The notes below the pieces were generated by a model. The model ran no database searches. It was not told where the DNA came from and saw only the letters and a list, made by a program, of their open reading frames with translations. Positions 1 through 64,000 of a DNA stretch of 64,000 nucleotides are shown here, piece after piece. Source of the DNA: Candidatus Bipolaricaulota bacterium (GTDB lineage Bacteria > Bipolaricaulota > Bipolaricaulia > Bipolaricaulales > Bipolaricaulaceae); assembly GCA_025060415.1 (NCBI GenBank), contig JANXBT010000001.1, positions 192,313-256,312 of the forward strand, given 5' to 3'. The position numbers and the translations under genes are program-made. Within the stretch, counting starts at the first letter, position 1. Each line of letters opens with the position of its first letter.

Positions 1-786
1 GAGAACGCCCCGGCCGCCGAACCACAGGATGAGCCCCGTCCCCAAGCCCGCGAGGAACCCCACCGTGGGCTCGAACACCCCTTGGATGCGCACCAAAGCC
101 ATGTTCGCGTGCACGTTGGCCAGGTTCGTCTCGTGGAAGGCCCGCTCCATCCCCTCCTCGCGGGCGAAGGCGCGCAGGACGCGCACCCCCGCGAGGCCCT
201 CGCGCACGCGCTCCGTGAGCTGGGAGAAGGCCTCCTGCACGCGCTGGAAGCGGCGGTGCACCACCCGCCCGAACTTCAGGACCACCAGGGCCAAGAACGG
301 GAAGGGGATAAAGGCGTAGAGGGTGAGGCGGGGGGAGATGCCGACCATGGCGGCCAGCGAGAAGGACACGAGGAACAGAGCGTCGGCGGCCATGAGGACC
401 CCCTGCCCGCAGGCGAAGCGGATGGCCTCCAGGTCGTTGGTGGCGTGGGCCATGAGCTCGCCGGTGGGATGCTGGATGTAGTAGCTTTGGGGGAGGCGCA
501 GGAGGTGGGCGTAGAGGCGGTTGCGCAGATCCTGCTCGATCAGGCGCGAGGTGCCAAAAATAAAATAGCGCCAGACAAAGCGGAACGCGAAGACCGTGAC
601 CGCAATGGCCACGAGGTACAGGGCGTAGAGGGGGAGCCGTGCGCCTCTCCCGGCCACGAGGTCGTTGACGGCGTCGCGGACCACCAGGGGCGCGAGGAGC
701 TGGAGCCCGTCGACGAGGAAAAGGGCGAGGACACCCAAAAGGAGGCGCCACCGCCTCTTCCAAAGTTCCCGAAGGATTTGGCGCAT
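1..786 (-). CDS. ABC-type exporter, fused permease/ATPase (3' part outside window)
   Basis: Only the first 262 codons are present; the gene runs off the left edge. They cover the transmembrane domain of an MsbA/YheI-like half exporter: hydrophobic helices in residues about 12-30 and 45-75, then a coupling region (LIEQDLRNRLYAHLLRLP), the HPTGELMAHATNDLEAIR stretch typical of this family, and a FSQLTERVREGLAGVRVLRAF segment. The nucleotide-binding domain is not visible. The ATG at 786 lies 11 bases from a TATAAT hexamer (798-803), so the mRNA is probably leaderless. Substrate cannot be told. Confidence 0.85.
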   Translation of the reverse strand, partial: MRQILRELWKRRWRLLLGVLALFLVDGLQLLAPLVVRDAVNDLVAGRGARLPLYALYLVAIAVTVFAFRFVWRYFIFGTSRLIEQDLRNRLYAHLLRLPQSYYIQHPTGELMAHATNDLEAIRFACGQGVLMAADALFLVSFSLAAMVGISPRLTLYAFIPFPFLALVVLKFGRVVHRRFQRVQEAFSQLTERVREGLAGVRVLRAFAREEGMERAFHETNLANVHANMALVRIQGVFEPTVGFLAGLGTGLILWFGGRGVL

Positions 787-797
787 TAACGCCCGCA

Positions 798-803
798 ATT
801 ATA
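798..803 (-). promoter_or_regulatory. -10 hexamer of the ABC exporter
   Basis: Perfect TATAAT on the minus strand with 11 bases to the ATG. A TTTACG-like -35 lies about 15 bases upstream. The expected transcript start is within about 5 bases of the ATG and no Shine-Dalgarno fits in between. Confidence 0.6.
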
Positions 804-882
804 CTGGCCCGCGCTTTGCGTAAAAGGAGAGGATCCAGGTTTTTGCCCTTCTCCCGCCGCGGGGCGGCGCGGGCCCGTCCGG

Positions 883-951
883 TTGCGGGCCGGCCGGCCG
901 CCCCGTAAAGTCCCAAGCGGAGGTGACACTCCCAAAAGGAGGTGACACTCC
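883..951 (+). promoter_or_regulatory. Promoter and duplicated Shine-Dalgarno of the solute-binding protein
   Basis: TTGCGG (883-888), a 17-base spacer and TAAAGT (906-911) make a sigma70-like promoter. Between it and the GTG at 952 the 14-mer GGAGGTGACACTCC occurs twice (919-932 and 938-951), 19 bases apart. Only the second copy is correctly spaced for translation. The first looks like a tandem duplication of the ribosome-binding site. Confidence 0.6.
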
Positions 952-2424
952 GTGCGCAAGGTCTTCCTTCTTCTGAGCCTCTTGGCCGTTCTTGGTTGGG
1001 CCGCGGAGCTGCGGGTGGCCATCTCGACCGAACCCCCCTCCCTGGACCCCACCACCAACGCCGCCGCCGTGATCCGCCTCCTCCTTCAGTACAACCTGTA
1101 CGAGACCCTTTTGGAGATCGGCGAGGGCGGCGGGCTTAGGCCCTTGCTCGCCCAGCACTGGGAGATCTCCGAAGACGGCTTGGTGTACACGTTTTACCTT
1201 CGGCCCGGCGTGCGCTTCCACGACGGCACCCCCTGCGATGCGGAGGCCGTGCGCCGCAGCTTCCTGCGCGCTCAGGATCCCGCCCGCGGGCACGTCCATC
1301 GCCCGTTCTTCCTGAACATCGAGCGGATTGAAGTGCCGGATGCCCTCACCGTCCGCTTCTTCTTGCGCAAGCCCGATGCGTCCTTCCTCACCCTGCTGGC
1401 CCTGGGGGACGCCGTGGTCGTGCCCGATCGGGACGATCTCGGGCGTCGCCCCATCGGGACCGGGCCCTTCCGGTTCGTGCGCTGGGATCCGGGGTACCAG
1501 CTGCGGCTGGAGCGGAACCCCTTCTATTGGGATCCGGAAAGGCCCAAGCTGGATGCCCTGGTGTTCCGGTTCATCCCGGATCCGGCCGCGCAGCTTGTGG
1601 CCCTGCGCGCCGGCGACGTGGACGTGGTGGCGGAGGTGACCCCCGAGATCGCCCAGGCCCTGGCGGCGGACCCCGCGTTCGTGGTGCTCTCCGCCCCCCA
1701 GGAGCTCGTGCAGGTCCTGGCCATCAACAAACAACGCGGGCCCTTGGGGGACCTGCGGGTGCGCCAGGCCCTGGCCCACGCCGTCGACCGCCGCCAGCTC
1801 ATCGAGCTGGTGGCCCTGGGCTACGCCTCGCCCGTCGGCAGCCACCTGGCCCCCGGCGCCCTCTACTACGCGGACATGACCTGGGTTTACCCCTACGACC
1901 CGGAGCGGGCGCGGCAGCTCTTGGCTGAGGCGGGCTACCCCAACGGGTTCACGGCCACCCTGACCCTCCCCTCCAACTACGTGTTCCATGTGCGCACGGG
2001 CGAGGTCCTCGCGGCCCAGCTGGCCCAGGTGGAGGTCAAGCTGAACCTCGTGTTGGTGGACTGGCCGACCTGGCTGGAGCGGGTGTTTGGCCAGGCGGAT
2101 TTCGAGCTCACCGTGATCGGGCACGTGGGGCGGGTGGACCCCGCGCTGACCCTGGCCTTCTACGGGCCGGAGCGCCGGGAGTACTACTTCCGCCGCGGCT
2201 GGGAAAACCCTGAGCTCAACGAGCTTTTGCGCCTGGGCGCGGTGGTGGCCGACCCGGAGGCGCGGCGAAGCATCTACACCGTGGCCCAATACCTCATCAC
2301 CAAAGAGGTGGTGAACGTGTTCCTGCAGTCCCCGCACCGCATCCTCGTGGCCCGGCGGGGGGTGAGCGGCCTGCGCCTCCCCACCCTCTACGTTTTGGAT
2401 CTCCGGGCGGCGGCCCGCGCCTGA
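952..2424 (+). CDS. ABC transporter substrate-binding protein, family 5 (peptide/nickel type)
   Basis: 490 residues. A short signal peptide (MRKVFLLLSLLAVLGWA, cleaved near residue 17) is followed by the family start ELRVAISTEPPSLDPTT and then the classic LLAQHWEISEDGLVYTFYLRPGVRFHDGTP motif at about residues 64-93. This is the extracytoplasmic receptor of Dpp/Opp-like importers. No permease or ATPase partner lies next to it; the divergent ABC gene is an exporter type. The GTG start is set by a strong AAGGAGGTGA at 936-945. The ligand (peptide, oligosaccharide or metal complex) cannot be assigned. Confidence 0.88.
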   Translation: MRKVFLLLSLLAVLGWAAELRVAISTEPPSLDPTTNAAAVIRLLLQYNLYETLLEIGEGGGLRPLLAQHWEISEDGLVYTFYLRPGVRFHDGTPCDAEAVRRSFLRAQDPARGHVHRPFFLNIERIEVPDALTVRFFLRKPDASFLTLLALGDAVVVPDRDDLGRRPIGTGPFRFVRWDPGYQLRLERNPFYWDPERPKLDALVFRFIPDPAAQLVALRAGDVDVVAEVTPEIAQALAADPAFVVLSAPQELVQVLAINKQRGPLGDLRVRQALAHAVDRRQLIELVALGYASPVGSHLAPGALYYADMTWVYPYDPERARQLLAEAGYPNGFTATLTLPSNYVFHVRTGEVLAAQLAQVEVKLNLVLVDWPTWLERVFGQADFELTVIGHVGRVDPALTLAFYGPERREYYFRRGWENPELNELLRLGAVVADPEARRSIYTVAQYLITKEVVNVFLQSPHRILVARRGVSGLRLPTLYVLDLRAAARA

Positions 2425-2445
2425 GGGAACGGGGGCTGGGCGCGG

Positions 2446-2475
2446 TTGTGGTGCCGCCCCGGCCCCCTTTATACT
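2446..2475 (+). promoter_or_regulatory. Promoter of trpS
   Basis: TTGTGG (2446-2451), an 18-base spacer and TATACT (2470-2475). The GTG start follows after 20 bases that contain GGAAGGAGG, so the leader is about 13 bases and holds a normal ribosome-binding site. Confidence 0.55.
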
Positions 2476-2495
2476 GCCCCGCGGAAGGAGGTTCC

Positions 2496-3473
2496 GTGCG
2501 GATCTTTTCGGGAATCCAGCCCACGGGGGTGCTGCACCTGGGCAACTACTTCGGCGCCGTCAAGCAGTGGGTGGAGCTCCAGCGCCCGGAGAACTTCTGC
2601 ATCTACTGCATCGTGGACTACCACGCCCTCACCAACGAGGACACCGCGCCTGAGGCCCTCCGCCGCAACCGCCGCGCGCTGGCGCTGGACCTCCTGGCCT
2701 GCGGGATCGACCCGGAGCGCTCCATCCTCTTCGTGCAGTCCGCGGTGCCCGAGCACACCGAGCTCTGTTGGATCCTGGGCTGCGTCACCTCCTTTGGGGA
2801 CCTCACCCGCATGACCCAGTTCAAGCAGAAGGCCAAGGACCAGGAGTTCGTGAACGGCGGCCTCTTCTACTATCCGGTGCTGCAGGCCGCGGACATCCTC
2901 CTTTACCGGGCCGATCATGTGCCCGTGGGCGAGGACCAGCTCCAGCACCTGGAGTTGGCCCGGCGCATCGCCCGCCGCTTCAACTGGCGCTTCGGCGAGT
3001 TCTTCCCCGAGCCCGAGCCCATCCTGGGGAAGGCCCCCCGCCTCATGTCCCTGGCCGACCCCACCCGCAAGATGAGCAAGTCCTACGGCCCCGACCACTA
3101 CATCGGCCTCATGGAGCCCGAGGAGGAGATCTGGCGGAAGATCCGCACGGCCGTGACCGACGTCGGCCTCACCCCCGGGCAGGCGATGAGCCCGGGCGTG
3201 GCCAACCTCTTCACCCTGTTGGAGCTGGTGGCGCCGGCGGAGGTGGTGGAGGAGTTCCGCCGTCGCCACGCCGAAGGAAGGCTCCTCTACAAGGACCTGA
3301 AGGAGACGCTCTTTCGCCACCTCATGGAGGTGCTGCGCCCCATCCGGGAGCGCCGGCGGGAGTGGGAGGCCCGAGGCGAGGTGGAGGAGGTCCTCGCTGC
3401 GGGCGCCGAGCGGGCCCGCAAGATCGCCCGGGAGGTGCTCAGGGAGGTGCGGGCCCGCGTGGGCCTGGACTAG
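2496..3473 (+). CDS. trpS: Tryptophanyl-tRNA synthetase
   Basis: 325 residues, normal for bacterial TrpRS. It charges tRNA-Trp in the cytoplasm. The class I signature is present: GIQPTGVLHLGNYFGA near the N-terminus (TxGxHLGN form of HIGH) and the KMSKS loop in DPTRKMSKSYGPDHYI near residue 195. A longer reading frame begins 48 bases upstream, but GTG at 2496 has GGAAGGAGG just before it and begins VRIFSGIQPTG, the usual N-terminus. Monocistronic; it meets nrdG tail to tail with a 4-base overlap. Confidence 0.97.
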   Translation: MRIFSGIQPTGVLHLGNYFGAVKQWVELQRPENFCIYCIVDYHALTNEDTAPEALRRNRRALALDLLACGIDPERSILFVQSAVPEHTELCWILGCVTSFGDLTRMTQFKQKAKDQEFVNGGLFYYPVLQAADILLYRADHVPVGEDQLQHLELARRIARRFNWRFGEFFPEPEPILGKAPRLMSLADPTRKMSKSYGPDHYIGLMEPEEEIWRKIRTAVTDVGLTPGQAMSPGVANLFTLLELVAPAEVVEEFRRRHAEGRLLYKDLKETLFRHLMEVLRPIRERRREWEARGEVEEVLAAGAERARKIAREVLREVRARVGLD

Positions 3474-4198
3474 GCGCGCAACTCCACCGGGACGAGCTTC
3501 CCTAGGCGAGGCAGGAGCGCCCGCAGCTCCGGCTCGCTCAGGGCCGGTCTATCCCGCCACGTTTCGTCCACGAGCCTTTTCCCCTGTGGCCGCACAAAGG
3601 GCTGCAGCACGTAGCGCCGCGCGCCCCGGATCTCCGCGGCGATGGCCTCCAGGTCCTCCTCCCCCAGGCCCGGCGTCACGGTGGTGCGGAACTCGTAGTC
3701 CGGTGCGCGTTCCCGCACCAAAGCCGCGCTCGCCCGCACCTGGGCGGCCACGGCCTCGCCCTCCCGCAGGCCCACGAACTCCGCGTAGCGGGGGAAGGGG
3801 GCCTTGAGGTCCAGGGCCACGTAGTCCAGCAGGCCCCTTTCCAGGAGGCGGGCCAGGGCCTCCGGCTGGGTGCCGTTGGTGTCCAGCTTCACGAGGAACC
3901 CCGCGCTTTTTAGCTCCTTCACGAATTCCTCAAGGTCGGGACTCAGCAGGGGCTCCCCCCCGGTCAGGACCACCCCGTCCAAGAAGTCCCGGCGCTCCAT
4001 AAGGTCCCGGAGGATCCGCTCGTAGGGGAGGGGGGCAAGCGGGGCGTACAGCTCGGGGAGGACGAGCTCGGCGTTGTAGCAAAAGGGGCAGCGCAGGTTG
4101 CAGCCGGCAAAGAAGAGGATGGCGGCCAGCCGCCCCGGGAAGTCCTGAAGGCTTAGGGGTTGGAGGTGGACGGCTTTTCCGAAGGCGCGCGCCGGCAT
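3470..4198 (-). CDS. nrdG: Anaerobic ribonucleoside-triphosphate reductase activating enzyme
   Basis: 242 residues. Radical SAM protein with the cluster motif CNLRCPFC (CxxxCxxC) near residue 33 and the LTGGEPLL SAM-binding segment near residue 78. It reduces S-adenosylmethionine to make the glycyl radical on NrdD. Its ATG follows the nrdD stop with no gap, so the two are co-transcribed and probably translationally coupled. The N-terminal lead-in VHLQPLSLQDFPGRLAAILFFAG matches the pyruvate-formate-lyase-activase-like subgroup. Confidence 0.93.
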   Translation of the reverse strand: MPARAFGKAVHLQPLSLQDFPGRLAAILFFAGCNLRCPFCYNAELVLPELYAPLAPLPYERILRDLMERRDFLDGVVLTGGEPLLSPDLEEFVKELKSAGFLVKLDTNGTQPEALARLLERGLLDYVALDLKAPFPRYAEFVGLREGEAVAAQVRASAALVRERAPDYEFRTTVTPGLGEEDLEAIAAEIRGARRYVLQPFVRPQGKRLVDETWRDRPALSEPELRALLPRLGKLVPVELRA

Positions 4199-6322
4199 CT
4201 AGGCGGTGCGCACAAGCCCGGGGACCAGGGGCACGAAGGACAGGCGATCCTTGAACTCCTCCTGCTTCCCGGCGTTCCACTGCTCCACCGGCCGGAGGTA
4301 CCCCACCACGCGGGAGTACACCTCCGTGCGCCCCCCGCAGATGGGGCAGAGCTCCTGCGCGCCCCGCAGGTACCCGTGGCTGGGGCACACGGAGAAGGTG
4401 GGGGTCAGGGTGAGGTAGGGGATGCGGAAGCCCTGGAAGATGCGGCGCACCAGGGTCTTCGCGGCCTCCGGCGAGGGCACGCGCTCCCCAAGCCAGATGT
4501 GGAACACCGTCCCGCCCGTGTACCGGATCTGCAGGGGCTCTTGGAGCCGCAAGGCCAGGAAGAGGTCGTCCGTGTAGTTCACGGGGAGCTGGCTGGAGTT
4601 GGTGTAGTAGGGCGCGGCGTTGCGCTCCCGCACGGCGCGCTCGTTGGCCACCAGGATCCGGGGGTAGCGCTGCTTGTCCAGCATAGCGAGGCGGTAGCTC
4701 GTGCCCTCCGCGGGCGTGGCCTCCAGGTTCCAGAGGTGCCCCGTGGCCTCCTGGAAGGCCAGGAGCTTCTCGCGCATGAAGTCCAGGACGCGCACGGCAA
4801 AGGCGATGCCCTCGGGATCCGCCAGGGAGCAGCCCAGGAGGTTCAGGCAGGCCTCGTTCATCCCCACGATCCCGATGGTGGAGAAGTGGTTCTTCCAGTA
4901 CTCGCCGGTGAGCTCCTTCACGGCGCGCAGGTAGAACTTGGAGTAGGGGTACAGGCCCTGCTCGGTGAGGCGCTCCAGGAACTTGCGCTTGATGACGAGG
5001 GCCTTGCCCGCAAGCTGCATGAGGGCCTCCAGGCGCTCGAAGAACTCCCGCTCGTTGCGGGAAAGGTAGGCCAGACGGGGGAGGTTCAGGGTCACGACCC
5101 CGATGGAGCCCGTGAGGGGGTTGGAGCCGAAAAGCCCGCCGCCGCGGTGGCGCAGCTCCCGCAAATCCAGGCGCAGCCGGCAGCACATGCTGCGCGCGTC
5201 CTCCGGCCGCATGTCGGAGTTGATGAAGTTCGCAAAATAGGGGATCCCGTATTTGGCGGTCATCTCCCAGAGGGGGGCGAGCTCCGGCTCGTCCCAGGGG
5301 AAGTCGGGGGTGACGTTGTAGGTGGGGATGGGGAAGGTGAACACGCGGCCTTTGGCGTCGCCCTCGGCCAGGACCTCGGCGAAGGCCCGGTTGAACATCT
5401 TCATTTCCCGCTCGAACTCGCCGTACTGGGCCCGCAAGGGCTCCCCGCCCACGAGGGCCGGGAGGCGCGCCAGGTGCTCCGGCGGCCGCAGGTCCAGGGT
5501 CACGTTGGTGAAGGGCGTCTGGAAGCCCACCCGGGTGGGCACGTTCAGGTTGTAGATGAACTCCTGCAGGGCCTGCTTGACCTCCTTGTAGGAAAGGCCG
5601 TCCACGGCGATGAAGGGGGCCAGGAGGGTGTCCACGTTGGAGAAGGCTTGGGCTCCGGCCGCCTCGCCCTGCAGGGTGTAGAGGAAGTTCACGGCCTGAA
5701 GGAGGGCGGTGCGGAAGTGCTTGGGCGGACGGGACTCGACCTTCCCCCGCACGCCCCGGAAGCCCACGGCCAGGAGGTCCGCGAGGTCCCAGCCCACACA
5801 GTAAGGCCCCAGCGTCCCCAGGTCGTGGATGTGGAAGTCCCCGGACTCATGGGCCTCCCGGATGTGGGAGGGGTACACCTGGGAGAGCCAGTAGCGGCTG
5901 ATGATCTTCTCGGTGAGGAAGACGTTGAGGCCCTGGAGGGAGAAGGCCATGTTGGAGTTTTCCCGCACCCGCCAGTCCTGGCCGTTGAGGTAGGTCTCCA
6001 CGAGGGCGGGGTCGACGAGCTCCTGAAGCTCCCGCATCCGTTTGTGCTGTTCGCGGTAGACGATGTAGGCGCGGGCGGCCTCGGGCAGGCCCGAGGTCAT
6101 GAGGACCTCCTCGATGGCGTCCTGGATCTCCTCGACGTGGGGCGGGCCGAACAGGGGGCCGAAACGGCCCTCCAGGAGGCGCTCCACGCGCAGGCCCAGC
6201 TCCGCGGCCAGGGCGGGGTCGTCCCGGCCCACCTCCCGCAGGGCCTGGCGGATGGCCGCCACGATGCGCCCCCGGTCGTACGGGACGAGCGTCCCGTCGC
6301 GCTTGCGCACCTGCTCGATCAT
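4199..6322 (-). CDS. nrdD: Anaerobic (class III) ribonucleoside-triphosphate reductase
   Basis: 707 residues. An ATP-cone regulatory domain (residues about 1-95, VRKRDGTLVPYDRGRI) is followed by the glycyl-radical catalytic barrel. The C-terminus has RVVGYLRPV, where the glycine is the expected radical site, and the metal-site region SVCPSHGYLRGAQELCPICGG. Here the usual first CxxC reads CxxH, so zinc ligation may be Cys3His. It reduces NTPs to dNTPs and is oxygen-sensitive, which fits a strict anaerobe. I chose ATG 6322 (MIEQVRKRDG) because the reading frame upstream has no family similarity. Confidence 0.95.
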   Translation of the reverse strand: MIEQVRKRDGTLVPYDRGRIVAAIRQALREVGRDDPALAAELGLRVERLLEGRFGPLFGPPHVEEIQDAIEEVLMTSGLPEAARAYIVYREQHKRMRELQELVDPALVETYLNGQDWRVRENSNMAFSLQGLNVFLTEKIISRYWLSQVYPSHIREAHESGDFHIHDLGTLGPYCVGWDLADLLAVGFRGVRGKVESRPPKHFRTALLQAVNFLYTLQGEAAGAQAFSNVDTLLAPFIAVDGLSYKEVKQALQEFIYNLNVPTRVGFQTPFTNVTLDLRPPEHLARLPALVGGEPLRAQYGEFEREMKMFNRAFAEVLAEGDAKGRVFTFPIPTYNVTPDFPWDEPELAPLWEMTAKYGIPYFANFINSDMRPEDARSMCCRLRLDLRELRHRGGGLFGSNPLTGSIGVVTLNLPRLAYLSRNEREFFERLEALMQLAGKALVIKRKFLERLTEQGLYPYSKFYLRAVKELTGEYWKNHFSTIGIVGMNEACLNLLGCSLADPEGIAFAVRVLDFMREKLLAFQEATGHLWNLEATPAEGTSYRLAMLDKQRYPRILVANERAVRERNAAPYYTNSSQLPVNYTDDLFLALRLQEPLQIRYTGGTVFHIWLGERVPSPEAAKTLVRRIFQGFRIPYLTLTPTFSVCPSHGYLRGAQELCPICGGRTEVYSRVVGYLRPVEQWNAGKQEEFKDRLSFVPLVPGLVRTA

Positions 6323-6381
6323 GGCCGCGGGGTAGGGTAGCGCGGAGGCCTCCCCGTGCCAAGGCCACTTCCCGTGGACAC

Positions 6382-6447
6382 TTGCGACGTGTCCCCCATG
6401 GGATAAGCTTGGGCCCGAAAACCTCGCACGCAAAGGGGTGATGCGCT
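6382..6447 (+). promoter_or_regulatory. Promoter and ribosome-binding site of rpsT-secF
   Basis: TTGCGA (6382-6387), 16 bases, TAAGCT (6404-6409). The strong Shine-Dalgarno AAAGGGGTG (6432-6440) is 7 bases before ATT at 6448. The ATG at 6441 directly abuts the Shine-Dalgarno and opens only a 23-codon frame, so it is not a likely start. Confidence 0.5.
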
Positions 6448-6708
6448 ATTCCGACCACAAGGGCAGCAGAGCGGGCGCTGCGGAAGAGTTTGGTTCGCCG
6501 AAGAAGGAATGAATTGCGCAAGAGCGCCATCCGCTTCTGGCGCAAAGAGGTGTTGCGCCTGGTGCAGGACGGCGACATGGAGGGCGCCCGGCGGGCGTTC
6601 GCCATGTTCCAGAAGGCCGTGGACAAGGCGGCCATCCGCGGCACCATCCATCCCAACAAGGCCGCCCGCCTCAAAGCCCGCCTCCATGCCAAGGCCTTCG
6701 GAGGCTAG
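6448..6708 (+). CDS. rpsT: 30S ribosomal protein S20, probable ATT start codon
   Basis: With ATT at 6448 as start the product is 86 residues and begins (M)PTTRAAERALRKSLVRRRR, which matches the usual S20 N-terminus (MPNTKSAEKRLRQS...). The conserved C-terminal IHPNKAARLKARL is present. The first standard start in frame, TTG at 6490, would remove the 14 most basic N-terminal residues that bind 16S rRNA. The only in-frame triplet with correct Shine-Dalgarno spacing is this ATT; an in-frame stop lies at 6439. S20 is autoregulated through a poor start codon in E. coli (UUG), so a rare start is plausible. Confidence 0.85.
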   Translation: MPTTRAAERALRKSLVRRRRNELRKSAIRFWRKEVLRLVQDGDMEGARRAFAMFQKAVDKAAIRGTIHPNKAARLKARLHAKAFGG

Positions 6709-6711
6709 CCC

Positions 6712-7653
6712 ATGGCCCAGTTCGACTTCATGGGGAAGGCCAAGGTCTTCGGCCTCATCTCCGCCGTTCTTTTTGTGGGCTCCATCCTGGCCATGGCCAC
6801 GCTGGGCCTGCGGCCCGGCATCGACTTCACCGGCGGCCTCCAGCTCACCCTCCTCTATCCGGCGGGGACCGCGGTGAGCGCCCAAAGCGTGCGCGCTTAC
6901 GTGGCCCAAATCCTGGGGGCCCGGGCCGCCTCCGCGCCCTACTACGTGCAGACCATCACCGCCGAGCGGGATGCGCCCGGAACGGGCCGGGTCTCCCTGC
7001 CCGGGGTGGTGGTGACCGTGCGCACCGAGGACAAGGCCCTGGCGGAGGAGCTGCGCAAGGCCCTCCTCGCGCCCGCCCCGGAAAGCGGGCTCCCCCGCCC
7101 CGCGGAGCACAGCCTCACCGAGATCGGCGCCCAGGTCTCCCGGGAGATCGTGAACCGCGCCTGGCAGGCGATCCTCGTGGCCCTGGCCGCCATGCTCGTG
7201 TACATCGCCGTGCGCTTCCGCCTGCGCTACGGGGTGGCCGCGGTCCTGGCCTTGGTTCACGACGTGGTCCTCACCCTGGGCGTGTTCAGCGTCTTCCGCC
7301 TGGAGATCAACCTGCCCGTGATCGCCGCCCTCCTTACGGTGGTCGGGTACTCCATCAACGACACGATCGTGGTCTTCGACCGGATCCGGGAGAACCTCCG
7401 CGCCTCCAAGAAGGCCTCGCTTTGGGACGTGATCAACCGCTCCATCAATCAGACCTTGACCCGCACCCTCAACACCTCGAGCACGACCCTCCTGCCCATC
7501 GCCGTGCTGCTGGCGGTGGCTGGGATCGCCCTGCGGGAGTTCACCGTGGCCATGGCCTGCGGGGTCATCTTCGGGACCTACTCCTCGATCTTCATCGCCA
7601 GCCCCATCCTCTACGCCTGGACGCGCGCGGCGGAGCGGCTCAGGGCGCGCTAG
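6712..7653 (+). CDS. secF: Protein translocase subunit SecF
   Basis: 313 residues. Inner-membrane partner of SecD that uses the proton motive force to help preproteins out of SecYEG. It shows the SecF N-terminal helix, the LRPGIDFTGGLQLTLLYP motif at residues about 30-47, and the C-terminal five-helix block with VVGYSINDTIVVFDRIREN and NRSINQTLTRTLNTS. It starts 3 bases after the rpsT stop, forming an rpsT-secF operon. No secD is in the window, which is unusual because secD and secF are normally adjacent. Confidence 0.95.
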   Translation: MAQFDFMGKAKVFGLISAVLFVGSILAMATLGLRPGIDFTGGLQLTLLYPAGTAVSAQSVRAYVAQILGARAASAPYYVQTITAERDAPGTGRVSLPGVVVTVRTEDKALAEELRKALLAPAPESGLPRPAEHSLTEIGAQVSREIVNRAWQAILVALAAMLVYIAVRFRLRYGVAAVLALVHDVVLTLGVFSVFRLEINLPVIAALLTVVGYSINDTIVVFDRIRENLRASKKASLWDVINRSINQTLTRTLNTSSTTLLPIAVLLAVAGIALREFTVAMACGVIFGTYSSIFIASPILYAWTRAAERLRAR

Positions 7654-8104
7654 GCTCCGCGGGCTCGATCACCACCCGCCGGTTCTCGTCCCGGCCCACG
7701 GAGTGGGTGCGCACCCCCGGCACCTCGGCCAGGGCCAGGTGGATGAGGCGGCGGTCCTTGGGGGGCATGGGCTCCAGCTCGATCGGCCTCCCTTCGGCCT
7801 TCACCCGCTCGGCCAGGGCCAGGGCCCGCGCCACGAGCTGGCGGCGCCGGGCCTCCTCCTGCCCGTTGAAGTCCAAGTCCACCGCCACCGCCGCCCGGAG
7901 CGCGGTCCTGAGGTGGAGGGCGGCCAGGCGCGCCAAGGCCTCCCGAAAGGCCGGGTCGTCCTGAGGGAGGGCCTTGAAGTTCCCTTGGAGGTTCACGTAG
8001 ACCTCGCCCTCCTTGGGGAGGACCTCCACCCGGCCCTCCTCCTTGAGGACGGCCAGCAGCCCCTGGAAGAAGCGGAGCAGGGCCTCACGGACTTGGGGAT
8101 CCAT
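7640..8104 (-). CDS. KhpB/Jag-like RNA-binding protein (KH + R3H)
   Basis: 154 residues. A divergent KH-like segment (about 40-85) leads into an R3H domain: ELEPMPPKDRRLIHLALAEV then VRTHSVGRDENRRVVIEP. This is the arrangement of Jag/KhpB (SpoIIIJ-associated protein), a cytoplasmic RNA-binding protein. The N-terminal Jag_N domain is missing. It overlaps the yidC 3' end by 20 bases, and yidC-jag adjacency is a conserved pairing, which supports the call. Confidence 0.85.
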   Translation of the reverse strand: MDPQVREALLRFFQGLLAVLKEEGRVEVLPKEGEVYVNLQGNFKALPQDDPAFREALARLAALHLRTALRAAVAVDLDFNGQEEARRRQLVARALALAERVKAEGRPIELEPMPPKDRRLIHLALAEVPGVRTHSVGRDENRRVVIEPAEPSAP

Positions 8105-9539
8105 CGTCGGTTCCCGCGCGCGCCTTGGCCTCCTCCCGGGCCATCTCCCAGTCGATGAGCAGCTGCTGGCCGAACTGGAACACGGTGGCGAACGTCCAGT
8201 AGAGCCAAAGCCCGGCGGGGAAGTTCAGGAAGAAGAGGGCCATCACCAGGGGGAACAGGTAGCCCAAGACCTGGGAGGCGCCCGGGGCCTCCGCCGGCAT
8301 CCGCCGCTGGGTGTACCACTGGTACAGGAGCTGCACCCCCGTCCCCAGCACGACGAGGAGGTAGTAGGGGTCGGGCTGGGAAAGGTCGCGGAGCCACAGG
8401 AACCCCGGGGAAAGATGGATCCTCTCCGCGGAGTACACGATGGCCTGCCAAAGGAGGATGAGGAGGGGGAATTGCAGGAGCAGGGGGAGGCACCCGCCCA
8501 GGGGGTTGACCTTCTCCTGGCGGTAGAGCTCCATGAGCTGGCGCTGCAGGGTTTCCCGATCGTCCTTGAACCGTTCCTGGAGCTTTTTGATCTTGGGCGC
8601 CAGCCTCTGCATCTTGGCCAGGGAGCGGAACTGGCTGCGCGTGAGGGGGTGGAGGAGGACGCGGGTGATCAGGGTGAAGAGGATGATGGCCCAGCCGTAG
8701 TTCCCGGTGAGGGCGTAGAGGGCCTCAAAGAAGCGGATCACGCCGGCCAAGATCAGGGTGAACGGGCCGCCTTGGGCCAGGGGGGCGAACCCCCCGTCCT
8801 TGAGGAGGAGGTAGCGGTTCCTTCCCATGTAGAAGGCGCCGCGCAGGCGCAGCGCGCCCCGCGCCTCCACCCCGAACACCGGCTGGCCCGCGGGGTTGCG
8901 CCCCACAAAGGGCTCGACCTCCCCCTCGTCCAGCCGGAAGAAGAACACCGTTTCCCGGCCCACCAGGCCCAGGCCCTGGAAGCGGACGTACGCGCCGGGC
9001 GCGAGGGGCGCCTTGTGGACCTTCCCATCGTAGAGGTAAAGGAGTTCCGGCGCGTCCTTCCCGCTCGGGAGGTGCCCTAAGACCAGGCGGAGCAGCCCGG
9101 GGGCCTCCAGGTGCACCTGGAAATCCCCGGTGTAGAGGGCGTTTTGCCGCAGAAGGAAGCGCTTCTCCCCGCGGACCGCCCCGCCCTCCGGGCGCCCCGT
9201 CACCGCCAGGGCATCGCCGCCCGCCCGCGCCGCCTCCCACGTCCACAGGGCGGGGAGGGGCGCCTCCCCCAGCCACACCTCGAAGGGGAGGCTCACCCCC
9301 GGGGCCAACCGGTTCTCCTGCCATCCGGGCACGGTCTCCACGGCCCGCGCCCCGTAGGGCGCAAAATGCACGTAGGCGCTGCGCAGGGTCCCCTCCGGGG
9401 TGAACTGGTAGCGCACCAGGCCCGTGGTCACCTGCAGCACGTTCGTCCCGTCCACCACGAGCTCCGCGACCGCCGGAGCGGTTTGCCCAAGGGAAAGTCC
9501 GGTCCAGAGGAGGGTGAGGAAAACGCCGAGGATGGCCAT
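8085..9539 (-). CDS. yidC: Membrane protein insertase YidC
   Basis: 484 residues. An N-terminal membrane anchor/signal (residues 1-18) is followed by a large periplasmic beta domain (about 20-265) and then the conserved insertase core with YGWAIILFTLITRVLLHPLTRSQ, a coiled hairpin (KMQRLAPKIKKLQERFK) and WLRDLSQPDPYYLL. The periplasmic domain is characteristic of Gram-negative YidC. The usual rpmH-rnpA neighbours are absent. A TAAAGT hexamer 9 bases before the ATG suggests a leaderless transcript shared with the jag gene. Confidence 0.96.
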   Translation of the reverse strand: MAILGVFLTLLWTGLSLGQTAPAVAELVVDGTNVLQVTTGLVRYQFTPEGTLRSAYVHFAPYGARAVETVPGWQENRLAPGVSLPFEVWLGEAPLPALWTWEAARAGGDALAVTGRPEGGAVRGEKRFLLRQNALYTGDFQVHLEAPGLLRLVLGHLPSGKDAPELLYLYDGKVHKAPLAPGAYVRFQGLGLVGRETVFFFRLDEGEVEPFVGRNPAGQPVFGVEARGALRLRGAFYMGRNRYLLLKDGGFAPLAQGGPFTLILAGVIRFFEALYALTGNYGWAIILFTLITRVLLHPLTRSQFRSLAKMQRLAPKIKKLQERFKDDRETLQRQLMELYRQEKVNPLGGCLPLLLQFPLLILLWQAIVYSAERIHLSPGFLWLRDLSQPDPYYLLVVLGTGVQLLYQWYTQRRMPAEAPGASQVLGYLFPLVMALFFLNFPAGLWLYWTFATVFQFGQQLLIDWEMAREEAKARAGTDDGSPSP

Positions 9540-9548
9540 AGCAGAAAG

Positions 9549-9554
9549 ACTTTA
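9549..9554 (-). promoter_or_regulatory. -10 hexamer of yidC
   Basis: TAAAGT on the minus strand, 9 bases before the ATG at 9539, with no Shine-Dalgarno between. It fits the leaderless pattern seen across the window. Confidence 0.45.
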
Positions 9555-9590
9555 CTGAGCCTGCGCTTTTCCCGCAATGGAGGCCGGGGT

Positions 9591-9596
9591 TAAACT
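9591..9596 (+). promoter_or_regulatory. -10 hexamer of the riboflavin operon
   Basis: TAAACT, 7 bases before ATG 9604. An upstream in-frame ATG (9577) lies before this hexamer and would add nine residues not seen in riboflavin synthases. No FMN riboswitch-like leader is possible with such a short transcript leader. Confidence 0.5.
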
Positions 9597-9603
9597 GGGC
9601 GGG

Positions 9604-10173
9604 ATGTTCACGGGGATCGTGCGCGCGGTGGGGCAGGTGCGGGAGCGCACGGCCCGCCGGATCTGGGTCTCCCGCGAGGGCCTGCCCGCGGCGCTCGGGG
9701 CCAGCGTGGCCGTCAACGGGGTGTGCCTCACCGTGGCGGAGCTCGCGGATGAGGCCATGGCCTTCGACCTCTCTGGGGAAACCCTTTCCCGTACGAACCT
9801 GGGGGAGCTCCGGGTGGGCGACCGGGTGAACCTCGAGCCCTCCCTACGGGTTGGGGAGGAGCTGGGCGGGCACCTCGTGCTGGGGCACGTGGACACCGTG
9901 GGGAAGATCACGGTCCTTTCCCGCCGCGGCGAGGACCTCCTTTTGGAGGTATCCTTCGACCCCCGGTTCGCCGAACTCCTTGCGGATAAGGGCGCGGTGG
10001 CCGTGGACGGGATCAGCCTCACCCCCTTCGCCGTGGGGGAGGGCACCTTTCGCTGCGCCATCGTGCCCCACACCTACGCCCACACGAACCTGAGGTTTCG
10101 GCGCGTGGGGGACCGGGTGAACCTGGAATTCGACATCCTGGCAAAATACGTGCGGAGGTGGCGGGAGCGATGA
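9604..10173 (+). CDS. ribE: Riboflavin synthase alpha subunit
   Basis: 189 residues. It dismutates two 6,7-dimethyl-8-ribityllumazines to riboflavin. The protein begins MFTGIV as nearly all family members do and has two tandem lumazine-binding beta barrels: the first with VNGVCLTV at about residue 38, the second with [12 protein letters not shown] and VDGISLTP at about 88 and 135. The gene ends with an ATGA overlap into ribBA. ribD and other early genes are not in this operon. Confidence 0.96.
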
Positions 10174-11375
10174 GGTTGGCCACGGTGGAAGAGGCGCTCG
10201 AGGCCATCCGGCAGGGCCGGATGATCATTGTGGTCGACGACGAGGACCGCGAAAACGAGGGCGATCTGGTGATGGCCGCGGAGAAGGCCACGCCGGAGGC
10301 CATCAACTTCATGATCAAGGAGGGGCGGGGCCTGTTGTGCGTGCCCATGAGCCGGGAGTGGGCCGAACGCCTGGACCTCCCCCTCATGGTGAACCCCCCG
10401 CGGGACAGCCACGAGACGGCGTTCACGGTGTCCGTGGACGCCCGGGAGGGGATCACGACCGGGATCTCCGCCCACGATCGCTGCCGCACCATCCGGGTCT
10501 TGGCGGACCCCGCCTCCCGGCCGGAGGACCTGGTCCGGCCGGGGCACGTCTTCCCCCTCATCGCCAAGGACGGGGGGGTGCTGCGCCGGGCCGGGCACAC
10601 CGAGGCCGCCGTGGACCTCTGCCGCCTGGCCGGCCTCCATCCTGTGGGCGTGATCTGCGAGATCATGAACGAGGACGGCACCATGGCCCGCCTCCCCGAC
10701 CTCCTGAGGTTCGCGGAAAAGCACGGGCTCCTCATCCTCACCATCGCCGACCTCATCGCCTGGCGCAAAAAGAGGGAGAAGCTCGTGGAGCGCGTGTGCG
10801 AGGCGGAGCTCCCCACGCGCTACGGGAACTTCCGCATCGTCACCTACCGCGACAGGATCACGGGCTACGAGCACGTGGCGCTGGTGAAGGGGGAGTTGGG
10901 CGGGGAGGAGCCGGTGCTGGTGCGCGTGCACTCCGAGTGCCTCACCGGGGACGCCCTGGGCTCCCTGCGCTGCGACTGCGGCGAGCAGCTCCACCGGGCC
11001 ATGGCGATGGTGGAGAAGGAAGGGAGGGGCGTGGTCCTCTACATGCGCCAGCATGAGGGCCGGGGCATTGGCCTCCTCAACAAGGTTTGCGCCTACCACC
11101 TCCAGGACCAGGGCCTGGACACGGTGGAGGCTAACCTGCGCCTGGGCTACCCCCCGGACCTGCGGGATTACGGGATCGGCGCGCAGATCCTCGTGGACCT
11201 GGGGGTGCGCAGGATTCGGCTCCTCACCAACAACCCCAAGAAGATCGCGGCCCTCTCTGGGTACGGGCTTGAGATCGTGGAGCGGGTCCCCATTGAGGTT
11301 GAGCCCACCCCCTACAACCAGCGCTACCTGCGGGCCAAGAAGGAGAAGCTTGGGCACGAGCTTCGGAGCGTGTAA
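10170..11375 (+). CDS. ribBA: Bifunctional 3,4-dihydroxy-2-butanone-4-phosphate synthase / GTP cyclohydrolase II
   Basis: 401 residues. The N-terminal half is the RibB domain ([28 protein letters not shown]). The C-terminal half from about residue 205 is the RibA domain with the zinc cysteines in [18 protein letters not shown] and the catalytic [10 protein letters not shown]. It makes both precursors of lumazine from ribulose-5-phosphate and GTP. The start ATG at 10170 overlaps the ribE stop by 4 bases, and ribH follows after 9 bases. Confidence 0.97.
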
Positions 11376-11384
11376 GGAGGGGGT

Positions 11385-11852
11385 ATGCCGGTGTTGGAGG
11401 GCAGGCTGGATGGGCGAGGCCTGAGGGTGGGCCTGGTGGTCTCCCGGTTCAACGAGCTGGTGACCAAGGAGCTTTTGGCCGGGGCCCAGGACCGGCTGCG
11501 CCGCCTGGGCGTGCGGGACGAGGACATGCTGGTCCTTTGGGTCCCGGGGGCGTTCGAGCTCCCCCGGGCCGTACGGATCCTCGCGGAGAGCGGGCGGGTG
11601 GACGGGATCGTGGCCCTGGCCGCGGTGGTGCGCGGCGAGACCCCGCACTTTGAGTACATCGCCGCGGAGGTGGCCAAGGGGCTGGCCAAGCTCGCCCTGG
11701 AAGGGCCCGTCCCCGTGACCTTCGGTGTGCTCACCGCCGACACCTTCGACCAGGCCCTGGAGCGGGCGGGCGGCAAGGTGGGGAACAAGGGCGCCCAGGC
11801 CGCCGAGGCCCTCGTGGAGGTCCTCAACCTCGAGCGGGAGCTCAGGGGATGA
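11385..11852 (+). CDS. ribH: 6,7-dimethyl-8-ribityllumazine synthase
   Basis: 155 residues, normal length. Motifs in order are VVSRFNELVTKELLAGA, WVPGAFELP (substrate-binding loop), VVRGETPHFEYIAAEVAKG (phosphate binding and catalytic His) and FGVLTADTFDQALERAGGKVGNKG. It condenses the two RibBA products and usually assembles as a 60-mer capsid or pentamer. AGGAGGGGGT precedes the ATG. It overlaps hisS by 4 bases. Confidence 0.97.
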   Translation: MPVLEGRLDGRGLRVGLVVSRFNELVTKELLAGAQDRLRRLGVRDEDMLVLWVPGAFELPRAVRILAESGRVDGIVALAAVVRGETPHFEYIAAEVAKGLAKLALEGPVPVTFGVLTADTFDQALERAGGKVGNKGAQAAEALVEVLNLERELRG

Positions 11853-13114
11853 AGCTGGAAAGCGTCCGGGGCATGCGGGACATCCTCCCCGAGGAGGCGG
11901 TCCTCTGGCAGCGCCTGGAGGGGGAGATCCGCGCGCTCTTCGCCCTCTACGGCTACAAGGAGATCCGGCCGCCGGTGGTGGAGCCGGCGGAGCTCTTCGC
12001 CCGCGGGGTGGGCGAGGCCACGGACATCGTGCACAAGGAGATGTACGTCTTCCCCGACAAAAAGGGGCAGATGCTCGCCCTGCGCCCCGAGGCCACGGCC
12101 TCCGTGGTGCGGGCCTACATCGAGCACGGCCTCTACGCCAAGGGGGACCTGGCCAAGCTCTACTACCTCGGCCCCATGTTCCGTTACGAAAAGCCCCAGA
12201 AGGGGCGGCAGCGCCAATTCCATCAGTACGGGGTGGAGGCCCTGGGCTCCCTGGACCCCGCCCTGGACGCGGAGGTGATCGACCTCGCCTGGCACCTCAT
12301 GGAGCGGGTGGGGCTGTCCCGGGAGGGCCTCTTCCTCCGGCTCAACTCCATCGGCTGCCGGGAGGACCGGCCGGCCTACCGGGAGGCCCTGCGCGCCCAC
12401 TTCTCCGCGCGCCGGGAGGAGCTCTGCGCGGACTGCCAGCGCCGGCTCGCGGAAAACCCCTTGCGCATCCTGGACTGCAAGGAGCCCCAGTGCCAGGAGG
12501 CCATCGCCGCGGCCCCCAAAAGCCTCGATTACCTGTGCCCAAGCTGCCGGGCGCACTTTGAGGAGCTCCTCTCCCTCCTTGGGGATTTGGGCCTGGCCTA
12601 CACCTTGGACCCGCGCCTGGTGCGGGGGATCGACTACTACACGCGCACGGTGTTCGAGCTGTGTTCCCGGGAGCTTGGGGCCCAGGATGCGCTTTTGGGC
12701 GGGGGCCGCTACGACGACCTTGTGGAGGTTTTGGGCGGCCCGCCCACCCCGGGCGTGGGCTTCGCCGGCGGCATGGAGCGGCTCGTGCTCGTCCTCTCCC
12801 AGCGCCAGCCCTTGGACGCGGCGGCCCCCGACCTCGACGCCTACGTGGTGCCCATCGGGGCGGAGGCGCGGCGGAAGGCCCTAGAGCTTTTGGCCCAGCT
12901 TCGGCGCCGGGGCGTGGCCGCCGATCTCGATTACCTGGGGCGCTCGCTGCGCAAGGCCATGAGCGTGGCGGCCCGCCGCGCCCGCTACGCCCTCCTTCTG
13001 GGCCCCGACGAGCTGGCCCAGGGCCGCCTCACCCTCAAGGACCTGCGCACGGGGCAAAGCTCCTCTTTGTTCCTCGGGGAGTTCCTGGCCAACCCCCGGG
13101 CCTTTCTTGCCTAG
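11849..13114 (+). CDS. hisS: Histidyl-tRNA synthetase
   Basis: 421 residues. Class II synthetase. Motif 1 lies in GYKEIRPPVVEPAELFAR, motif 2 in MFRYEKPQKGRQRQFHQYGVEALG and the His-specific GIDYYTRTVFEL near residue 260. Motif 3 is GVGFAGGMERLV, and an anticodon-binding domain covers the last 95 residues. Co-transcribed with the rib genes through an ATGA overlap, an unexpected partner with no functional link known to me. It ends convergent with the aldehyde oxidoreductase gene, overlapping by 4 bases. Confidence 0.97.
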   Translation: MKLESVRGMRDILPEEAVLWQRLEGEIRALFALYGYKEIRPPVVEPAELFARGVGEATDIVHKEMYVFPDKKGQMLALRPEATASVVRAYIEHGLYAKGDLAKLYYLGPMFRYEKPQKGRQRQFHQYGVEALGSLDPALDAEVIDLAWHLMERVGLSREGLFLRLNSIGCREDRPAYREALRAHFSARREELCADCQRRLAENPLRILDCKEPQCQEAIAAAPKSLDYLCPSCRAHFEELLSLLGDLGLAYTLDPRLVRGIDYYTRTVFELCSRELGAQDALLGGGRYDDLVEVLGGPPTPGVGFAGGMERLVLVLSQRQPLDAAAPDLDAYVVPIGAEARRKALELLAQLRRRGVAADLDYLGRSLRKAMSVAARRARYALLLGPDELAQGRLTLKDLRTGQSSSLFLGEFLANPRAFLA

Positions 13115-14997
13115 ACGCCCTTGGCGCCCACGGCCTCCGCCACCTCCGGGAGGTCCAGGGCGACCAGCCGCGCCTTGAGGGGCACCCCGTCCCGGCTCCA
13201 GCCCCGCGCCTCATAGTAGTCGTCCAGGAGCTTCTGCAGCTCCTCGTAGGGGACGCGGTCGCCCGCAGAGGGCCCCTCCGGGATAGGCTTGGCCATCACC
13301 CGGTGGGGCAGGTGGTCGTCCTTGCGGGAGAAACCCTCGCGCACGTTGAACGCCCGGGCCAGGTTGTAGACGCGCTCGCCCACGGTGAGGAGCTCCGCCG
13401 CGGTGAGCTCCAGCCCGGTCTGCGCGGCCACCATGTCCGGAAGAGCTTCCAGGAAGAAGATGTGCCGGGAGAACTTGCAGATCCCCAGGACGTCGTAGAG
13501 GGCCATGAGATCCTCGTGGATCTTCACCTGGAACCCTTTTCCGCGGAGGCTGCGGCGGTCCACGGCCTCGAACTTCCACCAGGCGCCGCCGTACTCCGTG
13601 CCGTAGACGCCGGCGGTGAGGTGGTCCCCGCCCCGGAAGGCCACGGCGAAGGCCAGGGCCACGCCCTTGGAGCCCCGGATGTCGTAGGCGGGGAGCTCCA
13701 TGCCCTTGATATGGATGGCGAACTCTTCCCCCTTCCCGAGCCTCTTCGCCGCGGCCCGCGCCCCGTCCGCTAAAAGCTCCCCGGCCTTCCCCTCCCTGCG
13801 GCCCATCCGCTCCAACACCTTGAGCATGGCCTCGGCGTTCCCAAAGCGGAGGTCGATCCCGTCGAGGTCCGCGGGCTTGAGGTAGCCCCGCTCTACGGCC
13901 TCCATGGCCCAGGCCACGGTGACCCCCGCGGAGATCGTGTCGATCCCCAAAAGGTCGCAGATCTCGTTGGCCTTGGCCACGGCCTCGATCTCCGCGATCT
14001 CGGGCGCCCCGCCTAGAGAGTAGAGGGTCTCGTACTCCGGGCCGTCCACCTCGATGGGGCCGTACTTGCCGCCCTCCACCACGAAGAGCTGGCCGCAGGG
14101 CTTGGTGCAGAAGGGGCAGGCCACGTTGCGCTTGGAGTACTTCGGGGCCCAATAGTACGGGTCCAGCTCGATCTTCCCTTCCTGAGCCCGGGCGTAGGCG
14201 CTCTTGAAGTAGCCCCACTGCCAGTTGCGGGAGGGGAAGGTGCCGGAGACCCGGTTCATCCAGTCCAGGAACTCCCCGGACCCGTACTTCATGTCCGCCT
14301 CGGTCACGGGGTGTTCGCGGATGACCGCGTTCCAGTGGCGGATGAGCTCTTTGATCCTCTCGGGGTGGGCCATGGGCACCTCGCCCGCGCCCTTCACGAC
14401 GATGGCCTTGAGGTTCTTGCTGCCGAGGACGGCCCCGCCCCCGCCCCGGCCGGCCTGACGGCCGTCGCACTCGATGGTGGCGATCCAGGAAAGCCTTTCG
14501 CCCGCCGGGCCGATCACCGCGGTGCGCACCCCCTCCCCGTAGCGCGCCAGCAGGGCCTTGCGGGTGGCCCGGGTGTCCAGGCCCCAGAGGTCCCGCGCGG
14601 GATCCAGGCGGGCCTTTCCGTCCTCCAGCACGAGCACCACGGGCTCCGCGCTCCTCCCCTGGATCAGGAGGGCGTCGAACCCGGCCCGGCGCAGGGCCAC
14701 CCCGGCCCAGGCCCCGGCCATGGACCGGCCGATGGTCCCCGTGAGGGGCGAGCGGAAGGAAAAGGCCGTTTTCGAGGCCGTGGGGATCCCCGTCCCCGTG
14801 AGGAGGCCGGGGGCCATGGTCACCACGTTTTCCGGCCCCAAGGGGTCCGCCCCCTTGGGGATGCGATCCCAAGCGAGTTTGGCCGCCAGCCCCCAGCCGC
14901 CCAAAAACAAGCGCAACGTCCTTTCCGGAATCTCCTCGGTGCGAATCGCCCCCGTGGAGAGGTCCACGGAAAGAAGCCTTCCGGCCACGCCTTTCAT
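13111..14997 (-). CDS. Aldehyde:ferredoxin oxidoreductase (tungstopterin enzyme)
   Basis: 628 residues, typical for AOR. It oxidises aldehydes to acids with ferredoxin as acceptor, or reduces acids in fermentation. Seen are the N-terminal GRLLSVDLSTGAI and GLLTGTGIPTASKTAFSFRSPLTG (pterin binding), the cluster cysteines CPFCTKPC near residue 297 with a distal CKFSRH near 505, and DLLGIDTISAGVTVAWAMEA (second pterin motif). A longer frame exists upstream, but MKGVAGRLLSVDL at 14997 with AAAGGGGG before it is the family start. The aldehyde substrate is unknown. Confidence 0.94.
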   Translation of the reverse strand: MKGVAGRLLSVDLSTGAIRTEEIPERTLRLFLGGWGLAAKLAWDRIPKGADPLGPENVVTMAPGLLTGTGIPTASKTAFSFRSPLTGTIGRSMAGAWAGVALRRAGFDALLIQGRSAEPVVLVLEDGKARLDPARDLWGLDTRATRKALLARYGEGVRTAVIGPAGERLSWIATIECDGRQAGRGGGGAVLGSKNLKAIVVKGAGEVPMAHPERIKELIRHWNAVIREHPVTEADMKYGSGEFLDWMNRVSGTFPSRNWQWGYFKSAYARAQEGKIELDPYYWAPKYSKRNVACPFCTKPCGQLFVVEGGKYGPIEVDGPEYETLYSLGGAPEIAEIEAVAKANEICDLLGIDTISAGVTVAWAMEAVERGYLKPADLDGIDLRFGNAEAMLKVLERMGRREGKAGELLADGARAAAKRLGKGEEFAIHIKGMELPAYDIRGSKGVALAFAVAFRGGDHLTAGVYGTEYGGAWWKFEAVDRRSLRGKGFQVKIHEDLMALYDVLGICKFSRHIFFLEALPDMVAAQTGLELTAAELLTVGERVYNLARAFNVREGFSRKDDHLPHRVMAKPIPEGPSAGDRVPYEELQKLLDDYYEARGWSRDGVPLKARLVALDLPEVAEAVGAKGV

Positions 14998-15017
14998 GCA
15001 GCCCCCTTTCGGGGCCC

Positions 15018-15023
15018 AGTATA
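15018..15023 (-). promoter_or_regulatory. -10 hexamer of the aldehyde oxidoreductase gene
   Basis: TATACT on the minus strand, 20 bases before the ATG, with AAAGGGGG between. This is the same geometry as trpS. Confidence 0.5.
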
Positions 15024-15124
15024 CCTCAGGACGCAAAGGGAAAGCCAAGCAGCGTTTGGGCTCGGCAGGGCCTTGGCGCCGCTTCGCCGGCGCAGCGGGT
15101 GGGCTCCGGCGGTCCGGAAGGGGG

Positions 15125-15334
15125 CTAGCCCCGCACCAGGCCTTCCAGATACTGCCGGATCTTCTCCAGGCCGTAGATGGTGCGGTTGGCTTCGTAGTCC
15201 TCCAGCCAGGCCTCGGCCACGGTGTCGTCCAGGCGGATCTCCACGTCCTCGATCCCTAAAACCCGGCAGATGAGCCGGGCCTCCTCCTCCACGTCCTCGT
15301 CGTGCACGCGAAAGAGGAACCTCGGAAGCCGCAT
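15125..15334 (-). CDS. Small acidic protein of unknown function
   Basis: 69 residues: basic start MRLPRFLFRVHDED, then an acidic helical body ending IYGLEKIRQYLEGLVRG. I do not recognise the family. It has no cysteines and no membrane segment. Support for being real comes from a GGGGGTGG ribosome-binding site, a TAAACT hexamer 22 bases upstream and a position divergent from an ABC operon with an identical mirrored hexamer. Expression with or regulation of the exporter is a guess. Confidence 0.55.
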   Translation of the reverse strand: MRLPRFLFRVHDEDVEEEARLICRVLGIEDVEIRLDDTVAEAWLEDYEANRTIYGLEKIRQYLEGLVRG

Positions 15335-15355
15335 GGGCTGACCACCCCCAGGCCA

Positions 15356-15403
15356 AAGTTTACGCGGCCCCAACGGGGCCAGGGGAGGCCGTGGGGTAAA
15401 CTT
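15356..15403. promoter_or_regulatory. Divergent promoters in an inverted repeat (orphan gene / ABC exporter)
   Basis: AAGTTTAC (15356-15363) and GTAAACTT (15396-15403) form an 8-base inverted repeat. Each arm holds a TAAACT -10 hexamer pointing outward, one for the 69-residue protein (minus) and one for the ABC operon (plus). The two promoters must share the 32 bases between them, so polymerase binding on one side probably excludes the other. Confidence 0.45.
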
Positions 15404-15413
15404 GAGGGCTCCG

Positions 15414-16409
15414 ATGGTGCCCATGGACTTGGCCGTGAAAACGGAGGACTTGACCCGGGTGTTTCGCCTGCGCAAGCGGGAGGGAGGGCGGGAGGTCCTG
15501 GCCCTGGACCGAGTGAACCTGGAGGTGCGGCGGGGCGAGCTCTTTGGGCTTTTGGGCCCCAACGGGGCGGGGAAGACCACCCTCATCAAGATCCTCGCCA
15601 CCCTCCTTGCCCCCACCTCCGGCCGGGCGTTCGTGGCCGGGGTGGATGTGGTGGAAAACCCCGCGGAGGTCCGCCGGCACATCAACATGGTGTGCGGCGG
15701 GGAAACCTCCGGCTACGGGCTCCTCACCGTGGAGGAGAACCTCTGGATGTTCGCCCAGTTCTACGGGATCCCCTCCCGGGAGGCTCGCCGTCGCATCGGG
15801 GAGCTCCTCTCCCTTGTGGGCATGGCCGACCGCGCCAAGACCAAGGTCTACCACCTCTCCTCGGGCATGCGGCAGAAGATGAACGTGGTGCGCGGCTTCC
15901 TCACCGACCCGGAGATCCTCTTCCTCGATGAGCCCACCCTGGGCTTGGACGTGCAGACCGCCCGCACCATCCGGGGGTTCATCCGCCAGTGGCTCCGGGA
16001 GCATCCGGACCGCACGATCCTCCTCACCACCCACTACATGCACGAGGCCGATGAGCTGTGCGACCGGGTGGCCATCATCGACCGCGGGCGGATCCTGGCC
16101 TGCGCCGCGCCGGCGGCCCTGAAGAAAACCCTCCAGCGGGAGGCCGTGTTCCGCCTCTACCTCGAGGGCCTCGCCGACGCGAAGGCGGCCCTGGATGGGA
16201 TGCCCGGGGTGCGGGCCCTGGCCCAACAGGAGGAGGACGGCCGCCTGCGCGTGGACCTCATTCTTTCTGAGGAAGAGGTGCTCGTTTCCGTGCTCTCCCG
16301 GCTGCAGGCGAAGGGAGCGAAGCTTGCAGAGCTGCGCAAGGAGGAGCCCACCCTGGAGGACGTGTTCCTCGCCCTCGTGGGCCGGAGGCTCAGCGAGGAG
16401 GCGCCATGA
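15414..16409 (+). CDS. ABC-2 type exporter, ATP-binding subunit
   Basis: 331 residues. The nucleotide-binding domain has Walker A GPNGAGKTTLIK (about residue 46), signature LSSGMRQKMNVVRG (about 148), Walker B ILFLDEPTLGLD (about 168) and the H-loop in LLTTHYMHEAD. A C-terminal extension of about 100 residues resembles the DrrA/CcmA-like exporter ATPases. It energises the two permeases that follow with 4-base overlaps. ATG 15414 is 11 bases from a TAAACT hexamer; ATG 15423 is an alternative start. Confidence 0.93.
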   Translation: MVPMDLAVKTEDLTRVFRLRKREGGREVLALDRVNLEVRRGELFGLLGPNGAGKTTLIKILATLLAPTSGRAFVAGVDVVENPAEVRRHINMVCGGETSGYGLLTVEENLWMFAQFYGIPSREARRRIGELLSLVGMADRAKTKVYHLSSGMRQKMNVVRGFLTDPEILFLDEPTLGLDVQTARTIRGFIRQWLREHPDRTILLTTHYMHEADELCDRVAIIDRGRILACAAPAALKKTLQREAVFRLYLEGLADAKAALDGMPGVRALAQQEEDGRLRVDLILSEEEVLVSVLSRLQAKGAKLAELRKEEPTLEDVFLALVGRRLSEEAP

Positions 16410-17227
16410 CCTGGCAAATCCGGACCTTCCTGCGCACCGTGGTGGGCCGGGCCTACCCCCGCTTCATCGGGGTATGGCGGGAGAAAAGCTGGGTCATCTT
16501 CGACGTGTTCTTCCCCCTCCTCCAGGTCTCCGCGTACGTCTACATCTATCGGGCCATCGGTGCGCCCCCGGAGTTCGCGGGCTTTGCCGTGCTGGGCGGG
16601 GCCATGATCGCCTACTGGATGAACGTGCTCTGGAGCATGGCCAGCCAGCTCTATTGGGAAAAGGAGACGGGGAACCTGCAGCTTTACCTCATCGCCCCCA
16701 CCTCCCGCATGGCCATCCTTTTGGGCATGGCCCTGGGCGGGCTCACGGCCACCACCGTGCGGGCCGCGGGCGTCATCCTCGTGGGCGCCCTCCTCTTCCG
16801 CATCCCCCTGCGCGTGGGCCACGGCGCCCTGTTCCTTGGGGTCTTCCTCCTCACCCTGGTCGCCCTCTACGGCCTGGGGATGCTCCTGAGCTCGGTGTTC
16901 CTCCTCTGGGGCCGGGAGGCCTGGCACCTCTCCAACCTCTTCATGGAGCCGGTCTACCTCTTCTCCGGCTTCTACTTCCCCGTGCGGGCGCTGGGCTTTT
17001 GGGTGGCCCTCGTGGCCTCGGTCATCCCCATCACCCTGGGGCTGGATGCCCTGCGCCAGCTCCTCTACCCCCAGCTCATGGAGCGGTTCCGGTTCCTGCC
17101 GGTGGAGGCGGAGCTGGGGGCCCTCGCGGCGCTGGCCGTCCTCTTCCTCTTTTTGGCCCACCGGGGCCTGCGCTTCTTTGAGGAGCTGGCCCGCCGCGAG
17201 GGAAGGCTCACCCTAAGGGGGCAGTGA
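16406..17227 (+). CDS. ABC-2 type exporter, permease subunit 1
   Basis: 273 residues with about six hydrophobic helices. The conserved LYWEKETGNLQLYLIAPTSR segment after helix 2 (residues about 88-107) and the FLFSGFYFPV-like block near residue 190 are typical of ABC-2 permeases. It overlaps the ATPase by 4 bases and the second permease by 4. Having two different permeases suggests a heterodimeric channel. The substrate (drug, lipid or polysaccharide) is not evident. Confidence 0.9.
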   Translation: MTWQIRTFLRTVVGRAYPRFIGVWREKSWVIFDVFFPLLQVSAYVYIYRAIGAPPEFAGFAVLGGAMIAYWMNVLWSMASQLYWEKETGNLQLYLIAPTSRMAILLGMALGGLTATTVRAAGVILVGALLFRIPLRVGHGALFLGVFLLTLVALYGLGMLLSSVFLLWGREAWHLSNLFMEPVYLFSGFYFPVRALGFWVALVASVIPITLGLDALRQLLYPQLMERFRFLPVEAELGALAALAVLFLFLAHRGLRFFEELARREGRLTLRGQ

Positions 17228-18072
17228 TGCGCCGCCTGCGCGAGGCCTGGCAGGGGTTTAAGGCCGGCGCCTGGCTGGGCTGGCAGATCGAGTCCAACTG
17301 GACCGAGCCCTTCCTCTTCGCCATCTACTCGGTGATCAAACCGGTGGCCGGCGTCCTCATCCTCGTCTTCATGTACCTCGTGGTGGCCCAGGGCGGCCTC
17401 GAGAACCCCCTCTTCCCCCAGGTGTTCCTCGGGACCACGTTCTACCTGTACGTGGTGAACGTCCTCTCCGGCATCAGCTGGAGCGTGCACGACGACCGCG
17501 AGCACTACGGGATGCTGAAGTACGTGTACATGGCGCCCCTGCACCTTTATGGGTACCTCCTGGGCCGGGGCGCGGCCAAGACCCTGGTGGCCACCATTTC
17601 TGTGCTCATCACCCTGGCCTTCGGCATGGCTTTCCTCAGGGTGCGCCTTTCCCTGGGCAGCCCCGGGCTCCTTGCGGCCGCCCTCATGCTGGGCCTGGCG
17701 GCCCTGGCCTTCTACGGCATCCTCCTCGCCGGGGTTTCCCTCCTCATCGCCCGGCACGGCTGGATGGTGGGCGACGTCGTGGCCGGAGGCCTCTACCTCC
17801 TCTGCGGCGCCGCGTTCCCCCTCGCCCTCCTCCCTGCGCCCTTCCGGGCCCTCGGCCTGGGGCTTCCGCCCACCTACTGGTTGGAGGCCCTGCGCCGGGC
17901 GCTCCTTGGCGCCGGTCTCCATCCCGAGCTCGCCGCCCTCTCCGACGCCCAGCTCCTCCTGATCTTGGCCGGGTCCACCCTCCTTGGGGTGGCCCTTTCC
18001 GCGGGGCTGTTCCGGGCGGCCGAGCGGATCGCCGTGCGCCGGGGCCTGCTGGACATGCAAACCATGTACTGA
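17224..18072 (+). CDS. ABC-2 type exporter, permease subunit 2
   Basis: 282 residues and about six membrane helices. It carries the matching ABC-2 element DREHYGMLKYVYMAPLHLYGYLLGRG (about residues 92-117) and a LLCGAAFPLALLP helix near the C-terminus. Third gene of the exporter operon. No terminator with a T-run follows it; the next gene starts 63 bases later with its own good ribosome-binding site. Confidence 0.9.
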   Translation: MMRRLREAWQGFKAGAWLGWQIESNWTEPFLFAIYSVIKPVAGVLILVFMYLVVAQGGLENPLFPQVFLGTTFYLYVVNVLSGISWSVHDDREHYGMLKYVYMAPLHLYGYLLGRGAAKTLVATISVLITLAFGMAFLRVRLSLGSPGLLAAALMLGLAALAFYGILLAGVSLLIARHGWMVGDVVAGGLYLLCGAAFPLALLPAPFRALGLGLPPTYWLEALRRALLGAGLHPELAALSDAQLLLILAGSTLLGVALSAGLFRAAERIAVRRGLLDMQTMY

Positions 18073-18135
18073 GCCCATTTGCCAGGGCGCGCCCCTCCGT
18101 GGCATCCTTCCCGGTGAGGAAAGGAGGAGCCCTCG

Positions 18136-18753
18136 ATGGAACGATGGGAAGGGATGCCCATTGAATCCTTTTTGACGGCGTTGGGTTCCACGGAGCCCGT
18201 GCCCGGTGGGGGGACGGCCGCGGCGCTGGCCGGGGCGGTGGCCGCAGCCCTGGTGCGGAAGGTGGCGGCCCTGGCCCAGCGGCGCGGCCGCAACGTGGGC
18301 GAGGCCGTGGAGCGCGCGGACGCCTTCCTGCGGAAGTTCTTGGAGCTGGGCCAAGCGGACGCCGAGGCCTACGCGGCCGTGGTCGCCGCCCAAAGGGGCG
18401 GCGGCGAGGCCCTGGCCAAGGCCCTTGTGCGGGCCGCGGGCGTGCCCCTGGAAGTGGCCCAGAAGTCCCTGGCCCTCATGGACCTCGCGGAGCGCCTCCT
18501 TCCCGCCTGCCCCAAGGGCGTGCGCAGCGATCTGGCGTGTGCGGCGCGGCTGGCCTGGGCCGCCTGCCTGGCCGCCCTGTACACCGTGGATGCCAACGCC
18601 CAAAGCGTCCAGGACGCCAAGTTCCGGGAGGAATTGGGGCGGGCGCGGGCGGAGCTCGCGGATTTGGCCGAGGAGAAGGCGGCGTTCGTGCTCGCGCCCC
18701 TGGAGGAGGAATTGGCCCTTTGGCTGGGAGAGAGGGATTCGAACCCCCACTAG
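18136..18753 (+). CDS. Cyclodeaminase/cyclohydrolase family protein (FtcD C-domain type)
   Basis: 205 residues. The N-terminal SFLTALGSTEPVPGGGTAAALAGAVAAALVRKVAAL is the hallmark of formiminotetrahydrofolate cyclodeaminase. The rest is all-helical as expected. It releases ammonia from 5-formimino-THF to give methenyl-THF, a late step of histidine degradation or of purine/glycine fermentation. hutH and hutI are 8 kb away, with no FtcD transferase domain seen. The last 11 codons are read from the antisense strand of the tRNA-Gln gene. Start ATG 18136 follows GAAAGGAGG. Confidence 0.87.
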   Translation: MERWEGMPIESFLTALGSTEPVPGGGTAAALAGAVAAALVRKVAALAQRRGRNVGEAVERADAFLRKFLELGQADAEAYAAVVAAQRGGGEALAKALVRAAGVPLEVAQKSLALMDLAERLLPACPKGVRSDLACAARLAWAACLAALYTVDANAQSVQDAKFREELGRARAELADLAEEKAAFVLAPLEEELALWLGERDSNPH

Positions 18754-18794
18754 CGGGTCCAGAGCCCGCCGGCCTACCATTAGCCGATCTCCCA
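18721..18794 (-). tRNA. tRNA-Gln (CTG anticodon), CCA encoded
   Basis: 74 bases. The acceptor stem TGGGAGA pairs with TCTCCCA, and the first pair is U1-A72 and the discriminator G73, both hallmarks of bacterial tRNA-Gln. The anticodon loop CTCTGGA reads CTG, pairing with CAG, on a GCGGG/CCCGC stem. The T arm has TTCGAAT between a GGGGG/CCCTC stem. CCA is in the gene. The 3' third is antisense to the end of the cyclodeaminase gene. Confidence 0.95.
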
Positions 18795-18805
18795 GGCCAG
18801 AAAGA

Positions 18806-18834
18806 AGTTTAGCGGGAAAGGGGGGCCGGTACAA
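18806..18834 (-). promoter_or_regulatory. Promoter of tRNA-Gln
   Basis: On the minus strand: TTGTAC (18829-18834), a 17-base spacer and TAAACT (18806-18811), 11 bases before the mature tRNA 5' end. The -35 hexamer shares five bases with the -10 of the divergent MEMO-family gene, so the two promoters compete. Confidence 0.65.
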
Positions 18835-18835
18835 T
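18830..18835 (+). promoter_or_regulatory. -10 hexamer of the MEMO-yicC-gmk-acpS operon
   Basis: TACAAT followed by 6 bases and then the GTG start, so a leaderless transcript is expected. It overlaps the tRNA-Gln -35 element on the opposite strand. Confidence 0.5.
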
Positions 18836-18841
18836 AGCGCC

Positions 18842-19690
18842 GTGGGCTACCGTTGGGCCTGCGCCGCCGGCACGTTCTATCCCGCGGACCCCCTGCGCCT
18901 GAGCGCGGAGCTCGCCCGCTGCCTGGGGGCGCGAAAGGAGGAGCTCGGCCCCCCGGGCCCACCCCTCGTGCGCCCGGTGGGCCTGATCCTCCCCCACGCG
19001 GGGTACCGCTACTCCGGGGAGGTGGCGGGCGTGGGGTACCGCGCGCTGTGGCGGCTGGGCCAGCCCGAGGTGGCCGTGATCCTGGGCACGAACCACACCG
19101 GCCTTGGCGGCCCCATCGCGCTCGCGGAGCCGGGGGCCTGGGAGACGCCCCTGGGCCCCATGCCCGTCCACCGGGAGCTCACCCAGGCCCTGGCCCGGGC
19201 CCTGGGCGCCGACCTCACCGACGTGCCCTTCGTCCATGAGCACTCCGTGGAGGTCCAGCTCCCCTTCCTACGCTACCTCTACGGGGAGCTCCCCTTCGTC
19301 GCGGCGGTGGTGCAGCCCTTGAGCCGGCCGGAGGCGGAGGCCGCCGGCGCCGCCCTGGCCGAAGCCCTCACGAAAACGCCCGCGCTCCTCCTCTGCTCCA
19401 CGGACTTCACCCACTACGAGCCCCACGCGGTCGCCCGGGAAAAGGACCTCTTGGCCCTGCGCCACGTGCTGAACCTGGACCTCGCGGGTTTCCTTGAGGT
19501 CGTGCGGGCCAAGCGCATCTCCATCTGCGGCGTGGGCGCGCTGGCCTTGTTCCTCGCCGCGGCCAAGGCGCTGCGGCTCCTGGCTGGCGAGCTCCTCCTC
19601 TACCGCACCTCGGGCGAGGTGGCGGGGCCGATGGACCAGGTGGTGGGCTACGCCGCGGCCCTGTTCCGCGAGGTGAACGAAGTTGCGTAG
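18842..19690 (+). CDS. AmmeMemoRadiSam system protein B (MEMO1 family)
   Basis: 282 residues. It starts with WACAAGTFYPADPLRLSAEL, equivalent to the family signature AGTFYPAD, and contains LPHAGYRYSGEVAG, ILGTNHTG, HSVEVQLPFLRYLY and STDFTHYEP. The last three hold the conserved His/Asp residues of the dioxygenase-like fold. In prokaryotes it is usually linked to AMMECR1 and radical SAM partners; neither is nearby. Molecular function in bacteria is unsettled. The GTG at 18842 sits 6 bases after TACAAT. Confidence 0.92.
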   Translation: MGYRWACAAGTFYPADPLRLSAELARCLGARKEELGPPGPPLVRPVGLILPHAGYRYSGEVAGVGYRALWRLGQPEVAVILGTNHTGLGGPIALAEPGAWETPLGPMPVHRELTQALARALGADLTDVPFVHEHSVEVQLPFLRYLYGELPFVAAVVQPLSRPEAEAAGAALAEALTKTPALLLCSTDFTHYEPHAVAREKDLLALRHVLNLDLAGFLEVVRAKRISICGVGALALFLAAAKALRLLAGELLLYRTSGEVAGPMDQVVGYAAALFREVNEVA

Positions 19691-20537
19691 CATGACGGGG
19701 TTTGGCCGGGGCCAGGCCCAGGGCCCGGGCTTCCGCGTGGAGGTGGACCTGCGCTCCCTCAACGGCCGCTTCCTTGAGGTGCGCGTGCGCGGGCTGGCGG
19801 ACTTCCCGGGCCTGGCCCACCGGGCCGAGGAGCGGCTGCGCCAGGCCTTCGCGCGGGGGACCCTGGAGGCCACGGTGCGCCTGGTCCCCCTGCCCGGCTT
19901 CGCCCCCAAAGTCCTGGACGCGGCGCTCGCCCAGGCCCTCTACGCCGAGCTCTCCCGGTTGAGCGCCGCGCTGGGCCTTGAGGAGAGGCCCGCACTGGCG
20001 CACCTTTTGGCCCTGAACGTGTTCCGCGACCGGGTCCTGGAAGAGGAGGAGGTCTGGCCGGTCCTGGCGGAGGCGCTGGACCAGGCCATCGCCGCGGTGC
20101 GGGCCGCCCGGGAGGCGGAGGGGGCGCGGCTGCGGGAGGCCCTGCTTAGGGAGGCCCAAAACCTGCAGGGGCTCGTGACTCGGGCGGAGGTCCTGGCCCA
20201 GGAGGAGCTCGCCTCCCTGCGGGCCCGGCTGGAGGAGCGCGTGCGGGGCCTGGCGGGGGTGGACGAGGCGCGCCTGGCCGCGGAGGTAGCCCTCCTGGCG
20301 GAGCGCAGCGACGTGCGGGAGGAGCTGGATCGGCTTCGGGCCCACGTGGCCCGGCTGTTCCCCCTCTTGGAGAGCGGGGATCCCGTGGGAAAAGAGCTGG
20401 AGTTCCTGGCCCAGGAGATCGGGCGGGAGGCGGGGACGCTGGGGGCCAAGGCGCGCGGGCCGGCCCTGGCGGAGGTGGCCCTGGCTCTGAAGCTGGGGGC
20501 GGAGCGCGTGCGGGAGCAGGCCCGCAACGTGGAATGA
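19683..20537 (+). CDS. YicC-family endoribonuclease
   Basis: 284 residues. It begins MRSMTGFGRGQA and has the paired domains of the YicC/YloC family (YicC_N to about residue 155, then the DUF1732-like C-terminus with the ELEFLAQEIGREAGTLGAKA stretch). YicC proteins are reported RNases that act on small RNAs. The TTG start at 19683 lies inside the MEMO gene (8-base overlap), and the ATG three codons later is an alternative. yicC followed by gmk is a widely conserved pair. Confidence 0.93.
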   Translation: MRSMTGFGRGQAQGPGFRVEVDLRSLNGRFLEVRVRGLADFPGLAHRAEERLRQAFARGTLEATVRLVPLPGFAPKVLDAALAQALYAELSRLSAALGLEERPALAHLLALNVFRDRVLEEEEVWPVLAEALDQAIAAVRAAREAEGARLREALLREAQNLQGLVTRAEVLAQEELASLRARLEERVRGLAGVDEARLAAEVALLAERSDVREELDRLRAHVARLFPLLESGDPVGKELEFLAQEIGREAGTLGAKARGPALAEVALALKLGAERVREQARNVE

Positions 20538-21154
20538 GGGACCTCCTTCCCCCGGGGGTGGCGCTGCAGGGCGAGCGGGGCATCGCCTTCGTCATCGCGG
20601 GGCCCTCGGGCGCCGGGAAGTCCTCGGTGATCTCCGCCCTGTTGGCGCGCGACCCCCGCCTGGTGTTTTCCGTCTCCGTGACCACGCGGCCTCCGCGGCC
20701 CCACGAGGTCCACGGCCGCGATTACTACTTCGTGAGCGCGGCCGAGTTCGACCGCCTGTTGGCCGAGGGCGCCCTCCTGGAGTGGACGGAGTACCAGGGG
20801 CACCGCTACGGCACGCCCAAAAGCGAGGTCGTGCCACGCCTGGAGCAGGGCTTGGACGTGGTGCTCAACGTGGAGGTGCGGGGGGCCCTGGCCCTCAAGG
20901 GGGCGGGCCTGGGCCATCCCGTGGTGCTCATCTTCCTTGTCCCGCCCAGCTGGGAGGAGCTGGTGCGGCGGGTGCGAGGGCGGGGCACGGAGGACGAGGC
21001 GGCCCTCCGGGAGCGGCTGCGCATCGCCCGCCACGAGCTCTCCTGCATCCCCGCCTTCGAGTACCTCGTGGTGAACGACGAGCTGGAGAAGGCCGTGGCC
21101 CGGGTGGAGGCCATCATCCAAGCGGAACGGATGCGCGTGGTGCGATGCGCCTAG
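20534..21154 (+). CDS. gmk: Guanylate kinase
   Basis: 206 residues. P-loop GPSGAGKSSVI at about residue 22, then VSVTTRPPRPHEVHGRDYYFVS (GMP binding) and GTPKSEV. It phosphorylates GMP to GDP. ATGA overlap with yicC, 10-base overlap with acpS. The extra 15 N-terminal residues before the P-loop region (LLPPGVALQGERG) are a little long for the family; no better start is visible. Confidence 0.96.
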   Translation: MRDLLPPGVALQGERGIAFVIAGPSGAGKSSVISALLARDPRLVFSVSVTTRPPRPHEVHGRDYYFVSAAEFDRLLAEGALLEWTEYQGHRYGTPKSEVVPRLEQGLDVVLNVEVRGALALKGAGLGHPVVLIFLVPPSWEELVRRVRGRGTEDEAALRERLRIARHELSCIPAFEYLVVNDELEKAVARVEAIIQAERMRVVRCA

Positions 21155-21501
21155 GCCTGGACGTCGTGGAGGTCCCGCGGTTCCGCGCGTTTTTGGAGCG
21201 CCAGGGCGAGCGGGCCCTGCGGCGCCTCTTCTCCCCGCGGGAGCTGGCCTACGCCCGCAGGGCCAAGGGCGAGCTGTTCGTGCAGCGGCTGGCCGTGCGC
21301 TTCGCCGCCAAGGAGGCCTTCCGCAAGGCCCTGGGCCGGGCCGTCCCCTTCCGGGAGATCGAGGTCCTTCCTGGGGAAAACGGGCCCCGCCTCCTCTGGC
21401 GGGGTCAGGAGTTCCCCGTCTCCTTGAGCCACACGGCGGGGGTGGCCGCGGCCGTGGTCCTCATCCCATCCCCAGCTCGCGCAGCCGCTCCCGAAGGGTG
21501 A
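21145..21501 (+). CDS. acpS: Holo-[acyl-carrier-protein] synthase
   Basis: 118 residues, normal length. GLDVVEVPRF holds the Mg-binding Asp, RFAAKEAFRKAL is the second motif and SLSHTAGVAAAVVL the third. It transfers phosphopantetheine from CoA to apo-ACP. It starts inside gmk, and its last 41 bases overlap the end of rpsA on the other strand. Confidence 0.94.
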   Translation: MRLGLDVVEVPRFRAFLERQGERALRRLFSPRELAYARRAKGELFVQRLAVRFAAKEAFRKALGRAVPFREIEVLPGENGPRLLWRGQEFPVSLSHTAGVAAAVVLIPSPARAAAPEG

Positions 21502-23128
21502 TGGTCTCCCGCACCGGCTGGGTGGCCAGGAACTTCTCCGTCTCCGCCTGAGCCAAATCCTCCTGGAGCTTCTTGATGGACAGCCGCACCTGGCGCTTGG
21601 CCTCGTTGATCCCGATGATCTTGGCCGTGACCTCCTGGCCCAGGCGCAGCACCTCCTGGGGGTGGCCGATGCGCTCATGGGAGATCTCGGACACATGGAT
21701 CAGGCCCTCCACCGCCGGGGTGATGCGCACGAAGGCCCCAAACTCCTTGATCTGGGTGACCGGGCCGGACACCACCGAGCCCACGGAGTACTGCTCCAGG
21801 AACTCCTCCCAGGGGTCCTGCTGCAGGGCCTTGAGGGAAAGGCTGATGCGGCGGTTTTGGGCGTCCACCTTCAGCACCATGGCCCGCACCTTCTGGCCGG
21901 GCTGGACCACGTCCTTGGGGTGGGCGACGCGCTCCCAGGAGAGCTCGGAGACGTGCACGAGGCCCTCGATCCCGGGCTCGAGCTGGACGAAGGCCCCGAA
22001 GTCCGTGACGTTGGTGACCACGCCCTCCACGAGGGCGCCCTTGGGGTAGCGGTGCTCCACGTCCTCCCAGGGGTCGGGGAGGGCCTTGCGCAGGGAGAGG
22101 CTGATGCGGCGCTCGGCCTCGTTCACCGCCAGCACCACCACCTCCACCTCCTGGCCCGGCTGCACCACCTCCTTGGGGTGCTTCACCGGGGCCCAGGAGA
22201 GCTCGGAGACGTGCACGAGGCCCTCCACGTCCTCCTCCAGCTCCACGAAGGCCCCGAAATCCGTGACGGAAACCACCTTCCCCTTGACCTTGGCCCCCAC
22301 CGGGTAGCGTTGGGCCAGGCCCTCCCAGGGGTTGGGCCGCAGCCGCTTGATGGACAGGGAAATGCGCTCCTCCTTGCGGTCGGCCTCGAGGACCATCACC
22401 TTGATCCTCTGGCCGGGCCGGAACTTCCCGGGCGGCGGAGCGGGGATGTCCTTCCAGCAGATCTCCGTGCGGTGCACCAGGCCGTCGTGGCCGCCCACGT
22501 CCACGAAGATCCCGAAGTCCACCACGCTCTTCACCACGCCCTCCACCACCTTCCCCGGGGTGAGGGAGGCGAAGAGCGCGTCCTTGGCGCGCTCCTCCTT
22601 CTCCCGCAGCCACTCCTTGCGGGAGACGACGAGGTTGCGGGTGCGCCGGGAGAACTCGATGATCTTGAACTCCAGGGTGCGGCCGCGCAGGCGCTCGAAC
22701 TTCGGGGAGAGCCCCTTCCCCAAGTGGGAGGCGGGCAGGAAGGCCCGGATCCCCCCGAGGTCCACCTGGTAGCCCGCGCCCGGGACCTCCGCCACCACCG
22801 TGCCCTTCACCGGCGCGCCCGCCCGATAGGCCTGCTCCAGCTCCGCGAACTTCTTGGCGAAGAAGGCCTGGCGCTCTGAGATGTAGACCGTGCCGTTTTC
22901 CTCGTCGATGTAGGTGATGAGGACCTCGAGAAGGTCGCCGGGGGCGACCTTGTCCCGGCCCGGCGCCAGCTCCTCCTTGGGGAGCACGGCCTCGGACTTG
23001 TACCCAATGTCCACCAGGACCTCGTTCTCCGTGACGTGGACCACCCGACCCTGTACCGTATCCCCTCGGCTGAACAGGCGGATGTCGTTTTCGCCGAGGG
23101 CTTCCTCCATACGGATCCACTCCGCCAT
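21461..23128 (-). CDS. rpsA: 30S ribosomal protein S1
   Basis: 555 residues with six S1 (OB-fold) repeats at about 22-90, 107-175, 192-265, 277-347, 364-434 and 451-520. Repeats 4 to 6 are near-identical in the FVELEEDVEGLVHVSELSW type of segment. It binds mRNA for translation initiation. ATG 23128 has GAGGTGAT upstream; GTG 23134 is an alternative. It follows plsC and cmk, the classic cmk-rpsA arrangement, but also has its own hexamer after plsC. Confidence 0.96.
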   Translation of the reverse strand: MAEWIRMEEALGENDIRLFSRGDTVQGRVVHVTENEVLVDIGYKSEAVLPKEELAPGRDKVAPGDLLEVLITYIDEENGTVYISERQAFFAKKFAELEQAYRAGAPVKGTVVAEVPGAGYQVDLGGIRAFLPASHLGKGLSPKFERLRGRTLEFKIIEFSRRTRNLVVSRKEWLREKEERAKDALFASLTPGKVVEGVVKSVVDFGIFVDVGGHDGLVHRTEICWKDIPAPPPGKFRPGQRIKVMVLEADRKEERISLSIKRLRPNPWEGLAQRYPVGAKVKGKVVSVTDFGAFVELEEDVEGLVHVSELSWAPVKHPKEVVQPGQEVEVVVLAVNEAERRISLSLRKALPDPWEDVEHRYPKGALVEGVVTNVTDFGAFVQLEPGIEGLVHVSELSWERVAHPKDVVQPGQKVRAMVLKVDAQNRRISLSLKALQQDPWEEFLEQYSVGSVVSGPVTQIKEFGAFVRITPAVEGLIHVSEISHERIGHPQEVLRLGQEVTAKIIGINEAKRQVRLSIKKLQEDLAQAETEKFLATQPVRETITLRERLRELGMG

Positions 23129-23195
23129 CCTCACATCACCTCGTGGCTTTCCCCTTGCGGGCCCAAAACTGCCTAGCCCTTTGGGACGTGGGGCA

Positions 23196-23201
23196 ATCTT
23201 A
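23196..23201 (-). promoter_or_regulatory. -10 hexamer of rpsA
   Basis: TAAGAT on the minus strand immediately after the plsC stop codon, giving a leader of about 60 bases with a good ribosome-binding site. It would let S1 be made independently of the upstream genes. Confidence 0.35.
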
Positions 23202-23822
23202 TCAGAGGTTCAGCACGCGGTCCATCAGGCGCTGGGCCAGGAGCTGGTAGCGCGCGGAACGGGGGAGGTCAGGGGGCACGTCCCGCGCCAGTTCGGCCAC
23301 GGTGAAGGGCTCACCGATGCGCACCTCCACCCGGGGGAGGCGCCAGCGGGGGCGGGGCGGGTAGGGGCCGTGCGGGACCAGGCGCACGGGGATGAAGGGC
23401 AGGCCGAGGCGCTCGGCAAGACGAATGGCCCCGGGCTTCGGCCGCGCCCCGGGCCGCGTGGTCCCCTCCGGGAAGATCCCCAGCCAGCGGGCGCGCCGGG
23501 CCGCGGCCAACGTCCTGCGGAAGTCCCCGGGGCTGAAGCGCTCCCGGTGGATGACCACCGCAAAGCCCCACACGAAGGGGGCGAACAGGGGGTTGCGCAG
23601 GAGCCCGTGCCGGGCGAGGAACACCAGGCGCCGGTGCGGCCCAAACGCCACGCACAAAATGGGGATGTCCCAATAGGAGCGGTGGGGGGCCACCACGATC
23701 CCCCGGGGCGGGATCTTCCCCCGCACGGAGAGGCGGAACATCGCCCCGATCGCGGGCGTGGCCAGGGCCACGAAGAACCCGTAGAGGACGTCACGGATGC
23801 GCTCGCTCAGCCAGGTGCGCAC
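23202..23822 (-). CDS. plsC: 1-acyl-sn-glycerol-3-phosphate acyltransferase (PlsC family)
   Basis: 206 residues. Membrane-anchored by residues about 12-30. Catalytic HRSYWD (HX4D) at about residue 47 and the glycerophosphate-binding FPEGTTR at about 119. It makes phosphatidic acid from lysophosphatidic acid. GTG start at 23822 inside cmk (32-base overlap). Lipid enzymes of the ester type agree with a bacterial host despite the many archaeal-like genes. Confidence 0.93.
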   Translation of the reverse strand: MRTWLSERIRDVLYGFFVALATPAIGAMFRLSVRGKIPPRGIVVAPHRSYWDIPILCVAFGPHRRLVFLARHGLLRNPLFAPFVWGFAVVIHRERFSPGDFRRTLAAARRARWLGIFPEGTTRPGARPKPGAIRLAERLGLPFIPVRLVPHGPYPPRPRWRLPRVEVRIGEPFTVAELARDVPPDLPRSARYQLLAQRLMDRVLNL

Positions 23823-24420
23823 GCCGCTCCTCCACCAGCTTCAGGACCAGGCACAGGACCTCGTCCGGGGACTTGCCCGTGGTGTCGAGGAACACCGCGT
23901 CGGGCGCGGGGCGCAGGGGGGCCAGGGCGCGGGTGGAGTCCCGCTCATCCCGCCGCCGCAGGGCCGCCAGGACCTCCGCGAAGTCCCCGCCCTGTTCCCG
24001 CTGCCTTCGCCGGGCCCGCTCCTCCAGGGTGGCCCAAAGGAAGATCTTGAGCTCCGCATCGGGCAGGACCACCGTGCCGATGTCCCGGCCCTCCATGACC
24101 ACATCCCGGCCCTGGGCCAGGCGCCGCTGCAGCTCCACCAGCCTGGCCCGCACGGCCCCGTCCACCGCCAGCTGGGAGGAAAGCTCGTCCAGCTCGGGAC
24201 TGGCCAGGTCCGCGGTCACGTCCTCCCCGTTCAGGAGGATCCGCCCCTCCTCCGTCACGCGGATGTCCACCGCCTCGAGGGGGAGGCCGCGGCGGTGGGC
24301 CAGGGCCGCGGCCCGGTACATCGCCCCCGTGGGGACAAAGAGGAAGCCCAGGGCCTGGGCCAGCCGCTTGCCCAGCGTGGTCTTGCCGGAGGCCGCCGGA
24401 CCGTCGATGGCGATCTTCAT
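23791..24420 (-). CDS. cmk: Cytidylate kinase
   Basis: 209 residues. P-loop IDGPAASGKTTLGKRLA at residues 4-20, the LSSQLAVDGAVRARLVELQR segment near 110 and MEGRDIGTVVLPDAELKIFL near 130, as in CMP kinases. It phosphorylates CMP and dCMP. ATG 24420 overlaps the ispE stop by 4 bases. The gene order ispE-cmk-plsC-rpsA mixes isoprenoid, nucleotide, lipid and translation functions. Confidence 0.96.
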   Translation of the reverse strand: MKIAIDGPAASGKTTLGKRLAQALGFLFVPTGAMYRAAALAHRRGLPLEAVDIRVTEEGRILLNGEDVTADLASPELDELSSQLAVDGAVRARLVELQRRLAQGRDVVMEGRDIGTVVLPDAELKIFLWATLEERARRRQREQGGDFAEVLAALRRRDERDSTRALAPLRPAPDAVFLDTTGKSPDEVLCLVLKLVEERRAHLAERAHP

Positions 24421-25253
24421 CCCAGGATCTTGTACCCCCTCGCCACGGGCCGCGCAATCCGCAAATGGGCCTCCACCTTGTCCCGCAGTTCCCTTTGGGC
24501 CTCCTGGGCCGCCGCCAGGCTGGGAAACGCCAGGAAAAGAGCGGACCCGGAGCCGCTCAGCCCCACCCCCAGGCTGGGCACCTCCTCCAGGATCCGGCGG
24601 AGCTCCCGGAGGGCGGGCCGCAGGTGGGCCGCCGCCGGCCAAAGGTCGTTGGGAAAAGGGGGGATCCCCGGAGGCGGACCCGCAGGGCTGAAGGGGATCC
24701 CCAGCGCGTCGTAAACCCGGTACACCTCGGCCGTGGGGCACGGGTAGGGCGGCACCACCACAAGGAACACAAAGGGGAGGGCGAGCGCCAAGGGGGTGAG
24801 GCGGTCGCCGATCCCCTCCACCCAGGCCGGGCTCCTCCCTAGGAAAAAAGGCACATCCGCGCCCAACGCCGCCCCCACGCGGACCAGCTCCTCCGGGGAC
24901 TTCCCCAGCCCGTGGAGGCGGTTGATCCCCGCCAGGACCGCTGCGGCGTCCGCGCTGCCCCCGCCCAGGCCGGCCCCCACCGGGATGTGCTTTTTGAGGA
25001 CGATGCGCACGCCCGGCCCCTCCTCCCCCAGCAGGGCCCGGGCCGCGCGGTAGGCCAGGTTGCCCTCGGGCGGGCCCAGCTCCGCGGGCGCCTCGAGCTC
25101 GATCCCCCTGGGGATGGACGTGAGCTCCAGCTCGTCCGCCCAATCGATGGCGCAAAAGAGGCTCTGGAGGAGGTGGTAGCCGTCCTCCCGCCGCCCCACC
25201 ACCCGCAGGACCAGGTTCAGCTTGGCGAAGGCGAGCACCCTGAGCGTGGCCAT
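24417..25253 (-). CDS. ispE: 4-diphosphocytidyl-2-C-methyl-D-erythritol kinase
   Basis: 278 residues. GHMP kinase of the MEP isoprenoid pathway. It begins with AKLNLVLRVVGRREDGYHLLQSL, and the ATP-binding loop is PVGAGLGGGSADAAAVL near residue 92. GADVPFFLGR and a GLSGSGSALF motif near residue 230 follow. It shows that the bacterial (MEP) rather than archaeal mevalonate route is used. It starts 15 bases after the hutI stop. Confidence 0.96.
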   Translation of the reverse strand: MATLRVLAFAKLNLVLRVVGRREDGYHLLQSLFCAIDWADELELTSIPRGIELEAPAELGPPEGNLAYRAARALLGEEGPGVRIVLKKHIPVGAGLGGGSADAAAVLAGINRLHGLGKSPEELVRVGAALGADVPFFLGRSPAWVEGIGDRLTPLALALPFVFLVVVPPYPCPTAEVYRVYDALGIPFSPAGPPPGIPPFPNDLWPAAAHLRPALRELRRILEEVPSLGVGLSGSGSALFLAFPSLAAAQEAQRELRDKVEAHLRIARPVARGYKILG

Positions 25254-25267
25254 GGCCTTGGGGCCCC

Positions 25268-26485
25268 TCAGCGCCCCCCCGCGGGGAGGACCACCCGCCC
25301 CTCCTTGACCACCGCCCAGGCCAGGTTTTGCCCCATCCAGTAGGGGATCTCCGCGAAGGTGGCGGCGTCCCACACCACGAGGTCCGCCTTTTTGCCCGCC
25401 TCGAGGGATCCGACCTCTTGGGCGAGGCCGAGCGCGGCGGCGGCGTTGAGGGTGGCGGCGGTGAGGACCTCCTCCGGGCTCATCTTGAGCTTCAGGATGG
25501 CCAAGCTCATCGCGAACGGCAGGGAGGCCAAGGGGCAGGAGCCGGGGTTGAAGTCCGTGCCCAGGGCCACGGGGACGCCCGCCTCGATGAGCGGCCGCGC
25601 CGGCGGATAGGGCTCCTCAAGGAGGAACGCCGTCCCGGGGAGGAGCACGGCCACCGTGCCCGCCTCGGCCAGGGCCCGGATCCCCTCCGGCGAAACGTGC
25701 AGGAGGTGTTCGGCCGAGGTGGCCCGCAGCTCCGCCGCGAGCTCCGCCGCGCCCACGGGGGCCAGCTCGTCCGCGTGGACCTTGAGGCCCAGGCCCAGGC
25801 GGCGCGCGGCCTCCAGGATCCGCCGGGCCTCCTCCACGGTGTAGAAGCCGCGGTCGCAGAACACATCGCAGAAACGGGCCAAGCCCTCCGCGGCCACCGC
25901 GGGCAGCATCTCTTCAACCAAAAGGCGCACGTACTCCTCCCGCGGGACCTCCGGGGGGAAGGCGTGGGCGCCCATGAAGGTGGGGACGAGGGTTAGGGGG
26001 AGGGCCTCCGCAAGCCGGCGCACGGCCCGCAGCATCTTGAGCTCGTCCGCTAGGGTGAGGCCGTAGCCGGATTTCACCTCCACCGTGGTGACGCCCTGGG
26101 CCAGCATGCGCCCAAGGCGGGGGGCCGCAAGCTGCACGAGCTCCTCCTCCGAGGCCGCGCGGGTGGCGCGGACGGTGGTGAGGATACCCCCGCCCGTGTA
26201 CCTCTCCCCGCGGGCGCGGGCCAGGAACTCCTGGACGCGGTTCCCGGCGAACACGGCGTGGGTGTGGGGGTCCACAAGTCCAGGGGTCACGCAGCGCCCC
26301 TCGCAGTGCAGAACCGGCCCCTCAAACCGCGGCGGGCTTCCCGTCCCCACCGCAGCGATGCGCCCCTCGCGCACCAGGACGTAGGCCTCGCGCAGGATCA
26401 GGAGCCGGCCCTGGGCCCGCCCCCCCAGGGGCCGGCCGCCCAGGGGCGTGGCCAGCTCCCCAATCCCCACCACCAGGAGGTCCAC
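25268..26485 (-). CDS. hutI: Imidazolonepropionase
   Basis: 405 residues. Amidohydrolase that opens the imidazolone ring in histidine degradation. The metal site is in TPGLVDPHTHAVFAGNR (HxH), with TTVEVKSGYGLT, a FMGAHAFP metal histidine segment and GTDFNPGS. The GTG start at 26485 is 6 bases from TAGAAT. It is divergent from hutH with only 36 bases between the two start codons. hutU, needed between them in the pathway, is not in the window. Confidence 0.96.
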   Translation of the reverse strand: MDLLVVGIGELATPLGGRPLGGRAQGRLLILREAYVLVREGRIAAVGTGSPPRFEGPVLHCEGRCVTPGLVDPHTHAVFAGNRVQEFLARARGERYTGGGILTTVRATRAASEEELVQLAAPRLGRMLAQGVTTVEVKSGYGLTLADELKMLRAVRRLAEALPLTLVPTFMGAHAFPPEVPREEYVRLLVEEMLPAVAAEGLARFCDVFCDRGFYTVEEARRILEAARRLGLGLKVHADELAPVGAAELAAELRATSAEHLLHVSPEGIRALAEAGTVAVLLPGTAFLLEEPYPPARPLIEAGVPVALGTDFNPGSCPLASLPFAMSLAILKLKMSPEEVLTAATLNAAAALGLAQEVGSLEAGKKADLVVWDAATFAEIPYWMGQNLAWAVVKEGRVVLPAGGR

Positions 26486-26491
26486 GGCGCG

Positions 26492-26514
26492 ATTCTAACG
26501 CCCTTGGGTATACT
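26492..26514. promoter_or_regulatory. Divergent hutI/hutH promoters
   Basis: Minus-strand TAGAAT (26492-26497) is 6 bases before the hutI GTG. Plus-strand TATACT (26509-26514) is 7 bases before the hutH GTG. Only 11 bases separate the hexamers, so each promoter's -35 region lies within or beyond the other's start region. Both mRNAs should be leaderless. Confidence 0.55.
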
Positions 26515-26521
26515 GTCCGGT

Positions 26522-28015
26522 GTGATCGAGCTGGATGGCCATCTGACCGTGGAGTCCGCGGAATCCGTGGTGTTCCAAGGGGTTGGGGTTCGCCTTTCCC
26601 CCGCGGCGTGGGAGAGGCTGGAGGCCGCGCACCAGGCCCTCCGCCAGGCCCTGCGTGCGGACCAGGCGATCTACGGGGTGAACACGGGGCTGGGCGCCCT
26701 CTCCCGCGTGCGCGTGCCCCCGGAGGAGCTTGCCCAGCTGCAGCTGAACCTGGTGCGCTCCCACGCGGTGGGGGTGGGCGAGCCCTTGCCCGAGCGCGCG
26801 GTGCGCGCCGTCCTCCTTTTTCGCCTCAACTCCTTTCTGCAAGGGGCGTCGGGCGTGCGGCCGGAGCTCGCCGCGCTCCTTGGGGAGATGCTCAACCGCG
26901 GGGTGTACCCCGTGATCCCCAGCCAAGGGTCGGTGGGCGCCTCGGGGGACCTGGCGCCCCTAGCCCATTTGGCCCTGGTGCTGATCGGGGAGGGGCGGGC
27001 GCGCTTTCGGGGGGAGGAGCTTCCGGGCGGGGAGGCGTTGCGCCGGGCCGGCCTCGCCCCCCTTTCCGAGCTTCAGCCCAAGGAGGGGCTGGCCCTCCTC
27101 AACGGCACCTCCGTGATGCTGGCCCAGCTCTTCTGCGCTTGGGTTTTGGGGCGGCGCGCCTTCGCCGCGGCCCTGGGGGTCTCCGCCCTCTCCTTCCAGG
27201 CCCTGCGCGGGCACACCCAGCCCCTGGACCCCCGCATCCATGCCCTGCGTCCCCACCCCGGCCAGGTCAAGGTGGCCGAGGCCCTGCGCGCCCTCCTCGC
27301 GGGGAGTTCCCTCACCGATACCTTCCGGGACGACGTGCAGGACCCCTATTCCCTGCGGTGTTTGCCCCAGATCCTCGGCCCGGTGTGGGAGGTCCTGGCG
27401 CGGCTTCGCGGGACCCTGGAGACGGAGATGAACGCGGCCACCGACAACCCCCTTGTGCTCCCCGGGGGCGAGGTCCTGTGCGGGGGGAACTTTCACGGCC
27501 AGGTGCTGGCCCTGGCGGCGGAGGAGCTGGGGATGGCCTTGGCCGTGCTGGGGGGCTCCTGCGAGCGGCGGCTCCATTTGCTCCTCAACGCGCCGGAGCG
27601 GCGCCTCCCCCCGTTTTTGGCCGCCCGGCCGGGGCGGAGCTCGGGCCTCATGCTCCTCCAATACGCGGCGGCCGCGCTGGCCGCGGAGAACAAGGTCTTG
27701 GCGCACCCTGCGGCGGTGGACTCCCTCCCCACTTCGGGCGGAAAAGAGGACCACAACCCCATGGGCGCCACTTCCTGCTGGAAGGCCCTTAGGATCGCGA
27801 CCAACGTGGCGCACCAGGTGGCCCTGGAGGCCATCGCCGCCCGCTGGGCCGTGGCCCTCCAGGGCGAGGCCAAGCTCTCCCCGGCCACGCGGGACCTCTA
27901 CCGCGCTCTGGCGGAGCACGTCCCGCCCCCGGGGGAGGACCGGCCCTGGAGCGAAACGGCGGCCCGCTTGGCCCAGGAGATCGCGGAAGGGAGGCTGGGT
28001 ATCCATGGGGTTTAA
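26522..28015 (+). CDS. hutH: Histidine ammonia-lyase
   Basis: 497 residues. The MIO prosthetic group forms from the Ala-Ser-Gly in GSVGASGDLAPLAHLAL near residue 140. YGVNTGLG, LNGTSVMLA and VQDPYSLRCLPQ are also conserved. It removes ammonia from histidine to give urocanate. I chose GTG 26522 because longer in-frame starts precede the promoter and add unrelated sequence. It overlaps era by 11 bases. Confidence 0.96.
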   Translation: MIELDGHLTVESAESVVFQGVGVRLSPAAWERLEAAHQALRQALRADQAIYGVNTGLGALSRVRVPPEELAQLQLNLVRSHAVGVGEPLPERAVRAVLLFRLNSFLQGASGVRPELAALLGEMLNRGVYPVIPSQGSVGASGDLAPLAHLALVLIGEGRARFRGEELPGGEALRRAGLAPLSELQPKEGLALLNGTSVMLAQLFCAWVLGRRAFAAALGVSALSFQALRGHTQPLDPRIHALRPHPGQVKVAEALRALLAGSSLTDTFRDDVQDPYSLRCLPQILGPVWEVLARLRGTLETEMNAATDNPLVLPGGEVLCGGNFHGQVLALAAEELGMALAVLGGSCERRLHLLLNAPERRLPPFLAARPGRSSGLMLLQYAAAALAAENKVLAHPAAVDSLPTSGGKEDHNPMGATSCWKALRIATNVAHQVALEAIAARWAVALQGEAKLSPATRDLYRALAEHVPPPGEDRPWSETAARLAQEIAEGRLGIHGV

Positions 28016-28898
28016 AGCCGGGACCGTGGCGGTGGTGGGAAAAACCAACGTGGGCAAGTCCTCCTTCATCAACGCCGTGATGGGGAGGAAGGTGGTGATC
28101 GTTTCGGATCGGCCGCAGACCACGCGCAACCGCATCCGCTGCATCTACAACACGGCAGGGGCGCAGGTGGTGTTCGTGGACACCCCGGGGCTCCACCAGC
28201 CCGTGAACAAGCTTTCCGCCCACCTCCTCAAGGAGGCCTTCCGCGCCCTGGCGGGGGTGGACGAGGTCGTGTACATGGTGGAGCCCACGGGGAAGGTGGA
28301 CGAGTACGATGAGACCGTGCTCCCCCGCATCCAGGCCCTCCCCTGCCCCAAGGTGCTTTTGGTGAACAAGATCGACCTGGCCAAGGGCAACGAGCTCCCT
28401 GAGACGCTTTTGGCCTACGACCGCTTGGGGATCTTCCAGGATCTCGTGCCCATCTCCGCCAAGCGCGGCACCAACCTGGAGCGGGCCCTGCAGGTGATCA
28501 TCGGCCACCTCCCCGAGGGCGAGCCCCTCTTCCCCCCGGACCTCCCCCTGCCCACCGACCGCCCTTTAGAGTTCTTCGTGGCCGAGCTCATCCGCGAGAA
28601 GATCTTCCACCTCACGTACCAGGAGATCCCCTACTCCACGGCGGTGGTGGTGGAGGAGATCCGGGAGCGGGAGGACAAGCCCCTCATCGAGGTATACGCC
28701 ACGATCTACGTGGCCAAGGACTCGCAGAAGGGGATTGTGATCGGCGCCGGCGGCCAGAAGCTCAAGGAGATCGGGCGGCTGGCGCGGCTGGAGCTCGAGG
28801 CCATGCTGGGCAAGAAGGTCTTCCTCTCCCTCCAGGTGAAGGTGCGGCCCAAGTGGACGGAGGACGAGAAGGAGATCGTGCGCCTCACCGGCGACTGA
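28005..28898 (+). CDS. era: GTPase Era
   Basis: 297 residues. G1 VGKTNVGKSSFIN, G2 region QTTRNRIRCI, G3 DTPGL, G4 NKID and G5 SAK are all present. A C-terminal KH domain with VIGAGGQKLKEIGRLAR completes the protein. It helps assemble the 30S subunit by binding the 16S 3' end. Era after hutH is an unusual pairing; era is commonly linked to recO, which lies 2.7 kb downstream. Confidence 0.96.
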   Translation: MGFKAGTVAVVGKTNVGKSSFINAVMGRKVVIVSDRPQTTRNRIRCIYNTAGAQVVFVDTPGLHQPVNKLSAHLLKEAFRALAGVDEVVYMVEPTGKVDEYDETVLPRIQALPCPKVLLVNKIDLAKGNELPETLLAYDRLGIFQDLVPISAKRGTNLERALQVIIGHLPEGEPLFPPDLPLPTDRPLEFFVAELIREKIFHLTYQEIPYSTAVVVEEIREREDKPLIEVYATIYVAKDSQKGIVIGAGGQKLKEIGRLARLELEAMLGKKVFLSLQVKVRPKWTEDEKEIVRLTGD

Positions 28899-28904
28899 TA
28901 TACT
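28899..28904 (+). promoter_or_regulatory. -10 hexamer of the GNAT/racemase pair
   Basis: TATACT spanning the end of the era stop region, with 7 bases before ATG 28912. Leaderless geometry. Confidence 0.5.
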
Positions 28905-28911
28905 CGCCCCG

Positions 28912-29775
28912 ATGCCCGAGGACGTGGTGATCGAGCCCGTACGGGACTTCGCGGGCTACCGGGCCTGCGAGCGCCTGCAGAAGGAGGTGTGGGGTTTTTC
29001 TGATCTCGCCGTTGTTCCCGACCACCTCATCCACATGATCGTGCAGGCCGGGGGTCTGCTTCTTGGGGCCTTCGACGGGGTGGGCCCGGGCCGGGAGATG
29101 CTGGGCTTCTCCCTCTCCGTGGTGGGCCTCTGGGAGGGCGGGCGGCTGCGTCACCACTCCCTCATGACCGCGGTGAGGCCCGGCCTGCAGGACCGGGGCA
29201 TCGGCCAAAGGCTCAAGCTCGCCCAGCGCGCCCACGTCCTGGCCCAGGGGATCGACCTCATCACCTGGACATTTGACCCCTTGGAATCGCGCAACGCGCA
29301 CTTCAACCTGAACAAATTGGGCGGGGTGGTGCGCCGCTACCTCCCCAACTATTTCGGGGAGGACATGCGGGACGAGCGCAACCGGGGCCTGCCGGGGGAC
29401 CGCTTCCTGTGCGAATGGTATCTGCGTTCTCCCCGGGTGGAGGCCCGGGTGAGGAGCGAGGTCTCCTGGGACCTGCGGCTGGGCGAGGTGGAGGTGATCA
29501 ACCGCACGGTGCGGCTCCCTTCAGGGCAGCGGGCGCCCGGCGGCGGCCGCCTCGGCCTCTCCGGCCCCCACCTCCTCTTTGAGATCCCCAGCGACCTCCA
29601 GGCCCTCAAGCGCGAACACCTGGAGGTGGCCCGGGCCTGGCGCGGCGAGTGCCGCCGCTTCCTCCAGCCCTACTTGGAGGAGGGCTACCTCGTGACCGGC
29701 CTCTTCCGCGAAGGGGACCGTAGCTTCCTCGTCCTGGAAAAGGCGTCCCTCGAGGAGGTGCTTGCCCGAACGTGA
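28912..29775 (+). CDS. GNAT-superfamily acyltransferase (COG3375 type), probable amino-acid N-succinyltransferase
   Basis: 287 residues. An N-terminal GNAT-like domain with HSLMTAVRPGLQDRGIGQRLKLAQR (acyl-CoA binding, residues about 79-104) is followed by the TWTFDPLESRNAHFNLNKLGG signature. It overlaps by 4 bases with an N-succinylamino acid racemase homologue. From what is known of Geobacillus, such a pair converts D- to L-amino acids: the GNAT succinylates the D-form, the racemase inverts it and a hydrolase removes succinate. The hydrolase is not obvious here. Confidence 0.75.
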   Translation: MPEDVVIEPVRDFAGYRACERLQKEVWGFSDLAVVPDHLIHMIVQAGGLLLGAFDGVGPGREMLGFSLSVVGLWEGGRLRHHSLMTAVRPGLQDRGIGQRLKLAQRAHVLAQGIDLITWTFDPLESRNAHFNLNKLGGVVRRYLPNYFGEDMRDERNRGLPGDRFLCEWYLRSPRVEARVRSEVSWDLRLGEVEVINRTVRLPSGQRAPGGGRLGLSGPHLLFEIPSDLQALKREHLEVARAWRGECRRFLQPYLEEGYLVTGLFREGDRSFLVLEKASLEEVLART

Positions 29776-30884
29776 TCCGGCTGGAACGCCTTTCCCTGTT
29801 CCTGGTGGAGTTGCCGTTGGTGGCCCCGTTCGCCACAAGCTTTGGGGAGGAGCGCACCAAACAGGCCCTTTTGGTGTCCCTCACTGCGGATGGGGTCATG
29901 GGCTGGGGGGAGTGCGTGGCCGGCTCCGGCCCCTGGTACTCCTGGGAAACCGTGGAGACCGCGCGCTACGTGATCTCCGAGCACATCCGCCCCCTCCTTT
30001 CCAGCCGCAAGGTCTTTGAGCACCCCAGCGAACTCCCCGCGGCGCTGGCGCCCATCCGCGGGCACGGCATGGCCAAGGCCGCGGTGGAGGCGGCGCTTTG
30101 GGACCTTTATGCGCGCCTCCAAAGGAAGCCGCTTTACCAGCTTTTGGGCGGGGTGCGCGAGGCCGTGCCCGCCGGGGTCAGCGTGGGGATCCAACCGGAC
30201 ATCCCCAGCCTCCTGGCGGCGGTGGAGGGGTATTTAGCCGAGGGCTACCAACGCATCAAGCTCAAGATCAAGCCCGGCTGGGACGTGGAGCCCCTGCGGG
30301 CCGTGCGCGAGCGCTTCCCCGACGTGCTCCTCTCCGCGGACGCCAACGCCGCCTACACCCTGGCGGACCTCCCCACCCTGCGCGAGCTCGATCGCTTCGG
30401 CCTCCTCATGCTCGAGCAGCCCCTGCACTTTGAGGACCTCCTGGAGCACGCCCAGCTGGCCCGGGAATTGGCCACCCCGATCTGCCTGGACGAGTCCATC
30501 ACCTCGGCCCGGCGGGCCCGCGAGGCCCTGGCGCTTGGGGCCTGCCGCATCATCAACGTGAAGCCGGGCCGGGTGGGCGGGCTCACCGAGGCCCTGGAGA
30601 TCCACGCCCTGGCCCTGGAGCGGGGGATCCCACTTTGGTGCGGGGGGATGCTGGAGACCGGGATCGGCCGGGCCCTGAACGTGCACCTCGCCACCCTCCC
30701 CGGCTTCACCCTCCCCCACGACATCTCCGCCACCAAGCGCTACTTCCGCGAGGACATCGCGGACCCGCCCTTCGAGCTGCGGGACGGGCACCTCCCCGTG
30801 CCCCAGCGCCCGGGCCTGGGCGTGGAGATCAACTGGGACCGGCTTCTGCGCTCCGCCACCTGGAGCCGCACCTGGAAGCTCTAA
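29772..30884 (+). CDS. Enolase-superfamily N-succinylamino acid racemase / o-succinylbenzoate synthase
   Basis: 370 residues. The capping domain is followed by the barrel. The KxK catalytic pair is in INLKIKP-like RIKLKIKPGWD near residue 164, metal ligands are in SADANAAY, LEQPLHF and CLDESI, and the second catalytic lysine is in IINVKPGRVGG. The closest type is NSAR/OSBS (MenC). The GNAT partner and absence of other menaquinone genes nearby favour the racemase role. GTG start overlaps the GNAT stop by 4 bases. Confidence 0.88.
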   Translation: MIRLERLSLFLVELPLVAPFATSFGEERTKQALLVSLTADGVMGWGECVAGSGPWYSWETVETARYVISEHIRPLLSSRKVFEHPSELPAALAPIRGHGMAKAAVEAALWDLYARLQRKPLYQLLGGVREAVPAGVSVGIQPDIPSLLAAVEGYLAEGYQRIKLKIKPGWDVEPLRAVRERFPDVLLSADANAAYTLADLPTLRELDRFGLLMLEQPLHFEDLLEHAQLARELATPICLDESITSARRAREALALGACRIINVKPGRVGGLTEALEIHALALERGIPLWCGGMLETGIGRALNVHLATLPGFTLPHDISATKRYFREDIADPPFELRDGHLPVPQRPGLGVEINWDRLLRSATWSRTWKL

Positions 30885-30893
30885 GGAGGGGGC

Positions 30894-31565
30894 ATGCGCA
30901 AGGCGGAATTGGCACGGCTCATCGACCACACGGCCCTGGGGCCCGATGTGGACCGCACGCGGGTGGAAAAGGCCTGTCAGGAAGCGATCCAGCACCGGTT
31001 CTGCGCGGTGTGCGTTCCCCCGCCCTTCGTGGGGCTGGCCCGCCAGCTCCTGCGGGACAGCGGGGTTAAAGTGTGCGCCGCGGTGGGCTTCCCCCACGGC
31101 CAGCACCGGCCGGAGGTCAAGGCCCTGGAGGCCCGGCTGGCCGTGGAGGAGGGCGCGGACGAGGTGGACATGGTCATCCACGTGCCGGCCCTGAAGGCCG
31201 GGGACTACGCCTACATGCTCTCGGAGATCCGGGCCGTGCGGGAGGCCACGCAGAAGGCGGCCCGGCCCGTGGTGCTCAAGGTCATCCTGGAGTGCGCCCT
31301 CCTCACGGACGAGGAGAAGGTGGCGGGCGCGATCCTGGCGAAGGCCGCGGGTGCGGACTTCGTGAAGACCTCCACGGGGTTTGGCCCCGGCGGGGCCACC
31401 CCCGAGGACGTGGCCCTCCTGCGCCGCACCGTGGGCCCGCACTTCGGGGTGAAGGCCTCCGGCGGCATCCGCGACTACGCCACCGCCCTGCGGATGGTCC
31501 AGGCCGGCGCCAACCGCCTGGGCGCCTCCCGCTCCCTGGACATCCTGGCCGGCGCCCCCGATTAG
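30894..31565 (+). CDS. deoC: Deoxyribose-phosphate aldolase
   Basis: 223 residues. The proton-relay Asp is in DEVDMVIHV, with a lysine in VVLKVILE, and the Schiff-base lysine in ADFVKTSTGF near residue 157, followed by GGATPEDVALLRR. It cleaves deoxyribose-5-phosphate to acetaldehyde and glyceraldehyde-3-phosphate. The acetaldehyde could feed the aldehyde:ferredoxin oxidoreductase (inference). AGGAGGGGG precedes the ATG. Confidence 0.96.
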   Translation: MRKAELARLIDHTALGPDVDRTRVEKACQEAIQHRFCAVCVPPPFVGLARQLLRDSGVKVCAAVGFPHGQHRPEVKALEARLAVEEGADEVDMVIHVPALKAGDYAYMLSEIRAVREATQKAARPVVLKVILECALLTDEEKVAGAILAKAAGADFVKTSTGFGPGGATPEDVALLRRTVGPHFGVKASGGIRDYATALRMVQAGANRLGASRSLDILAGAPD

Positions 31566-31567
31566 CG

Positions 31568-32263
31568 TTGCCCGAGCTCGTCCGCGACCACGGCCTCGTC
31601 CTCCGCACCCAGGACCACGCGGAAACGGATCGCCTCGTGTCCCTGCTCGCGGAGGGCCGCGGGCGGGTGGAGCTTTTGGTGAAGGGCGCGCGGCGCCTGG
31701 AGCGCCCCTTCGGGGCCGTCCTCGACGTCCTGAACCTGGCCGAGGTCATCTACTACCGCCGGCGCTCAGGCCTGCACCTCCTCCGGGAGGCCACCCTCCT
31801 CCAGGACTTCCCCGGGGTGCGCGCGGATCTGGCCCGGCTGGAGGCCGCCCTCCTCCTCCTGCGGTGGGCCTGGGAGCTCGTCCCGCGGGAGGTCCCCGAT
31901 CCCCGGCCCTTCCGCCTCACCCTGGGCTTCCTCCACGCCCTGGGGGAAAGCCCCGCGCCCCCGGTCCTTCTGGCCGCCTACCGCCTGCGGCTCCTTTCCC
32001 TTTTGGGGTATCGGCCGGCCCTGCAGGGGTGCGTGGCCTGCGGCCGTAGGGAGAGCCTGGTTTGGGTGCCGGAGCGCGGGGGCCTGGTGTGCCGGGCCTG
32101 CGGCGGGGAGGGGCCGGAGGTGCCCTCCCGGATCCAGCGCGCTCTGGATGGGCTTTTGCGCCTCCCCCTGGCCGCCCTCCTGCGCCTGCGCCTCCCCCCA
32201 GAGGACCTCCAGGAAATCGAGCGCCTCACCCGGGCCTTCCGGGAGGTCCAGCTCGCCCGCTGA
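31568..32263 (+). CDS. recO: DNA repair protein RecO
   Basis: 231 residues. An N-terminal OB-fold begins HGLVLRTQDHAETDRLVSLLAEGRGRVELLVKGARR, a helical domain follows, and a zinc finger CVACGRRES...CRACGGEG sits near residues 157-180. It acts with RecF/RecR to load RecA in gap repair. The TTG at 31568, two bases after the deoC stop, is the first possible start; no stronger ribosome-binding site is visible. Confidence 0.9.
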   Translation: MPELVRDHGLVLRTQDHAETDRLVSLLAEGRGRVELLVKGARRLERPFGAVLDVLNLAEVIYYRRRSGLHLLREATLLQDFPGVRADLARLEAALLLLRWAWELVPREVPDPRPFRLTLGFLHALGESPAPPVLLAAYRLRLLSLLGYRPALQGCVACGRRESLVWVPERGGLVCRACGGEGPEVPSRIQRALDGLLRLPLAALLRLRLPPEDLQEIERLTRAFREVQLAR

Positions 32264-32275
32264 ACGCGGCCCCGG

Positions 32276-32281
32276 TATATT
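32276..32281 (+). promoter_or_regulatory. -10 hexamer of atpC-fabF
   Basis: TATATT, 7 bases before GTG 32289. Leaderless geometry. Confidence 0.45.
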
Positions 32282-32288
32282 TGCGCCC

Positions 32289-32537
32289 GTGGAGTTGCGC
32301 ATCGTTTCCTGCGAGCGGCCGGTCTTCTCCTCCGCGGTGCTGGCCGTGTACGCCCAAAGCCCCGTGGGCTGGTTCGGCCTCCTCCCCAAGCACGCGCCGG
32401 CCGTCTTCCTCCTCAAGGAGGCGCCCCTGCGGGCCGTCCTGCCCGAGGGCGAGAAGAGGTTCTTCGTGCGCAACGGGGTGCTGTACGTGCGGGAGGACGT
32501 GGTGACGGTGGTGGCGGACGAGGTGCGCCTTGCCTAG
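32289..32537 (+). CDS. atpC: Short F-type ATP synthase epsilon-like subunit (orphan)
   Basis: 82 residues. The sequence covers only the N-terminal beta sandwich of AtpC: VELRIVSCERPVFSSAVLAVYAQSPVGWFGLLPKHAP then FFVRNGVLYVREDVVTVVADE. The C-terminal helical hairpin that inhibits ATP hydrolysis is missing. No other ATP synthase gene is in the window. It overlaps fabF by 8 bases. Similar helix-free epsilon subunits are known in some bacteria. It may serve the enzyme from a distance or be a remnant. Confidence 0.8.
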   Translation: MELRIVSCERPVFSSAVLAVYAQSPVGWFGLLPKHAPAVFLLKEAPLRAVLPEGEKRFFVRNGVLYVREDVVTVVADEVRLA

Positions 32538-33753
32538 GGTGTTCGTGAGCGGGTTTGGGGTGGTGAGCCCCCTGGGGGTGGGGCGGGCCGCGTTCTTTCA
32601 GGGCCTGCGGGAGGGGAGGGTGGCCATCCGCCGCGTGGACCAGGACCTCGATCTTCCCGGGATCGGGGCGAAGGTGGCCGCGCCCTGCGACGGCTTCGAT
32701 CCTCTGGCGTTTTTGCCGGCCAAGCGGGTCCGGCGCCTGGGCCGCACCTCCCAGATGGCCGTGGCGGCCGCCCAGCTCGCGGTGGCGGAGGCCCGGCTGG
32801 ACCCCCAAAGGGGCACGGGCGCGGTGGTGGTGGGCACGGGCATCGGCGCCCTGGAGGTCCTCCTGGAAAACCACCAGACCTTCCTCAGCCGGGGGGCGGA
32901 GCGGGTCTCGCCCTTCCTTGTTCCCCTCATGATGCCCAACGCGCCGGCGGCGGAGATCTCCATCGAGCTGGGGATCAAGGGGCCGAGCTTTGGGGTGGTC
33001 ACGGCCTGCGCCGCGAGCGCCCACGCGGTGGGCCTGGCCTTCGAGATGGTCCGGCAGGGTTGGGTGGACTGGGCCCTGGCCGGCGGGGCGGAGGCCGTGA
33101 TCCTGCCCCTTGTGCTGGCGGCCTTCGACCGCATGGGCGCCCTCTCGCGCAACCCCGACCCGCAGCGGGCCTCGCGGCCCTTCGACCGCGACCGCGACGG
33201 GTTCGTGCTGGGCGAGGGCGCCGCCGTCCTCGTCCTGGAAAGCGAGGAGCACCTTCTGGGGCGGGGCGGCCAGGCGCTGGCGGAGGTGGTGGGCTTCGGG
33301 CAGAGCTCCGACGCCTTCCACATCACCGCCCCGCCCGAGGACGGGGACGGCGCCTATCGGGCCATGGCCGCCGCGTTGGCCCGCGCGGGCCTCCCCCCGG
33401 AGGCGGTGGACTACGTGAACGCCCACGGCACCTCCACCCCCCTCAACGACCGGGCGGAAACGCTGGCCCTAAAGCGGCTTTTGGGGGAGAGGGCCTACGA
33501 GGTGCCGGTGAGCTCCACGAAGTCCCAGATCGGCCACCTTTTGGGCGCGGCGGCCGCCGCGGAGTTGGGCGCCGTCCTCTTCGCCTTCCTCGAGGGGCTG
33601 ATCCCCGCCACCGTCACCTGGGAGAACCGCGATCCCGAGTGCGATCTGGACTATGTGCCCGGTTCTCCACGGCCGGGGCGGGTCCGGGTGGCCCTGAAGA
33701 ACTCCTTCGGCTTCGGCGGCCAGAACGCCTCCCTCGTCCTGCGCGCGGCGTGA
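32530..33753 (+). CDS. fabF: 3-oxoacyl-[acyl-carrier-protein] synthase II
   Basis: 407 residues. Thiolase fold with catalytic Cys in TACAASAHAVGLA (about residue 161), His in NAHGTSTPLNDRAE (about 302) and His in STKSQIGHLLGAA (about 338). It elongates fatty acids on ACP. TTG start at 32530 inside atpC. Its last 140 bases face the tail of the WD40 gene on the other strand. Confidence 0.96.
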   Translation: MPRVFVSGFGVVSPLGVGRAAFFQGLREGRVAIRRVDQDLDLPGIGAKVAAPCDGFDPLAFLPAKRVRRLGRTSQMAVAAAQLAVAEARLDPQRGTGAVVVGTGIGALEVLLENHQTFLSRGAERVSPFLVPLMMPNAPAAEISIELGIKGPSFGVVTACAASAHAVGLAFEMVRQGWVDWALAGGAEAVILPLVLAAFDRMGALSRNPDPQRASRPFDRDRDGFVLGEGAAVLVLESEEHLLGRGGQALAEVVGFGQSSDAFHITAPPEDGDGAYRAMAAALARAGLPPEAVDYVNAHGTSTPLNDRAETLALKRLLGERAYEVPVSSTKSQIGHLLGAAAAAELGAVLFAFLEGLIPATVTWENRDPECDLDYVPGSPRPGRVRVALKNSFGFGGQNASLVLRAA

Positions 33754-34771
33754 GGCGGGGCTTCCCCGCCCACAGCCCCTCCCCCACGGACCAGAGCTGG
33801 ACGAGCCCTTCCCCGCAGTAGTCCGCCCAGTGGCGGGCGCACCCGCCCAGGGCGAGCGTGTTCCCGTCGGGGCTGAAGGCCAGGGCGCGGATCGCCTCGA
33901 AGAACGGCCCCAAAACGGCCAGCGCGCGCCCGCTGTGCCGGTCCCAAAGCCGCACCGTGCCGTCGGCCCCGCCCGAGGCGAGGAGGCGGCCGCAGGGGCT
34001 CAGGGCCACGGCGTACACGGGGCCCGCGTGGCCCAGCAGGGTGTAAACCTGGGCCCCGCGGCGGAGGTCCCAGCCCCGCACGGTCCCGTCCGCCGCCCCC
34101 GAGGCCAGGAACGCCCCATCGGCGCTCACGGCCAGGGCGTGGACGGCGCCCGCATGGTGGCCGAGGCGCCGCCACTCCCCCCGCGCCAGGTCCCAAAGGA
34201 AAAGGGCCTCGTCCGCGGAGCCCGAGACGAGTTCCCGGCCGTTGGGCAGGAAGGCCACGGCGTAAACCCAGGACCGGTGCCCCACCAGCGTGGCCACGAG
34301 CTCGCCGGTGGGCACGTGCCAAACCTTTATGGTCCCGTCGTCGGAGGCCGAGGCCAGCAGGGTTCCCTCCGGGGAGAAGGCCAGGCCGTTGACGCCCCCG
34401 CGGTGGTCCTCCAGCACGTGCGCGGGGCGCCAGGCGGTGAGGTCCCAGATCAGCACCCGTCGGTCGTCGGCGCCCGTGGCGAGGAGGGGGCTGCGGGGGT
34501 GGAACGCCACCGCGCGCACGTAGTCGGTGTGGCCGGGGAGCAAGCGCATGCCCGTGCCCCCGGTCAAGTCCAACAGGACCGTGTTCCCGCCCCACGGCCC
34601 CCCGACGGCCAGCCACCGCCCGTCGGGGGAAAAGGCCACGCTGTAGACGAACCGGTAGCCCAGGGCGTAGACGGCCTGGGGTTCCCTCCCCCCGGCGGCG
34701 CCGGCGAGCAGCCCCAAAAGCCCAAGGCCGATGAGGAGCCCGATCCTGCCCCGCCCAGCCGCGCGGCCCAA
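33614..34771 (-). CDS. Secreted or anchored WD40-repeat protein, seven blades
   Basis: 385 residues from TTG 34771. A basic start and hydrophobic stretch (GLLIGLGLLGLLAGAAG, residues about 11-27) form a signal peptide or anchor. Seven WD40 repeats follow, for example YSVAFSPDGRWLAVGG, NGLAFSPEGTLLASASDDGTIKVW and YAVALSPCGRLLASGGADGTVRLW, enough for one propeller. After the last repeat the frame continues about 50 residues as Arg-rich sequence antisense to fabF, so the true end or an undetected frameshift near 33780 is uncertain. Partner unknown; it follows pheS by 10 bases. Confidence 0.8.
   Translation of the reverse strand: MGRAAGRGRIGLLIGLGLLGLLAGAAGGREPQAVYALGYRFVYSVAFSPDGRWLAVGGPWGGNTVLLDLTGGTGMRLLPGHTDYVRAVAFHPRSPLLATGADDRRVLIWDLTAWRPAHVLEDHRGGVNGLAFSPEGTLLASASDDGTIKVWHVPTGELVATLVGHRSWVYAVAFLPNGRELVSGSADEALFLWDLARGEWRRLGHHAGAVHALAVSADGAFLASGAADGTVRGWDLRRGAQVYTLLGHAGPVYAVALSPCGRLLASGGADGTVRLWDRHSGRALAVLGPFFEAIRALAFSPDGNTLALGGCARHWADYCGEGLVQLWSVGEGLWAGKPRLTPRAGRGRRSGRRSRRSSSGPPGPAPAVENRAHSPDRTRDRGSPR
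33754..33770 (+). other. Stem-loop after the fabF stop
   Basis: GGCGGGG CTT CCCCGCC, a 7-pair hairpin starting right after the fabF stop codon. There is no T-run, so it is not a standard intrinsic terminator. It may end or protect either the fabF or the WD40 transcript. Confidence 0.35.
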
Positions 34772-34781
34772 GCGCGAGCCC

Positions 34782-35786
34782 TCAGAATTGGGAAAGGAAG
34801 CGCAGGTCGTTCTGCCAAAAGAGGCGGATGTCCTCGATCCCATAGCGCAGCATGGCCATGCGCTCGATCCCCAGGCCAAAGGCGAAGCCCGTGACCTCCT
34901 CAGGGTCGTAGCCCACCTCCTCCAGCACCCGGGGATGGACCATGCCCGCGCCCATGATCTCCAGCCATTTGGCCGTGCCCTTCCTGCGGATGTGCACCTG
35001 GGCCGAGGGCTCGGTGAAGGGGAAGAAGTCCGCGGAGAAGCGCATCTCGTAGTCCGGGCCGAAGAAGGCGCGCACGAACTCGCCGATCACCCACTTGAGG
35101 TGGGCGAAGGTCAGGCCCTTTTCCACCCACAGGAGCTCCACCTGGTGGAAGACGGGGGAGTGGGTGGCGTCGGGGTTGTCCCGGCGGTAGCAGCGTCCGG
35201 GGCAGATGATGCGCACGGGCGGCCGCCGCTCCTTCATGACCCGGATCTGCACGGGCGAGGTGTGGGTGCGCAAAAGCACGCCCTCCCCAAGGTAGAAGGA
35301 GTCCCACTCGTCGCGGGCGGGGTGATCCGGCCCGATGTTCAGGGCCTCGAAGTTGTAGTACTCCGTCTCGATCTCCGGCCCGCTGGCCACGTCGAACCCC
35401 AGGCGCGCGAAGATCTCCTCGATCTCCAGGCGCACCTGAGTGAGGGGATGGAGCTTCCCCAGGGGCCGCCACTTCCCGGGCAGGGAGAGGTCGTAGCGTT
35501 CCTGGGCCAGCCGTTCCAGGCGCGCCCTTTGGGCCAAGGCCTCCCGCTGCGCGGCCAGCGCCGCCTCGATGCGCTCCTTGAGCGCGTTCAGGACCCTTCC
35601 GGCCTCGGCCCGCTCCGCCGGGGGGAGCTCCCGCAGCGCCGAAAACAGCTGGGTCAGGCGGCCCTTGCGCCCAAGGAGCTGGACCCGGGCGGCCTCCCAC
35701 TCCTCGAGGCTCGCGAGGTTTGCGGCCAGCGCCTCCCATTGGGCCCAGAGCGCCTCCGCCGCCTGGACCAGCTCCGCGAGGGTCAT
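34782..35786 (-). CDS. pheS: Phenylalanyl-tRNA synthetase alpha subunit
   Basis: 334 residues. An N-terminal coiled-coil arm (about 1-90) leads into the class II core with LHPLTQVRLEIEEIFARLGF, the ATP/Phe-binding HTSPVQIRVM, FHQVELLWVEKGLTF, and the C-terminal GFAFGLGIERMAMLRYGI (motif 3). It needs PheT for activity, but pheT is not adjacent, which is unusual. ATG 35786 is 8 bases from a TACACT hexamer. Confidence 0.95.
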   Translation of the reverse strand: MTLAELVQAAEALWAQWEALAANLASLEEWEAARVQLLGRKGRLTQLFSALRELPPAERAEAGRVLNALKERIEAALAAQREALAQRARLERLAQERYDLSLPGKWRPLGKLHPLTQVRLEIEEIFARLGFDVASGPEIETEYYNFEALNIGPDHPARDEWDSFYLGEGVLLRTHTSPVQIRVMKERRPPVRIICPGRCYRRDNPDATHSPVFHQVELLWVEKGLTFAHLKWVIGEFVRAFFGPDYEMRFSADFFPFTEPSAQVHIRRKGTAKWLEIMGAGMVHPRVLEEVGYDPEEVTGFAFGLGIERMAMLRYGIEDIRLFWQNDLRFLSQF

Positions 35787-35794
35787 GGCTGCCA

Positions 35795-35800
35795 AGTGTA
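35795..35800 (-). promoter_or_regulatory. -10 hexamer of pheS
   Basis: TACACT on the minus strand with 8 bases to the ATG. No Shine-Dalgarno fits between, and the leader is far too short for a Phe attenuator. Confidence 0.4.
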
Positions 35801-35850
35801 CTTGGGCCCGCGCCCGCCCCCCAACCCGCCGCGTCCAAAAATCCGTTCCG

Positions 35851-35856
35851 TATAAT
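35851..35856 (+). promoter_or_regulatory. -10 hexamer of the DUF362 gene
   Basis: Perfect TATAAT, 8 bases before ATG 35865. Leaderless geometry. Confidence 0.55.
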
Positions 35857-35864
35857 CCGCGGCC

Positions 35865-36947
35865 ATGGCCCTCGTGTGGTTCACCGACTTTTCGGCGTCC
35901 CCGGAGATGAGCCTTTTGGAGAAGTTCCGCGCCCTCCTCCGGGAGGCCGGGCTGCCCCAGATCTTCCGGGCCGGGCAGCTCGTGGCCGTCAAGCTCCACT
36001 TTGGGGAGCTCGGGAACCTCGCGTACCTGCGGCCCAACTACGTGCGCGTGGCGGTGGAGGAGCTCCAAAGGCTTGGGGCCAAGCCTTTTCTCACCGACGC
36101 CAACACCCTCTACACGGGAACCCGCTCCAACGCCGTGGACCACCTCCTCACCGCAGCCGCGAACGGGTTCGTCCTGGAGGTGGTGGGCGCGCCCGTGATC
36201 ATCGCCGACGGCTTGCGGGGCACGGATGAGGTGGAGATCCCCGTGGACGGGGTGTACGTGAAGCGCGCCAAGATCGGGGCCGCGGTGGCCCTGGCCGACG
36301 CCCTCCTCGTCCTCACCCACTTCAAGGGCCACGAGCAGGTGGGGTTCGGGGGGGCCATCAAGAACCTGGGGATGGGCTGCGCCTCCCGCGCGGGGAAGCT
36401 CCAGCAGCACTCCACCTCCAAGCCCAAGCCCGACAAGGACGCCTGCACCTCCTGCGGCGTTTGCGCCCGGTTCTGCCCGGTGGACGCGATCACCGTGGTG
36501 GAGTACGCGGTGATCGACTACGCCCGTTGTCAGGGGTGCGGGCAATGCGTGGCCGTGTGCCAGTTCGGCGCCATGGGCCCGGGGGACGAGGCCGCCGTGG
36601 AGGTCCTCGCGGGCAAGATCGCGGAGTACGCTAAGGCCGCGTGGAACGGCCGCCCCGCCCTCTTCGTCTCCTTCATCAACCACGTCTCCCCGGACTGCGA
36701 CTGCTGGGGGATGAACCGGCCGCCCGTGGCCCCCGACATCGGGATCCTGGCCAGTACCGACCCCGTGGCCCTGGATCAGGCGTGCATGGACCTCGTGCTC
36801 CAGGCGGTGGGCCACGACCCGTTCCTGCGCGCCCACCCCGAGGCCCGCTGGGAGGAGCAGCTGGCGCATGCCGAGCGGATCGGCTTGGGCTCTCGCTCCT
36901 ACGAGCTCCGGCGCCTTCTGACCGGCCTGGATCGCCGGAAGTCGTGA
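35865..36947 (+). CDS. DUF362 protein with two [4Fe-4S] ferredoxin motifs
   Basis: 360 residues. The DUF362 domain (VAVKLHFGELGNLAYLRPNYV, LTDANTLYTGTRSNAVDH, FKGHEQVGFGGAIKNLGMGCASR) wraps a dicluster ferredoxin insert: CTSCGVCARFCP and CQGCGQCVAVC, residues about 187-235. The C-terminus returns to DUF362 (INHVSPDCDCWGMNRPPVAPDIGILASTDPVALDQA). Function is not established for the family; an iron-sulfur redox or cluster-transfer role is likely in an anaerobe. No evident operon partner. Confidence 0.88.
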   Translation: MALVWFTDFSASPEMSLLEKFRALLREAGLPQIFRAGQLVAVKLHFGELGNLAYLRPNYVRVAVEELQRLGAKPFLTDANTLYTGTRSNAVDHLLTAAANGFVLEVVGAPVIIADGLRGTDEVEIPVDGVYVKRAKIGAAVALADALLVLTHFKGHEQVGFGGAIKNLGMGCASRAGKLQQHSTSKPKPDKDACTSCGVCARFCPVDAITVVEYAVIDYARCQGCGQCVAVCQFGAMGPGDEAAVEVLAGKIAEYAKAAWNGRPALFVSFINHVSPDCDCWGMNRPPVAPDIGILASTDPVALDQACMDLVLQAVGHDPFLRAHPEARWEEQLAHAERIGLGSRSYELRRLLTGLDRRKS

Positions 36948-36949
36948 AT

Positions 36950-36955
36950 TACAAT
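36950..36955 (+). promoter_or_regulatory. -10 hexamer of the Xaa-Pro peptidase-bpsA genes
   Basis: TACAAT, 9 bases before ATG 36965, just after the DUF362 stop. Confidence 0.45.
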
Positions 36956-36964
36956 GCGCAAACC

Positions 36965-38065
36965 ATGAGCGAATTTCAAAGGCGGCGCGCGGACCTGTGG
37001 CGCAAGGTGCGGGGCCAGGGCGTGGAGGCCTTCCTCGTGGTGAACGTGGAGGGCTCGGATCAGCCGAACCTCCGGTACCTCACGGGCTTCACCGGGACGT
37101 TTGGCGTGCTCATCCTCGCCGCGGAGGAGGCCCTCTTCCTCACGGACCCGCGCTACACGGAGCAGGCCCAGTCCCAGGTGGATCTGCCTGTCGGGGAGGT
37201 GCGCGGCCGTTGGATCCCCCAGGTGGTGGAGCGGCTGCGGGCCCTGGGCCTCCGGCGCGTGGGGATCGGGAGCGCCCGCACCACCCTCCACCTGTTTGAG
37301 GAGCTGAAGAAAGCGGGGGAGGGCCTGGAGTTCGTGCCCCTGGGGGCGCCGGTGGAGGAGCTCCGGCGCGTCAAGACGGAGGACGAGATCCGAAAGATCC
37401 GGGAGGCCGTGGCGCTCACGGAGGCCGGGCTTTCCTGGATCCTGAAGCGGCTTCGGCCGGGGATGAGCGAGCGGGAGGTGGCGCTGGAGCTGGAGTTTTG
37501 GTACCGCCGGGAGGGCGCGGACGACGTGGCCTTCGACCTGATCATCGCAAGCGGGCCGCGCAGCGCCCGCCCGCACCACCGCGCCGGCCCCGAGCGCCTG
37601 CGGGCCGGCGAGCTCGTGCTCCTCGACGTCGGGGTGCGCGTGGACGGCTACTGCGCGGACCTTACCCGGGTGGTCTCCCTGGGGAGGCCCGATGCCAAGG
37701 CGGTGCGGGCCTATGAGCTCGTCTTGGCGGCCAACCGCGCGGGGATCGCCGCCGTCCGCGCCGGCGCCTCCGGCAGGGAGGTGGACGCCGCAGCGCGCCG
37801 GGTGCTTGAGGAGGCGGGCCTGGGCGAGCTCTTCGGGCACGGCCTCGGCCACGGCATCGGCCTGGAGGTCCACGAGGGCCCCCGCCTCTCCACGGCCTCC
37901 GAGGACGTGTTGGCCCCGGGCATGGTCGTCACCGTGGAGCCCGGCGTGTACTTCCCCGGGGAATTCGGGGTGCGCATCGAGGACCTCGTGGTGGTCGAGG
38001 AGAACGGGGCCAGGGTCCTGTCCGCCTTCCCCAAGGAGGAGCTGGTGGTCCTGCCTGGGAGGTGA
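36965..38065 (+). CDS. Xaa-Pro aminopeptidase/dipeptidase (M24 family)
   Basis: 366 residues. Creatinase-type N-domain (NLRYLTGFTGTFGVLILA) then pita-bread catalytic domain with metal ligands in VLLDVGVRVDGYCADLTRV (two Asp), GHGLGHGIGLEVHEGP (His) and VVTVEPGVYFP (Glu), and a final Glu in GVRIEDLVVV. It removes residues next to proline in the cytoplasm. The start at 36965 follows the promoter. It is followed after 2 bases by bpsA. Confidence 0.94.
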   Translation: MSEFQRRRADLWRKVRGQGVEAFLVVNVEGSDQPNLRYLTGFTGTFGVLILAAEEALFLTDPRYTEQAQSQVDLPVGEVRGRWIPQVVERLRALGLRRVGIGSARTTLHLFEELKKAGEGLEFVPLGAPVEELRRVKTEDEIRKIREAVALTEAGLSWILKRLRPGMSEREVALELEFWYRREGADDVAFDLIIASGPRSARPHHRAGPERLRAGELVLLDVGVRVDGYCADLTRVVSLGRPDAKAVRAYELVLAANRAGIAAVRAGASGREVDAAARRVLEEAGLGELFGHGLGHGIGLEVHEGPRLSTASEDVLAPGMVVTVEPGVYFPGEFGVRIEDLVVVEENGARVLSAFPKEELVVLPGR

Positions 38066-38067
38066 GG

Positions 38068-39123
38068 ATGGAGCTAGAGGCCATCGCCAAGAGGATCGTG
38101 GACAAGCAAGGGATCCCTGTGACCGCGCGGGATGTGGCGCGGGCGTTCGCCGCCGTGCTGGCCTCAGAGGACATCTGGCGCATCGTGGATTTGGCGAGCC
38201 TTCCGGTTCTGGCCACGTGCGAGGCGCTGTGGGCCTTTGGGGAGCGGGGTTGGGTGCGGTTTGCGGGCGGGCGCGTTCTGGCCACGCCGGAGGGCCAGGA
38301 GGCCGCGCGGGCCCTGGGGATCCGGCCGGCCCAAGAGCTGCCCTGCCCCCGCTGCCGCGGCCGGGGGCTCGAGCTCGAGCCCTTCCGCGACCTCCTGCGC
38401 GACTTCCAGAGGATCGCGCGGAACCGGCCCGAAGCCGCCCAGGAATTCGACCAGGGCTACGTCACGGAGGAGACCACGGTGGCCCGCATCGCTCTGGCCC
38501 TGGCGCGCGGGGATTTGGCGGGGAAGGAGATCCTGGTCTTGGGCGACGACGATCTTGTGTCCCTGGCCGCGGCCCTCACGCGCCTGCCCAAGCGCGTGGC
38601 CGCGTTGGATGTGGACCCGCGCATCGTGGACTTCCTGCGCCAGGCCGCGCGGGAGGAGAAGCTCGCGCTCGAGGTCGTTCAGCACGATCTGCGCGAGCCC
38701 CTGCCCCCGGAGCTCCTGCGGCGCTTCGACACGTTCTTCTGCGACCCCACGGAGAGCCTCCGCGGCTACCTGGCGTTCGCTCAGCGGGGGATCTCCGCCC
38801 TGCGGGGCGCGGGCTGTGCCGGGTACCTGGGCCTCACCCGGCTCGAGGCCTCCCTCGCCAAGTGGCGCCGGATTCAGATGGCCCTGCTGGAGGCGGGCGC
38901 CGTCGTCACCGATCTCTTCCCGAACTTCCACGAGTACGTGAACTGGCCGTACATCGAGACCATGCGCGCTTGGCCCCATCTTCCTGTAAAGCGCGTGCCC
39001 GGGCGCTACGAGCCCTGGTACCGCTCGGCCCTCCTCCGCATCGAGCTCGTGGAGGAGCCGCGGGTGGAGAACGTGCGCTACCGCGGGGATATCTTCACCG
39101 ACGCCGAGGCGGCCACGACTTGA
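38068..39123 (+). CDS. bpsA: N4-bis(aminopropyl)spermidine synthase (branched-chain polyamine synthase)
   Basis: 351 residues. The N-terminal winged-helix part (to about 90) is followed by a CPRC element and an aminopropyltransferase core. GYVTEETTVARIALAL and ILVLGDDDLVSLAAAL carry the GDDD motif characteristic of BpsA (PF01861), distinct from SpeE. It adds two aminopropyl groups to the N4 of spermidine from decarboxylated SAM. Known members come from Thermus and Thermococcales, where branched polyamines support growth at high temperature. GGGAGGTGAGG precedes ATG 38068. Confidence 0.9.
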   Translation: MELEAIAKRIVDKQGIPVTARDVARAFAAVLASEDIWRIVDLASLPVLATCEALWAFGERGWVRFAGGRVLATPEGQEAARALGIRPAQELPCPRCRGRGLELEPFRDLLRDFQRIARNRPEAAQEFDQGYVTEETTVARIALALARGDLAGKEILVLGDDDLVSLAAALTRLPKRVAALDVDPRIVDFLRQAAREEKLALEVVQHDLREPLPPELLRRFDTFFCDPTESLRGYLAFAQRGISALRGAGCAGYLGLTRLEASLAKWRRIQMALLEAGAVVTDLFPNFHEYVNWPYIETMRAWPHLPVKRVPGRYEPWYRSALLRIELVEEPRVENVRYRGDIFTDAEAATT

Positions 39124-39140
39124 CGGCCGGGCCAGCCCGC

Positions 39141-39146
39141 TATAAT
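39141..39146 (+). promoter_or_regulatory. -10 hexamer of the arginine decarboxylase gene
   Basis: Perfect TATAAT, 10 bases before ATG 39157. Confidence 0.5.
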
Positions 39147-39156
39147 TGCCCACGCC

Positions 39157-39759
39157 ATGCCAAGGAAAGCGAAACCTGCTCCGGCGGTGGCGGAGGCTCC
39201 CGCGCTTCTCCCCTGGCCCCTGGTCCCCCGGCGGGTCTTCTTCACCCGCGGCGTGGGACGGCATCGGGATGAGCTGCGCTCCTTCGAGCTCGCCCTGCGG
39301 GACGCGGGGATCGAGAAGCTGAACCTGGTGCACGTCTCCAGCATCCTTCCCCCGGGCTGCAAGATCATCCCCCGCTCCGAGGGCCTCAAGGAGCTCAAGC
39401 CTGGGCAGATCGCGTTCTGCGTGTTTTCCCGCTGCTCCTCCAACGAGCCCCACCGTCTGATCGCCGCCTCCATCGGCTGCGCCATCCCGGCCGATCCCAA
39501 CGCCTACGGGTACCTCTCGGAGTACCACGCCTACGGGGAGAACGAAAAGCAGGCGGGGGACAAGGCCGAGGACCTGGCGGCGTCCATGCTCGCCTCCACC
39601 TTAGGCATCGAGTTCGACGACGAGCTTGTTTGGGACGAGAAGAAGGAGATCTGGAAGATTAGCGGGAAGATCGTGCGCACCATGAACATCACCCAGTCGG
39701 CCATCGTGGACAACAAGGGCTACACCACGGTCATCGCCGCCGCGGTGTTCCTGTTCTAG
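39157..39759 (+). CDS. pdaD: Pyruvoyl-dependent arginine decarboxylase
   Basis: 200 residues. The proenzyme cleaves itself between Ser61 and Ser62 in [15 protein letters not shown] to make a pyruvoyl group. [18 protein letters not shown] and [22 protein letters not shown] are also family-typical. It makes agmatine, the first step to polyamines, and is the archaeal/chlamydial type. An extra 20-residue Ala/Pro-rich lead precedes the domain. The DHS-like gene follows after 9 bases. Confidence 0.95.
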
Positions 39760-39768
39760 GGGGCGACC

Positions 39769-40812
39769 ATGGCCAGAAAAGAGGACTACCTGCGCGAGCC
39801 GGTCCGGCACATCGACCCCAAGAGCTTCAACGCCGTGCCCATCCTGGAGGCCATGGCCTCCATGTCCTACCAAGCGCGGAACCTTGCGCGCGCCGCGCAG
39901 ATCTACGAGCGCATGCTGGGCGACCCCGATTGCACCATCATCCTTTGCCTGGCGGGCTCCCTCATCAACGCCGGGCTCAAGCTGTGCTTTGTGGACCTTT
40001 TGCGTCACAACATGGTGGACGTGGTGGTGGCCACCGGCGCGAACATCGTGGACCAGGACTTCCTGGAGGCCCTGGGGTTCAAGCACTACATCGGCAGCCC
40101 CGAGGTGGACGACAACGAGCTCCGCGCGCTCCGCATCGACCGCATCTACGACACCTTCTTGGACGAGGACGACCTGCGGGTGTGCGACCACACCGTGGCC
40201 GAGATCGCGGACCGGCTCCCGCCGGGCGTGTACTCCTCCCGGGAGTTCGTGCGGGAGATGGGGCGGTACCTGGTGGAGCGGGGGTTGGGCCAGGACTCCC
40301 TTGTGCGTGTGGCCTACGAGAAGGCCATCCCCATCTTCATCCCCGCCTTCTCCGATTGCAGCGCGGGCTTCGGGCTGGTCCTCCACCAGTGGCGGAACCC
40401 CGAGCGCCACGTGGCCATCGACTCCGTGAAGGACTTCCGGGAGCTCACGCGCATCAAGATCGCTGCGAAAGAGACGGGCCTAGTGATGGTGGGCGGGGGC
40501 GTGCCCAAGAACTTCGCCCAGGACGTGACGGTGGCCGCGGACGTCTTGGGCTTCCCCGTGCCCATGCACAAGTACGCGATCCAGATCACCACCGCCGATG
40601 TGCGGGACGGCGGCCTTTCCGGCTCCACCCTCAAGGAGGCCAGCTCCTGGGGGAAGGTGGCCCAGGGCTTTTCCGAGATGGTATGGGCCGAGGCCACCTT
40701 GGTCCTCCCGCTCCTTGTGAGCTACGTGTACCACAAGGGCACGTGGAGGGCGCGGGCCGAGAAGCGGCTTTCGGAGTGGCTGGACGCCCCGGCCCCGCTG
40801 CCCACGCCGTAG
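39769..40812 (+). CDS. Deoxyhypusine-synthase-family protein, probably a polyamine enzyme
   Basis: 347 residues. NAD-dependent DHS fold: LAGSLINAGLKLCFVDLLRHNMVDVVVATGANIVDQDF near the N-terminus, SDCSAGFGL, and the catalytic lysine region EASSWGKVAQ near residue 290. DHS modifies eIF5A in archaea and eukaryotes, and bacteria lack eIF5A. Known bacterial homologues include homospermidine synthases that use spermidine and putrescine. Sitting inside a polyamine cluster, a role in homospermidine or related polyamine synthesis is the best inference. Confidence 0.85.
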   Translation: MARKEDYLREPVRHIDPKSFNAVPILEAMASMSYQARNLARAAQIYERMLGDPDCTIILCLAGSLINAGLKLCFVDLLRHNMVDVVVATGANIVDQDFLEALGFKHYIGSPEVDDNELRALRIDRIYDTFLDEDDLRVCDHTVAEIADRLPPGVYSSREFVREMGRYLVERGLGQDSLVRVAYEKAIPIFIPAFSDCSAGFGLVLHQWRNPERHVAIDSVKDFRELTRIKIAAKETGLVMVGGGVPKNFAQDVTVAADVLGFPVPMHKYAIQITTADVRDGGLSGSTLKEASSWGKVAQGFSEMVWAEATLVLPLLVSYVYHKGTWRARAEKRLSEWLDAPAPLPTP

Positions 40813-40846
40813 GGCCTCCCGGGTAGTCGCCCTCCCCCTCCTCCCG

Positions 40847-40852
40847 TAGAAT
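40847..40852 (+). promoter_or_regulatory. -10 hexamer upstream of the speH leader
   Basis: TAGAAT followed by 6 bases and a GTG triplet at 40859. By the rule of the window, transcription should begin at about 40859, giving a leader of about 95 bases before speH. Confidence 0.4.
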
Positions 40853-40858
40853 TCGCCC

Positions 40859-40922
40859 GTGACCCGAACCCCCTCGGGTGGTCAGACCCGTTTGGGCAAA
40901 AACCCAAATGGGTTCATTTTTT
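40859..40922 (+). promoter_or_regulatory. Terminator/antiterminator-like leader of speH-speE-speB
   Basis: A 12-pair stem (40885-40896 with 40903-40914, including two G-U pairs, loop CAAAAA) is followed by six T (40917-40922), an intrinsic terminator in form but 31 bases before the speH ATG. Upstream, ACCCGA (40862-40867) can pair TCGGGT (40874-40879), while CGGGT (40875-40879) can instead pair ACCCG (40886-40890) and break the terminator. This three-way choice is the layout of a transcription attenuator. The sensed signal (SAM, polyamine, protein or translation) is unknown. Confidence 0.55.
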
Positions 40923-40953
40923 GGCCCATCCGTGCCCGGAAAGGAGGTGAACA

Positions 40954-41301
40954 ATGCGGGAGCTCGGGAGGCACCTGGTGGTGGAGCTGTGGGGTTGCCA
41001 GGCGAACCTCAACCACCCGGAGGAGATCCGGAAGGCCTTGGTGGAGGCGGTGCGCCGGGCCGGTGCCACCCTCATCGATGTCCACGTCCACACCTTCAAC
41101 CCCCATGGGGTGTCCGGCGTGGCCGTCATCGCCGAATCCCACATCTCCTTGCACACCTGGCCGGAGCACGGGTACGTGGCCCTGGACGTGTTCACCTGCG
41201 GGGAGAAGGTGGTTCCGGAGGCGGCCTTCCAGGTCTTCCGGGAGCTCTTCCGCCCCCAGCGCACCCACCTCATCGAGATCAAACGCGGGATTCAGCTATG
41301 A
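40954..41301 (+). CDS. speH: S-adenosylmethionine decarboxylase proenzyme
   Basis: 115 residues, small prokaryotic class. Self-processing occurs at Glu61-Ser62 in VIAESHISLHTWPEHGY, leaving a pyruvoyl on the large chain. It supplies decarboxylated SAM, the aminopropyl donor for SpeE and BpsA. Shine-Dalgarno AAAGGAGGTGA is 5 bases before the ATG. It overlaps speE by 4 bases. Confidence 0.96.
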   Translation: MRELGRHLVVELWGCQANLNHPEEIRKALVEAVRRAGATLIDVHVHTFNPHGVSGVAVIAESHISLHTWPEHGYVALDVFTCGEKVVPEAAFQVFRELFRPQRTHLIEIKRGIQL

Positions 41302-42167
41302 CCGGCGGCCGACGACCGGGAGAGGATTGGCTATGTGAGGAGCAGGCGCCGGGCGTCTGGTTCTGCCTGGGCGTGCGGAGGTGGCTCGTCCGCCGGAGAA
41401 CGCCGTACCAGCGGCTGGACCTGGCGGAGACGGAGGCCCATGGCCGGGTCCTGGCCCTGGACGGGCGGTTTATGCTCTCCGAGCGCGACGAGTTCTTTTA
41501 TCACGAGATGTTGGTGCATCCCGCGCTCCTCGCCCACCCCTTTCCGCGGGAGGTGCTCATCGTGGGCGGCGGCGACGGCGGCGCCCTCCGCGAGGCCCTC
41601 CGCCACCCCGTGGAACGGGTGACCCTGGTGGAGATCGACCCCGCGGTGGTGGAGGTGGCCAAGGAGTGGCTTCCTTCCGTGCACCAGGGCGCATTTTCCG
41701 ATCCGCGGGTCCGCGTGGAGATCGCCCCGGGCGAGCGGTTCCTCCCCGCCCATCCCCGCGCGTTCGACGTCGTCCTCGTGGACTCCACGGACCCCGTCGG
41801 GCCGGGGGCCGCCTTGTTCCAGCACGACTTCTTCCGGGCGTGCCGCGCGGCGCTGCGCCCCGGCGGCGCCCTCGCCCTCCAGGCCGGAAGCCCCTGGCTC
41901 CACCCCGAGGAGCTCCGCACGGTGGTGTGCGCCCTAAGGGACCTCTTCCCCGCGGTGGTCCCCTACCTTGGGTTCGTGCCCCTCTACCCCAGCGGGCTTT
42001 GGGCCTACGTGCTGGCCCTGGAGGCGCTCCCCACGCCCGAGGAGTTGGCCGCGCGGTTCGCCGAGCGGCGGCTGTCCACGCGCTACTTCAGCCCCGCCGT
42101 GTTCCAAGCGGCCACCGTCCTCCCGCCCTTCGTGGCCGCCCTCCTTTCCCCATGCCCCAGCGCCTGA
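41298..42167 (+). CDS. speE: Spermidine synthase family aminopropyltransferase
   Basis: 289 residues. YQRLDLAETEAHGRVLALDGRFMLSERDEFFYHEML and VLIVGGGDGGALREALRH (dcSAM binding), with the catalytic Asp in DVVLVDSTDPVGPG. In Thermus the enzyme uses agmatine and the product is then cut by SpeB; the same order is possible because speB follows. Overlaps speH by 4 and speB by 16 bases. Confidence 0.95.
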   Translation: MTGGRRPGEDWLCEEQAPGVWFCLGVRRWLVRRRTPYQRLDLAETEAHGRVLALDGRFMLSERDEFFYHEMLVHPALLAHPFPREVLIVGGGDGGALREALRHPVERVTLVEIDPAVVEVAKEWLPSVHQGAFSDPRVRVEIAPGERFLPAHPRAFDVVLVDSTDPVGPGAALFQHDFFRACRAALRPGGALALQAGSPWLHPEELRTVVCALRDLFPAVVPYLGFVPLYPSGLWAYVLALEALPTPEELAARFAERRLSTRYFSPAVFQAATVLPPFVAALLSPCPSA

Positions 42168-42961
42168 GCTTCCTCGGCACGAGCCTGCCCTATCCGGAGG
42201 CCCGGGTGGTGATCCTGGGTGTGCCCCTGGAGCGCACCACCAGCTGGCGGGGCGGCCAAGCCCAGGGGCCCAACGCCCTCCGCGCCGCCTCCGACTCCGT
42301 GGAGTTCTTCTCCCACCACTTCCGCAGGGACGTGCGGGACGCCCGGATCGCCGACCTCGGGGACCTCGATCCCTACCGCTCCGTGGAGGAGATCCTGGCG
42401 GAGGAGGAGGCCGAGGTCGAGCGGATCCTGCGGGACGGGAAGATCCCAGTGGTCCTGGGCGGGGAGCACACCGTGGTGATCCCGGCCGTGCGCGCGGCCT
42501 GCAAGTTCGGCCCCCTCCAGGTCCTGGCCTTGGACGCCCACTCCGACCTGCGGGACGAGTACTTGGGCCTTAAGGTCTGCCACGCCACGGCCCTGCGCCG
42601 CGCCCGCGAGCTCGTGGAGAACCTCGTGGTTGTGGGCGCCCGCTCCTTTTTTGGCCCGGACCTGGAGGAACCCTGTTTCGCCGGCCCCAAGGACTTCGCC
42701 CAAAAGCTTCGCCCGGACCTCCCCGTTTGGCTCAGCGTGGACCTCGACTTCCTGGACCCCAGCCTCTGCCCAGGGGTGACGAACCCCGAGCCGGGCGGCC
42801 TCTTTTGGCCCGATTTCCTGGGGATCCTGCGGGAGTTGCGGCGTTTCCGGGTCCTGGGGATGGACCTGGTGGAGCTCGCGCCCATTTGGGACCCCTCGGG
42901 CGTCTCCGCCGTGTGCGCGGCGAAGGCCCTCCTTGAGGCCATCGCCGCCCTCTGGGCTTAA
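42152..42961 (+). CDS. speB: Agmatinase / aminopropylagmatine ureohydrolase
   Basis: 269 residues. Binuclear manganese ureohydrolase: GGEHTVVIPAV, ALDAHSDLRDEY and LSVDLDFLDPS hold all the metal-binding His and Asp residues. It removes urea from agmatine or, in the thermophile route, from N1-aminopropylagmatine to give spermidine. Last gene of speH-speE-speB. Start ATG 42152 lies inside speE. Confidence 0.95.
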   Translation: MPQRLSFLGTSLPYPEARVVILGVPLERTTSWRGGQAQGPNALRAASDSVEFFSHHFRRDVRDARIADLGDLDPYRSVEEILAEEEAEVERILRDGKIPVVLGGEHTVVIPAVRAACKFGPLQVLALDAHSDLRDEYLGLKVCHATALRRARELVENLVVVGARSFFGPDLEEPCFAGPKDFAQKLRPDLPVWLSVDLDFLDPSLCPGVTNPEPGGLFWPDFLGILRELRRFRVLGMDLVELAPIWDPSGVSAVCAAKALLEAIAALWA

Positions 42962-43023
42962 CTTCTGCCCGCCGTTTCTTCCCATCCTAGGCCAGTTCGA
43001 AGACGGTCAGGGGCGCGTGTTGG

Positions 43024-43917
43024 CTAAAGGGGGGCGTTCCCCCCGGGCACGCGGGGGAAGAGGCGCACCTCCGCCACGTGGGAAAAGCCGCAGAGGAAAC
43101 GCACCAGCCGCTCCACCCCGATGCCGAACCCCGCCGAGGGGAAAAGCCCGTCCTCGGCCAGGTCCAGAAGCGGCCGATACGCCTCCAAGGGGAGCCCCTG
43201 CCGGAGGATGCGGTCCTTGATCCGCTCCGGTTGGTACTCCCGTTCCCCGCCGGAGAGGGCCTCCCCAAAGCCCTCGGGGTAGAGGAGGTCCATGTCCCGT
43301 AGGATCCCGGGGCGCGCGGGGTCCTCGCGGTCGTAGAACTCCCGCTGGTCGATGGGGAAGTCCACGAGCCACACGGGCGTTGGGCTCCGGCGCGAAAGCT
43401 CGGTTTCGAGATCCGCCCCGAACTCCCGGTGGGCCTCGTGCCAGGGGATGCGGGGGAAGGGCCGGGCGTATTCGGGGAGCTCACGGCCCCAAGATTTCAG
43501 GGCCTTTCCGCATTCCCGCCGCACCTCCGAAAGCACGTGGAGGAGGAGCCGTTCGCCGAGGTCCATCACCTCCTCCCGCGTGGCCCCCCGCACCTCCAGA
43601 TCCAGCTGCACGAACTCGAAGAGGTGGCGGCCGGTTTGGGCCCGCTCCGGCGGCTCCAGCCGCACGTTGGGGGAGAAGCAGAAGATCTTGGGGTGCACGC
43701 GCACCGCCGCCTGCTTATGGAAGATCATGCTGCGGGTGAGGTACCAGGTGCGGCCGTAGGCGACGAGCGTGGCCCACTCCGGGGTGGTGCGCAGAGGGTC
43801 GGTGACCGGGGCCAGGATCACGGGCAGAAGCTCCACGAAGCCCTCCTTGGCCAGGAACTCCCGGCACGCCCCAAGCACGACGCTCGTGACCTCCAACGCC
43901 AAGGCCTCACGTCGCAT
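43024..43917 (-). CDS. AsnRS-like asparagine synthetase (archaeal type)
   Basis: 297 residues. A bare class II catalytic core related to Asp/Asn-tRNA synthetases, lacking the N-terminal anticodon-binding domain. Seen are SMIFHKQAAVR, PNVRLEPPERAQTGRHLFEFVQLDLEV (motif 2) and GFGIGVERLVRFLCG (motif 3). Proteins of this size in Pyrococcus make free asparagine from aspartate and do not charge tRNA. That role is the best guess here. Shine-Dalgarno GGGAGGGG precedes the ATG, and a consensus TTGACA promoter lies 150 bases upstream. Confidence 0.82.
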   Translation of the reverse strand: MRREALALEVTSVVLGACREFLAKEGFVELLPVILAPVTDPLRTTPEWATLVAYGRTWYLTRSMIFHKQAAVRVHPKIFCFSPNVRLEPPERAQTGRHLFEFVQLDLEVRGATREEVMDLGERLLLHVLSEVRRECGKALKSWGRELPEYARPFPRIPWHEAHREFGADLETELSRRSPTPVWLVDFPIDQREFYDREDPARPGILRDMDLLYPEGFGEALSGGEREYQPERIKDRILRQGLPLEAYRPLLDLAEDGLFPSAGFGIGVERLVRFLCGFSHVAEVRLFPRVPGGNAPL

Positions 43918-44097
43918 GCTCCCCTCCCTTTGGGGGTTCAGAAAGCAACGGAAGAAAGGCGGAAAACCACGGAACGCTGAGGACGCGCGATGGGGTTAGA
44001 TGGGGTCACGCCCCGGCCGGGGCGTTGGCCGGACCAAGGGGGCGGCCTACGAACGGGAGCACGAGTTGGAAATACAACTTTTCCCGGCCCCTGTCAA
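43918..44097 (-). promoter_or_regulatory. Promoter and structured leader of the asparagine synthetase gene
   Basis: On the minus strand: TTGACA (44092-44097), a 17-base spacer and TATTTC (44069-44074), the only consensus -35 in the window. The leader of about 145 bases holds the perfect palindrome ACGCCCCGGCCGGGGCGT (44008-44025) and a stretch (about 43940-43982) resembling the CACGGAG/ACAGAGGAC repeats scattered in many bacterial genomes. No T-box motif is visible. Confidence 0.45.
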
Positions 44098-44102
44098 GGG
44101 GG

Positions 44103-45017
44103 TCAGCGGGCGAGCTGGGCGAGGAGGGCCTGCACCTCGGCCAGGGTGGGCAGGCTGGGGAGGACCCCGTGCTTGCGGGTGGCCAGGGCGGCCGCGGCGT
44201 TGGCGAACCCGATGGCCTCGTACAGCCCCCGCCCCTGCCCCAGCTTCACCGCCAGGCCCGCGCAGAACGCCTCGCCCGCGCCCGCCGGGTCCACCGCCGC
44301 CACCCGCACCGCGGGGAAGTGGGTCACCCCCTCCGGCTCCACCAGGTAGGCCCCGTCCTCCCCCGCGGTCACCACGAGGGCCTTCACCCCTTGGGCCAGG
44401 AACCGCTGCCCCGCCCGCGCCAGCTCCTCCGGGCTTCCGGACCAGCCCGCGAGGGCCTTGAACTCCTGGGCGTTGGGCACGAGCACGTCCACCCGGGCCA
44501 GGGGCAAGGGGCCGAGGTCCTGGGGCGGGGCCGGGTTGAGCACCACCACCGGCCGCTCCCTGGGAAGGCGCCGCAGGGCGAAGGCCAAGGAGGGGAGGGG
44601 GATCTCCAGCTGAAGGAGGAGGACGTCGGCCCGGCCGAGGTGGGGCAGGATGCGGTCGATGTAGGCTTCGTCCACCAGGGCGTTGGCTCCCGGGGCGTAG
44701 GCGCTCAGGCTTTCCCCCCGGGGATCCCGCAGGAGGAGGAAGGCGCCCGTGCTTTGCGGGGCGACCTCCACCCCGCTTACGTCCACCCCGTGGGCGCGGG
44801 CCGCGGCCAGGAGCTCTTGCCCGAACTCGTCGTGGCCCACCTTGCCGAAGAGGGCGACCTCGGCGCCCAGGCGGGCGGCGGCCACGGCCTGCACCAGCCC
44901 CCGGCCCCCGGGCGCGCGGGCCAAGCTCCGCCCCACCGCCGTCTCCCCCGGCTGGGGCAGCCGCTCCACCTCGGCCACGAGGGTCAGGCTGAGGCTCCCC
45001 AGGACCGCGACCCTCAC
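44103..45017 (-). CDS. Ribokinase-like PfkB sugar kinase with altered active site
   Basis: 304 residues. PfkB/ribokinase fold: VLGSLSLTLVAEVERLPQPGETA, then PGGRGLVQAVAAARLGAEVALFGKVG and VDPAGAGEAFCAGLAVKLGQG near the C-terminus. Two usual active-site features differ. The N-terminal GGKGANQA motif reads GGRGLVQA, losing the Asn, and the catalytic Asp of GAGD is Glu (GAGE). The substrate may not be ribose and activity is uncertain. Last gene of the long hydrogenase-containing run, GTGA overlap with the preceding nuclease. Confidence 0.85.
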   Translation of the reverse strand: MRVAVLGSLSLTLVAEVERLPQPGETAVGRSLARAPGGRGLVQAVAAARLGAEVALFGKVGHDEFGQELLAAARAHGVDVSGVEVAPQSTGAFLLLRDPRGESLSAYAPGANALVDEAYIDRILPHLGRADVLLLQLEIPLPSLAFALRRLPRERPVVVLNPAPPQDLGPLPLARVDVLVPNAQEFKALAGWSGSPEELARAGQRFLAQGVKALVVTAGEDGAYLVEPEGVTHFPAVRVAAVDPAGAGEAFCAGLAVKLGQGRGLYEAIGFANAAAALATRKHGVLPSLPTLAEVQALLAQLAR

Positions 45018-46342
45018 AGCTCGACCGTCTCGTGCCAGGCGGGGATGTGCACGGAGTAGCCGAGGCTGGCCAGGCGGGAGGCCAGGGCGCCCAGGGCCTG
45101 GGGTTCCCCGTGCACGAGGAAGGTCTGGGTGGGGTCGGCGCGCAGGGCCCAGTCCAGGAGGATTTCCTGGTCGGCGTGGGCGGAGAGGCCCTCGATGCGC
45201 CACACCGCCGCCCGCACCGGGACCCAACTCCCCAGGATCTCCACTTCCGCGGCGCCGTCCAGGATGGCCCGGCCCAGGGTCCCCTCCGCCTGGTACCCCA
45301 CGAACACGATGGAGGACTCCGGCCGGGGCAGGTTGGCCTTGAGGTGGTAGAGGATGCGGCCGCCCGTGCACATCCCCGAGCCGGCGATGATGATCACCCC
45401 GTTCTCCTCGGCGATCTTCTTGGAGGCGGCCTTGGTCAGGGTGTACTCCAAAAGCTCGAAGTCGAAGGGGTCCTCCTTCCTGCGGAAGAGCCTGCGGGCC
45501 GGCTCAGGAAAACGCTCCGTGTAGCGCTCAAAGATCTTGGTGGCCTGGGTGGCCAGGGGCGAATCCAAAAAGATCTTGGTGCGGGGGATGCGCCGCTCCT
45601 TCCACAGCCGAAAGAGGATGTACAGCACCTCCTGGGTGCGCTCCAGGGCGAAGGAGGGGATGACCACGTTCCCTCCGGCTTGCAGGGTGTCCACGATCAC
45701 CCGGCGCAGCTCCTCGATGGACTCCTCGATGGGGGGGTGCCGCCGGTCGCCGTAGGTGGACTCCAAAACGAGCACGTCGGCCTTGGGCGGATAGGAGGGG
45801 TCCTCCACCAAGGGCTTCCCCCGGTTCCCCAGGTCGCCGGAGAAGACCAGGGTCTTCCCCTCCGCCTGGACCTCCACGAAGGCCGCGCCCAGGATGTGCC
45901 CGGCGTCGTGGAACCGCACCCGCACGCCCTTCCCCAGCTCCACCTCCTCCCCGTACTCCACCGTGACGTGCAGGCGGTCCAGGGCCTCCAGGGCGTCCTC
46001 CGCGGTGTAGAGCGCCCCGTCCTCTTCCTCCTCTTGGATGCGGGCGGCGTCCATGAGCATCACCTGGGCGATGTCGCGGGTGGGGACGGTGCAGATGCCC
46101 CGGCCCTGGAAGCCCTCGCGCACGAGGCGGGGCACGAGGCCCAGGTGGTCCAGGTGCCCGTGAGTAAGGAGGAGCCAGTCCACCTCCGCGGGGTCGAAGG
46201 GGAAGGGCTCGGCGTTGCGGGCCTCCAGCTCCGGAAGCCCTTGGAACATCCCGCAGTCCACCAGGAGCTTTACGCCTTTAGCCTCCACGAAGAAGCAGGA
46301 GCCGGTGACGGTGCCGGCGGCGCCGGCGAAGGTGATCCTCAT
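45014..46342 (-). CDS. Beta-CASP metallo-beta-lactamase RNase-like protein
   Basis: 442 residues. MBL motifs: LLTHGHLDHLGLVP (HxHxDH), a His in FHDAGHILGAAF, Asp in VFSGDLGNRGKP, and the C-terminal IEGLSAHADQEILLDW and FLVHGEPQALGAL. The beta-CASP insert has the DSPLA and GSGMCTGGRILYHL elements. Members are endo- or exoribonucleases related to CPSF-73/RNase J. It overlaps both neighbours by 4 bases in the hydrogenase run; the functional link is unclear. Confidence 0.92.
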   Translation of the reverse strand: MRITFAGAAGTVTGSCFFVEAKGVKLLVDCGMFQGLPELEARNAEPFPFDPAEVDWLLLTHGHLDHLGLVPRLVREGFQGRGICTVPTRDIAQVMLMDAARIQEEEEDGALYTAEDALEALDRLHVTVEYGEEVELGKGVRVRFHDAGHILGAAFVEVQAEGKTLVFSGDLGNRGKPLVEDPSYPPKADVLVLESTYGDRRHPPIEESIEELRRVIVDTLQAGGNVVIPSFALERTQEVLYILFRLWKERRIPRTKIFLDSPLATQATKIFERYTERFPEPARRLFRRKEDPFDFELLEYTLTKAASKKIAEENGVIIIAGSGMCTGGRILYHLKANLPRPESSIVFVGYQAEGTLGRAILDGAAEVEILGSWVPVRAAVWRIEGLSAHADQEILLDWALRADPTQTFLVHGEPQALGALASRLASLGYSVHIPAWHETVEL

Positions 46343-47943
46343 GGGCCCTCCCTTCGGCAGGAGGGACAGGGTGCGCCCCGGGCGTGGCCCAGGAATTCCG
46401 GGCGGAACTTCTCAAGGGCGGAGCGCACAGGTAGCGCCAGGGACTGCCCCAGGGGGCAGAGGGAGGCCTGGCGCATGACCTCCGTGATCTCGACCATGCG
46501 GTCCAACGCCTCCTCCTGGGCCTGCCCCCGCCGGATTCCCTCCCAAAGCCGCACCAAAAGGTCCGTTCCGGCCCGGCAGGGCGCGCACTGGCCGCAGGAC
46601 TCGTGGCGGAAGAAGCGGAGGATGCTGCCGAGCATGTCTACGATGCAGGCCGTGTCGTCCATGACGAGGACCGCGCCCGAGCCGAGCACGGCGGCCTTCC
46701 CGGCCAGGGAGTCGAAGTCCAGCCGGACGTCGAGGTCCTCGGCGGTGAGGAAGGCGCCGGCGGCGCCGCCGATGAGCACGGCCTTGAGGGCGCGGCCGTC
46801 CCGCAGCCCACCCCCCAGCTCGTAGATCAGGGCGCGCAGGGGGGTCCCCATCTCCACCTCCACCAGGCCGGGGAAGCGCACATGCCCCAGGATCGTGTAC
46901 ACCTTGGTGCCCGGGCAGGTGGGCGTGCCCAGGCTGCGGAACCAGGCGGCCCCCCGCAGGAGGATGTCCGGCACGTTGGCTAGGGTCTCCACGTTGTTGA
47001 CCACCGTGGGCTTGCCCCAAAGCCCGCGGGTGACGGGATAGGGCGGGCGGATGCGGGGCCAGCCCCGCTTCCCCTCCAGGGACTCTAGGAGGGCCGTCTC
47101 CTCCCCGCACACATAGGCCCCTGCTCCCGGGCGCACCTCGATGTCGAAGGAAAAACCGCTCTCCAGGATGTTCTCCCCCAGGAGCCCGTAGGCCCGGGCC
47201 TGGGCCAGGGCGCGCTCCAGGCGCCGGAGGGAGAGGGTGTACTCCCCGCGCACGTAGATGATGCCGCGTTGCGCGCCCACGGCGTAGCCGGCGATGGCCA
47301 TGGCTTCCAGGATCCGATGGGGGTCGCCCTCGAGGAGGAGCCGGTCCTTGAAGGTGCCGGGCTCGCCCTCGTCGGCGTTGCAGACCACGTACTTTTCGGG
47401 CCCGGGGGCCTGGCGCACCGCCGCCCACTTCACGCCCGTGGGGAAGCCCGCCCCGCCCCGCCCCCGCAGCCCCGCCCGCCGCACCTCCTCGATGACCTCC
47501 TCCGGCTTCATCTCCAGGAGGGCCTTGGCCAGGGCCTCGTACCCGCCCTGGGCCAGGTACTCCTCGATGTTCTCGGGGTCGATCACCCCCACGTTGCGCA
47601 GGACCACGCGGGTTTGCCGGCCCAGGATCTCCCCGGGCCGGGCCACCGGCGCCGCCGTGGGCAGCCGCAGCCGCGCCACCGGCCGCCCCTTGAGGAGGTG
47701 CACCTCCACGATCTCCCGCACGTCCTGGGGTTGGACCCGCCCGTAGAAGACGCCGTCGGGGTAGACCGCGAGGACCACGCCCTGCCCGGAGGGGCCCAGG
47801 GTGCCGGTCTCGATCACCTGCACCTCCTCGGCCAGGCCGTAATCCCGCAGGGCCTCGCGCAGGGCCGCCAGCACCCGCTCCACGCCCGCCTGGCGGGCCT
47901 CCTCGTCCACGGCCACCAGCACCTGGGCCCGCGCCGGCCTCAT
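46339..47943 (-). CDS. Second NuoF/HoxF-like NADH-binding flavoprotein
   Basis: 534 residues. The 51 kDa core is intact: [16 protein letters not shown] (NADH), VVCNADEGEPGTFKDR (FMN) and the N3 cluster ESCGQCAPCRAGT plus CPLG. The N-terminal thioredoxin-like domain (about 1-90) has no cysteines, so it cannot hold a [2Fe-2S] cluster. There is also no C-terminal ferredoxin domain. With the NuoE-like protein before it, it forms an extra NAD(P)H module beside HoxF, perhaps for a different partner or as a bifurcating unit (inference). Confidence 0.9.
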   Translation of the reverse strand: MRPARAQVLVAVDEEARQAGVERVLAALREALRDYGLAEEVQVIETGTLGPSGQGVVLAVYPDGVFYGRVQPQDVREIVEVHLLKGRPVARLRLPTAAPVARPGEILGRQTRVVLRNVGVIDPENIEEYLAQGGYEALAKALLEMKPEEVIEEVRRAGLRGRGGAGFPTGVKWAAVRQAPGPEKYVVCNADEGEPGTFKDRLLLEGDPHRILEAMAIAGYAVGAQRGIIYVRGEYTLSLRRLERALAQARAYGLLGENILESGFSFDIEVRPGAGAYVCGEETALLESLEGKRGWPRIRPPYPVTRGLWGKPTVVNNVETLANVPDILLRGAAWFRSLGTPTCPGTKVYTILGHVRFPGLVEVEMGTPLRALIYELGGGLRDGRALKAVLIGGAAGAFLTAEDLDVRLDFDSLAGKAAVLGSGAVLVMDDTACIVDMLGSILRFFRHESCGQCAPCRAGTDLLVRLWEGIRRGQAQEEALDRMVEITEVMRQASLCPLGQSLALPVRSALEKFRPEFLGHARGAPCPSCRREGP

Positions 47944-48404
47944 CCGCCCCCCCTCAGCTCCCCCAGGATCCGCCGCACCTTCTCCGGGGTGAGGTTCCCG
48001 AACACCTCGTCGTCCACCATCATCACCGGCGCCACGCCGCAGGCGCCCAGGCAGCTGGTGAGCTCCAGGGTGAAAAGGCCGTCGGGCGTGGTCTCGCCCA
48101 CCCCGACCCCCAGGAGCCGCTGCAGCTCCTCCACCACGGACCAGGCCCCAAAGAGGTGGCAGTTGGGGGAGTCGCACACCCGGATCACGTGCTTTCCCCG
48201 AGGCTTGAGGCTGAACATGGTGTAGAAGGTGGCGGCGTCGCGCACGCGGGCGAGGGGGAGCCCGAGGTGCGCCGCGGCCAGGGCCAGGTCCTCGGGGGTC
48301 AGGCAGTTCTGGGGGTTGGCCCGCTGGAGCTCGTGGAGCAGGGCCAAAAGCACGTCCGGCGCGCGCGGGTACTTCTGAAGGATGGCCTTTTTCTCCACGG
48401 TCAC
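47940..48404 (-). CDS. NuoE/HoxE-like [2Fe-2S] subunit
   Basis: 154 residues. A helical N-domain is followed by a thioredoxin-like domain with the four cluster cysteines in [14 protein letters not shown] and [21 protein letters not shown]. It passes electrons between the flavoprotein and the rest of the complex. GTG start overlaps the HoxF stop by 4 bases. It is one of two NuoE-type subunits in the run, the other at 54175-54633. Confidence 0.93.
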
Positions 48405-50191
48405 CCCTTTCGGCCGGGGCGCTTCACCACCGCCCCAAAGGGGCAGGCGTCCAGGCAGGCCCCGCAGCGGATGCACAGTTCCTGCACGATGCGGTAGGGC
48501 GGGTGGCGGGGCGTGCCCTGGACCGCGCCCGTGGGGCAGGCCCGCCGGCAGAGGTCGCAGGCCCGGCAGGCCTCGGCCAGGATGTCGTAGTGGAGGAGGT
48601 CCGGGCAGACCCCGGCCGGGCAGGCCTTGTCGCGGATGTGCGCCCAATACTCCTCCCGGAAGTAGCGCAGGGTGGAGAGGACGGGGTTGGGCGCGGTCTG
48701 CCCCAGCCCGCATAGGGAGGCCTCCCGCACGAGCTGGGCCAGGCGCTCCAGCTCCAGAAGGTCCTCCTCCCGCCCCTCGCCCCGCACGATCCGCTCCAGG
48801 ATCCCCAGCATGAGGCGCGTGCCCACCCGGCAGGGCACGCACTTGCCGCAGGACTCGTCGGCGGTGAACTCCAGGAAGAACTTGGCCACGTTCACCATGC
48901 AGGAGGAGTCGTCGAGGACGATCACGCCGCCGGAGCCCATGATGGCGCCGTACTCCTTGAGGGACTCGTAGTCGATGGGCACATCCAGGAGGGTTTCGGG
49001 GAGGCAGCCGCCGGAGGGGCCGCCGATCTGCACGGCCTTGAAGCGGCGGCCCTCGGGCACCCCGCCGCCGATGTCGAAGATCAGCTCCCGCAGGGTGATC
49101 CCCATGGGCACCTCCACCAGCCCGGTGTTGCGCACCTGGCCCGCCAGGGCGAACACCTTCGTCCCTTTGCTTGTGGCCGTGCCCATCTGGGCGAACCACG
49201 CCCCGCCGTTCAGGATGATGTGGCGGATGTTGGCGAACGTCTCCACGTTGTTGATGAGGGTGGGTTGGCCGAAGAGGCCGACCTGGGCGGGGTAGGGCGG
49301 CCGGGGGCGGGGCTCGCCCCGCCGCCCCTCGATGGAGGCGATGAGGGCCGTCTCCTCCCCGCACACGAAGGCGCCCGCGCCGATGCGCAGCTCCACGTCA
49401 AAAGAGAAGTCGGTGTCGAAGATGCGGGGGCCCAAAAGCCCGTACTTGCGGGCCTGGGCGAGGGCCACCTCCAGCCGCTTCACGGCCAGGGGGTACTCCG
49501 CGCGCACATAGATGTAGCCTTTCTCCGCGCCCACGGCGTAGGCGGCGATGGCCATGCCCTCGAGGACGCTGTGGGGGTCCCCCTCGAGGATGGCGCGGTC
49601 CATGAAGGCCCCGGGATCGCCCTCGTCGCCGTTGCAGATCACGTACTTGGGCTTGCCCGGGGCCTCGCGCACCGCCTGCCATTTCCGGCCTGTAGGGAAG
49701 CCCGCCCCGCCCCGCCCCCGCAGCCCCGAGCGCGTCACCTCCGCGATGACCTCCTCCGGGGTCATCCGGGTGAGGGCCTTGGCCAGGGCCTCGTACCCCC
49801 CCACCGCGATGTACTCCTCGATCCTTTCCGGGTCGATCTGGCCGCAGTTGGCCAGGACCACCTTCTTCTGCCGGGCGAAGAAGGGGATGGTCCGGGGCTC
49901 GGGCGTGGGTCCCGTCCACAGAAGCCGCCGCACCAACCGCCCTTTAAGGAAGTGCTCCTGGGCGATCTCCCGGGCGTCCTTGGGCTTCACCCGCACGTAG
50001 TAGGCGCCCTCGGGGTAGACGAGGAGGATGGGGCCCAGCTCGCACGGGCCCATGCACCCTGTTTCCACGATCTGGACCTCGTCGGTGAGGCCCAGCTCCG
50101 TGAGGGCCTCCACCAAGGCCTTCTTCACTTCCAGGGCTCCGGCGGATTGGCAGGCCGAGCCCGAACACAAGAGGACCTGGAGGCGCCTCAT
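48401..50191 (-). CDS. HoxF/HndC-type NAD(P)H-binding flavoprotein
   Basis: 596 residues in three parts. First, an N-terminal [2Fe-2S] thioredoxin-like domain with Cys9, Cys14, Cys46 and Cys50. Second, the FMN/NADH core ([32 protein letters not shown]3 cluster [13 protein letters not shown]). Third, a C-terminal two-cluster ferredoxin ([24 protein letters not shown]). This three-part build is that of HndC/HydB in trimeric [FeFe] hydrogenases rather than plain HoxF. It is the diaphorase that links the hydrogenase to NAD(P)H and maybe ferredoxin. Confidence 0.93.
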
Positions 50192-50610
50192 TCCTCACCT
50201 CCCAGGTAGGCCCGCAGGCGCCGCAGGAGGGCCTCGGCGGCCCGGCGCGTGCGCCGCGAGAGGCCCTCGCCCAGGGAGAAGTCGCGGGCGGGCACGGTGA
50301 CGAGCCAGGCCTCGGGGGCGGCGCCGAACAGCCGGGCCGTCCAGGACAGGAGGCCCTGGGGGGTCAGGGTGTGGGAGAGGGGCGGGGTGGGGCCGGGTCG
50401 GAGGGGTTCCCAGCGCACGGGTCCGGCCCCCCGCCGGGCGTCCACGAAGATGACGAGGTCCGCGGCCGCCACCTGCGGGATCAGTTCAGGCGTGAGCTCC
50501 TGCGCCCCCAGCACCTTGACCCCCGCCCGCTCCTCCAGGTTCTGGGCGATCCACAGGCCCACACCGTCGTCCCGGCGCAAGGGGTGCCCCAAGCCGATGA
50601 CGAGGATCAT
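50188..50610 (-). CDS. Hydrogenase maturation protease
   Basis: 140 residues. HyaD/HoxW-type endopeptidase: [25 protein letters not shown] carries the family GxGNxLxxDDG-like start, with Glu in ELTPELIP and [10 protein letters not shown]. It trims the C-terminal tail of the large subunit after nickel is inserted. Directly follows the large-subunit gene with a 4-base overlap, as expected for its target. Confidence 0.92.
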
Positions 50611-52031
50611 GCGCCGCGCGTCCTTTCCGCCAGGACCTCCCCGTGGGGGCCGAGGAGCACCACCCGCAGGGGCATCTGGCCCACGGCGTGCACGGAACAG
50701 GAAAGGCAGGGGTCGTAGGCACGGATCCCGCCCTCCAGGCGGTTGAGGAGCCCCTCGGTGATCTCCCGTCCCGTCAGCCAGCGCTGGGCGATCTGGGCCA
50801 CCGTGCGGTTCATGGCCAGGTTGTTGTGCCCAGTGGAGATGATGAGGTTCACCCTGCGGACGAGGCCCGTCTCGTCCACCCAGTAGTGGTGGAAGAGGGT
50901 GCCCCGGGGCGCCTCGTGCACGCCCACCCCCTCCAGCTCGTTGATCCCCGCCTCCGCCCGCACCCTGGGGGAGAGGATCTCCGGGTCGGAGAGGAGCTCC
51001 TGGACCTTCTCCAGGGCGCCGAGGATCTCGATGAGGCGGGCGTAGTGGTAGTGGAAGGAGGCGGTGACGGCCTGGCCGGGGGCCAGGGCGCGGAAGCGGG
51101 CCAGGGCCTCGTCGGCGAGCTTCGTGCCGAAGCGGTCGCACGTGTTCAGGCGGGCCAGGGGGCCCACCCGGTACATCCCCTCGGGGTACCCGTAGGGCTT
51201 GTAGTAGGGGAACTTCAAGTAGGACCAGGACTCCACCGCCTCGCCAAGGTACTCCGGGTACCGGGCGGGGTCGAGGCCGTCGGCCACGATGCGGCGCTGG
51301 GCGTCCACGAGGCGGAGGTGGCCGCCGTAGTGCTCCCAGGAGCCGTCCGGCGCCACCAAGGACAGGAACAGGCTGGGGAACTTCCCGAAGTGCTCGATTT
51401 CCTCGGCCCAGGCGCCCATGTGCTCCTCGTAGTAGGCCAGGGCATCCTGGGCGATGCGCAGGGCCTCGGGGAGCTTGGCGGCCAGGCGGTCCCGCCCCGC
51501 CTCCGTGAGGGGCTGGTTCACCCCGCCCGGCACGGCCCAGGCCGGATGGATCCGCTTCCCCCCAAGGACCTCGATGATCTCCTGCCCGAAGGCCCGCAGG
51601 CGGATCCCATCCAGCGCGAGCTTGCGGTTGAAGGCGGCCACGCCGAAGAGGTTGCGCTGCCTGGGGTCGGCATCCCAGCCCAAAAGGAGGTCGGGGGAGG
51701 AGAGGTGGAAGAAGGAGAGGGCGTGGGATTGCACGATCTGCCCGAGGTTCATGAGGCGGCGCAGCTTCTCCGCAGGGCGGGGGATGCGTACGGCCAGGAT
51801 GGCGTCGCAGGCCTTGGCCGAGCAGAGGAGGTGGGAGACCGGGCAGATGCCGCAGATGCGGGCGGTGAGGGCCGGCATCTCCCAGAGGGTGCGGCCCACG
51901 CAGAACCGCTCAAAGCCGCGCACCTCGGTCACGTGGAAGCGGGCCTCCCGCACGCGGCCTTCCTCGTCCAGCTGCACGGTGATGAGGCCGTGCCCCTCGA
52001 TCCGCGTCACGGGGATGCGCAGGTGGCGCAC
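50607..52031 (-). CDS. [NiFe] hydrogenase large subunit (HoxH-like, group 3)
   Basis: 474 residues. Four nickel ligands: Cys60 and Cys63 in RICGIC, and Cys442 and Cys445 in DPCLSCSVH. The 26 residues after His448 are the tail removed by the protease next door. RIEGHG near the N-terminus is conserved too. It makes or uses H2. The CSVH ending and the HoxU/HoxY partners place it among NAD(P)-linked group 3 enzymes. It starts 12 bases after hoxY. Confidence 0.95.
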
Positions 52032-52043
52032 GCCTTCCCTCCT

Positions 52044-52571
52044 TCACCCGAACTTCCGCTCCGACGCGGGGAGGGCGGGCGTCTGCCCGTGGAGCAGGGG
52101 TCGGAGGAACGCCCAGATGCGGTCCGCCGAGGGCGGGCAGCCCGGCAAGAACAGGTCCACCGGCACCACCGCGTGCAGGGGCAGGGCCTGGGGCAGGAGT
52201 TTGGGCACCTCCCCCTCCTCCAGGCCGGGCGGGTCCTCCGGGCCGTAGACGGCCTGCAGCACCTCCTCCCGGGGGATGGGGTTGCGCAGGCTGGGGACGT
52301 TGCCGGTGACCGCGCAGTCCCCGAAGGCCACGAGGACCTTGGCCTTCTTGCGGATCTCCAGGAGCGTATGGAGGTGCTCGGTGTTGCCCACCGCGCCCTC
52401 GATGAGGACCACGTCCACGTCGTCCGGGAACTCCTTGGGGTCCACGAGGGGGGAGAACACGAGCTCCGCGCGCTCGGCGAACTCCAGCAGCCGCTCGTCC
52501 AGGTCCAAGAAGGACATGTGGCAGCCGGAGCACCCCGAGAACCACACCGTGGCCACCCGGAGCCTAGGCAC
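52044..52571 (-). CDS. [NiFe] hydrogenase small subunit (HoxY-like)
   Basis: 175 residues, the short form with only the proximal [4Fe-4S] cluster. Cys14 and Cys17 lie in FSGCSGCHMSF, with further ligands in FGDCAVTGNVPSLRN and LFLPGCPPSADRIW. It carries electrons between the nickel site and HoxU. GTG start at 52571, 8-base overlap with hoxU. Confidence 0.94.
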   Translation of the reverse strand: MPRLRVATVWFSGCSGCHMSFLDLDERLLEFAERAELVFSPLVDPKEFPDDVDVVLIEGAVGNTEHLHTLLEIRKKAKVLVAFGDCAVTGNVPSLRNPIPREEVLQAVYGPEDPPGLEEGEVPKLLPQALPLHAVVPVDLFLPGCPPSADRIWAFLRPLLHGQTPALPASERKFG

Positions 52572-53265
52572 GGGGCCTCCTTTCCGTGATCTCCAGGAGG
52601 ATCGCGGGCCGCTTCACCTGCTCGCTTGTGGCCTTGCCCTTTTCGAAGAGGGCGCCGGTGGGGCAGGCCTGCACGCACTTCCCGCAGCCGGTGCAGGTCT
52701 TGGACTGGCCCCAGGGCTCGCCCAGGTCCGCCTCCACCAGGGTGAAGATCCCCCGTCCGGAGAACCCCCAGGTGGCGGCGCCCTCCACCTCCGCGCAGGC
52801 CCGCACGCACCGGCCGCACAGCACGCAGCGGTTGTGGTCGATCCCGTACTTGGCGTGGCTCAGGTCCACGGAGAACGGGAGCCAGCGGTAGGGGTAGCGC
52901 ACGTGGTCCATGCCCAACTCCGCGGCGAGGTCCTGCAGCTCGCAGTGGCCGTTGGAGACGCAGAAGGCGCAGATGTGGTTGCGCTCGGCGAAGAGCATCT
53001 CGAGGATGGCGCGGCGCAGCTCCCGCAGGCGCTCGGAGTTGGCCACCACCTCCATCCCCTCCTGGACGGGGGTGGCGCAGGCCGGCACCAGCCGGCCGCC
53101 CCAGGTGCGCACCTCCACCAGGCACAGGCGGCAGGCCCCCCTGGGGGAGAGCCCCTCCAGGTAGCACAGGGTGGGGATGCGGATTCCCGCCCGTTTGGCG
53201 GCCTGGAGGATCGTCTCCCCCTCCTGGGCCTGGACCCGGACGCCGTCGAGGGTCAGGGTGATCAC
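52564..53265 (-). CDS. HoxU-like diaphorase iron-sulfur subunit
   Basis: 233 residues. An N-terminal [2Fe-2S] domain (Cys34, Cys45, Cys48, Cys63) is followed by the His-Cys3 cluster site HICAFCVSNGHC and two [4Fe-4S] motifs CVLCGRCVRAC and CTGCGKCVQACP. It is the electron wire between the flavoprotein and HoxY. The same build forms the N-terminus of NuoG and of HydA-type [FeFe] hydrogenases, where it would be fused to the H-cluster domain. Confidence 0.94.
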   Translation of the reverse strand: MITLTLDGVRVQAQEGETILQAAKRAGIRIPTLCYLEGLSPRGACRLCLVEVRTWGGRLVPACATPVQEGMEVVANSERLRELRRAILEMLFAERNHICAFCVSNGHCELQDLAAELGMDHVRYPYRWLPFSVDLSHAKYGIDHNRCVLCGRCVRACAEVEGAATWGFSGRGIFTLVEADLGEPWGQSKTCTGCGKCVQACPTGALFEKGKATSEQVKRPAILLEITERRPRA

Positions 53266-53630
53266 GCGGACACCTCCCGCAGCTCCACGAGGTGGTCCTC
53301 GAGGATCCGTCCGTTCACCACGTGCTCGGCCACGATGCGCCGGGCCGTGGCCTCGTCCACCTCCCCGTAGATGGTGATCCGGCCGGGCTCATGGACCTCC
53401 ACCAGGGGCTCCTTGGCGGCGAGCCCCTTCTCCCCCGTCTGGGTGACGAGGACGTCGCGGAGGTTGCGGCGGGCCACCTCGTCGAGGATGGCGCGGAGGA
53501 CCTGGCGGGCGCCGGCGGCGATGCCCGAGGTCCCCATGCCCACCACGATCCTCACCCGGGCCTGGCCCGTCCGCAGCCGGATCTCCTCCGCGGCCCGCTC
53601 CCGGATTTTCCGGAGCTCCTCCAGCTTCAT
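53262..53630 (-). CDS. HndB-like cysteine-free ferredoxin-fold protein
   Basis: 122 residues. Thioredoxin-like ferredoxin fold: RIVVGMGTSGIAAGARQVLRAILDEVARRNLRDVLVTQTG, then GRITIYGEVDEATARRIVAEHVVNGR. All cluster cysteines are absent, as in many HndB subunits of [FeFe] hydrogenase operons. It is probably a structural or assembly subunit. Flanked by 4-base overlaps. It sits exactly where HndB sits in HndABCD clusters, between HndA and the electron-transfer subunits. Confidence 0.82.
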   Translation of the reverse strand: MKLEELRKIRERAAEEIRLRTGQARVRIVVGMGTSGIAAGARQVLRAILDEVARRNLRDVLVTQTGEKGLAAKEPLVEVHEPGRITIYGEVDEATARRIVAEHVVNGRILEDHLVELREVSA

Positions 53631-54175
53631 TCCTCCTCCTTCCACCCCAGGGCCGCCAGGGCCGCGCGCATCTCCCGTTCCAAAAAAGAAAGCACCTCAG
53701 GCTCCGTCAGCGGCACCGGTCCCAAGGCCTTTTTCAGTTCCTGTGTATCCAGCCGCCACTCCTGCCGATGATCCCGGAAGATCAGGCGAAATTCAACGGG
53801 GCTGGTGGCCACCAGGGGGAGGAGGGTGCCGGGGAGGTCGCCCAGGGGCGGGCGGTCGGGATGGGCCCAGGGGAGGCGGGCCTCCACGCAGGTGCCCTGC
53901 CCGGGCGCGGATCGGACGCAAAAGGAGCCGCCCAGGTCCTCCGCGGTCTGGCGGAGGAAGGCCAGCCCCAGGCCGATCCGCCGGCCGGGCTTGGTGGTGA
54001 AGAAGGGGTCGCCCGCCCGCCGCACCTCCTCGGGCCCCATGCCCGCCCCGTCGTCGCGCACCGCCAGGGCCAGCTCGCCCCCCTCCCGGGCCAGCTCGAT
54101 CTCCACCCGCTTGGCCCCCGCGCGCACCGCGTTCGCCACCAAGTCCGCCAGGTGAAAGGCCAGGTCCTCCACCAT
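53627..54175 (-). CDS. Histidine-kinase-type ATPase domain protein
   Basis: 182 residues. A stand-alone HATPase_c domain: N-box in ADLVANAVRAGAKRVEIEL, G1 DDGAGMGPEEV, F-box-like GDPFFTTKPGRRIGLGLAF and G2 in that stretch. There is no HisKA domain or phosphorylatable His, and the C-terminal 70 residues are unfamiliar. ATPases like this accompany [FeFe] hydrogenase genes in Firmicutes and Thermotogae with no settled role; redox-linked regulation is suspected. Confidence 0.85.
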   Translation of the reverse strand: MVEDLAFHLADLVANAVRAGAKRVEIELAREGGELALAVRDDGAGMGPEEVRRAGDPFFTTKPGRRIGLGLAFLRQTAEDLGGSFCVRSAPGQGTCVEARLPWAHPDRPPLGDLPGTLLPLVATSPVEFRLIFRDHRQEWRLDTQELKKALGPVPLTEPEVLSFLEREMRAALAALGWKEEE

Positions 54176-54633
54176 CAGGGGAAGTCCCTCACGATCTGCC
54201 GCGCCTTCTTGGGGTCGAGCTTTCCGTACACCTCCTCGTCGATCATCATCACGGGGGCCAGGCCGCAGCAGCCCAGGCAGCGCGCGGCCTCCAGGGTGAA
54301 CTTCCCGTCGGCCGTGGTGCCCCCCAGCTCCACCCCCAGCTCCTCCCTAAGCCCGGAAAGGACGCGCTCGGCCCCGCGCACGTGGCAGGCCGTGCCCAGG
54401 CACACCCGGATGGTGTGGCGCCCGGCGGGCTTGGTGCGGAAGAAGTGGTAGAAGGTGACCACGCCCCGCACCTGGGAGGGCGGCACGCCCAGCACCTCGG
54501 CCACCACGCTCTGGGCCTCCTTGGGCAGGTAGCCCAGGGCGCTCTGCACCCTATGCAGGGCTTGGATGAGCTCCGAGGGCTTGCCCGCGTAGGGGCGGAC
54601 GAGCTCCCGCACCCGTTCCGCGACCGGGTTCAT
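54175..54633 (-). CDS. HndA/NuoE-like [2Fe-2S] subunit
   Basis: 152 residues. A helical N-domain with QALHRVQSALGYLPKEAQSVVAEVLGV leads into the cluster domain, with cysteines in RVCLGTACHVRGA and ARCLGCCGLAPVMMIDEEVYG. It is the small partner of the NADH-binding flavoprotein. ATGA overlap with the PHP gene and 1-base overlap with the ATPase, so all are tightly co-translated. Confidence 0.93.
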   Translation of the reverse strand: MNPVAERVRELVRPYAGKPSELIQALHRVQSALGYLPKEAQSVVAEVLGVPPSQVRGVVTFYHFFRTKPAGRHTIRVCLGTACHVRGAERVLSGLREELGVELGGTTADGKFTLEAARCLGCCGLAPVMMIDEEVYGKLDPKKARQIVRDFP

Positions 54634-55385
54634 CCTCCCTCCTTCCAGGGCGGGCCGGGGCGGACCTCCCGGCCTCCCCAGCCGGCCAGGGCGCGCTCCA
54701 GCTCCCCAAAGCTCGGCCGGCGAAGCCGCAGCTCCGTCCAGGCCCGGCCGATCTCCTCCGGGTAGTGGGCATCCGAGGAGCGAAGGATACGTCGGCCCCG
54801 AAGCTCCGGCCAGCGGGCCAGGACCTCCTCCAGCCGGGCCCAGGGCGAGACCTCCACCGCCGGCCACTCGCCCGGCGGCAGGAGCCCCAGCACCCCCAGA
54901 AGCCCGCCCGGCACCCGCTCCACATGGGCGGGGATCACCACCCCCTCGTGGCGGCGCACCCGCGCCGCCACCTCCTCCAGGGAGAGGGGCACCGGCGAAA
55001 GGAGGAGCTTGTCCACCTGGCGCACGATCTCGTCCGCCTCGTCCACCACAAGCTGGTCCCCGAAGAGCTCGGGGTCGTTGGGGATGGGGGGGAGGAGGGC
55101 GTAGAGCTCCTCCTGGAGGGCCAAGCATGGCTCCGCTTCCGGGAAGAGGGCGAGGACCTCCACCTCCTCGGCGGTTTGGATCTCCATGCCCATGAGGACG
55201 TGGGGGGCGCGGGGGGCGAGCTTGCGCGCGTAGGGGCCGTTTGCGCCGGCGTTGTGGTCGCAGATGGCGATGAGGTCGAGGCGGGCGCGGCGCGCCTCCG
55301 CCACGATGCGCCGGGGGGACATGGCCAACGAGGCGCAGGGGGAGAGCACGGAGTGGATGTGGAGGTCGGCCCGGTACCACCTCAT
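54630..55385 (-). CDS. PHP-domain phosphoesterase-like protein
   Basis: 251 residues. Metal-binding motifs of the PHP family: YRADLHIHSVLSPC (HxH), AICDHNAGAN, GMEIQT, IPAHVER and SSDAHYPEEIG. Such proteins cleave phosphoesters with a trinuclear metal site. The FGDQLVVDEADEI segment recurs in the members linked to hydrogenase clusters. The substrate is unknown; a nucleotide signal is a possibility. Confidence 0.9.
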   Translation of the reverse strand: MRWYRADLHIHSVLSPCASLAMSPRRIVAEARRARLDLIAICDHNAGANGPYARKLAPRAPHVLMGMEIQTAEEVEVLALFPEAEPCLALQEELYALLPPIPNDPELFGDQLVVDEADEIVRQVDKLLLSPVPLSLEEVAARVRRHEGVVIPAHVERVPGGLLGVLGLLPPGEWPAVEVSPWARLEEVLARWPELRGRRILRSSDAHYPEEIGRAWTELRLRRPSFGELERALAGWGGREVRPGPPWKEGG

Positions 55386-55714
55386 GGGGCGAGGAGGCGG
55401 TGGAGCCTCCCCGCGGTGTCGAAGGCGTCCGCGGGGGAGGTGAGGAGGTTGACCCCCTCTTGCTGGGCGCGTTGGAGGGTTTCCGGTCCGGGGCGGAGGC
55501 CGCGGGCGAGCACCACCCCCGCCACGCCCCGCAGCTTCGCCACGGCCACCACGTTGAGGTGGCGCTGGTGGGTGATCCAGAGGTCCCCGGCCTCCGCGTG
55601 GGCCAGGACGTCGGAGAGGAGGTCGGAGACGTAGCCGCCCCGCACCTCCGCCTCCGGGTCCGCCGCCACCAGGAACTCAAGCCCCAGCCGCTCCGCCACT
55701 TCCCGCAGCTTCAT
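55382..55714 (-). CDS. DRTGG-domain protein 2
   Basis: 110 residues. A single DRTGG-like domain: MKLREVAERLGLEFL, GGYVSDLLSDVLAHAEAGDLWIT and a C-terminal GVNLLTSPADAFDTAGRL. The fold resembles the central domain of Pta and some CBS proteins and is thought to bind ligands. It is related to the 131-residue protein four reading frames upstream, sharing the SDLLSDVLA motif. Overlaps its neighbours by 38 and 4 bases. Confidence 0.83.
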   Translation of the reverse strand: MKLREVAERLGLEFLVAADPEAEVRGGYVSDLLSDVLAHAEAGDLWITHQRHLNVVAVAKLRGVAGVVLARGLRPGPETLQRAQQEGVNLLTSPADAFDTAGRLHRLLAP

Positions 55715-56153
55715 CCCGCCTCCGGAAGAACGTGGCCCGGATCACCGTGCCCTCGCCCAGGCGCGAGCGGATCTCCAGGCGATCGGAGTTGGCCTCCATG
55801 TTGGGGAGGCCCATGCCCGAGCCGAAGCCCAGCTCCCGGGCCCAGTCCGGGGCCGTGGAGTAGCCGGGCTGGCGGGCGAGCTCGATGTCGGGGATCCCCG
55901 GCCCCTGGTCGGAGAAGATGAGTTCCACCCGGTCGTCGTACACCAGGAGGATGATGCGCCCCCCGGGGGTGTAGAGGACGATGTTCATCTCGCCCTCGAA
56001 GCACACGATGCCCGCCCGGCGCACCACCTCCGCCTCCACCCCCAGCCGCCGCAGCACCCGCTGGACCTCCGTGGACACCTGGCCGGCGTGCTCCAGATCC
56101 AGTCCCACCACGGGGAAGATCTCCTTATGGCGGAGGGGGGCCGGGCTGGTCAT
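55677..56153 (-). CDS. RsbT/SpoIIAB-like ATPase
   Basis: 158 residues. GHKL ATPase of the anti-sigma-factor kinase type: N-box GEMNIVLYTPGG, G1 SDQGPGIPDIELA, G2 FGSGMGLPNMEANSD. These proteins phosphorylate partner proteins on serine in partner-switching systems. It lies between the two DRTGG proteins, its possible partners. Start ATG 56153 gives the family N-terminus and overlaps the DRTGG gene by 29 bases. Confidence 0.85.
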   Translation of the reverse strand: MTSPAPLRHKEIFPVVGLDLEHAGQVSTEVQRVLRRLGVEAEVVRRAGIVCFEGEMNIVLYTPGGRIILLVYDDRVELIFSDQGPGIPDIELARQPGYSTAPDWARELGFGSGMGLPNMEANSDRLEIRSRLGEGTVIRATFFRRRDEAAGSGGAAGA

Positions 56154-56520
56154 GCTCGAAGGGCAGGGGCTTGCGTTTGGCGCCGGGCAGGCCATGGGTG
56201 TAGAGGAGGCCGCAGGTCTCGTACATGAGGCGGGGGGTGGTGAGGAGGGGGATGCCCGAGGCGGCCGCATACTCCACGGTGGACTTGGCCGGGATCTTGC
56301 CGCGCACGAACAGGACCCCCGCCAGGTTCATGACCTCCGCCACCCGCACCACCTGGGCCGTGACCGTGCCGGTGATGAGGAGCACCCCCTCCTCCCGCAC
56401 CATGGCTAGCACGTCGGAGAGGAGGTCCGCGGCGAAGGCCGCGCTCACCTCCCGGTCTGCCAGCTCCTCCCCGGCGAGGAACCGCGCCCCCACCAGCTCC
56501 GCCACTTCCCGCAGCCTCAT
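56125..56520 (-). CDS. DRTGG-domain protein 1
   Basis: 131 residues. A DRTGG-like domain with MRLREVAELVGARFLAGEEL, AFAADLLSDVLAMVREEGVLLITG and GIPLLTTPRLMYETCGLLY. It is a paralogue of the gene at 55382-55714. The C-terminus is extended by 20 polar, proline-rich residues. It starts 1 base after the apgM stop. Confidence 0.83.
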   Translation of the reverse strand: MRLREVAELVGARFLAGEELADREVSAAFAADLLSDVLAMVREEGVLLITGTVTAQVVRVAEVMNLAGVLFVRGKIPAKSTVEYAAASGIPLLTTPRLMYETCGLLYTHGLPGAKRKPLPFEHDQPGPPPP

Positions 56521-56521
56521 C

Positions 56522-57757
56522 CTAGGCCCCGAACTTGCCGCCGAAATCGCAGTAGCCCAAAAGCTGGGGGAGGAGCCTTCCGGAGAAGCGGCCCAGTCCG
56601 CCCTCCCCGGCGGCCCGCTCCCCGAAGGTGCGGGTGCGGTCCGGCCGCACCGCCGGCCCGAAGAACAACGCGGGCACGGGGTCCGCGGTGTGCTCCCGCA
56701 CCGCCGGCGGGGTGGTGTGGTCCCCGGAAACGCAGAGGTGCAGGTCCCGGGGGAGGTGGGGGAGGAGCTCCCCGAAGAACTCGCGGTCCACGCGCTCGAT
56801 GAAGGCCCGCTTGGCCTCGGCGTCGCCGTCGTGGCCGGCGTTGTCCGTGCCCTTGATGTGCACGAACACGAGGTCGAAGGCGCGCAGGGCCTCCAGGGCC
56901 GCGCGGGCCTTGGCCCTAAGGTCGGTCTTGAGGTCGCCCGTGGCCCCGGGCACGGGGAGCACCTCCATCCCCGCCAGGCGCGCCACGCCCTTGTAGAGCG
57001 CGCCGCCGGCGATGCAGGCCGCGCGGATCCCGTAGGTCTCGGTGACCGGGACGAGGCGGGGCATGACCGCCGCCCCCCGCAGGAGGAGGGCGTTCCCGGG
57101 GAGCTTCCCCTCCGCCGCGCGCCTCTTGTTCACGGGGTGGTCGCGCAGGGCCTCGTAGGCCCGGCGGGTGAAGGCGTTGAGGATCGCCGCGGTGCGGCGG
57201 GCCGCGGCGCTCTCCTCAAGGGGCTTGGCCTCGGCCACGGGAACCCCAACCTCGTGGGGGTCGGTGTCGGAGACCGCGGCGGACAGGTTCTCCCCCCGCA
57301 GGACGAGGGCGCCCCGGTGCTCGGTGGAGGCGCGGAAGAGGAACTCCACCCCGAAATCCCGCAGGGACACGGAGTTCACCGCCTCCTCCAGGAGCCGGCC
57401 CTCCTCCAGGCGGCCGGCGCGGCGGTCCACCACAAAAAGCTTCCCCTCCCGCTCCTCCACGGTGGCGAAGTTGGCGCGGAAGCAGATGTCGCCGCCCCGC
57501 ACCTCCAGGCCGATCCCGAGGACCTCGAAGGCGCCGCGGCCGGTGTAGACCTGGAAGGGGTCGTACCCGAAGATGGAAAGGTGGGCCGTGTCCGAGCCGG
57601 GGCGGATGCCCGGGGCGATGGGGTCCATGAGGCCCAGGGCGCCCGCGGTCGCAAGCTCATCCAGGTGGGGATGGGCGGCGCGCTCCAGGCACGTGGCGCC
57701 CCCAAAGTCCGTGGGCCGCCCGCCCAGCCCGTCCAGGATCACCAGCAGGGCCCGCAT
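56522..57757 (-). CDS. apgM: 2,3-bisphosphoglycerate-independent phosphoglycerate mutase, archaeal type
   Basis: 411 residues. Alkaline-phosphatase-fold mutase: VILDGLGGRP (metal Asp), PGSDTAHLSIFGYDP with the nucleophilic Ser, FVHIKGTDNAGHDGD and SGDHTTP carry the metal ligands. It interconverts 3- and 2-phosphoglycerate. ApgM is common in archaea and in deep-branching thermophilic bacteria. It lies 3 bases after the TatT-like gene and 1 base before the first DRTGG gene. Confidence 0.95.
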   Translation of the reverse strand: MRALLVILDGLGGRPTDFGGATCLERAAHPHLDELATAGALGLMDPIAPGIRPGSDTAHLSIFGYDPFQVYTGRGAFEVLGIGLEVRGGDICFRANFATVEEREGKLFVVDRRAGRLEEGRLLEEAVNSVSLRDFGVEFLFRASTEHRGALVLRGENLSAAVSDTDPHEVGVPVAEAKPLEESAAARRTAAILNAFTRRAYEALRDHPVNKRRAAEGKLPGNALLLRGAAVMPRLVPVTETYGIRAACIAGGALYKGVARLAGMEVLPVPGATGDLKTDLRAKARAALEALRAFDLVFVHIKGTDNAGHDGDAEAKRAFIERVDREFFGELLPHLPRDLHLCVSGDHTTPPAVREHTADPVPALFFGPAVRPDRTRTFGERAAGEGGLGRFSGRLLPQLLGYCDFGGKFGA

Positions 57758-57760
57758 CCC

Positions 57761-58600
57761 TCACCCCTTCCCCTGGAGCTCCGCGAGGAGGGCCGCGGCC
57801 TTCACCTGGCAGAAGCTGTTCATGAGGGGGTAGGGTTGGATGGGCGCGGCGAGGATCTCCTGGAGCACGGCCCGGGCCTCGGCCCAAAGCTCCTTGGGGA
57901 TCAGGTAGTACTGCACGTAAAAGAGGCGGTTCTCCAGGTAGTCGCCGTGGGCTCGGATGGCCTCTAGGAGGAGTTCCCGGGCCCGCTCGTAGTCCTTGCT
58001 GAAGGGGTGCTTGGCGAAGTAGGCCGCGTAGGCGCGCAGGGGCCCCCCGGCCAGGTAGAAGCGGTCGAGCTCCAGGCAGCGGCTCATGAGGGCGCTGAGC
58101 TTTTTGTCGTCGCCGCGCAGGGCCGCGGCCAGGATCCCCAGGGCCCCGCCCAGCTCCACCTTGCGCGCCCAGTTCGCGTACGTCCAATAGAGGGCGGCCA
58201 CGTCCGTGCTCGTCTTCACCGCCTCCACAAAGCCCCGTTCCCGCTCCACGGCCACGAACTCCGCCTGGGCCCGCAGCGACCGCTCCCCATAAACTTGGCC
58301 CTTCTCGTGGAACTCCCCCTTCTCCCGCTCGGGGAGGAAGATGTCGGCCAGGGTGTAGTAGGCGCGGGCCAGCATGTTGAGGATGTGCGGGTTTTGGGGG
58401 TCCAGGGTCAAGGCCCGCGTGTACAGGTCGATGGCGCGCTCCAGCTTGGCCCGCAGCGCGGGGGCGTCGGTGGGGGTGTAGGCGGAAAGCCAGACCTCTT
58501 GGAAGAGGGCATCGGCTTGGCTCACCCACTCGGCCACCTGGGCGGGGCCGAACGCGCCCAGACCCAGGAGGGCAACGCACACCGCTAGACTTTTCCTCAT
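57761..58600 (-). CDS. TRAP transporter T-component-like (TatT) lipoprotein/periplasmic protein
   Basis: 279 residues. A signal peptide (MRKSLAVCVALLGLGAFGPA) is followed by an all-helical TPR-like repeat protein: ERAIDLYTRALTLDPQNPHILNMLARAYYTLADIFL, YGERSLRAQAEF, ALYWTYANWARKVELG. This matches the TatT family that accompanies some TRAP importers in treponemes. No TRAP genes are near. First gene of the 14.5-kb minus-strand run. GGAGGTGA precedes the ATG, with TATAGT further upstream. Confidence 0.82.
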   Translation of the reverse strand: MRKSLAVCVALLGLGAFGPAQVAEWVSQADALFQEVWLSAYTPTDAPALRAKLERAIDLYTRALTLDPQNPHILNMLARAYYTLADIFLPEREKGEFHEKGQVYGERSLRAQAEFVAVERERGFVEAVKTSTDVAALYWTYANWARKVELGGALGILAAALRGDDKKLSALMSRCLELDRFYLAGGPLRAYAAYFAKHPFSKDYERARELLLEAIRAHGDYLENRLFYVQYYLIPKELWAEARAVLQEILAAPIQPYPLMNSFCQVKAAALLAELQGKG

Positions 58601-58622
58601 GCGTTCACCTCCAGGATGGGGA

Positions 58623-58628
58623 ACTATA
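58623..58628 (-). promoter_or_regulatory. -10 hexamer of the long hydrogenase run
   Basis: TATAGT on the minus strand, 22 bases before the TatT-like ATG, with GGAGGTGA between. It is the only clear promoter upstream of the 18 tightly packed genes down to 44103. Confidence 0.5.
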
Positions 58629-58677
58629 GCCGTTTGGGAGAGCGGGGGCCAGTGTGGACCGGGCCTGGCGGGCCGGG

Positions 58678-58683
58678 TATAGT
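58678..58683 (+). promoter_or_regulatory. -10 hexamer of the ferredoxin gene
   Basis: TATAGT, 28 bases before ATG 58712, with AAAGGAGGTG between. Divergent from the identical hexamer of the hydrogenase run 50 bases away. Confidence 0.5.
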
Positions 58684-58711
58684 TCTCCACGCCTTTGGAA
58701 AAGGAGGTGCC

Positions 58712-58891
58712 ATGGCGCTCAAAGTGGATCTGGACCTGTGCACGGGCTGTGGGCTTTGTGCCCAAATTTGCCCGGAAGTGTTCGAGATGGGCGACGACGG
58801 GTATTCCCACGTGATTTCCGGGGCGGATGAGGGCCTGCCCTGCGTGGACGAGGCCATCGACCAGTGCCCGGTGGGCGCGATCAGCCGCTAG
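58712..58891 (+). CDS. Single-cluster [4Fe-4S] ferredoxin
   Basis: 59 residues. CTGCGLCAQICPEVF gives three cluster cysteines and the distal CPVGAI the fourth, as in Thermotoga and Desulfovibrio monocluster ferredoxins. A small electron carrier, a plausible partner of the aldehyde oxidoreductase and hydrogenase. It has the strongest ribosome-binding site in the region (AAAGGAGGTG) and its own terminator, suggesting high expression as a single gene. Confidence 0.96.
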   Translation: MALKVDLDLCTGCGLCAQICPEVFEMGDDGYSHVISGADEGLPCVDEAIDQCPVGAISR

Positions 58892-58922
58892 CCCCGCGGC
58901 CTTAGCCTGAGTCCTGTGCGGC

Positions 58923-58951
58923 CGGACAGTCCCCTGGGCTGTCCGTTTTTT
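58923..58951 (+). terminator. Intrinsic terminator of the ferredoxin gene
   Basis: CGGACAG (58923-58929), a 9-base loop, CTGTCCG (58939-58945), then six T. It is the only classical stem plus T-run following a gene that I found in the window. Confidence 0.85.
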
Positions 58952-58952
58952 C

Positions 58953-59798
58953 TTGCATAGGGGGAAACGGGCAGCGTTCCTGGTGTTCCTCGGGGTGGGG
59001 GTCGTGGCCCTCTCCTGGGCGGCCCCGCTCATCCGCCTCACCCGGGGTCCGGCGGTGGTCGTGGCCGCCTGGCGCCTCCTCCTCGCTGGGGCCCTGCTGA
59101 GCCCCTGGGGGGTGCGGGGGTGGCGGGGCCTTTCCTGGCGCTTCCCCCTTGCGGCCGGCCTCTGCCTCGCTACGCACTTCGCCCTCTGGATCCAGTCCCT
59201 GCGCCTCACCTCCGTGGCCAGCTCCGTGGCCCTGGTCACCACCAACCCCCTCTTCGTGGGCCTCTTTTCCCTGGCCTTGGGCGAGCGGCCGGGCGCGGCC
59301 CTGTGGGCGGGGATCCTCCTCTCCGTGGGCGGTAGCTTCCTCATCGCTTGGGGAGACGTGGGCCGGGGCGGCTCCGCCCTCCTGGGGGACCTCTTGGCCC
59401 TCCTGGGCGCGGTGGCGGCCTCCGCCTACCTCCTGGTGGGGCGCCGGGCCCGCGCCCGCACGGAGCTCCTCCCCTACGTGTCCTTGGCCTACTTCGTGGC
59501 CGGCGGCCTCCTTGGGGTGGTGGCCGCGGGCCTGGGGCACCCCCTCCCCCCGGCGGAGGATTGGCCCTGGCTCGTCCTTTTGGCCCTCGTTCCCCAGGCC
59601 TTGGGCCACACCGCCGTGAACTGGGCCCTGCGCCACCTTCCCCCGGCCGCGGTGGCCGTGGCCATCCTGGGCGAGCCCGTGGGCGCCGCCCTCTGGGCCT
59701 TCCTCCTCTTTGGGGAGGGGCTCGGCCCTTGGCAGGGCGTGGGGATGGCCCTGGTGTTGGGCGGGATCGCGTGGGCCCTGCGTGGCGTGCGGCTCTAG
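58953..59798 (+). CDS. EamA-family (DMT) transporter
   Basis: 281 residues and about ten hydrophobic helices in two EamA repeats: FLGVGVVALSWAAPLIRLTRGPAVVVAAWR starts the first, LLALLGAVAASAYLLVGRRARA the second, and GEPVGAALWAFLLFGEGLGPWQGVGMALVLGGI closes it. Drug/metabolite exporter of unknown substrate. The TTG at 58953 is directly at the upstream terminator and lacks a ribosome-binding site; GTG 58983 is an alternative start. Confidence 0.87.
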   Translation: MHRGKRAAFLVFLGVGVVALSWAAPLIRLTRGPAVVVAAWRLLLAGALLSPWGVRGWRGLSWRFPLAAGLCLATHFALWIQSLRLTSVASSVALVTTNPLFVGLFSLALGERPGAALWAGILLSVGGSFLIAWGDVGRGGSALLGDLLALLGAVAASAYLLVGRRARARTELLPYVSLAYFVAGGLLGVVAAGLGHPLPPAEDWPWLVLLALVPQALGHTAVNWALRHLPPAAVAVAILGEPVGAALWAFLLFGEGLGPWQGVGMALVLGGIAWALRGVRL

Positions 59799-59800
59799 GA

Positions 59801-59806
59801 TAACCT
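59801..59806 (+). promoter_or_regulatory. Possible -10 hexamer of sahH
   Basis: TAACCT, 9 bases before ATG 59816, just after the transporter stop. Weak match, but the distance fits the leaderless class and no Shine-Dalgarno is present. Confidence 0.3.
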
Positions 59807-59815
59807 TTTGGCGCC

Positions 59816-61033
59816 ATGGACGAGCTGCGTGCGCGCGGCTGGGAGAAGATCCGCTGGGTGCGGGACCACATGCCGGTCCTGGCCCTCCTGGAGGAGCGCT
59901 ACGCTCCCGAAAAGCCCCTCGCGGGGAAGCGCGTGGCCATGGCCATCCACCTGGAGGCCAAGACCGCCCGCCTCGCCCTGGCCCTCAAGGCCCTGGGAGC
60001 CGAGGTGGCCGTGACCAGCTCCAACCCCCTCTCCGCCAAGGACGACGTGGCCCAGGCCCTTTCTGAGGAAATGGCCGTCTACGCCCGGGGCGAGGCCACC
60101 GAGGAGGAGTACCGGGAGTTCCTCCTGCGGGTCCTTTCCCTCCGGCCCCATCTTGTATTGGACGACGGCGGGGACCTCACCGCCCTCCTCCATGGCGCGG
60201 CCTGGGACCTGGGGCGGGAGACCCTGGGGGTGTGCGAGGAGACCACCACGGGGGTGATCCGCCTGCGCCAGCTCGAGCGGGAGGGGCGGCTGCGGTTCCC
60301 GGCGGTGGCGGTGAACGACGCCCAGATGAAGTCCCTTTTCGACAACCGCCACGGCACGGGGCAGTCCGTGTGGGACGCGATCATGCGGGCCACCAACCTC
60401 CTCGTGGCCGGCAAGACCGTGCTCGTGGTGGGGTACGGCTGGTGCGGGAAGGGGATCGCCCAGCGGGCGCGGGGCCTGGGCGCGGAGGTGATCGTGGCCG
60501 AGGTGGACCCGGTCCGGGCCGCGGAGGCCCTCCTGGAGGGCTTCCGGGTCCTGCCCGTGCGGGAGGCCCTGCCCCTGGCGGACTTCGTGGTCACCGCCAC
60601 GGGGTGCATCTCCGCTGTGACCTACGCGGACCTCCTTTGCGCCAAGGACGGGTGCCTCCTGGCCAACGCCGGCCACTTCGACGTGGAGATCGAGGTGAAG
60701 GAGCTTTACGCGCGGGGCCAGGTGCGCCGGGTGCGGGAACACGTGGAGGAGATCCTCCTCCCCAACGGGAAGCGCGTGTACCTCCTGGCGAAGGGGCGGC
60801 TGGTGAACCTCGTGGCCGGGGACGGCCATCCCGCGGAGATCATGGACCTCTCCTTTTCCCTCCAGCTCCTTTCCCTCCTTTGGCTGGCCCAGGAGGGGCG
60901 GGCCCTCCGGCCCCAGGTCTACCCCGTGCCCCGGGAGGTGGACCTGGAGGTGGCCCGGCTGTTCCTGCAAAGCCGGGGGGTGCGCCTCGACGAGCTCACC
61001 CCGGCCCAGCGGGCCTATCTGGGACTGGCCTGA
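59816..61033 (+). CDS. sahH: Adenosylhomocysteinase
   Basis: 405 residues, the short form without the 40-residue insert of mesophilic enzymes, typical of archaea and thermophiles. AIHLEAKTARLALALKALGAEVAVTSSNPLSAKDD, NDAQMKSLFDNRHGTGQS and VVGYGWCGKGIAQRARGLGAEVIVAE (NAD binding) are diagnostic. It removes S-adenosylhomocysteine made by methyltransferases. Its last 38 bases overlap the TrmH-type gene on the other strand. Confidence 0.96.
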   Translation: MDELRARGWEKIRWVRDHMPVLALLEERYAPEKPLAGKRVAMAIHLEAKTARLALALKALGAEVAVTSSNPLSAKDDVAQALSEEMAVYARGEATEEEYREFLLRVLSLRPHLVLDDGGDLTALLHGAAWDLGRETLGVCEETTTGVIRLRQLEREGRLRFPAVAVNDAQMKSLFDNRHGTGQSVWDAIMRATNLLVAGKTVLVVGYGWCGKGIAQRARGLGAEVIVAEVDPVRAAEALLEGFRVLPVREALPLADFVVTATGCISAVTYADLLCAKDGCLLANAGHFDVEIEVKELYARGQVRRVREHVEEILLPNGKRVYLLAKGRLVNLVAGDGHPAEIMDLSFSLQLLSLLWLAQEGRALRPQVYPVPREVDLEVARLFLQSRGVRLDELTPAQRAYLGLA

Positions 61034-61571
61034 CCTCGCCGGGGAGGAGGGGCCGGCACTTCTCCAGGATCAGGTAGACCGCGATCCCAAAGGCCACGGC
61101 CACGTTCAGCGACTCCTTCTCCCCGAACTGGGGGATCTCCACCACGAGGTCCGCCTCGGCCAGCACGGCCTCGTCCACGCCGGTCACCTCGTTCCCCACC
61201 ACCAGGGCCAGGGGGAAGCGGTGGGGCGGGATGAGTTGGACGGGCACGCTGTTTTCTGTGATCTCCAGCGCCGCCACCGTCCACCCCCTCCCCTTGAGGT
61301 CGCGCACGGCCTCCAGGGTGTGGGGCACGTGCCGCCAGGGGATCATGGCGGTGGCGCCGAGGGCCGTCTTCTCCACCTCCTTGTGGGGGGGACGGGCGGT
61401 GATCCCGCAGAGGATCACCTCGGCGAGGTGGGCGCAGGCGGCGGTGCGGAAGATGGAGCCCACGTTGTAGGCGCTGCGCAGGTTGTCGAGGACCGCGGCC
61501 AGCGGGAAACGCTGCGGCGGCCGGTAGCTCCGCCAACGCGCCCGCTTCTCCTCGTGGGTCAGCTTCCTCAT
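60996..61571 (-). CDS. TrmH/SpoU-family RNA methyltransferase
   Basis: 191 residues. SPOUT fold with the three SpoU motifs: LDNLRSAYNVGSIFRTA (about residue 29), LALVVGNEVTGVDEAVL (about 122) and VEIPQFGEKESLNVAVAFGIAVYLI (about 144), which makes the SAM-binding knot. It probably 2'-O-methylates tRNA or rRNA; the target is not evident. ATG 61571 overlaps the DUF429 stop by 4 bases. Confidence 0.93.
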   Translation of the reverse strand: MRKLTHEEKRARWRSYRPPQRFPLAAVLDNLRSAYNVGSIFRTAACAHLAEVILCGITARPPHKEVEKTALGATAMIPWRHVPHTLEAVRDLKGRGWTVAALEITENSVPVQLIPPHRFPLALVVGNEVTGVDEAVLAEADLVVEIPQFGEKESLNVAVAFGIAVYLILEKCRPLLPGEVRPVPDRPAGPG

Positions 61572-62314
61572 CCCGGCGGGATGGGCACGAGGATATAGCC
61601 GGAGCGCCGGTCCCCAAAGCGGCGGTAGCCGCGCGGGCCCCAGTACCAAAGGTGGAGGGCGATGTACGCGCAGAACAGGGCGTCCAGGAGGTCCTCCAGG
61701 CGCTTGAGGGCCTGGCCCCGCAGGCCCTGGGGCCGGGCCTGCCCTAGCAGGGCCGCCGCGTGCAGGGCCGGCCTCCGGCCGGCCAGCCCCGCCAAAAGCT
61801 CCCGAAAGCGCTCGAGCTCCGCCCAGCGCGCGGCGTAGCTCCGCCCAGGCCGGGCCTTGTACCGCAGAATGCGCGGAAGCCCAAAGAGCTCCACCGCCGC
61901 GGGATGGGGAAAGACCTCCACCACCTGGCGCACCTCCCCTTGCGCGGGCACCTCGGGGTCGTGGCGGAAGCCCAGGCCCTCCAAGAGTCGAACGAGCTCT
62001 TCCCCCCGCACCCTGGGGCCCAGGCGGCGCCGGTTGGCGGGATAGGCCTGGGCTTGGGCCCAGCGGTAGAACCGGGAAAGCTCCCGGTCGCAGGGGCGCG
62101 TCCCCTCCTCGTTGGGCACAAGGAGCGGGGCGTCCACGGCGATCAGGGCGGACCCCTCCCCCACCCCTTGGCGCACGAAGTCGACGATCTCCTCGTCCGC
62201 GCCCAGCCGGTCGTGCCAAGCCTCCAGCACGCCCCCTTCCCCCTCTTTCCGCAGGAGCACGGCCGCGGAGGGGTTGGCCGCGGACCAGGCCAGATCGATC
62301 CCCACGAACTTCAC
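61568..62314 (-). CDS. DUF429 family protein
   Basis: 248 residues. The RNase H-like fold starts MKFVGIDLAWSAANPSAAVLL and continues with ALIAVDAPLLVPNEEGTRPCDRELSRFYR, VVEVFPHPAAVELFG and LDALFCAYIALHLWYWGPRG. The conserved Asp residues suggest a nuclease, but no activity is established for DUF429. GTG start at 62314 overlaps the upstream stop by 4 bases. Confidence 0.88.
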   Translation of the reverse strand: MKFVGIDLAWSAANPSAAVLLRKEGEGGVLEAWHDRLGADEEIVDFVRQGVGEGSALIAVDAPLLVPNEEGTRPCDRELSRFYRWAQAQAYPANRRRLGPRVRGEELVRLLEGLGFRHDPEVPAQGEVRQVVEVFPHPAAVELFGLPRILRYKARPGRSYAARWAELERFRELLAGLAGRRPALHAAALLGQARPQGLRGQALKRLEDLLDALFCAYIALHLWYWGPRGYRRFGDRRSGYILVPIPPG

Positions 62315-63354
62315 AGGGGCTTCGGCTTCGCCGGCAAAAGGGAGACCTTATAAGGGCCGGAGCCGGAGCGGTGCACGATGCGCAGGAAGAACCCGCAGCG
62401 CGGCCCGGTAAAGCACTCCGTGAGCCCGTCGGGGAGGGTCACGCACTGCAGGCCCTCGGCGCACGGGACCTCGATCGTTGTGGGACCGGAAACGCTGAGG
62501 CACACGGCGAGGTCCGTGCCGCACGGATCGTGGACGAGGTAGAGGTCCACCACAAGATCGCCCTCCGGCACGAAGGCCAAAACGAGGGCCTCCCCTTTGG
62601 CCACGGAGAAGCGGTACCAGTCCTGCCAGTCGCCCTCGGCCATGGTCCCCTGGTAGTGGCCGGGCGCGAGGGCCGCCGCATCCCCCGGCCCCGCGGTTTC
62701 GGGGAGCTCGGCGCGGACGGCCAGGTCGAGGTCCAGCCCCGGGGCCCGGCACCCCTCCGGGGGCAGCCCGGGGCGGCAAGCCCAAAGGGGACCGACCTCG
62801 CAGAGCCGGGCCGCCGGCGGGGGCGGTGGGGGCGGAGGCGGAGGGGGCGGGGCTGGGACCTCAGGGGGAGGCGGGGGCGCCGCCGGCGCGGGCTCCGGGG
62901 CCCAAAGCCAGGCGGACCGGGGGCCGAAGCTCACCCAGGGGTCGCAGAGCACGAAGCGCCGCACGGTGATCCACAGCTCGCCGCCCGGCACAAGCAGGGG
63001 GAGCTCCCCTCGCACCCGGTACCCCGCCGCGCACGGCGCGGGGGGCACGCTGGCCAGCGTCACGAACCGCCAGTTCCAAGCCTCCCCGGGCGCGCTGCGC
63101 CAGAACACTTGGACCAGGACGTCCCTGGCGGGGACGCACTCCGCGCAGGGGTCGAAGGCCAGGCCCTCCAGGACCAGCGTCCAAAGGCCCGAGGGGACCC
63201 CGGTGAAGTGCCAGCTGGCCGTGGCGTAGCGGTGGGGATCGGCAAGCCGGCAAAGGTCGCCCTCCCATGTGCCGGTGCAGGAAAAGCTTTTTGGGAAAAG
63301 TTCCGCCGCCAGGACCTCTAGGCCCACCAGGAGCACCAGCCCAAGACGCTTCAT
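62311..63354 (-). CDS. Secreted Cys-rich protein with a polyproline linker
   Basis: 347 residues. Signal peptide MKRLGLVLLVGLEVLAA, an N-terminal Cys-containing domain (about 20-155), a Pro/Ala linker with a run of twelve prolines (about 157-185), then a C-terminal domain resembling bacterial pre-peptidase/PPC-type beta domains (YQGTMAEGDWQDWYRFSVAKGEALVLAFVPEGDLVVDLYLVHDPCG). I cannot name the N-domain. Probably exported to the periplasm or surface. AAAGGGGG precedes the ATG. Confidence 0.72.
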   Translation of the reverse strand: MKRLGLVLLVGLEVLAAELFPKSFSCTGTWEGDLCRLADPHRYATASWHFTGVPSGLWTLVLEGLAFDPCAECVPARDVLVQVFWRSAPGEAWNWRFVTLASVPPAPCAAGYRVRGELPLLVPGGELWITVRRFVLCDPWVSFGPRSAWLWAPEPAPAAPPPPPEVPAPPPPPPPPPPPPAARLCEVGPLWACRPGLPPEGCRAPGLDLDLAVRAELPETAGPGDAAALAPGHYQGTMAEGDWQDWYRFSVAKGEALVLAFVPEGDLVVDLYLVHDPCGTDLAVCLSVSGPTTIEVPCAEGLQCVTLPDGLTECFTGPRCGFFLRIVHRSGSGPYKVSLLPAKPKPL

Positions 63355-63371
63355 GTCGCCCCCTTTGGGCC

Positions 63372-63377
63372 ATTCTA
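63372..63377 (-). promoter_or_regulatory. -10 hexamer of the secreted protein-DUF429-TrmH genes
   Basis: TAGAAT on the minus strand, 17 bases before the ATG at 63354, with AAAGGGGG in between. Confidence 0.4.
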
Positions 63378-63800
63378 CGGAGCCCCGCTGCGTAGGGCCA
63401 AATCGCGGCCCAGCGCTTCCCAAAGGGCGGAATAATCCGCGCGCGGGTTCCAAAAGAGGTGGCCTCGGCCCCCCCCTCCTCGGCGGCGCGGATCGGCGCC
63501 CGGATGTACGTCGGCAGGTCCACACCGCCCCCGGGCCTCCCCCGCAAGCAGGGTGCGCTTGACCGCCCCGTAGGGATCGGCTTGGAGCTCCGCCTCCACG
63601 AAGTGGGTACTGCCCGATGGGGTCGATTGTCCTGGCGCTCCAGGGCCCCAGCCCCCGGCCAAGACGCCCACGGAGAGGGGGAGGGGGCGCAGGGCGGCCG
63701 CCGGGCGTTCGCGGACGGGCTGGGCGCAAACCCCGAGAGGGCTCCAAGGAGCGCGAACGCGGCCGTCGTGGGGGAAAGGATGAGCGGGCTTAGGAGGGGA
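63375..63800 (-). pseudogene. Possible frame-broken gene
   Basis: This stretch of about 540 bases has no intact gene. On the minus strand, protein-like segments lie in two frames: a signal-peptide-like ILSPTTAAFALLGALSGFAPS, then STHFVEAELQADPYGAVK in another frame, then VDLPTYIRAPIRAAEEGG back in the first, then HLFWNPRADYSALWEALGRD in the other. The switches fall near G runs, including eight G at about 63465-63474. It may be a decayed gene or assembly error. I do not recognise the family. Confidence 0.3.
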
Positions 63801-63882
63801 CCTGGGGACTCCGGGCTTCCCGGGGGCGGCCCCTCTGTCCGTGGCGCCCCTATCGTCGCTTGTGGCGCCGCGGGGACGCGCG

Positions 63883-63888
63883 TAGGAT
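63883..63888 (+). promoter_or_regulatory. -10 hexamer of the HAD gene
   Basis: TAGGAT, 8 bases before GTG 63897, leaderless geometry. Confidence 0.35.
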
Positions 63889-63896
63889 CGCAGCCT

Positions 63897-64000
63897 GTGT
63901 CCGTGAGGTTTCGCGCCGGGGACAAGGAATTCCGGGCCTCCGTGTTCCTCTTCGACAAGGACGGGACGCTCATCACCTTCGACCACTGGTTCCGGGTGAT
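63897..64000 (+). CDS. HAD-superfamily hydrolase (5' end only)
   Basis: Only 34 codons before the window ends. After about 15 residues the HAD motif I appears: VFLFDKDGTLITFDHWF, where the first Asp is the nucleophile. Probably a phosphatase; the class cannot be told. GTG at 63897 fits the promoter spacing; GTG 63903 is an alternative. Confidence 0.75.
   Translation, partial: MSVRFRAGDKEFRASVFLFDKDGTLITFDHWFRV

Follow-up and report, generated by a model that had tools for sequence, protein, structure and literature searches.

A conserved structured leader RNA, putatively riboswitch-like, upstream of the S-adenosylmethionine decarboxylase operon in Bipolaricaulota

The window, a stretch of 64,000 nucleotides that forms part of a Candidatus Bipolaricaulota (Acetothermia) genome, carries a cluster of genes for polyamine synthesis (Table 1). 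The cluster is opened by a BpsA-domain protein, which suggests that branched polyamines may be made in this lineage, and continues with a pyruvoyl-dependent arginine decarboxylase and a synthase of the deoxyhypusine synthase family. The latter passes the curated cut-off of the model for 1,9-bis(guanidino)-5-aza-nonane synthase and not that for deoxyhypusine synthase; in the window's genus and in genus g5 a gene of this family separates the arginine decarboxylase gene from speH, and it is absent from that place in the other loci examined. The identities of SpeH, SpeE and SpeB, encoded downstream, are confirmed by curated models. In the window's genus, the promoter and leader described here are placed after the synthase gene, while at the loci examined in genera other than this one and g5 the leader follows immediately on the arginine decarboxylase gene and is itself followed by speH. 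In the window, 142 bases separate the synthase stop codon from the speH start codon (ATG at 40954), and they hold every element of a preliminary description of this DNA, which had seen here an attenuator-like leader switching spermidine synthesis.

Table 1. Genes, promoter elements and RNA segments of the speH locus (window coordinates)
Feature	Coordinates	Strand	Evidence or remark
BpsA-domain protein	38062-39123		opens the polyamine cluster; branched-chain polyamine synthase A C-terminal domain PF01861, E 1e-90
Pyruvoyl-dependent arginine decarboxylase	39157-39759		curated models
1,9-bis(guanidino)-5-aza-nonane synthase, deoxyhypusine synthase family	39769-40812		curated models
-35-like hexamer TAGTCG	40824-40829	+	17 nt before the -10 element; T-R-G-Y-C pattern
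-10 element TAGAAT	40847-40852	+	TA[A/G]AAT at a fixed place in 25/25 leaders
Structured leader RNA	40859-40953	+	model R1 matches 40858-40956; 78.9 bits, E 6.5e-19
P1 5' strand UGACC	40860-40864	+	alternative pairing with GGUCA 40880-40884
5' strand ACCCGA of competing 5' hairpin	40862-40867	+	hairpin -8.6 kcal/mol
3' strand UCGGGU of 5' hairpin	40874-40879	+	40874-40878 also P4 5' strand; leader comparison
P3 5' strand GGUCA (also P1 3' strand)	40880-40884	+	helix score 2.01 over 25 leaders
P2 5' strand GACCCGUUUGGG	40885-40896	+	12 pairs, 97% canonical over 25 leaders; top-scoring helix; pairs changed on both sides
P2 3' strand CCCAAAUGGGUU	40903-40914	+	partner of 40885-40896, same evidence
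T6 run	40917-40922	+	with P2 resembles an intrinsic terminator; window's genus only
P3 3' strand UGGCC	40922-40926	+	best pair tree-aware p 0.004
P4 3' strand CCCGG	40935-40939	+	two bases before the ribosome-binding site; score 1.19, 96% canonical
speH ribosome-binding site AGGAGG	40942-40947	+	invariant in 25 leaders
speH, S-adenosylmethionine decarboxylase	40954-41301	+	TIGR03330 E 1.1e-43; PF02675
speE, aminopropyltransferase (spermidine synthase)	41298-42167	+	TIGR00417 and NF002010 above cut-off
speB, agmatinase-family ureohydrolase	42152-42961	+	TIGR01230 above cut-off

The leader was compared with its counterparts in relatives, giving a set of 25 leaders, eight from the window's genus and 17 from other genera. 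The hexamer that the preliminary description had read as a promoter element is present and conserved across all 25, together with a -35-like element in which T and G are kept in 25 of the 25 leaders and C in 23. In the window's genus these three bases are invariant columns in a flank that is otherwise unconserved. The conserved promoter thus lies upstream of the hairpin; a promoter downstream of it would have spoken against a regulatory leader. Since these elements lie directly upstream, transcription would be expected to start at about 40858-40859.

A covariance model of the leader, R1, run over 100 genomes of the phylum, yields 25 strong matches (E about 1e-17 to 6e-26), one per genome and each ending at the start of speH. 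They place the RNA in 11 of the 13 genera of one Bipolaricaulota family. The remaining matches in these genomes reach E 0.003 at best; where inspected, these weak matches, of about 20-24 bits, resembled chance GC hairpins, so that further genomic copies were rejected as a clue to the ligand. As speH is the only gene ever associated with the RNA, the neighbouring genes give no pointer to the ligand. At speH loci in other phyla there was no strong match to the model: one search gave E 0.11 at best outside the phylum, and a further one gave no match. Genus g5 has a diverged or different speH leader, which the model matches weakly at the right place in two members (E 0.002 and 0.014), and the speH leader of genus g11 was not recognised. 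The g5 leaders (L148; L024-L030, L112, L114, L115) lie behind a TACAAT hexamer, with a TTGGAG-like -35 element at about 17 nt in several of them. Two genomes (G025:C30 and G014:C13; L119, L120) each carry a second, more distant speH-like gene, with 45-46% identity and without the leader.

The structure conserved among the leaders is a nested one, with P2 inside P3 and P3 inside P4, which in the window reaches to two bases before AGGAGG. A helix scan of the 25-leader alignment ranks P2 first (4.50), P3 second (2.01) and P4 fourth (1.19), and, outside P2, only P3 and P4 have at least five pairs. Among 1000 column shuffles, none reached the P3 score and four reached that of P4. The 12-pair P2 stem has a folding energy of -18.6 kcal/mol, with one of 200 shuffles folding as well. 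P3 is formed by GGUCA/UGGCC in the window and by GGCAC/GUGCC and GGCGC/GCGCC elsewhere; P4 is UCGGG/CCCGG, with CCUGGG/CCCAGG in L010. Under a tree-aware null several P2 pairs are significant at p < 0.001 and one P3 pair at 0.004, while the P4 pairs are not individually significant because P4 hardly varies. A global test over all column pairs gave no pair with E below 1, and leaders L021 and L022 have lost the 3' strand of P3.

As the 25-row alignment had been made by hand with the helices in view, an independent MAFFT alignment of 15 more distant leaders was used as a control. There 94.9% of the combined P4, P3 and P2 structure is paired, and 25 cells carry changes on both sides; none of 500 shuffles scored as high, and sliding the structure by one to three columns leaves only 30-66% paired. 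RNAalifold on the MAFFT alignment recovers P2 and two GC pairs only, since the leaders of the window's genus are out of register towards their 5' end, which is why the hand alignment was needed. The preliminary description had staked its reading on pairing conserved in homologous leaders, and the pairing is indeed conserved, P2 and P3 with covariation. Given the model matches, the covarying helices and the conserved promoter, the leader stands above chance. Sequence comparison thus confirms it as a real, conserved and uncatalogued RNA of the speH operon, occurring well beyond the window.

The nested structure competes with a hairpin at the 5' end of the leader. In the window's genus the ACCCGA/UCGGGU hairpin, in which ACCCG/CGGGU is invariant and the loop variable, takes the 5' strand of P4; in the other genera the P1 counterpart GCCAC/GUGGC, 98.7% paired in 15 leaders with one compensatory change, occupies some of the bases of the P3 5' strand. 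Because the 5' hairpin needs strands of P4 or of P3, the two arrangements are mutually exclusive. To this extent the three competing segments of the preliminary description stand, but not the partner it had assigned to CGGG: the best-supported one is CCCGG at 40935-40939, beside the ribosome-binding site, and not ACCCG within the stem. The competing hairpin is conserved but little varied. The two folds are comparable in the window, with predicted energies of -36.9 kcal/mol for the open one (5' hairpin, P3 and P2) and -36.7 kcal/mol for the closed one (P4, P3 and P2). Most of the other genera favour the closed fold, by about 7-12 kcal/mol, and opening would there need help. The base 5' of UCGGG, either U or C, finds its matching A or G on the hairpin side in six of eight leaders and on the P4 side in seven of eight, which is suggestive only, in so few sequences, of a two-fold switching logic.

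We consider it fairly probable that this RNA is a cis-regulatory leader of about 95 nt, extending from its own promoter to the speH ribosome-binding site, with a riboswitch-like and mainly translational action and a putative ligand. A conserved structured RNA between promoter and ribosome-binding site is what a translational riboswitch-like leader calls for, and the leader probably switches between two shapes to set the amount of enzyme. The nested rod of P2, P3 and P4 would lock the stretch next to the ribosome-binding site into a helix, lowering speH translation, and the 5' hairpin would free that stretch. Which fold is adopted might be decided by a small molecule of the pathway, such as S-adenosylmethionine, decarboxylated S-adenosylmethionine, spermidine or a branched or long polyamine, a step less well supported than the others, and the leader would then act as a feedback element. 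When the leaders are shuffled upstream of AGGAGG, the site is predicted to be no more open than in the real sequences (mean rank 0.47). The argument for the proposed occlusion of the ribosome-binding site is therefore the position of P4, and the effect, if real, would come about by steric or kinetic means and not through strong direct pairing of AGGAGG. Thermodynamic sequestration of the site, being not beyond shuffles, was not used as evidence. Of the spermidine-synthesis switch first proposed, a switch-like leader before the operon is retained, and termination as its probable mechanism is not.

No Rfam family matches the leader, even at E 10 (40760-41100), nor did a scan of the window give a leader match, in agreement with the earlier impression of an RNA outside the known families. 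The covariance models of the Rfam riboswitch classes, including SAM-II to SAM-VI, SAH and preQ1, do not match either. The SAM-I model RF00162 has no match in the leader or in the genome, whereas control genomes were positive, which excludes a SAM-I riboswitch or its spermidine-sensing variant. A literature search found no paper linking Bipolaricaulota or speH to a riboswitch. SAM-III (SMK box) riboswitches exert translational control through alternative pairing near the ribosome-binding site, as is proposed here, but in the window's genus the conserved pairing lies upstream of the ribosome-binding site and not with it. SAM-II, SAM-V and preQ1-II riboswitches are short leaders with a hairpin loop able to pair beside the ribosome-binding site. 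The window leader is likewise short and has such a loop, but its nested P3/P4 rod is better supported than a pseudoknot. The spermidine riboswitch (Salvail et al. 2023, PMC10853860) is a variant of SAM-I in which the SAM-I aptamer is retained, and it works through termination in Gram-positive bacteria. It resembles the present leader in its place before polyamine genes (speE, speB, speD and others), in the feedback control proposed and in its mutually exclusive helices; they differ in that the window leader matches no SAM-I model. That this RNA represents a new riboswitch class confined to Bipolaricaulota and unrelated to the SAM-I-derived one, sensing decarboxylated S-adenosylmethionine, S-adenosylmethionine or a polyamine to control translation of the S-adenosylmethionine decarboxylase operon, is a possibility that we put forward only tentatively.

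The preliminary description had instead read the leader as a transcription attenuator, with P2 and the T6 run as a terminator governed by ACCCGA/UCGGGU against CGGGU/ACCCG. The 12-pair stem followed by T6 before the speH ribosome-binding site is present and of textbook shape, and within the window's genus the run is kept as T6 in seven of the eight genomes (T5C in the eighth) despite variation in the P2 loop and flanks. This likeness to intrinsic-terminator attenuators ends at the genus, as no T run is found in any of the 17 leaders of other genera, although P2 is kept there. With T6 confined to one genus and the RNA conserved in all, termination cannot be the mechanism of the whole family. 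By pattern alone, a hairpin with a T run is near chance (two found against 2.0 expected in 3.5 kb), and the two strong stem-plus-T sites in the 64-kb window (0-4 in shuffles) give no sign of routine use of intrinsic terminators there. The proposed antiterminator fares poorly as well: CGGGT (40875-40879) is able to pair with ACCCG (40886-40890), but in the eight leaders of the window's genus, with the ribosome-binding site held open, the 5' hairpin with P2 is the more stable state by 2.8-10.9 kcal/mol, and in other genera the P2 5' strand reads GGCCC, which makes the pairing impossible. Attenuation is thus unlikely as the main mode of control; in the window's genus, the gain of T6 by P2 may add transcription termination as a second layer. 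Far less probable is a translated leader, in which translation of the frame opened by the GTG at 40859-40861 would sense arginine or another amino acid. This frame is open in the window (159 codons), and in 12 leaders of other genera it shares the phase of speH. Its phase is not the same from species to species, however, even inside the window's genus, stops interrupt it in L009, L014, L111 and L113, and the peptide encoded across P2 is entirely different between leaders that all keep the helix. No conserved short leader reading frame with its own start was found among the relatives. The idea of translation as the sensor is therefore largely refuted by sequence comparison. In the 12 leaders just mentioned, all among L010-L022, the GTG stands at the start site with no stops, and would give SpeH an N-terminal extension, poorly conserved across P2, if a leaderless start were used.

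Other ways of operating the same RNA have also to be weighed. In a pseudoknot aptamer, the P1 loop (CCCGGG) would pair with CCCGGG beside the ribosome-binding site, with P2 in between, and the ligand would lock the pseudoknot. Its favour lies in the base pairs of P4, which serve a nested fold containing P3 and a pseudoknot containing P1 equally well, and in the near-complete pairing of P1 in 15 leaders. Most genera other than the window's could also form a further helix enclosing P1 and P2 (ACARGC/GCUUGU), which was dropped, as its covariation is not beyond shuffles (87/500). P3, which excludes P1, covaries better than P1 does, and with no Rfam riboswitch model matching, we regard the pseudoknot as rather unlikely. 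An RNA thermometer, in which heat would melt the rod and expose the ribosome-binding site, would fit a greater need for polyamines when hot, in a cluster whose BpsA-domain protein belongs to a family of thermophile polyamine enzymes. The predicted mean openness of AGGAGG does rise from 0.36 at 37 °C to 0.59 at 75 °C, but gradually, and some rise is expected of any GC-rich leader; the conserved competing 5' hairpin would, moreover, be unnecessary, which leaves a thermometer improbable.

Polyamine riboswitches with convincing evidence comprise so far only one class, the rare SAM-I variant, which controls termination. If the reading of a riboswitch-like, mainly translational leader is true, this RNA would be a second, structurally unrelated leader strictly tied to S-adenosylmethionine decarboxylase, and RNA control of polyamine synthesis would have arisen more than once. 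The gain of T6 in a single genus would be a small natural example of termination being added to another mode of control. Compact and with both ends defined, the leader lends itself to direct tests with synthetic RNA although these bacteria are uncultured, and gene regulation in their phylum has hardly been studied.
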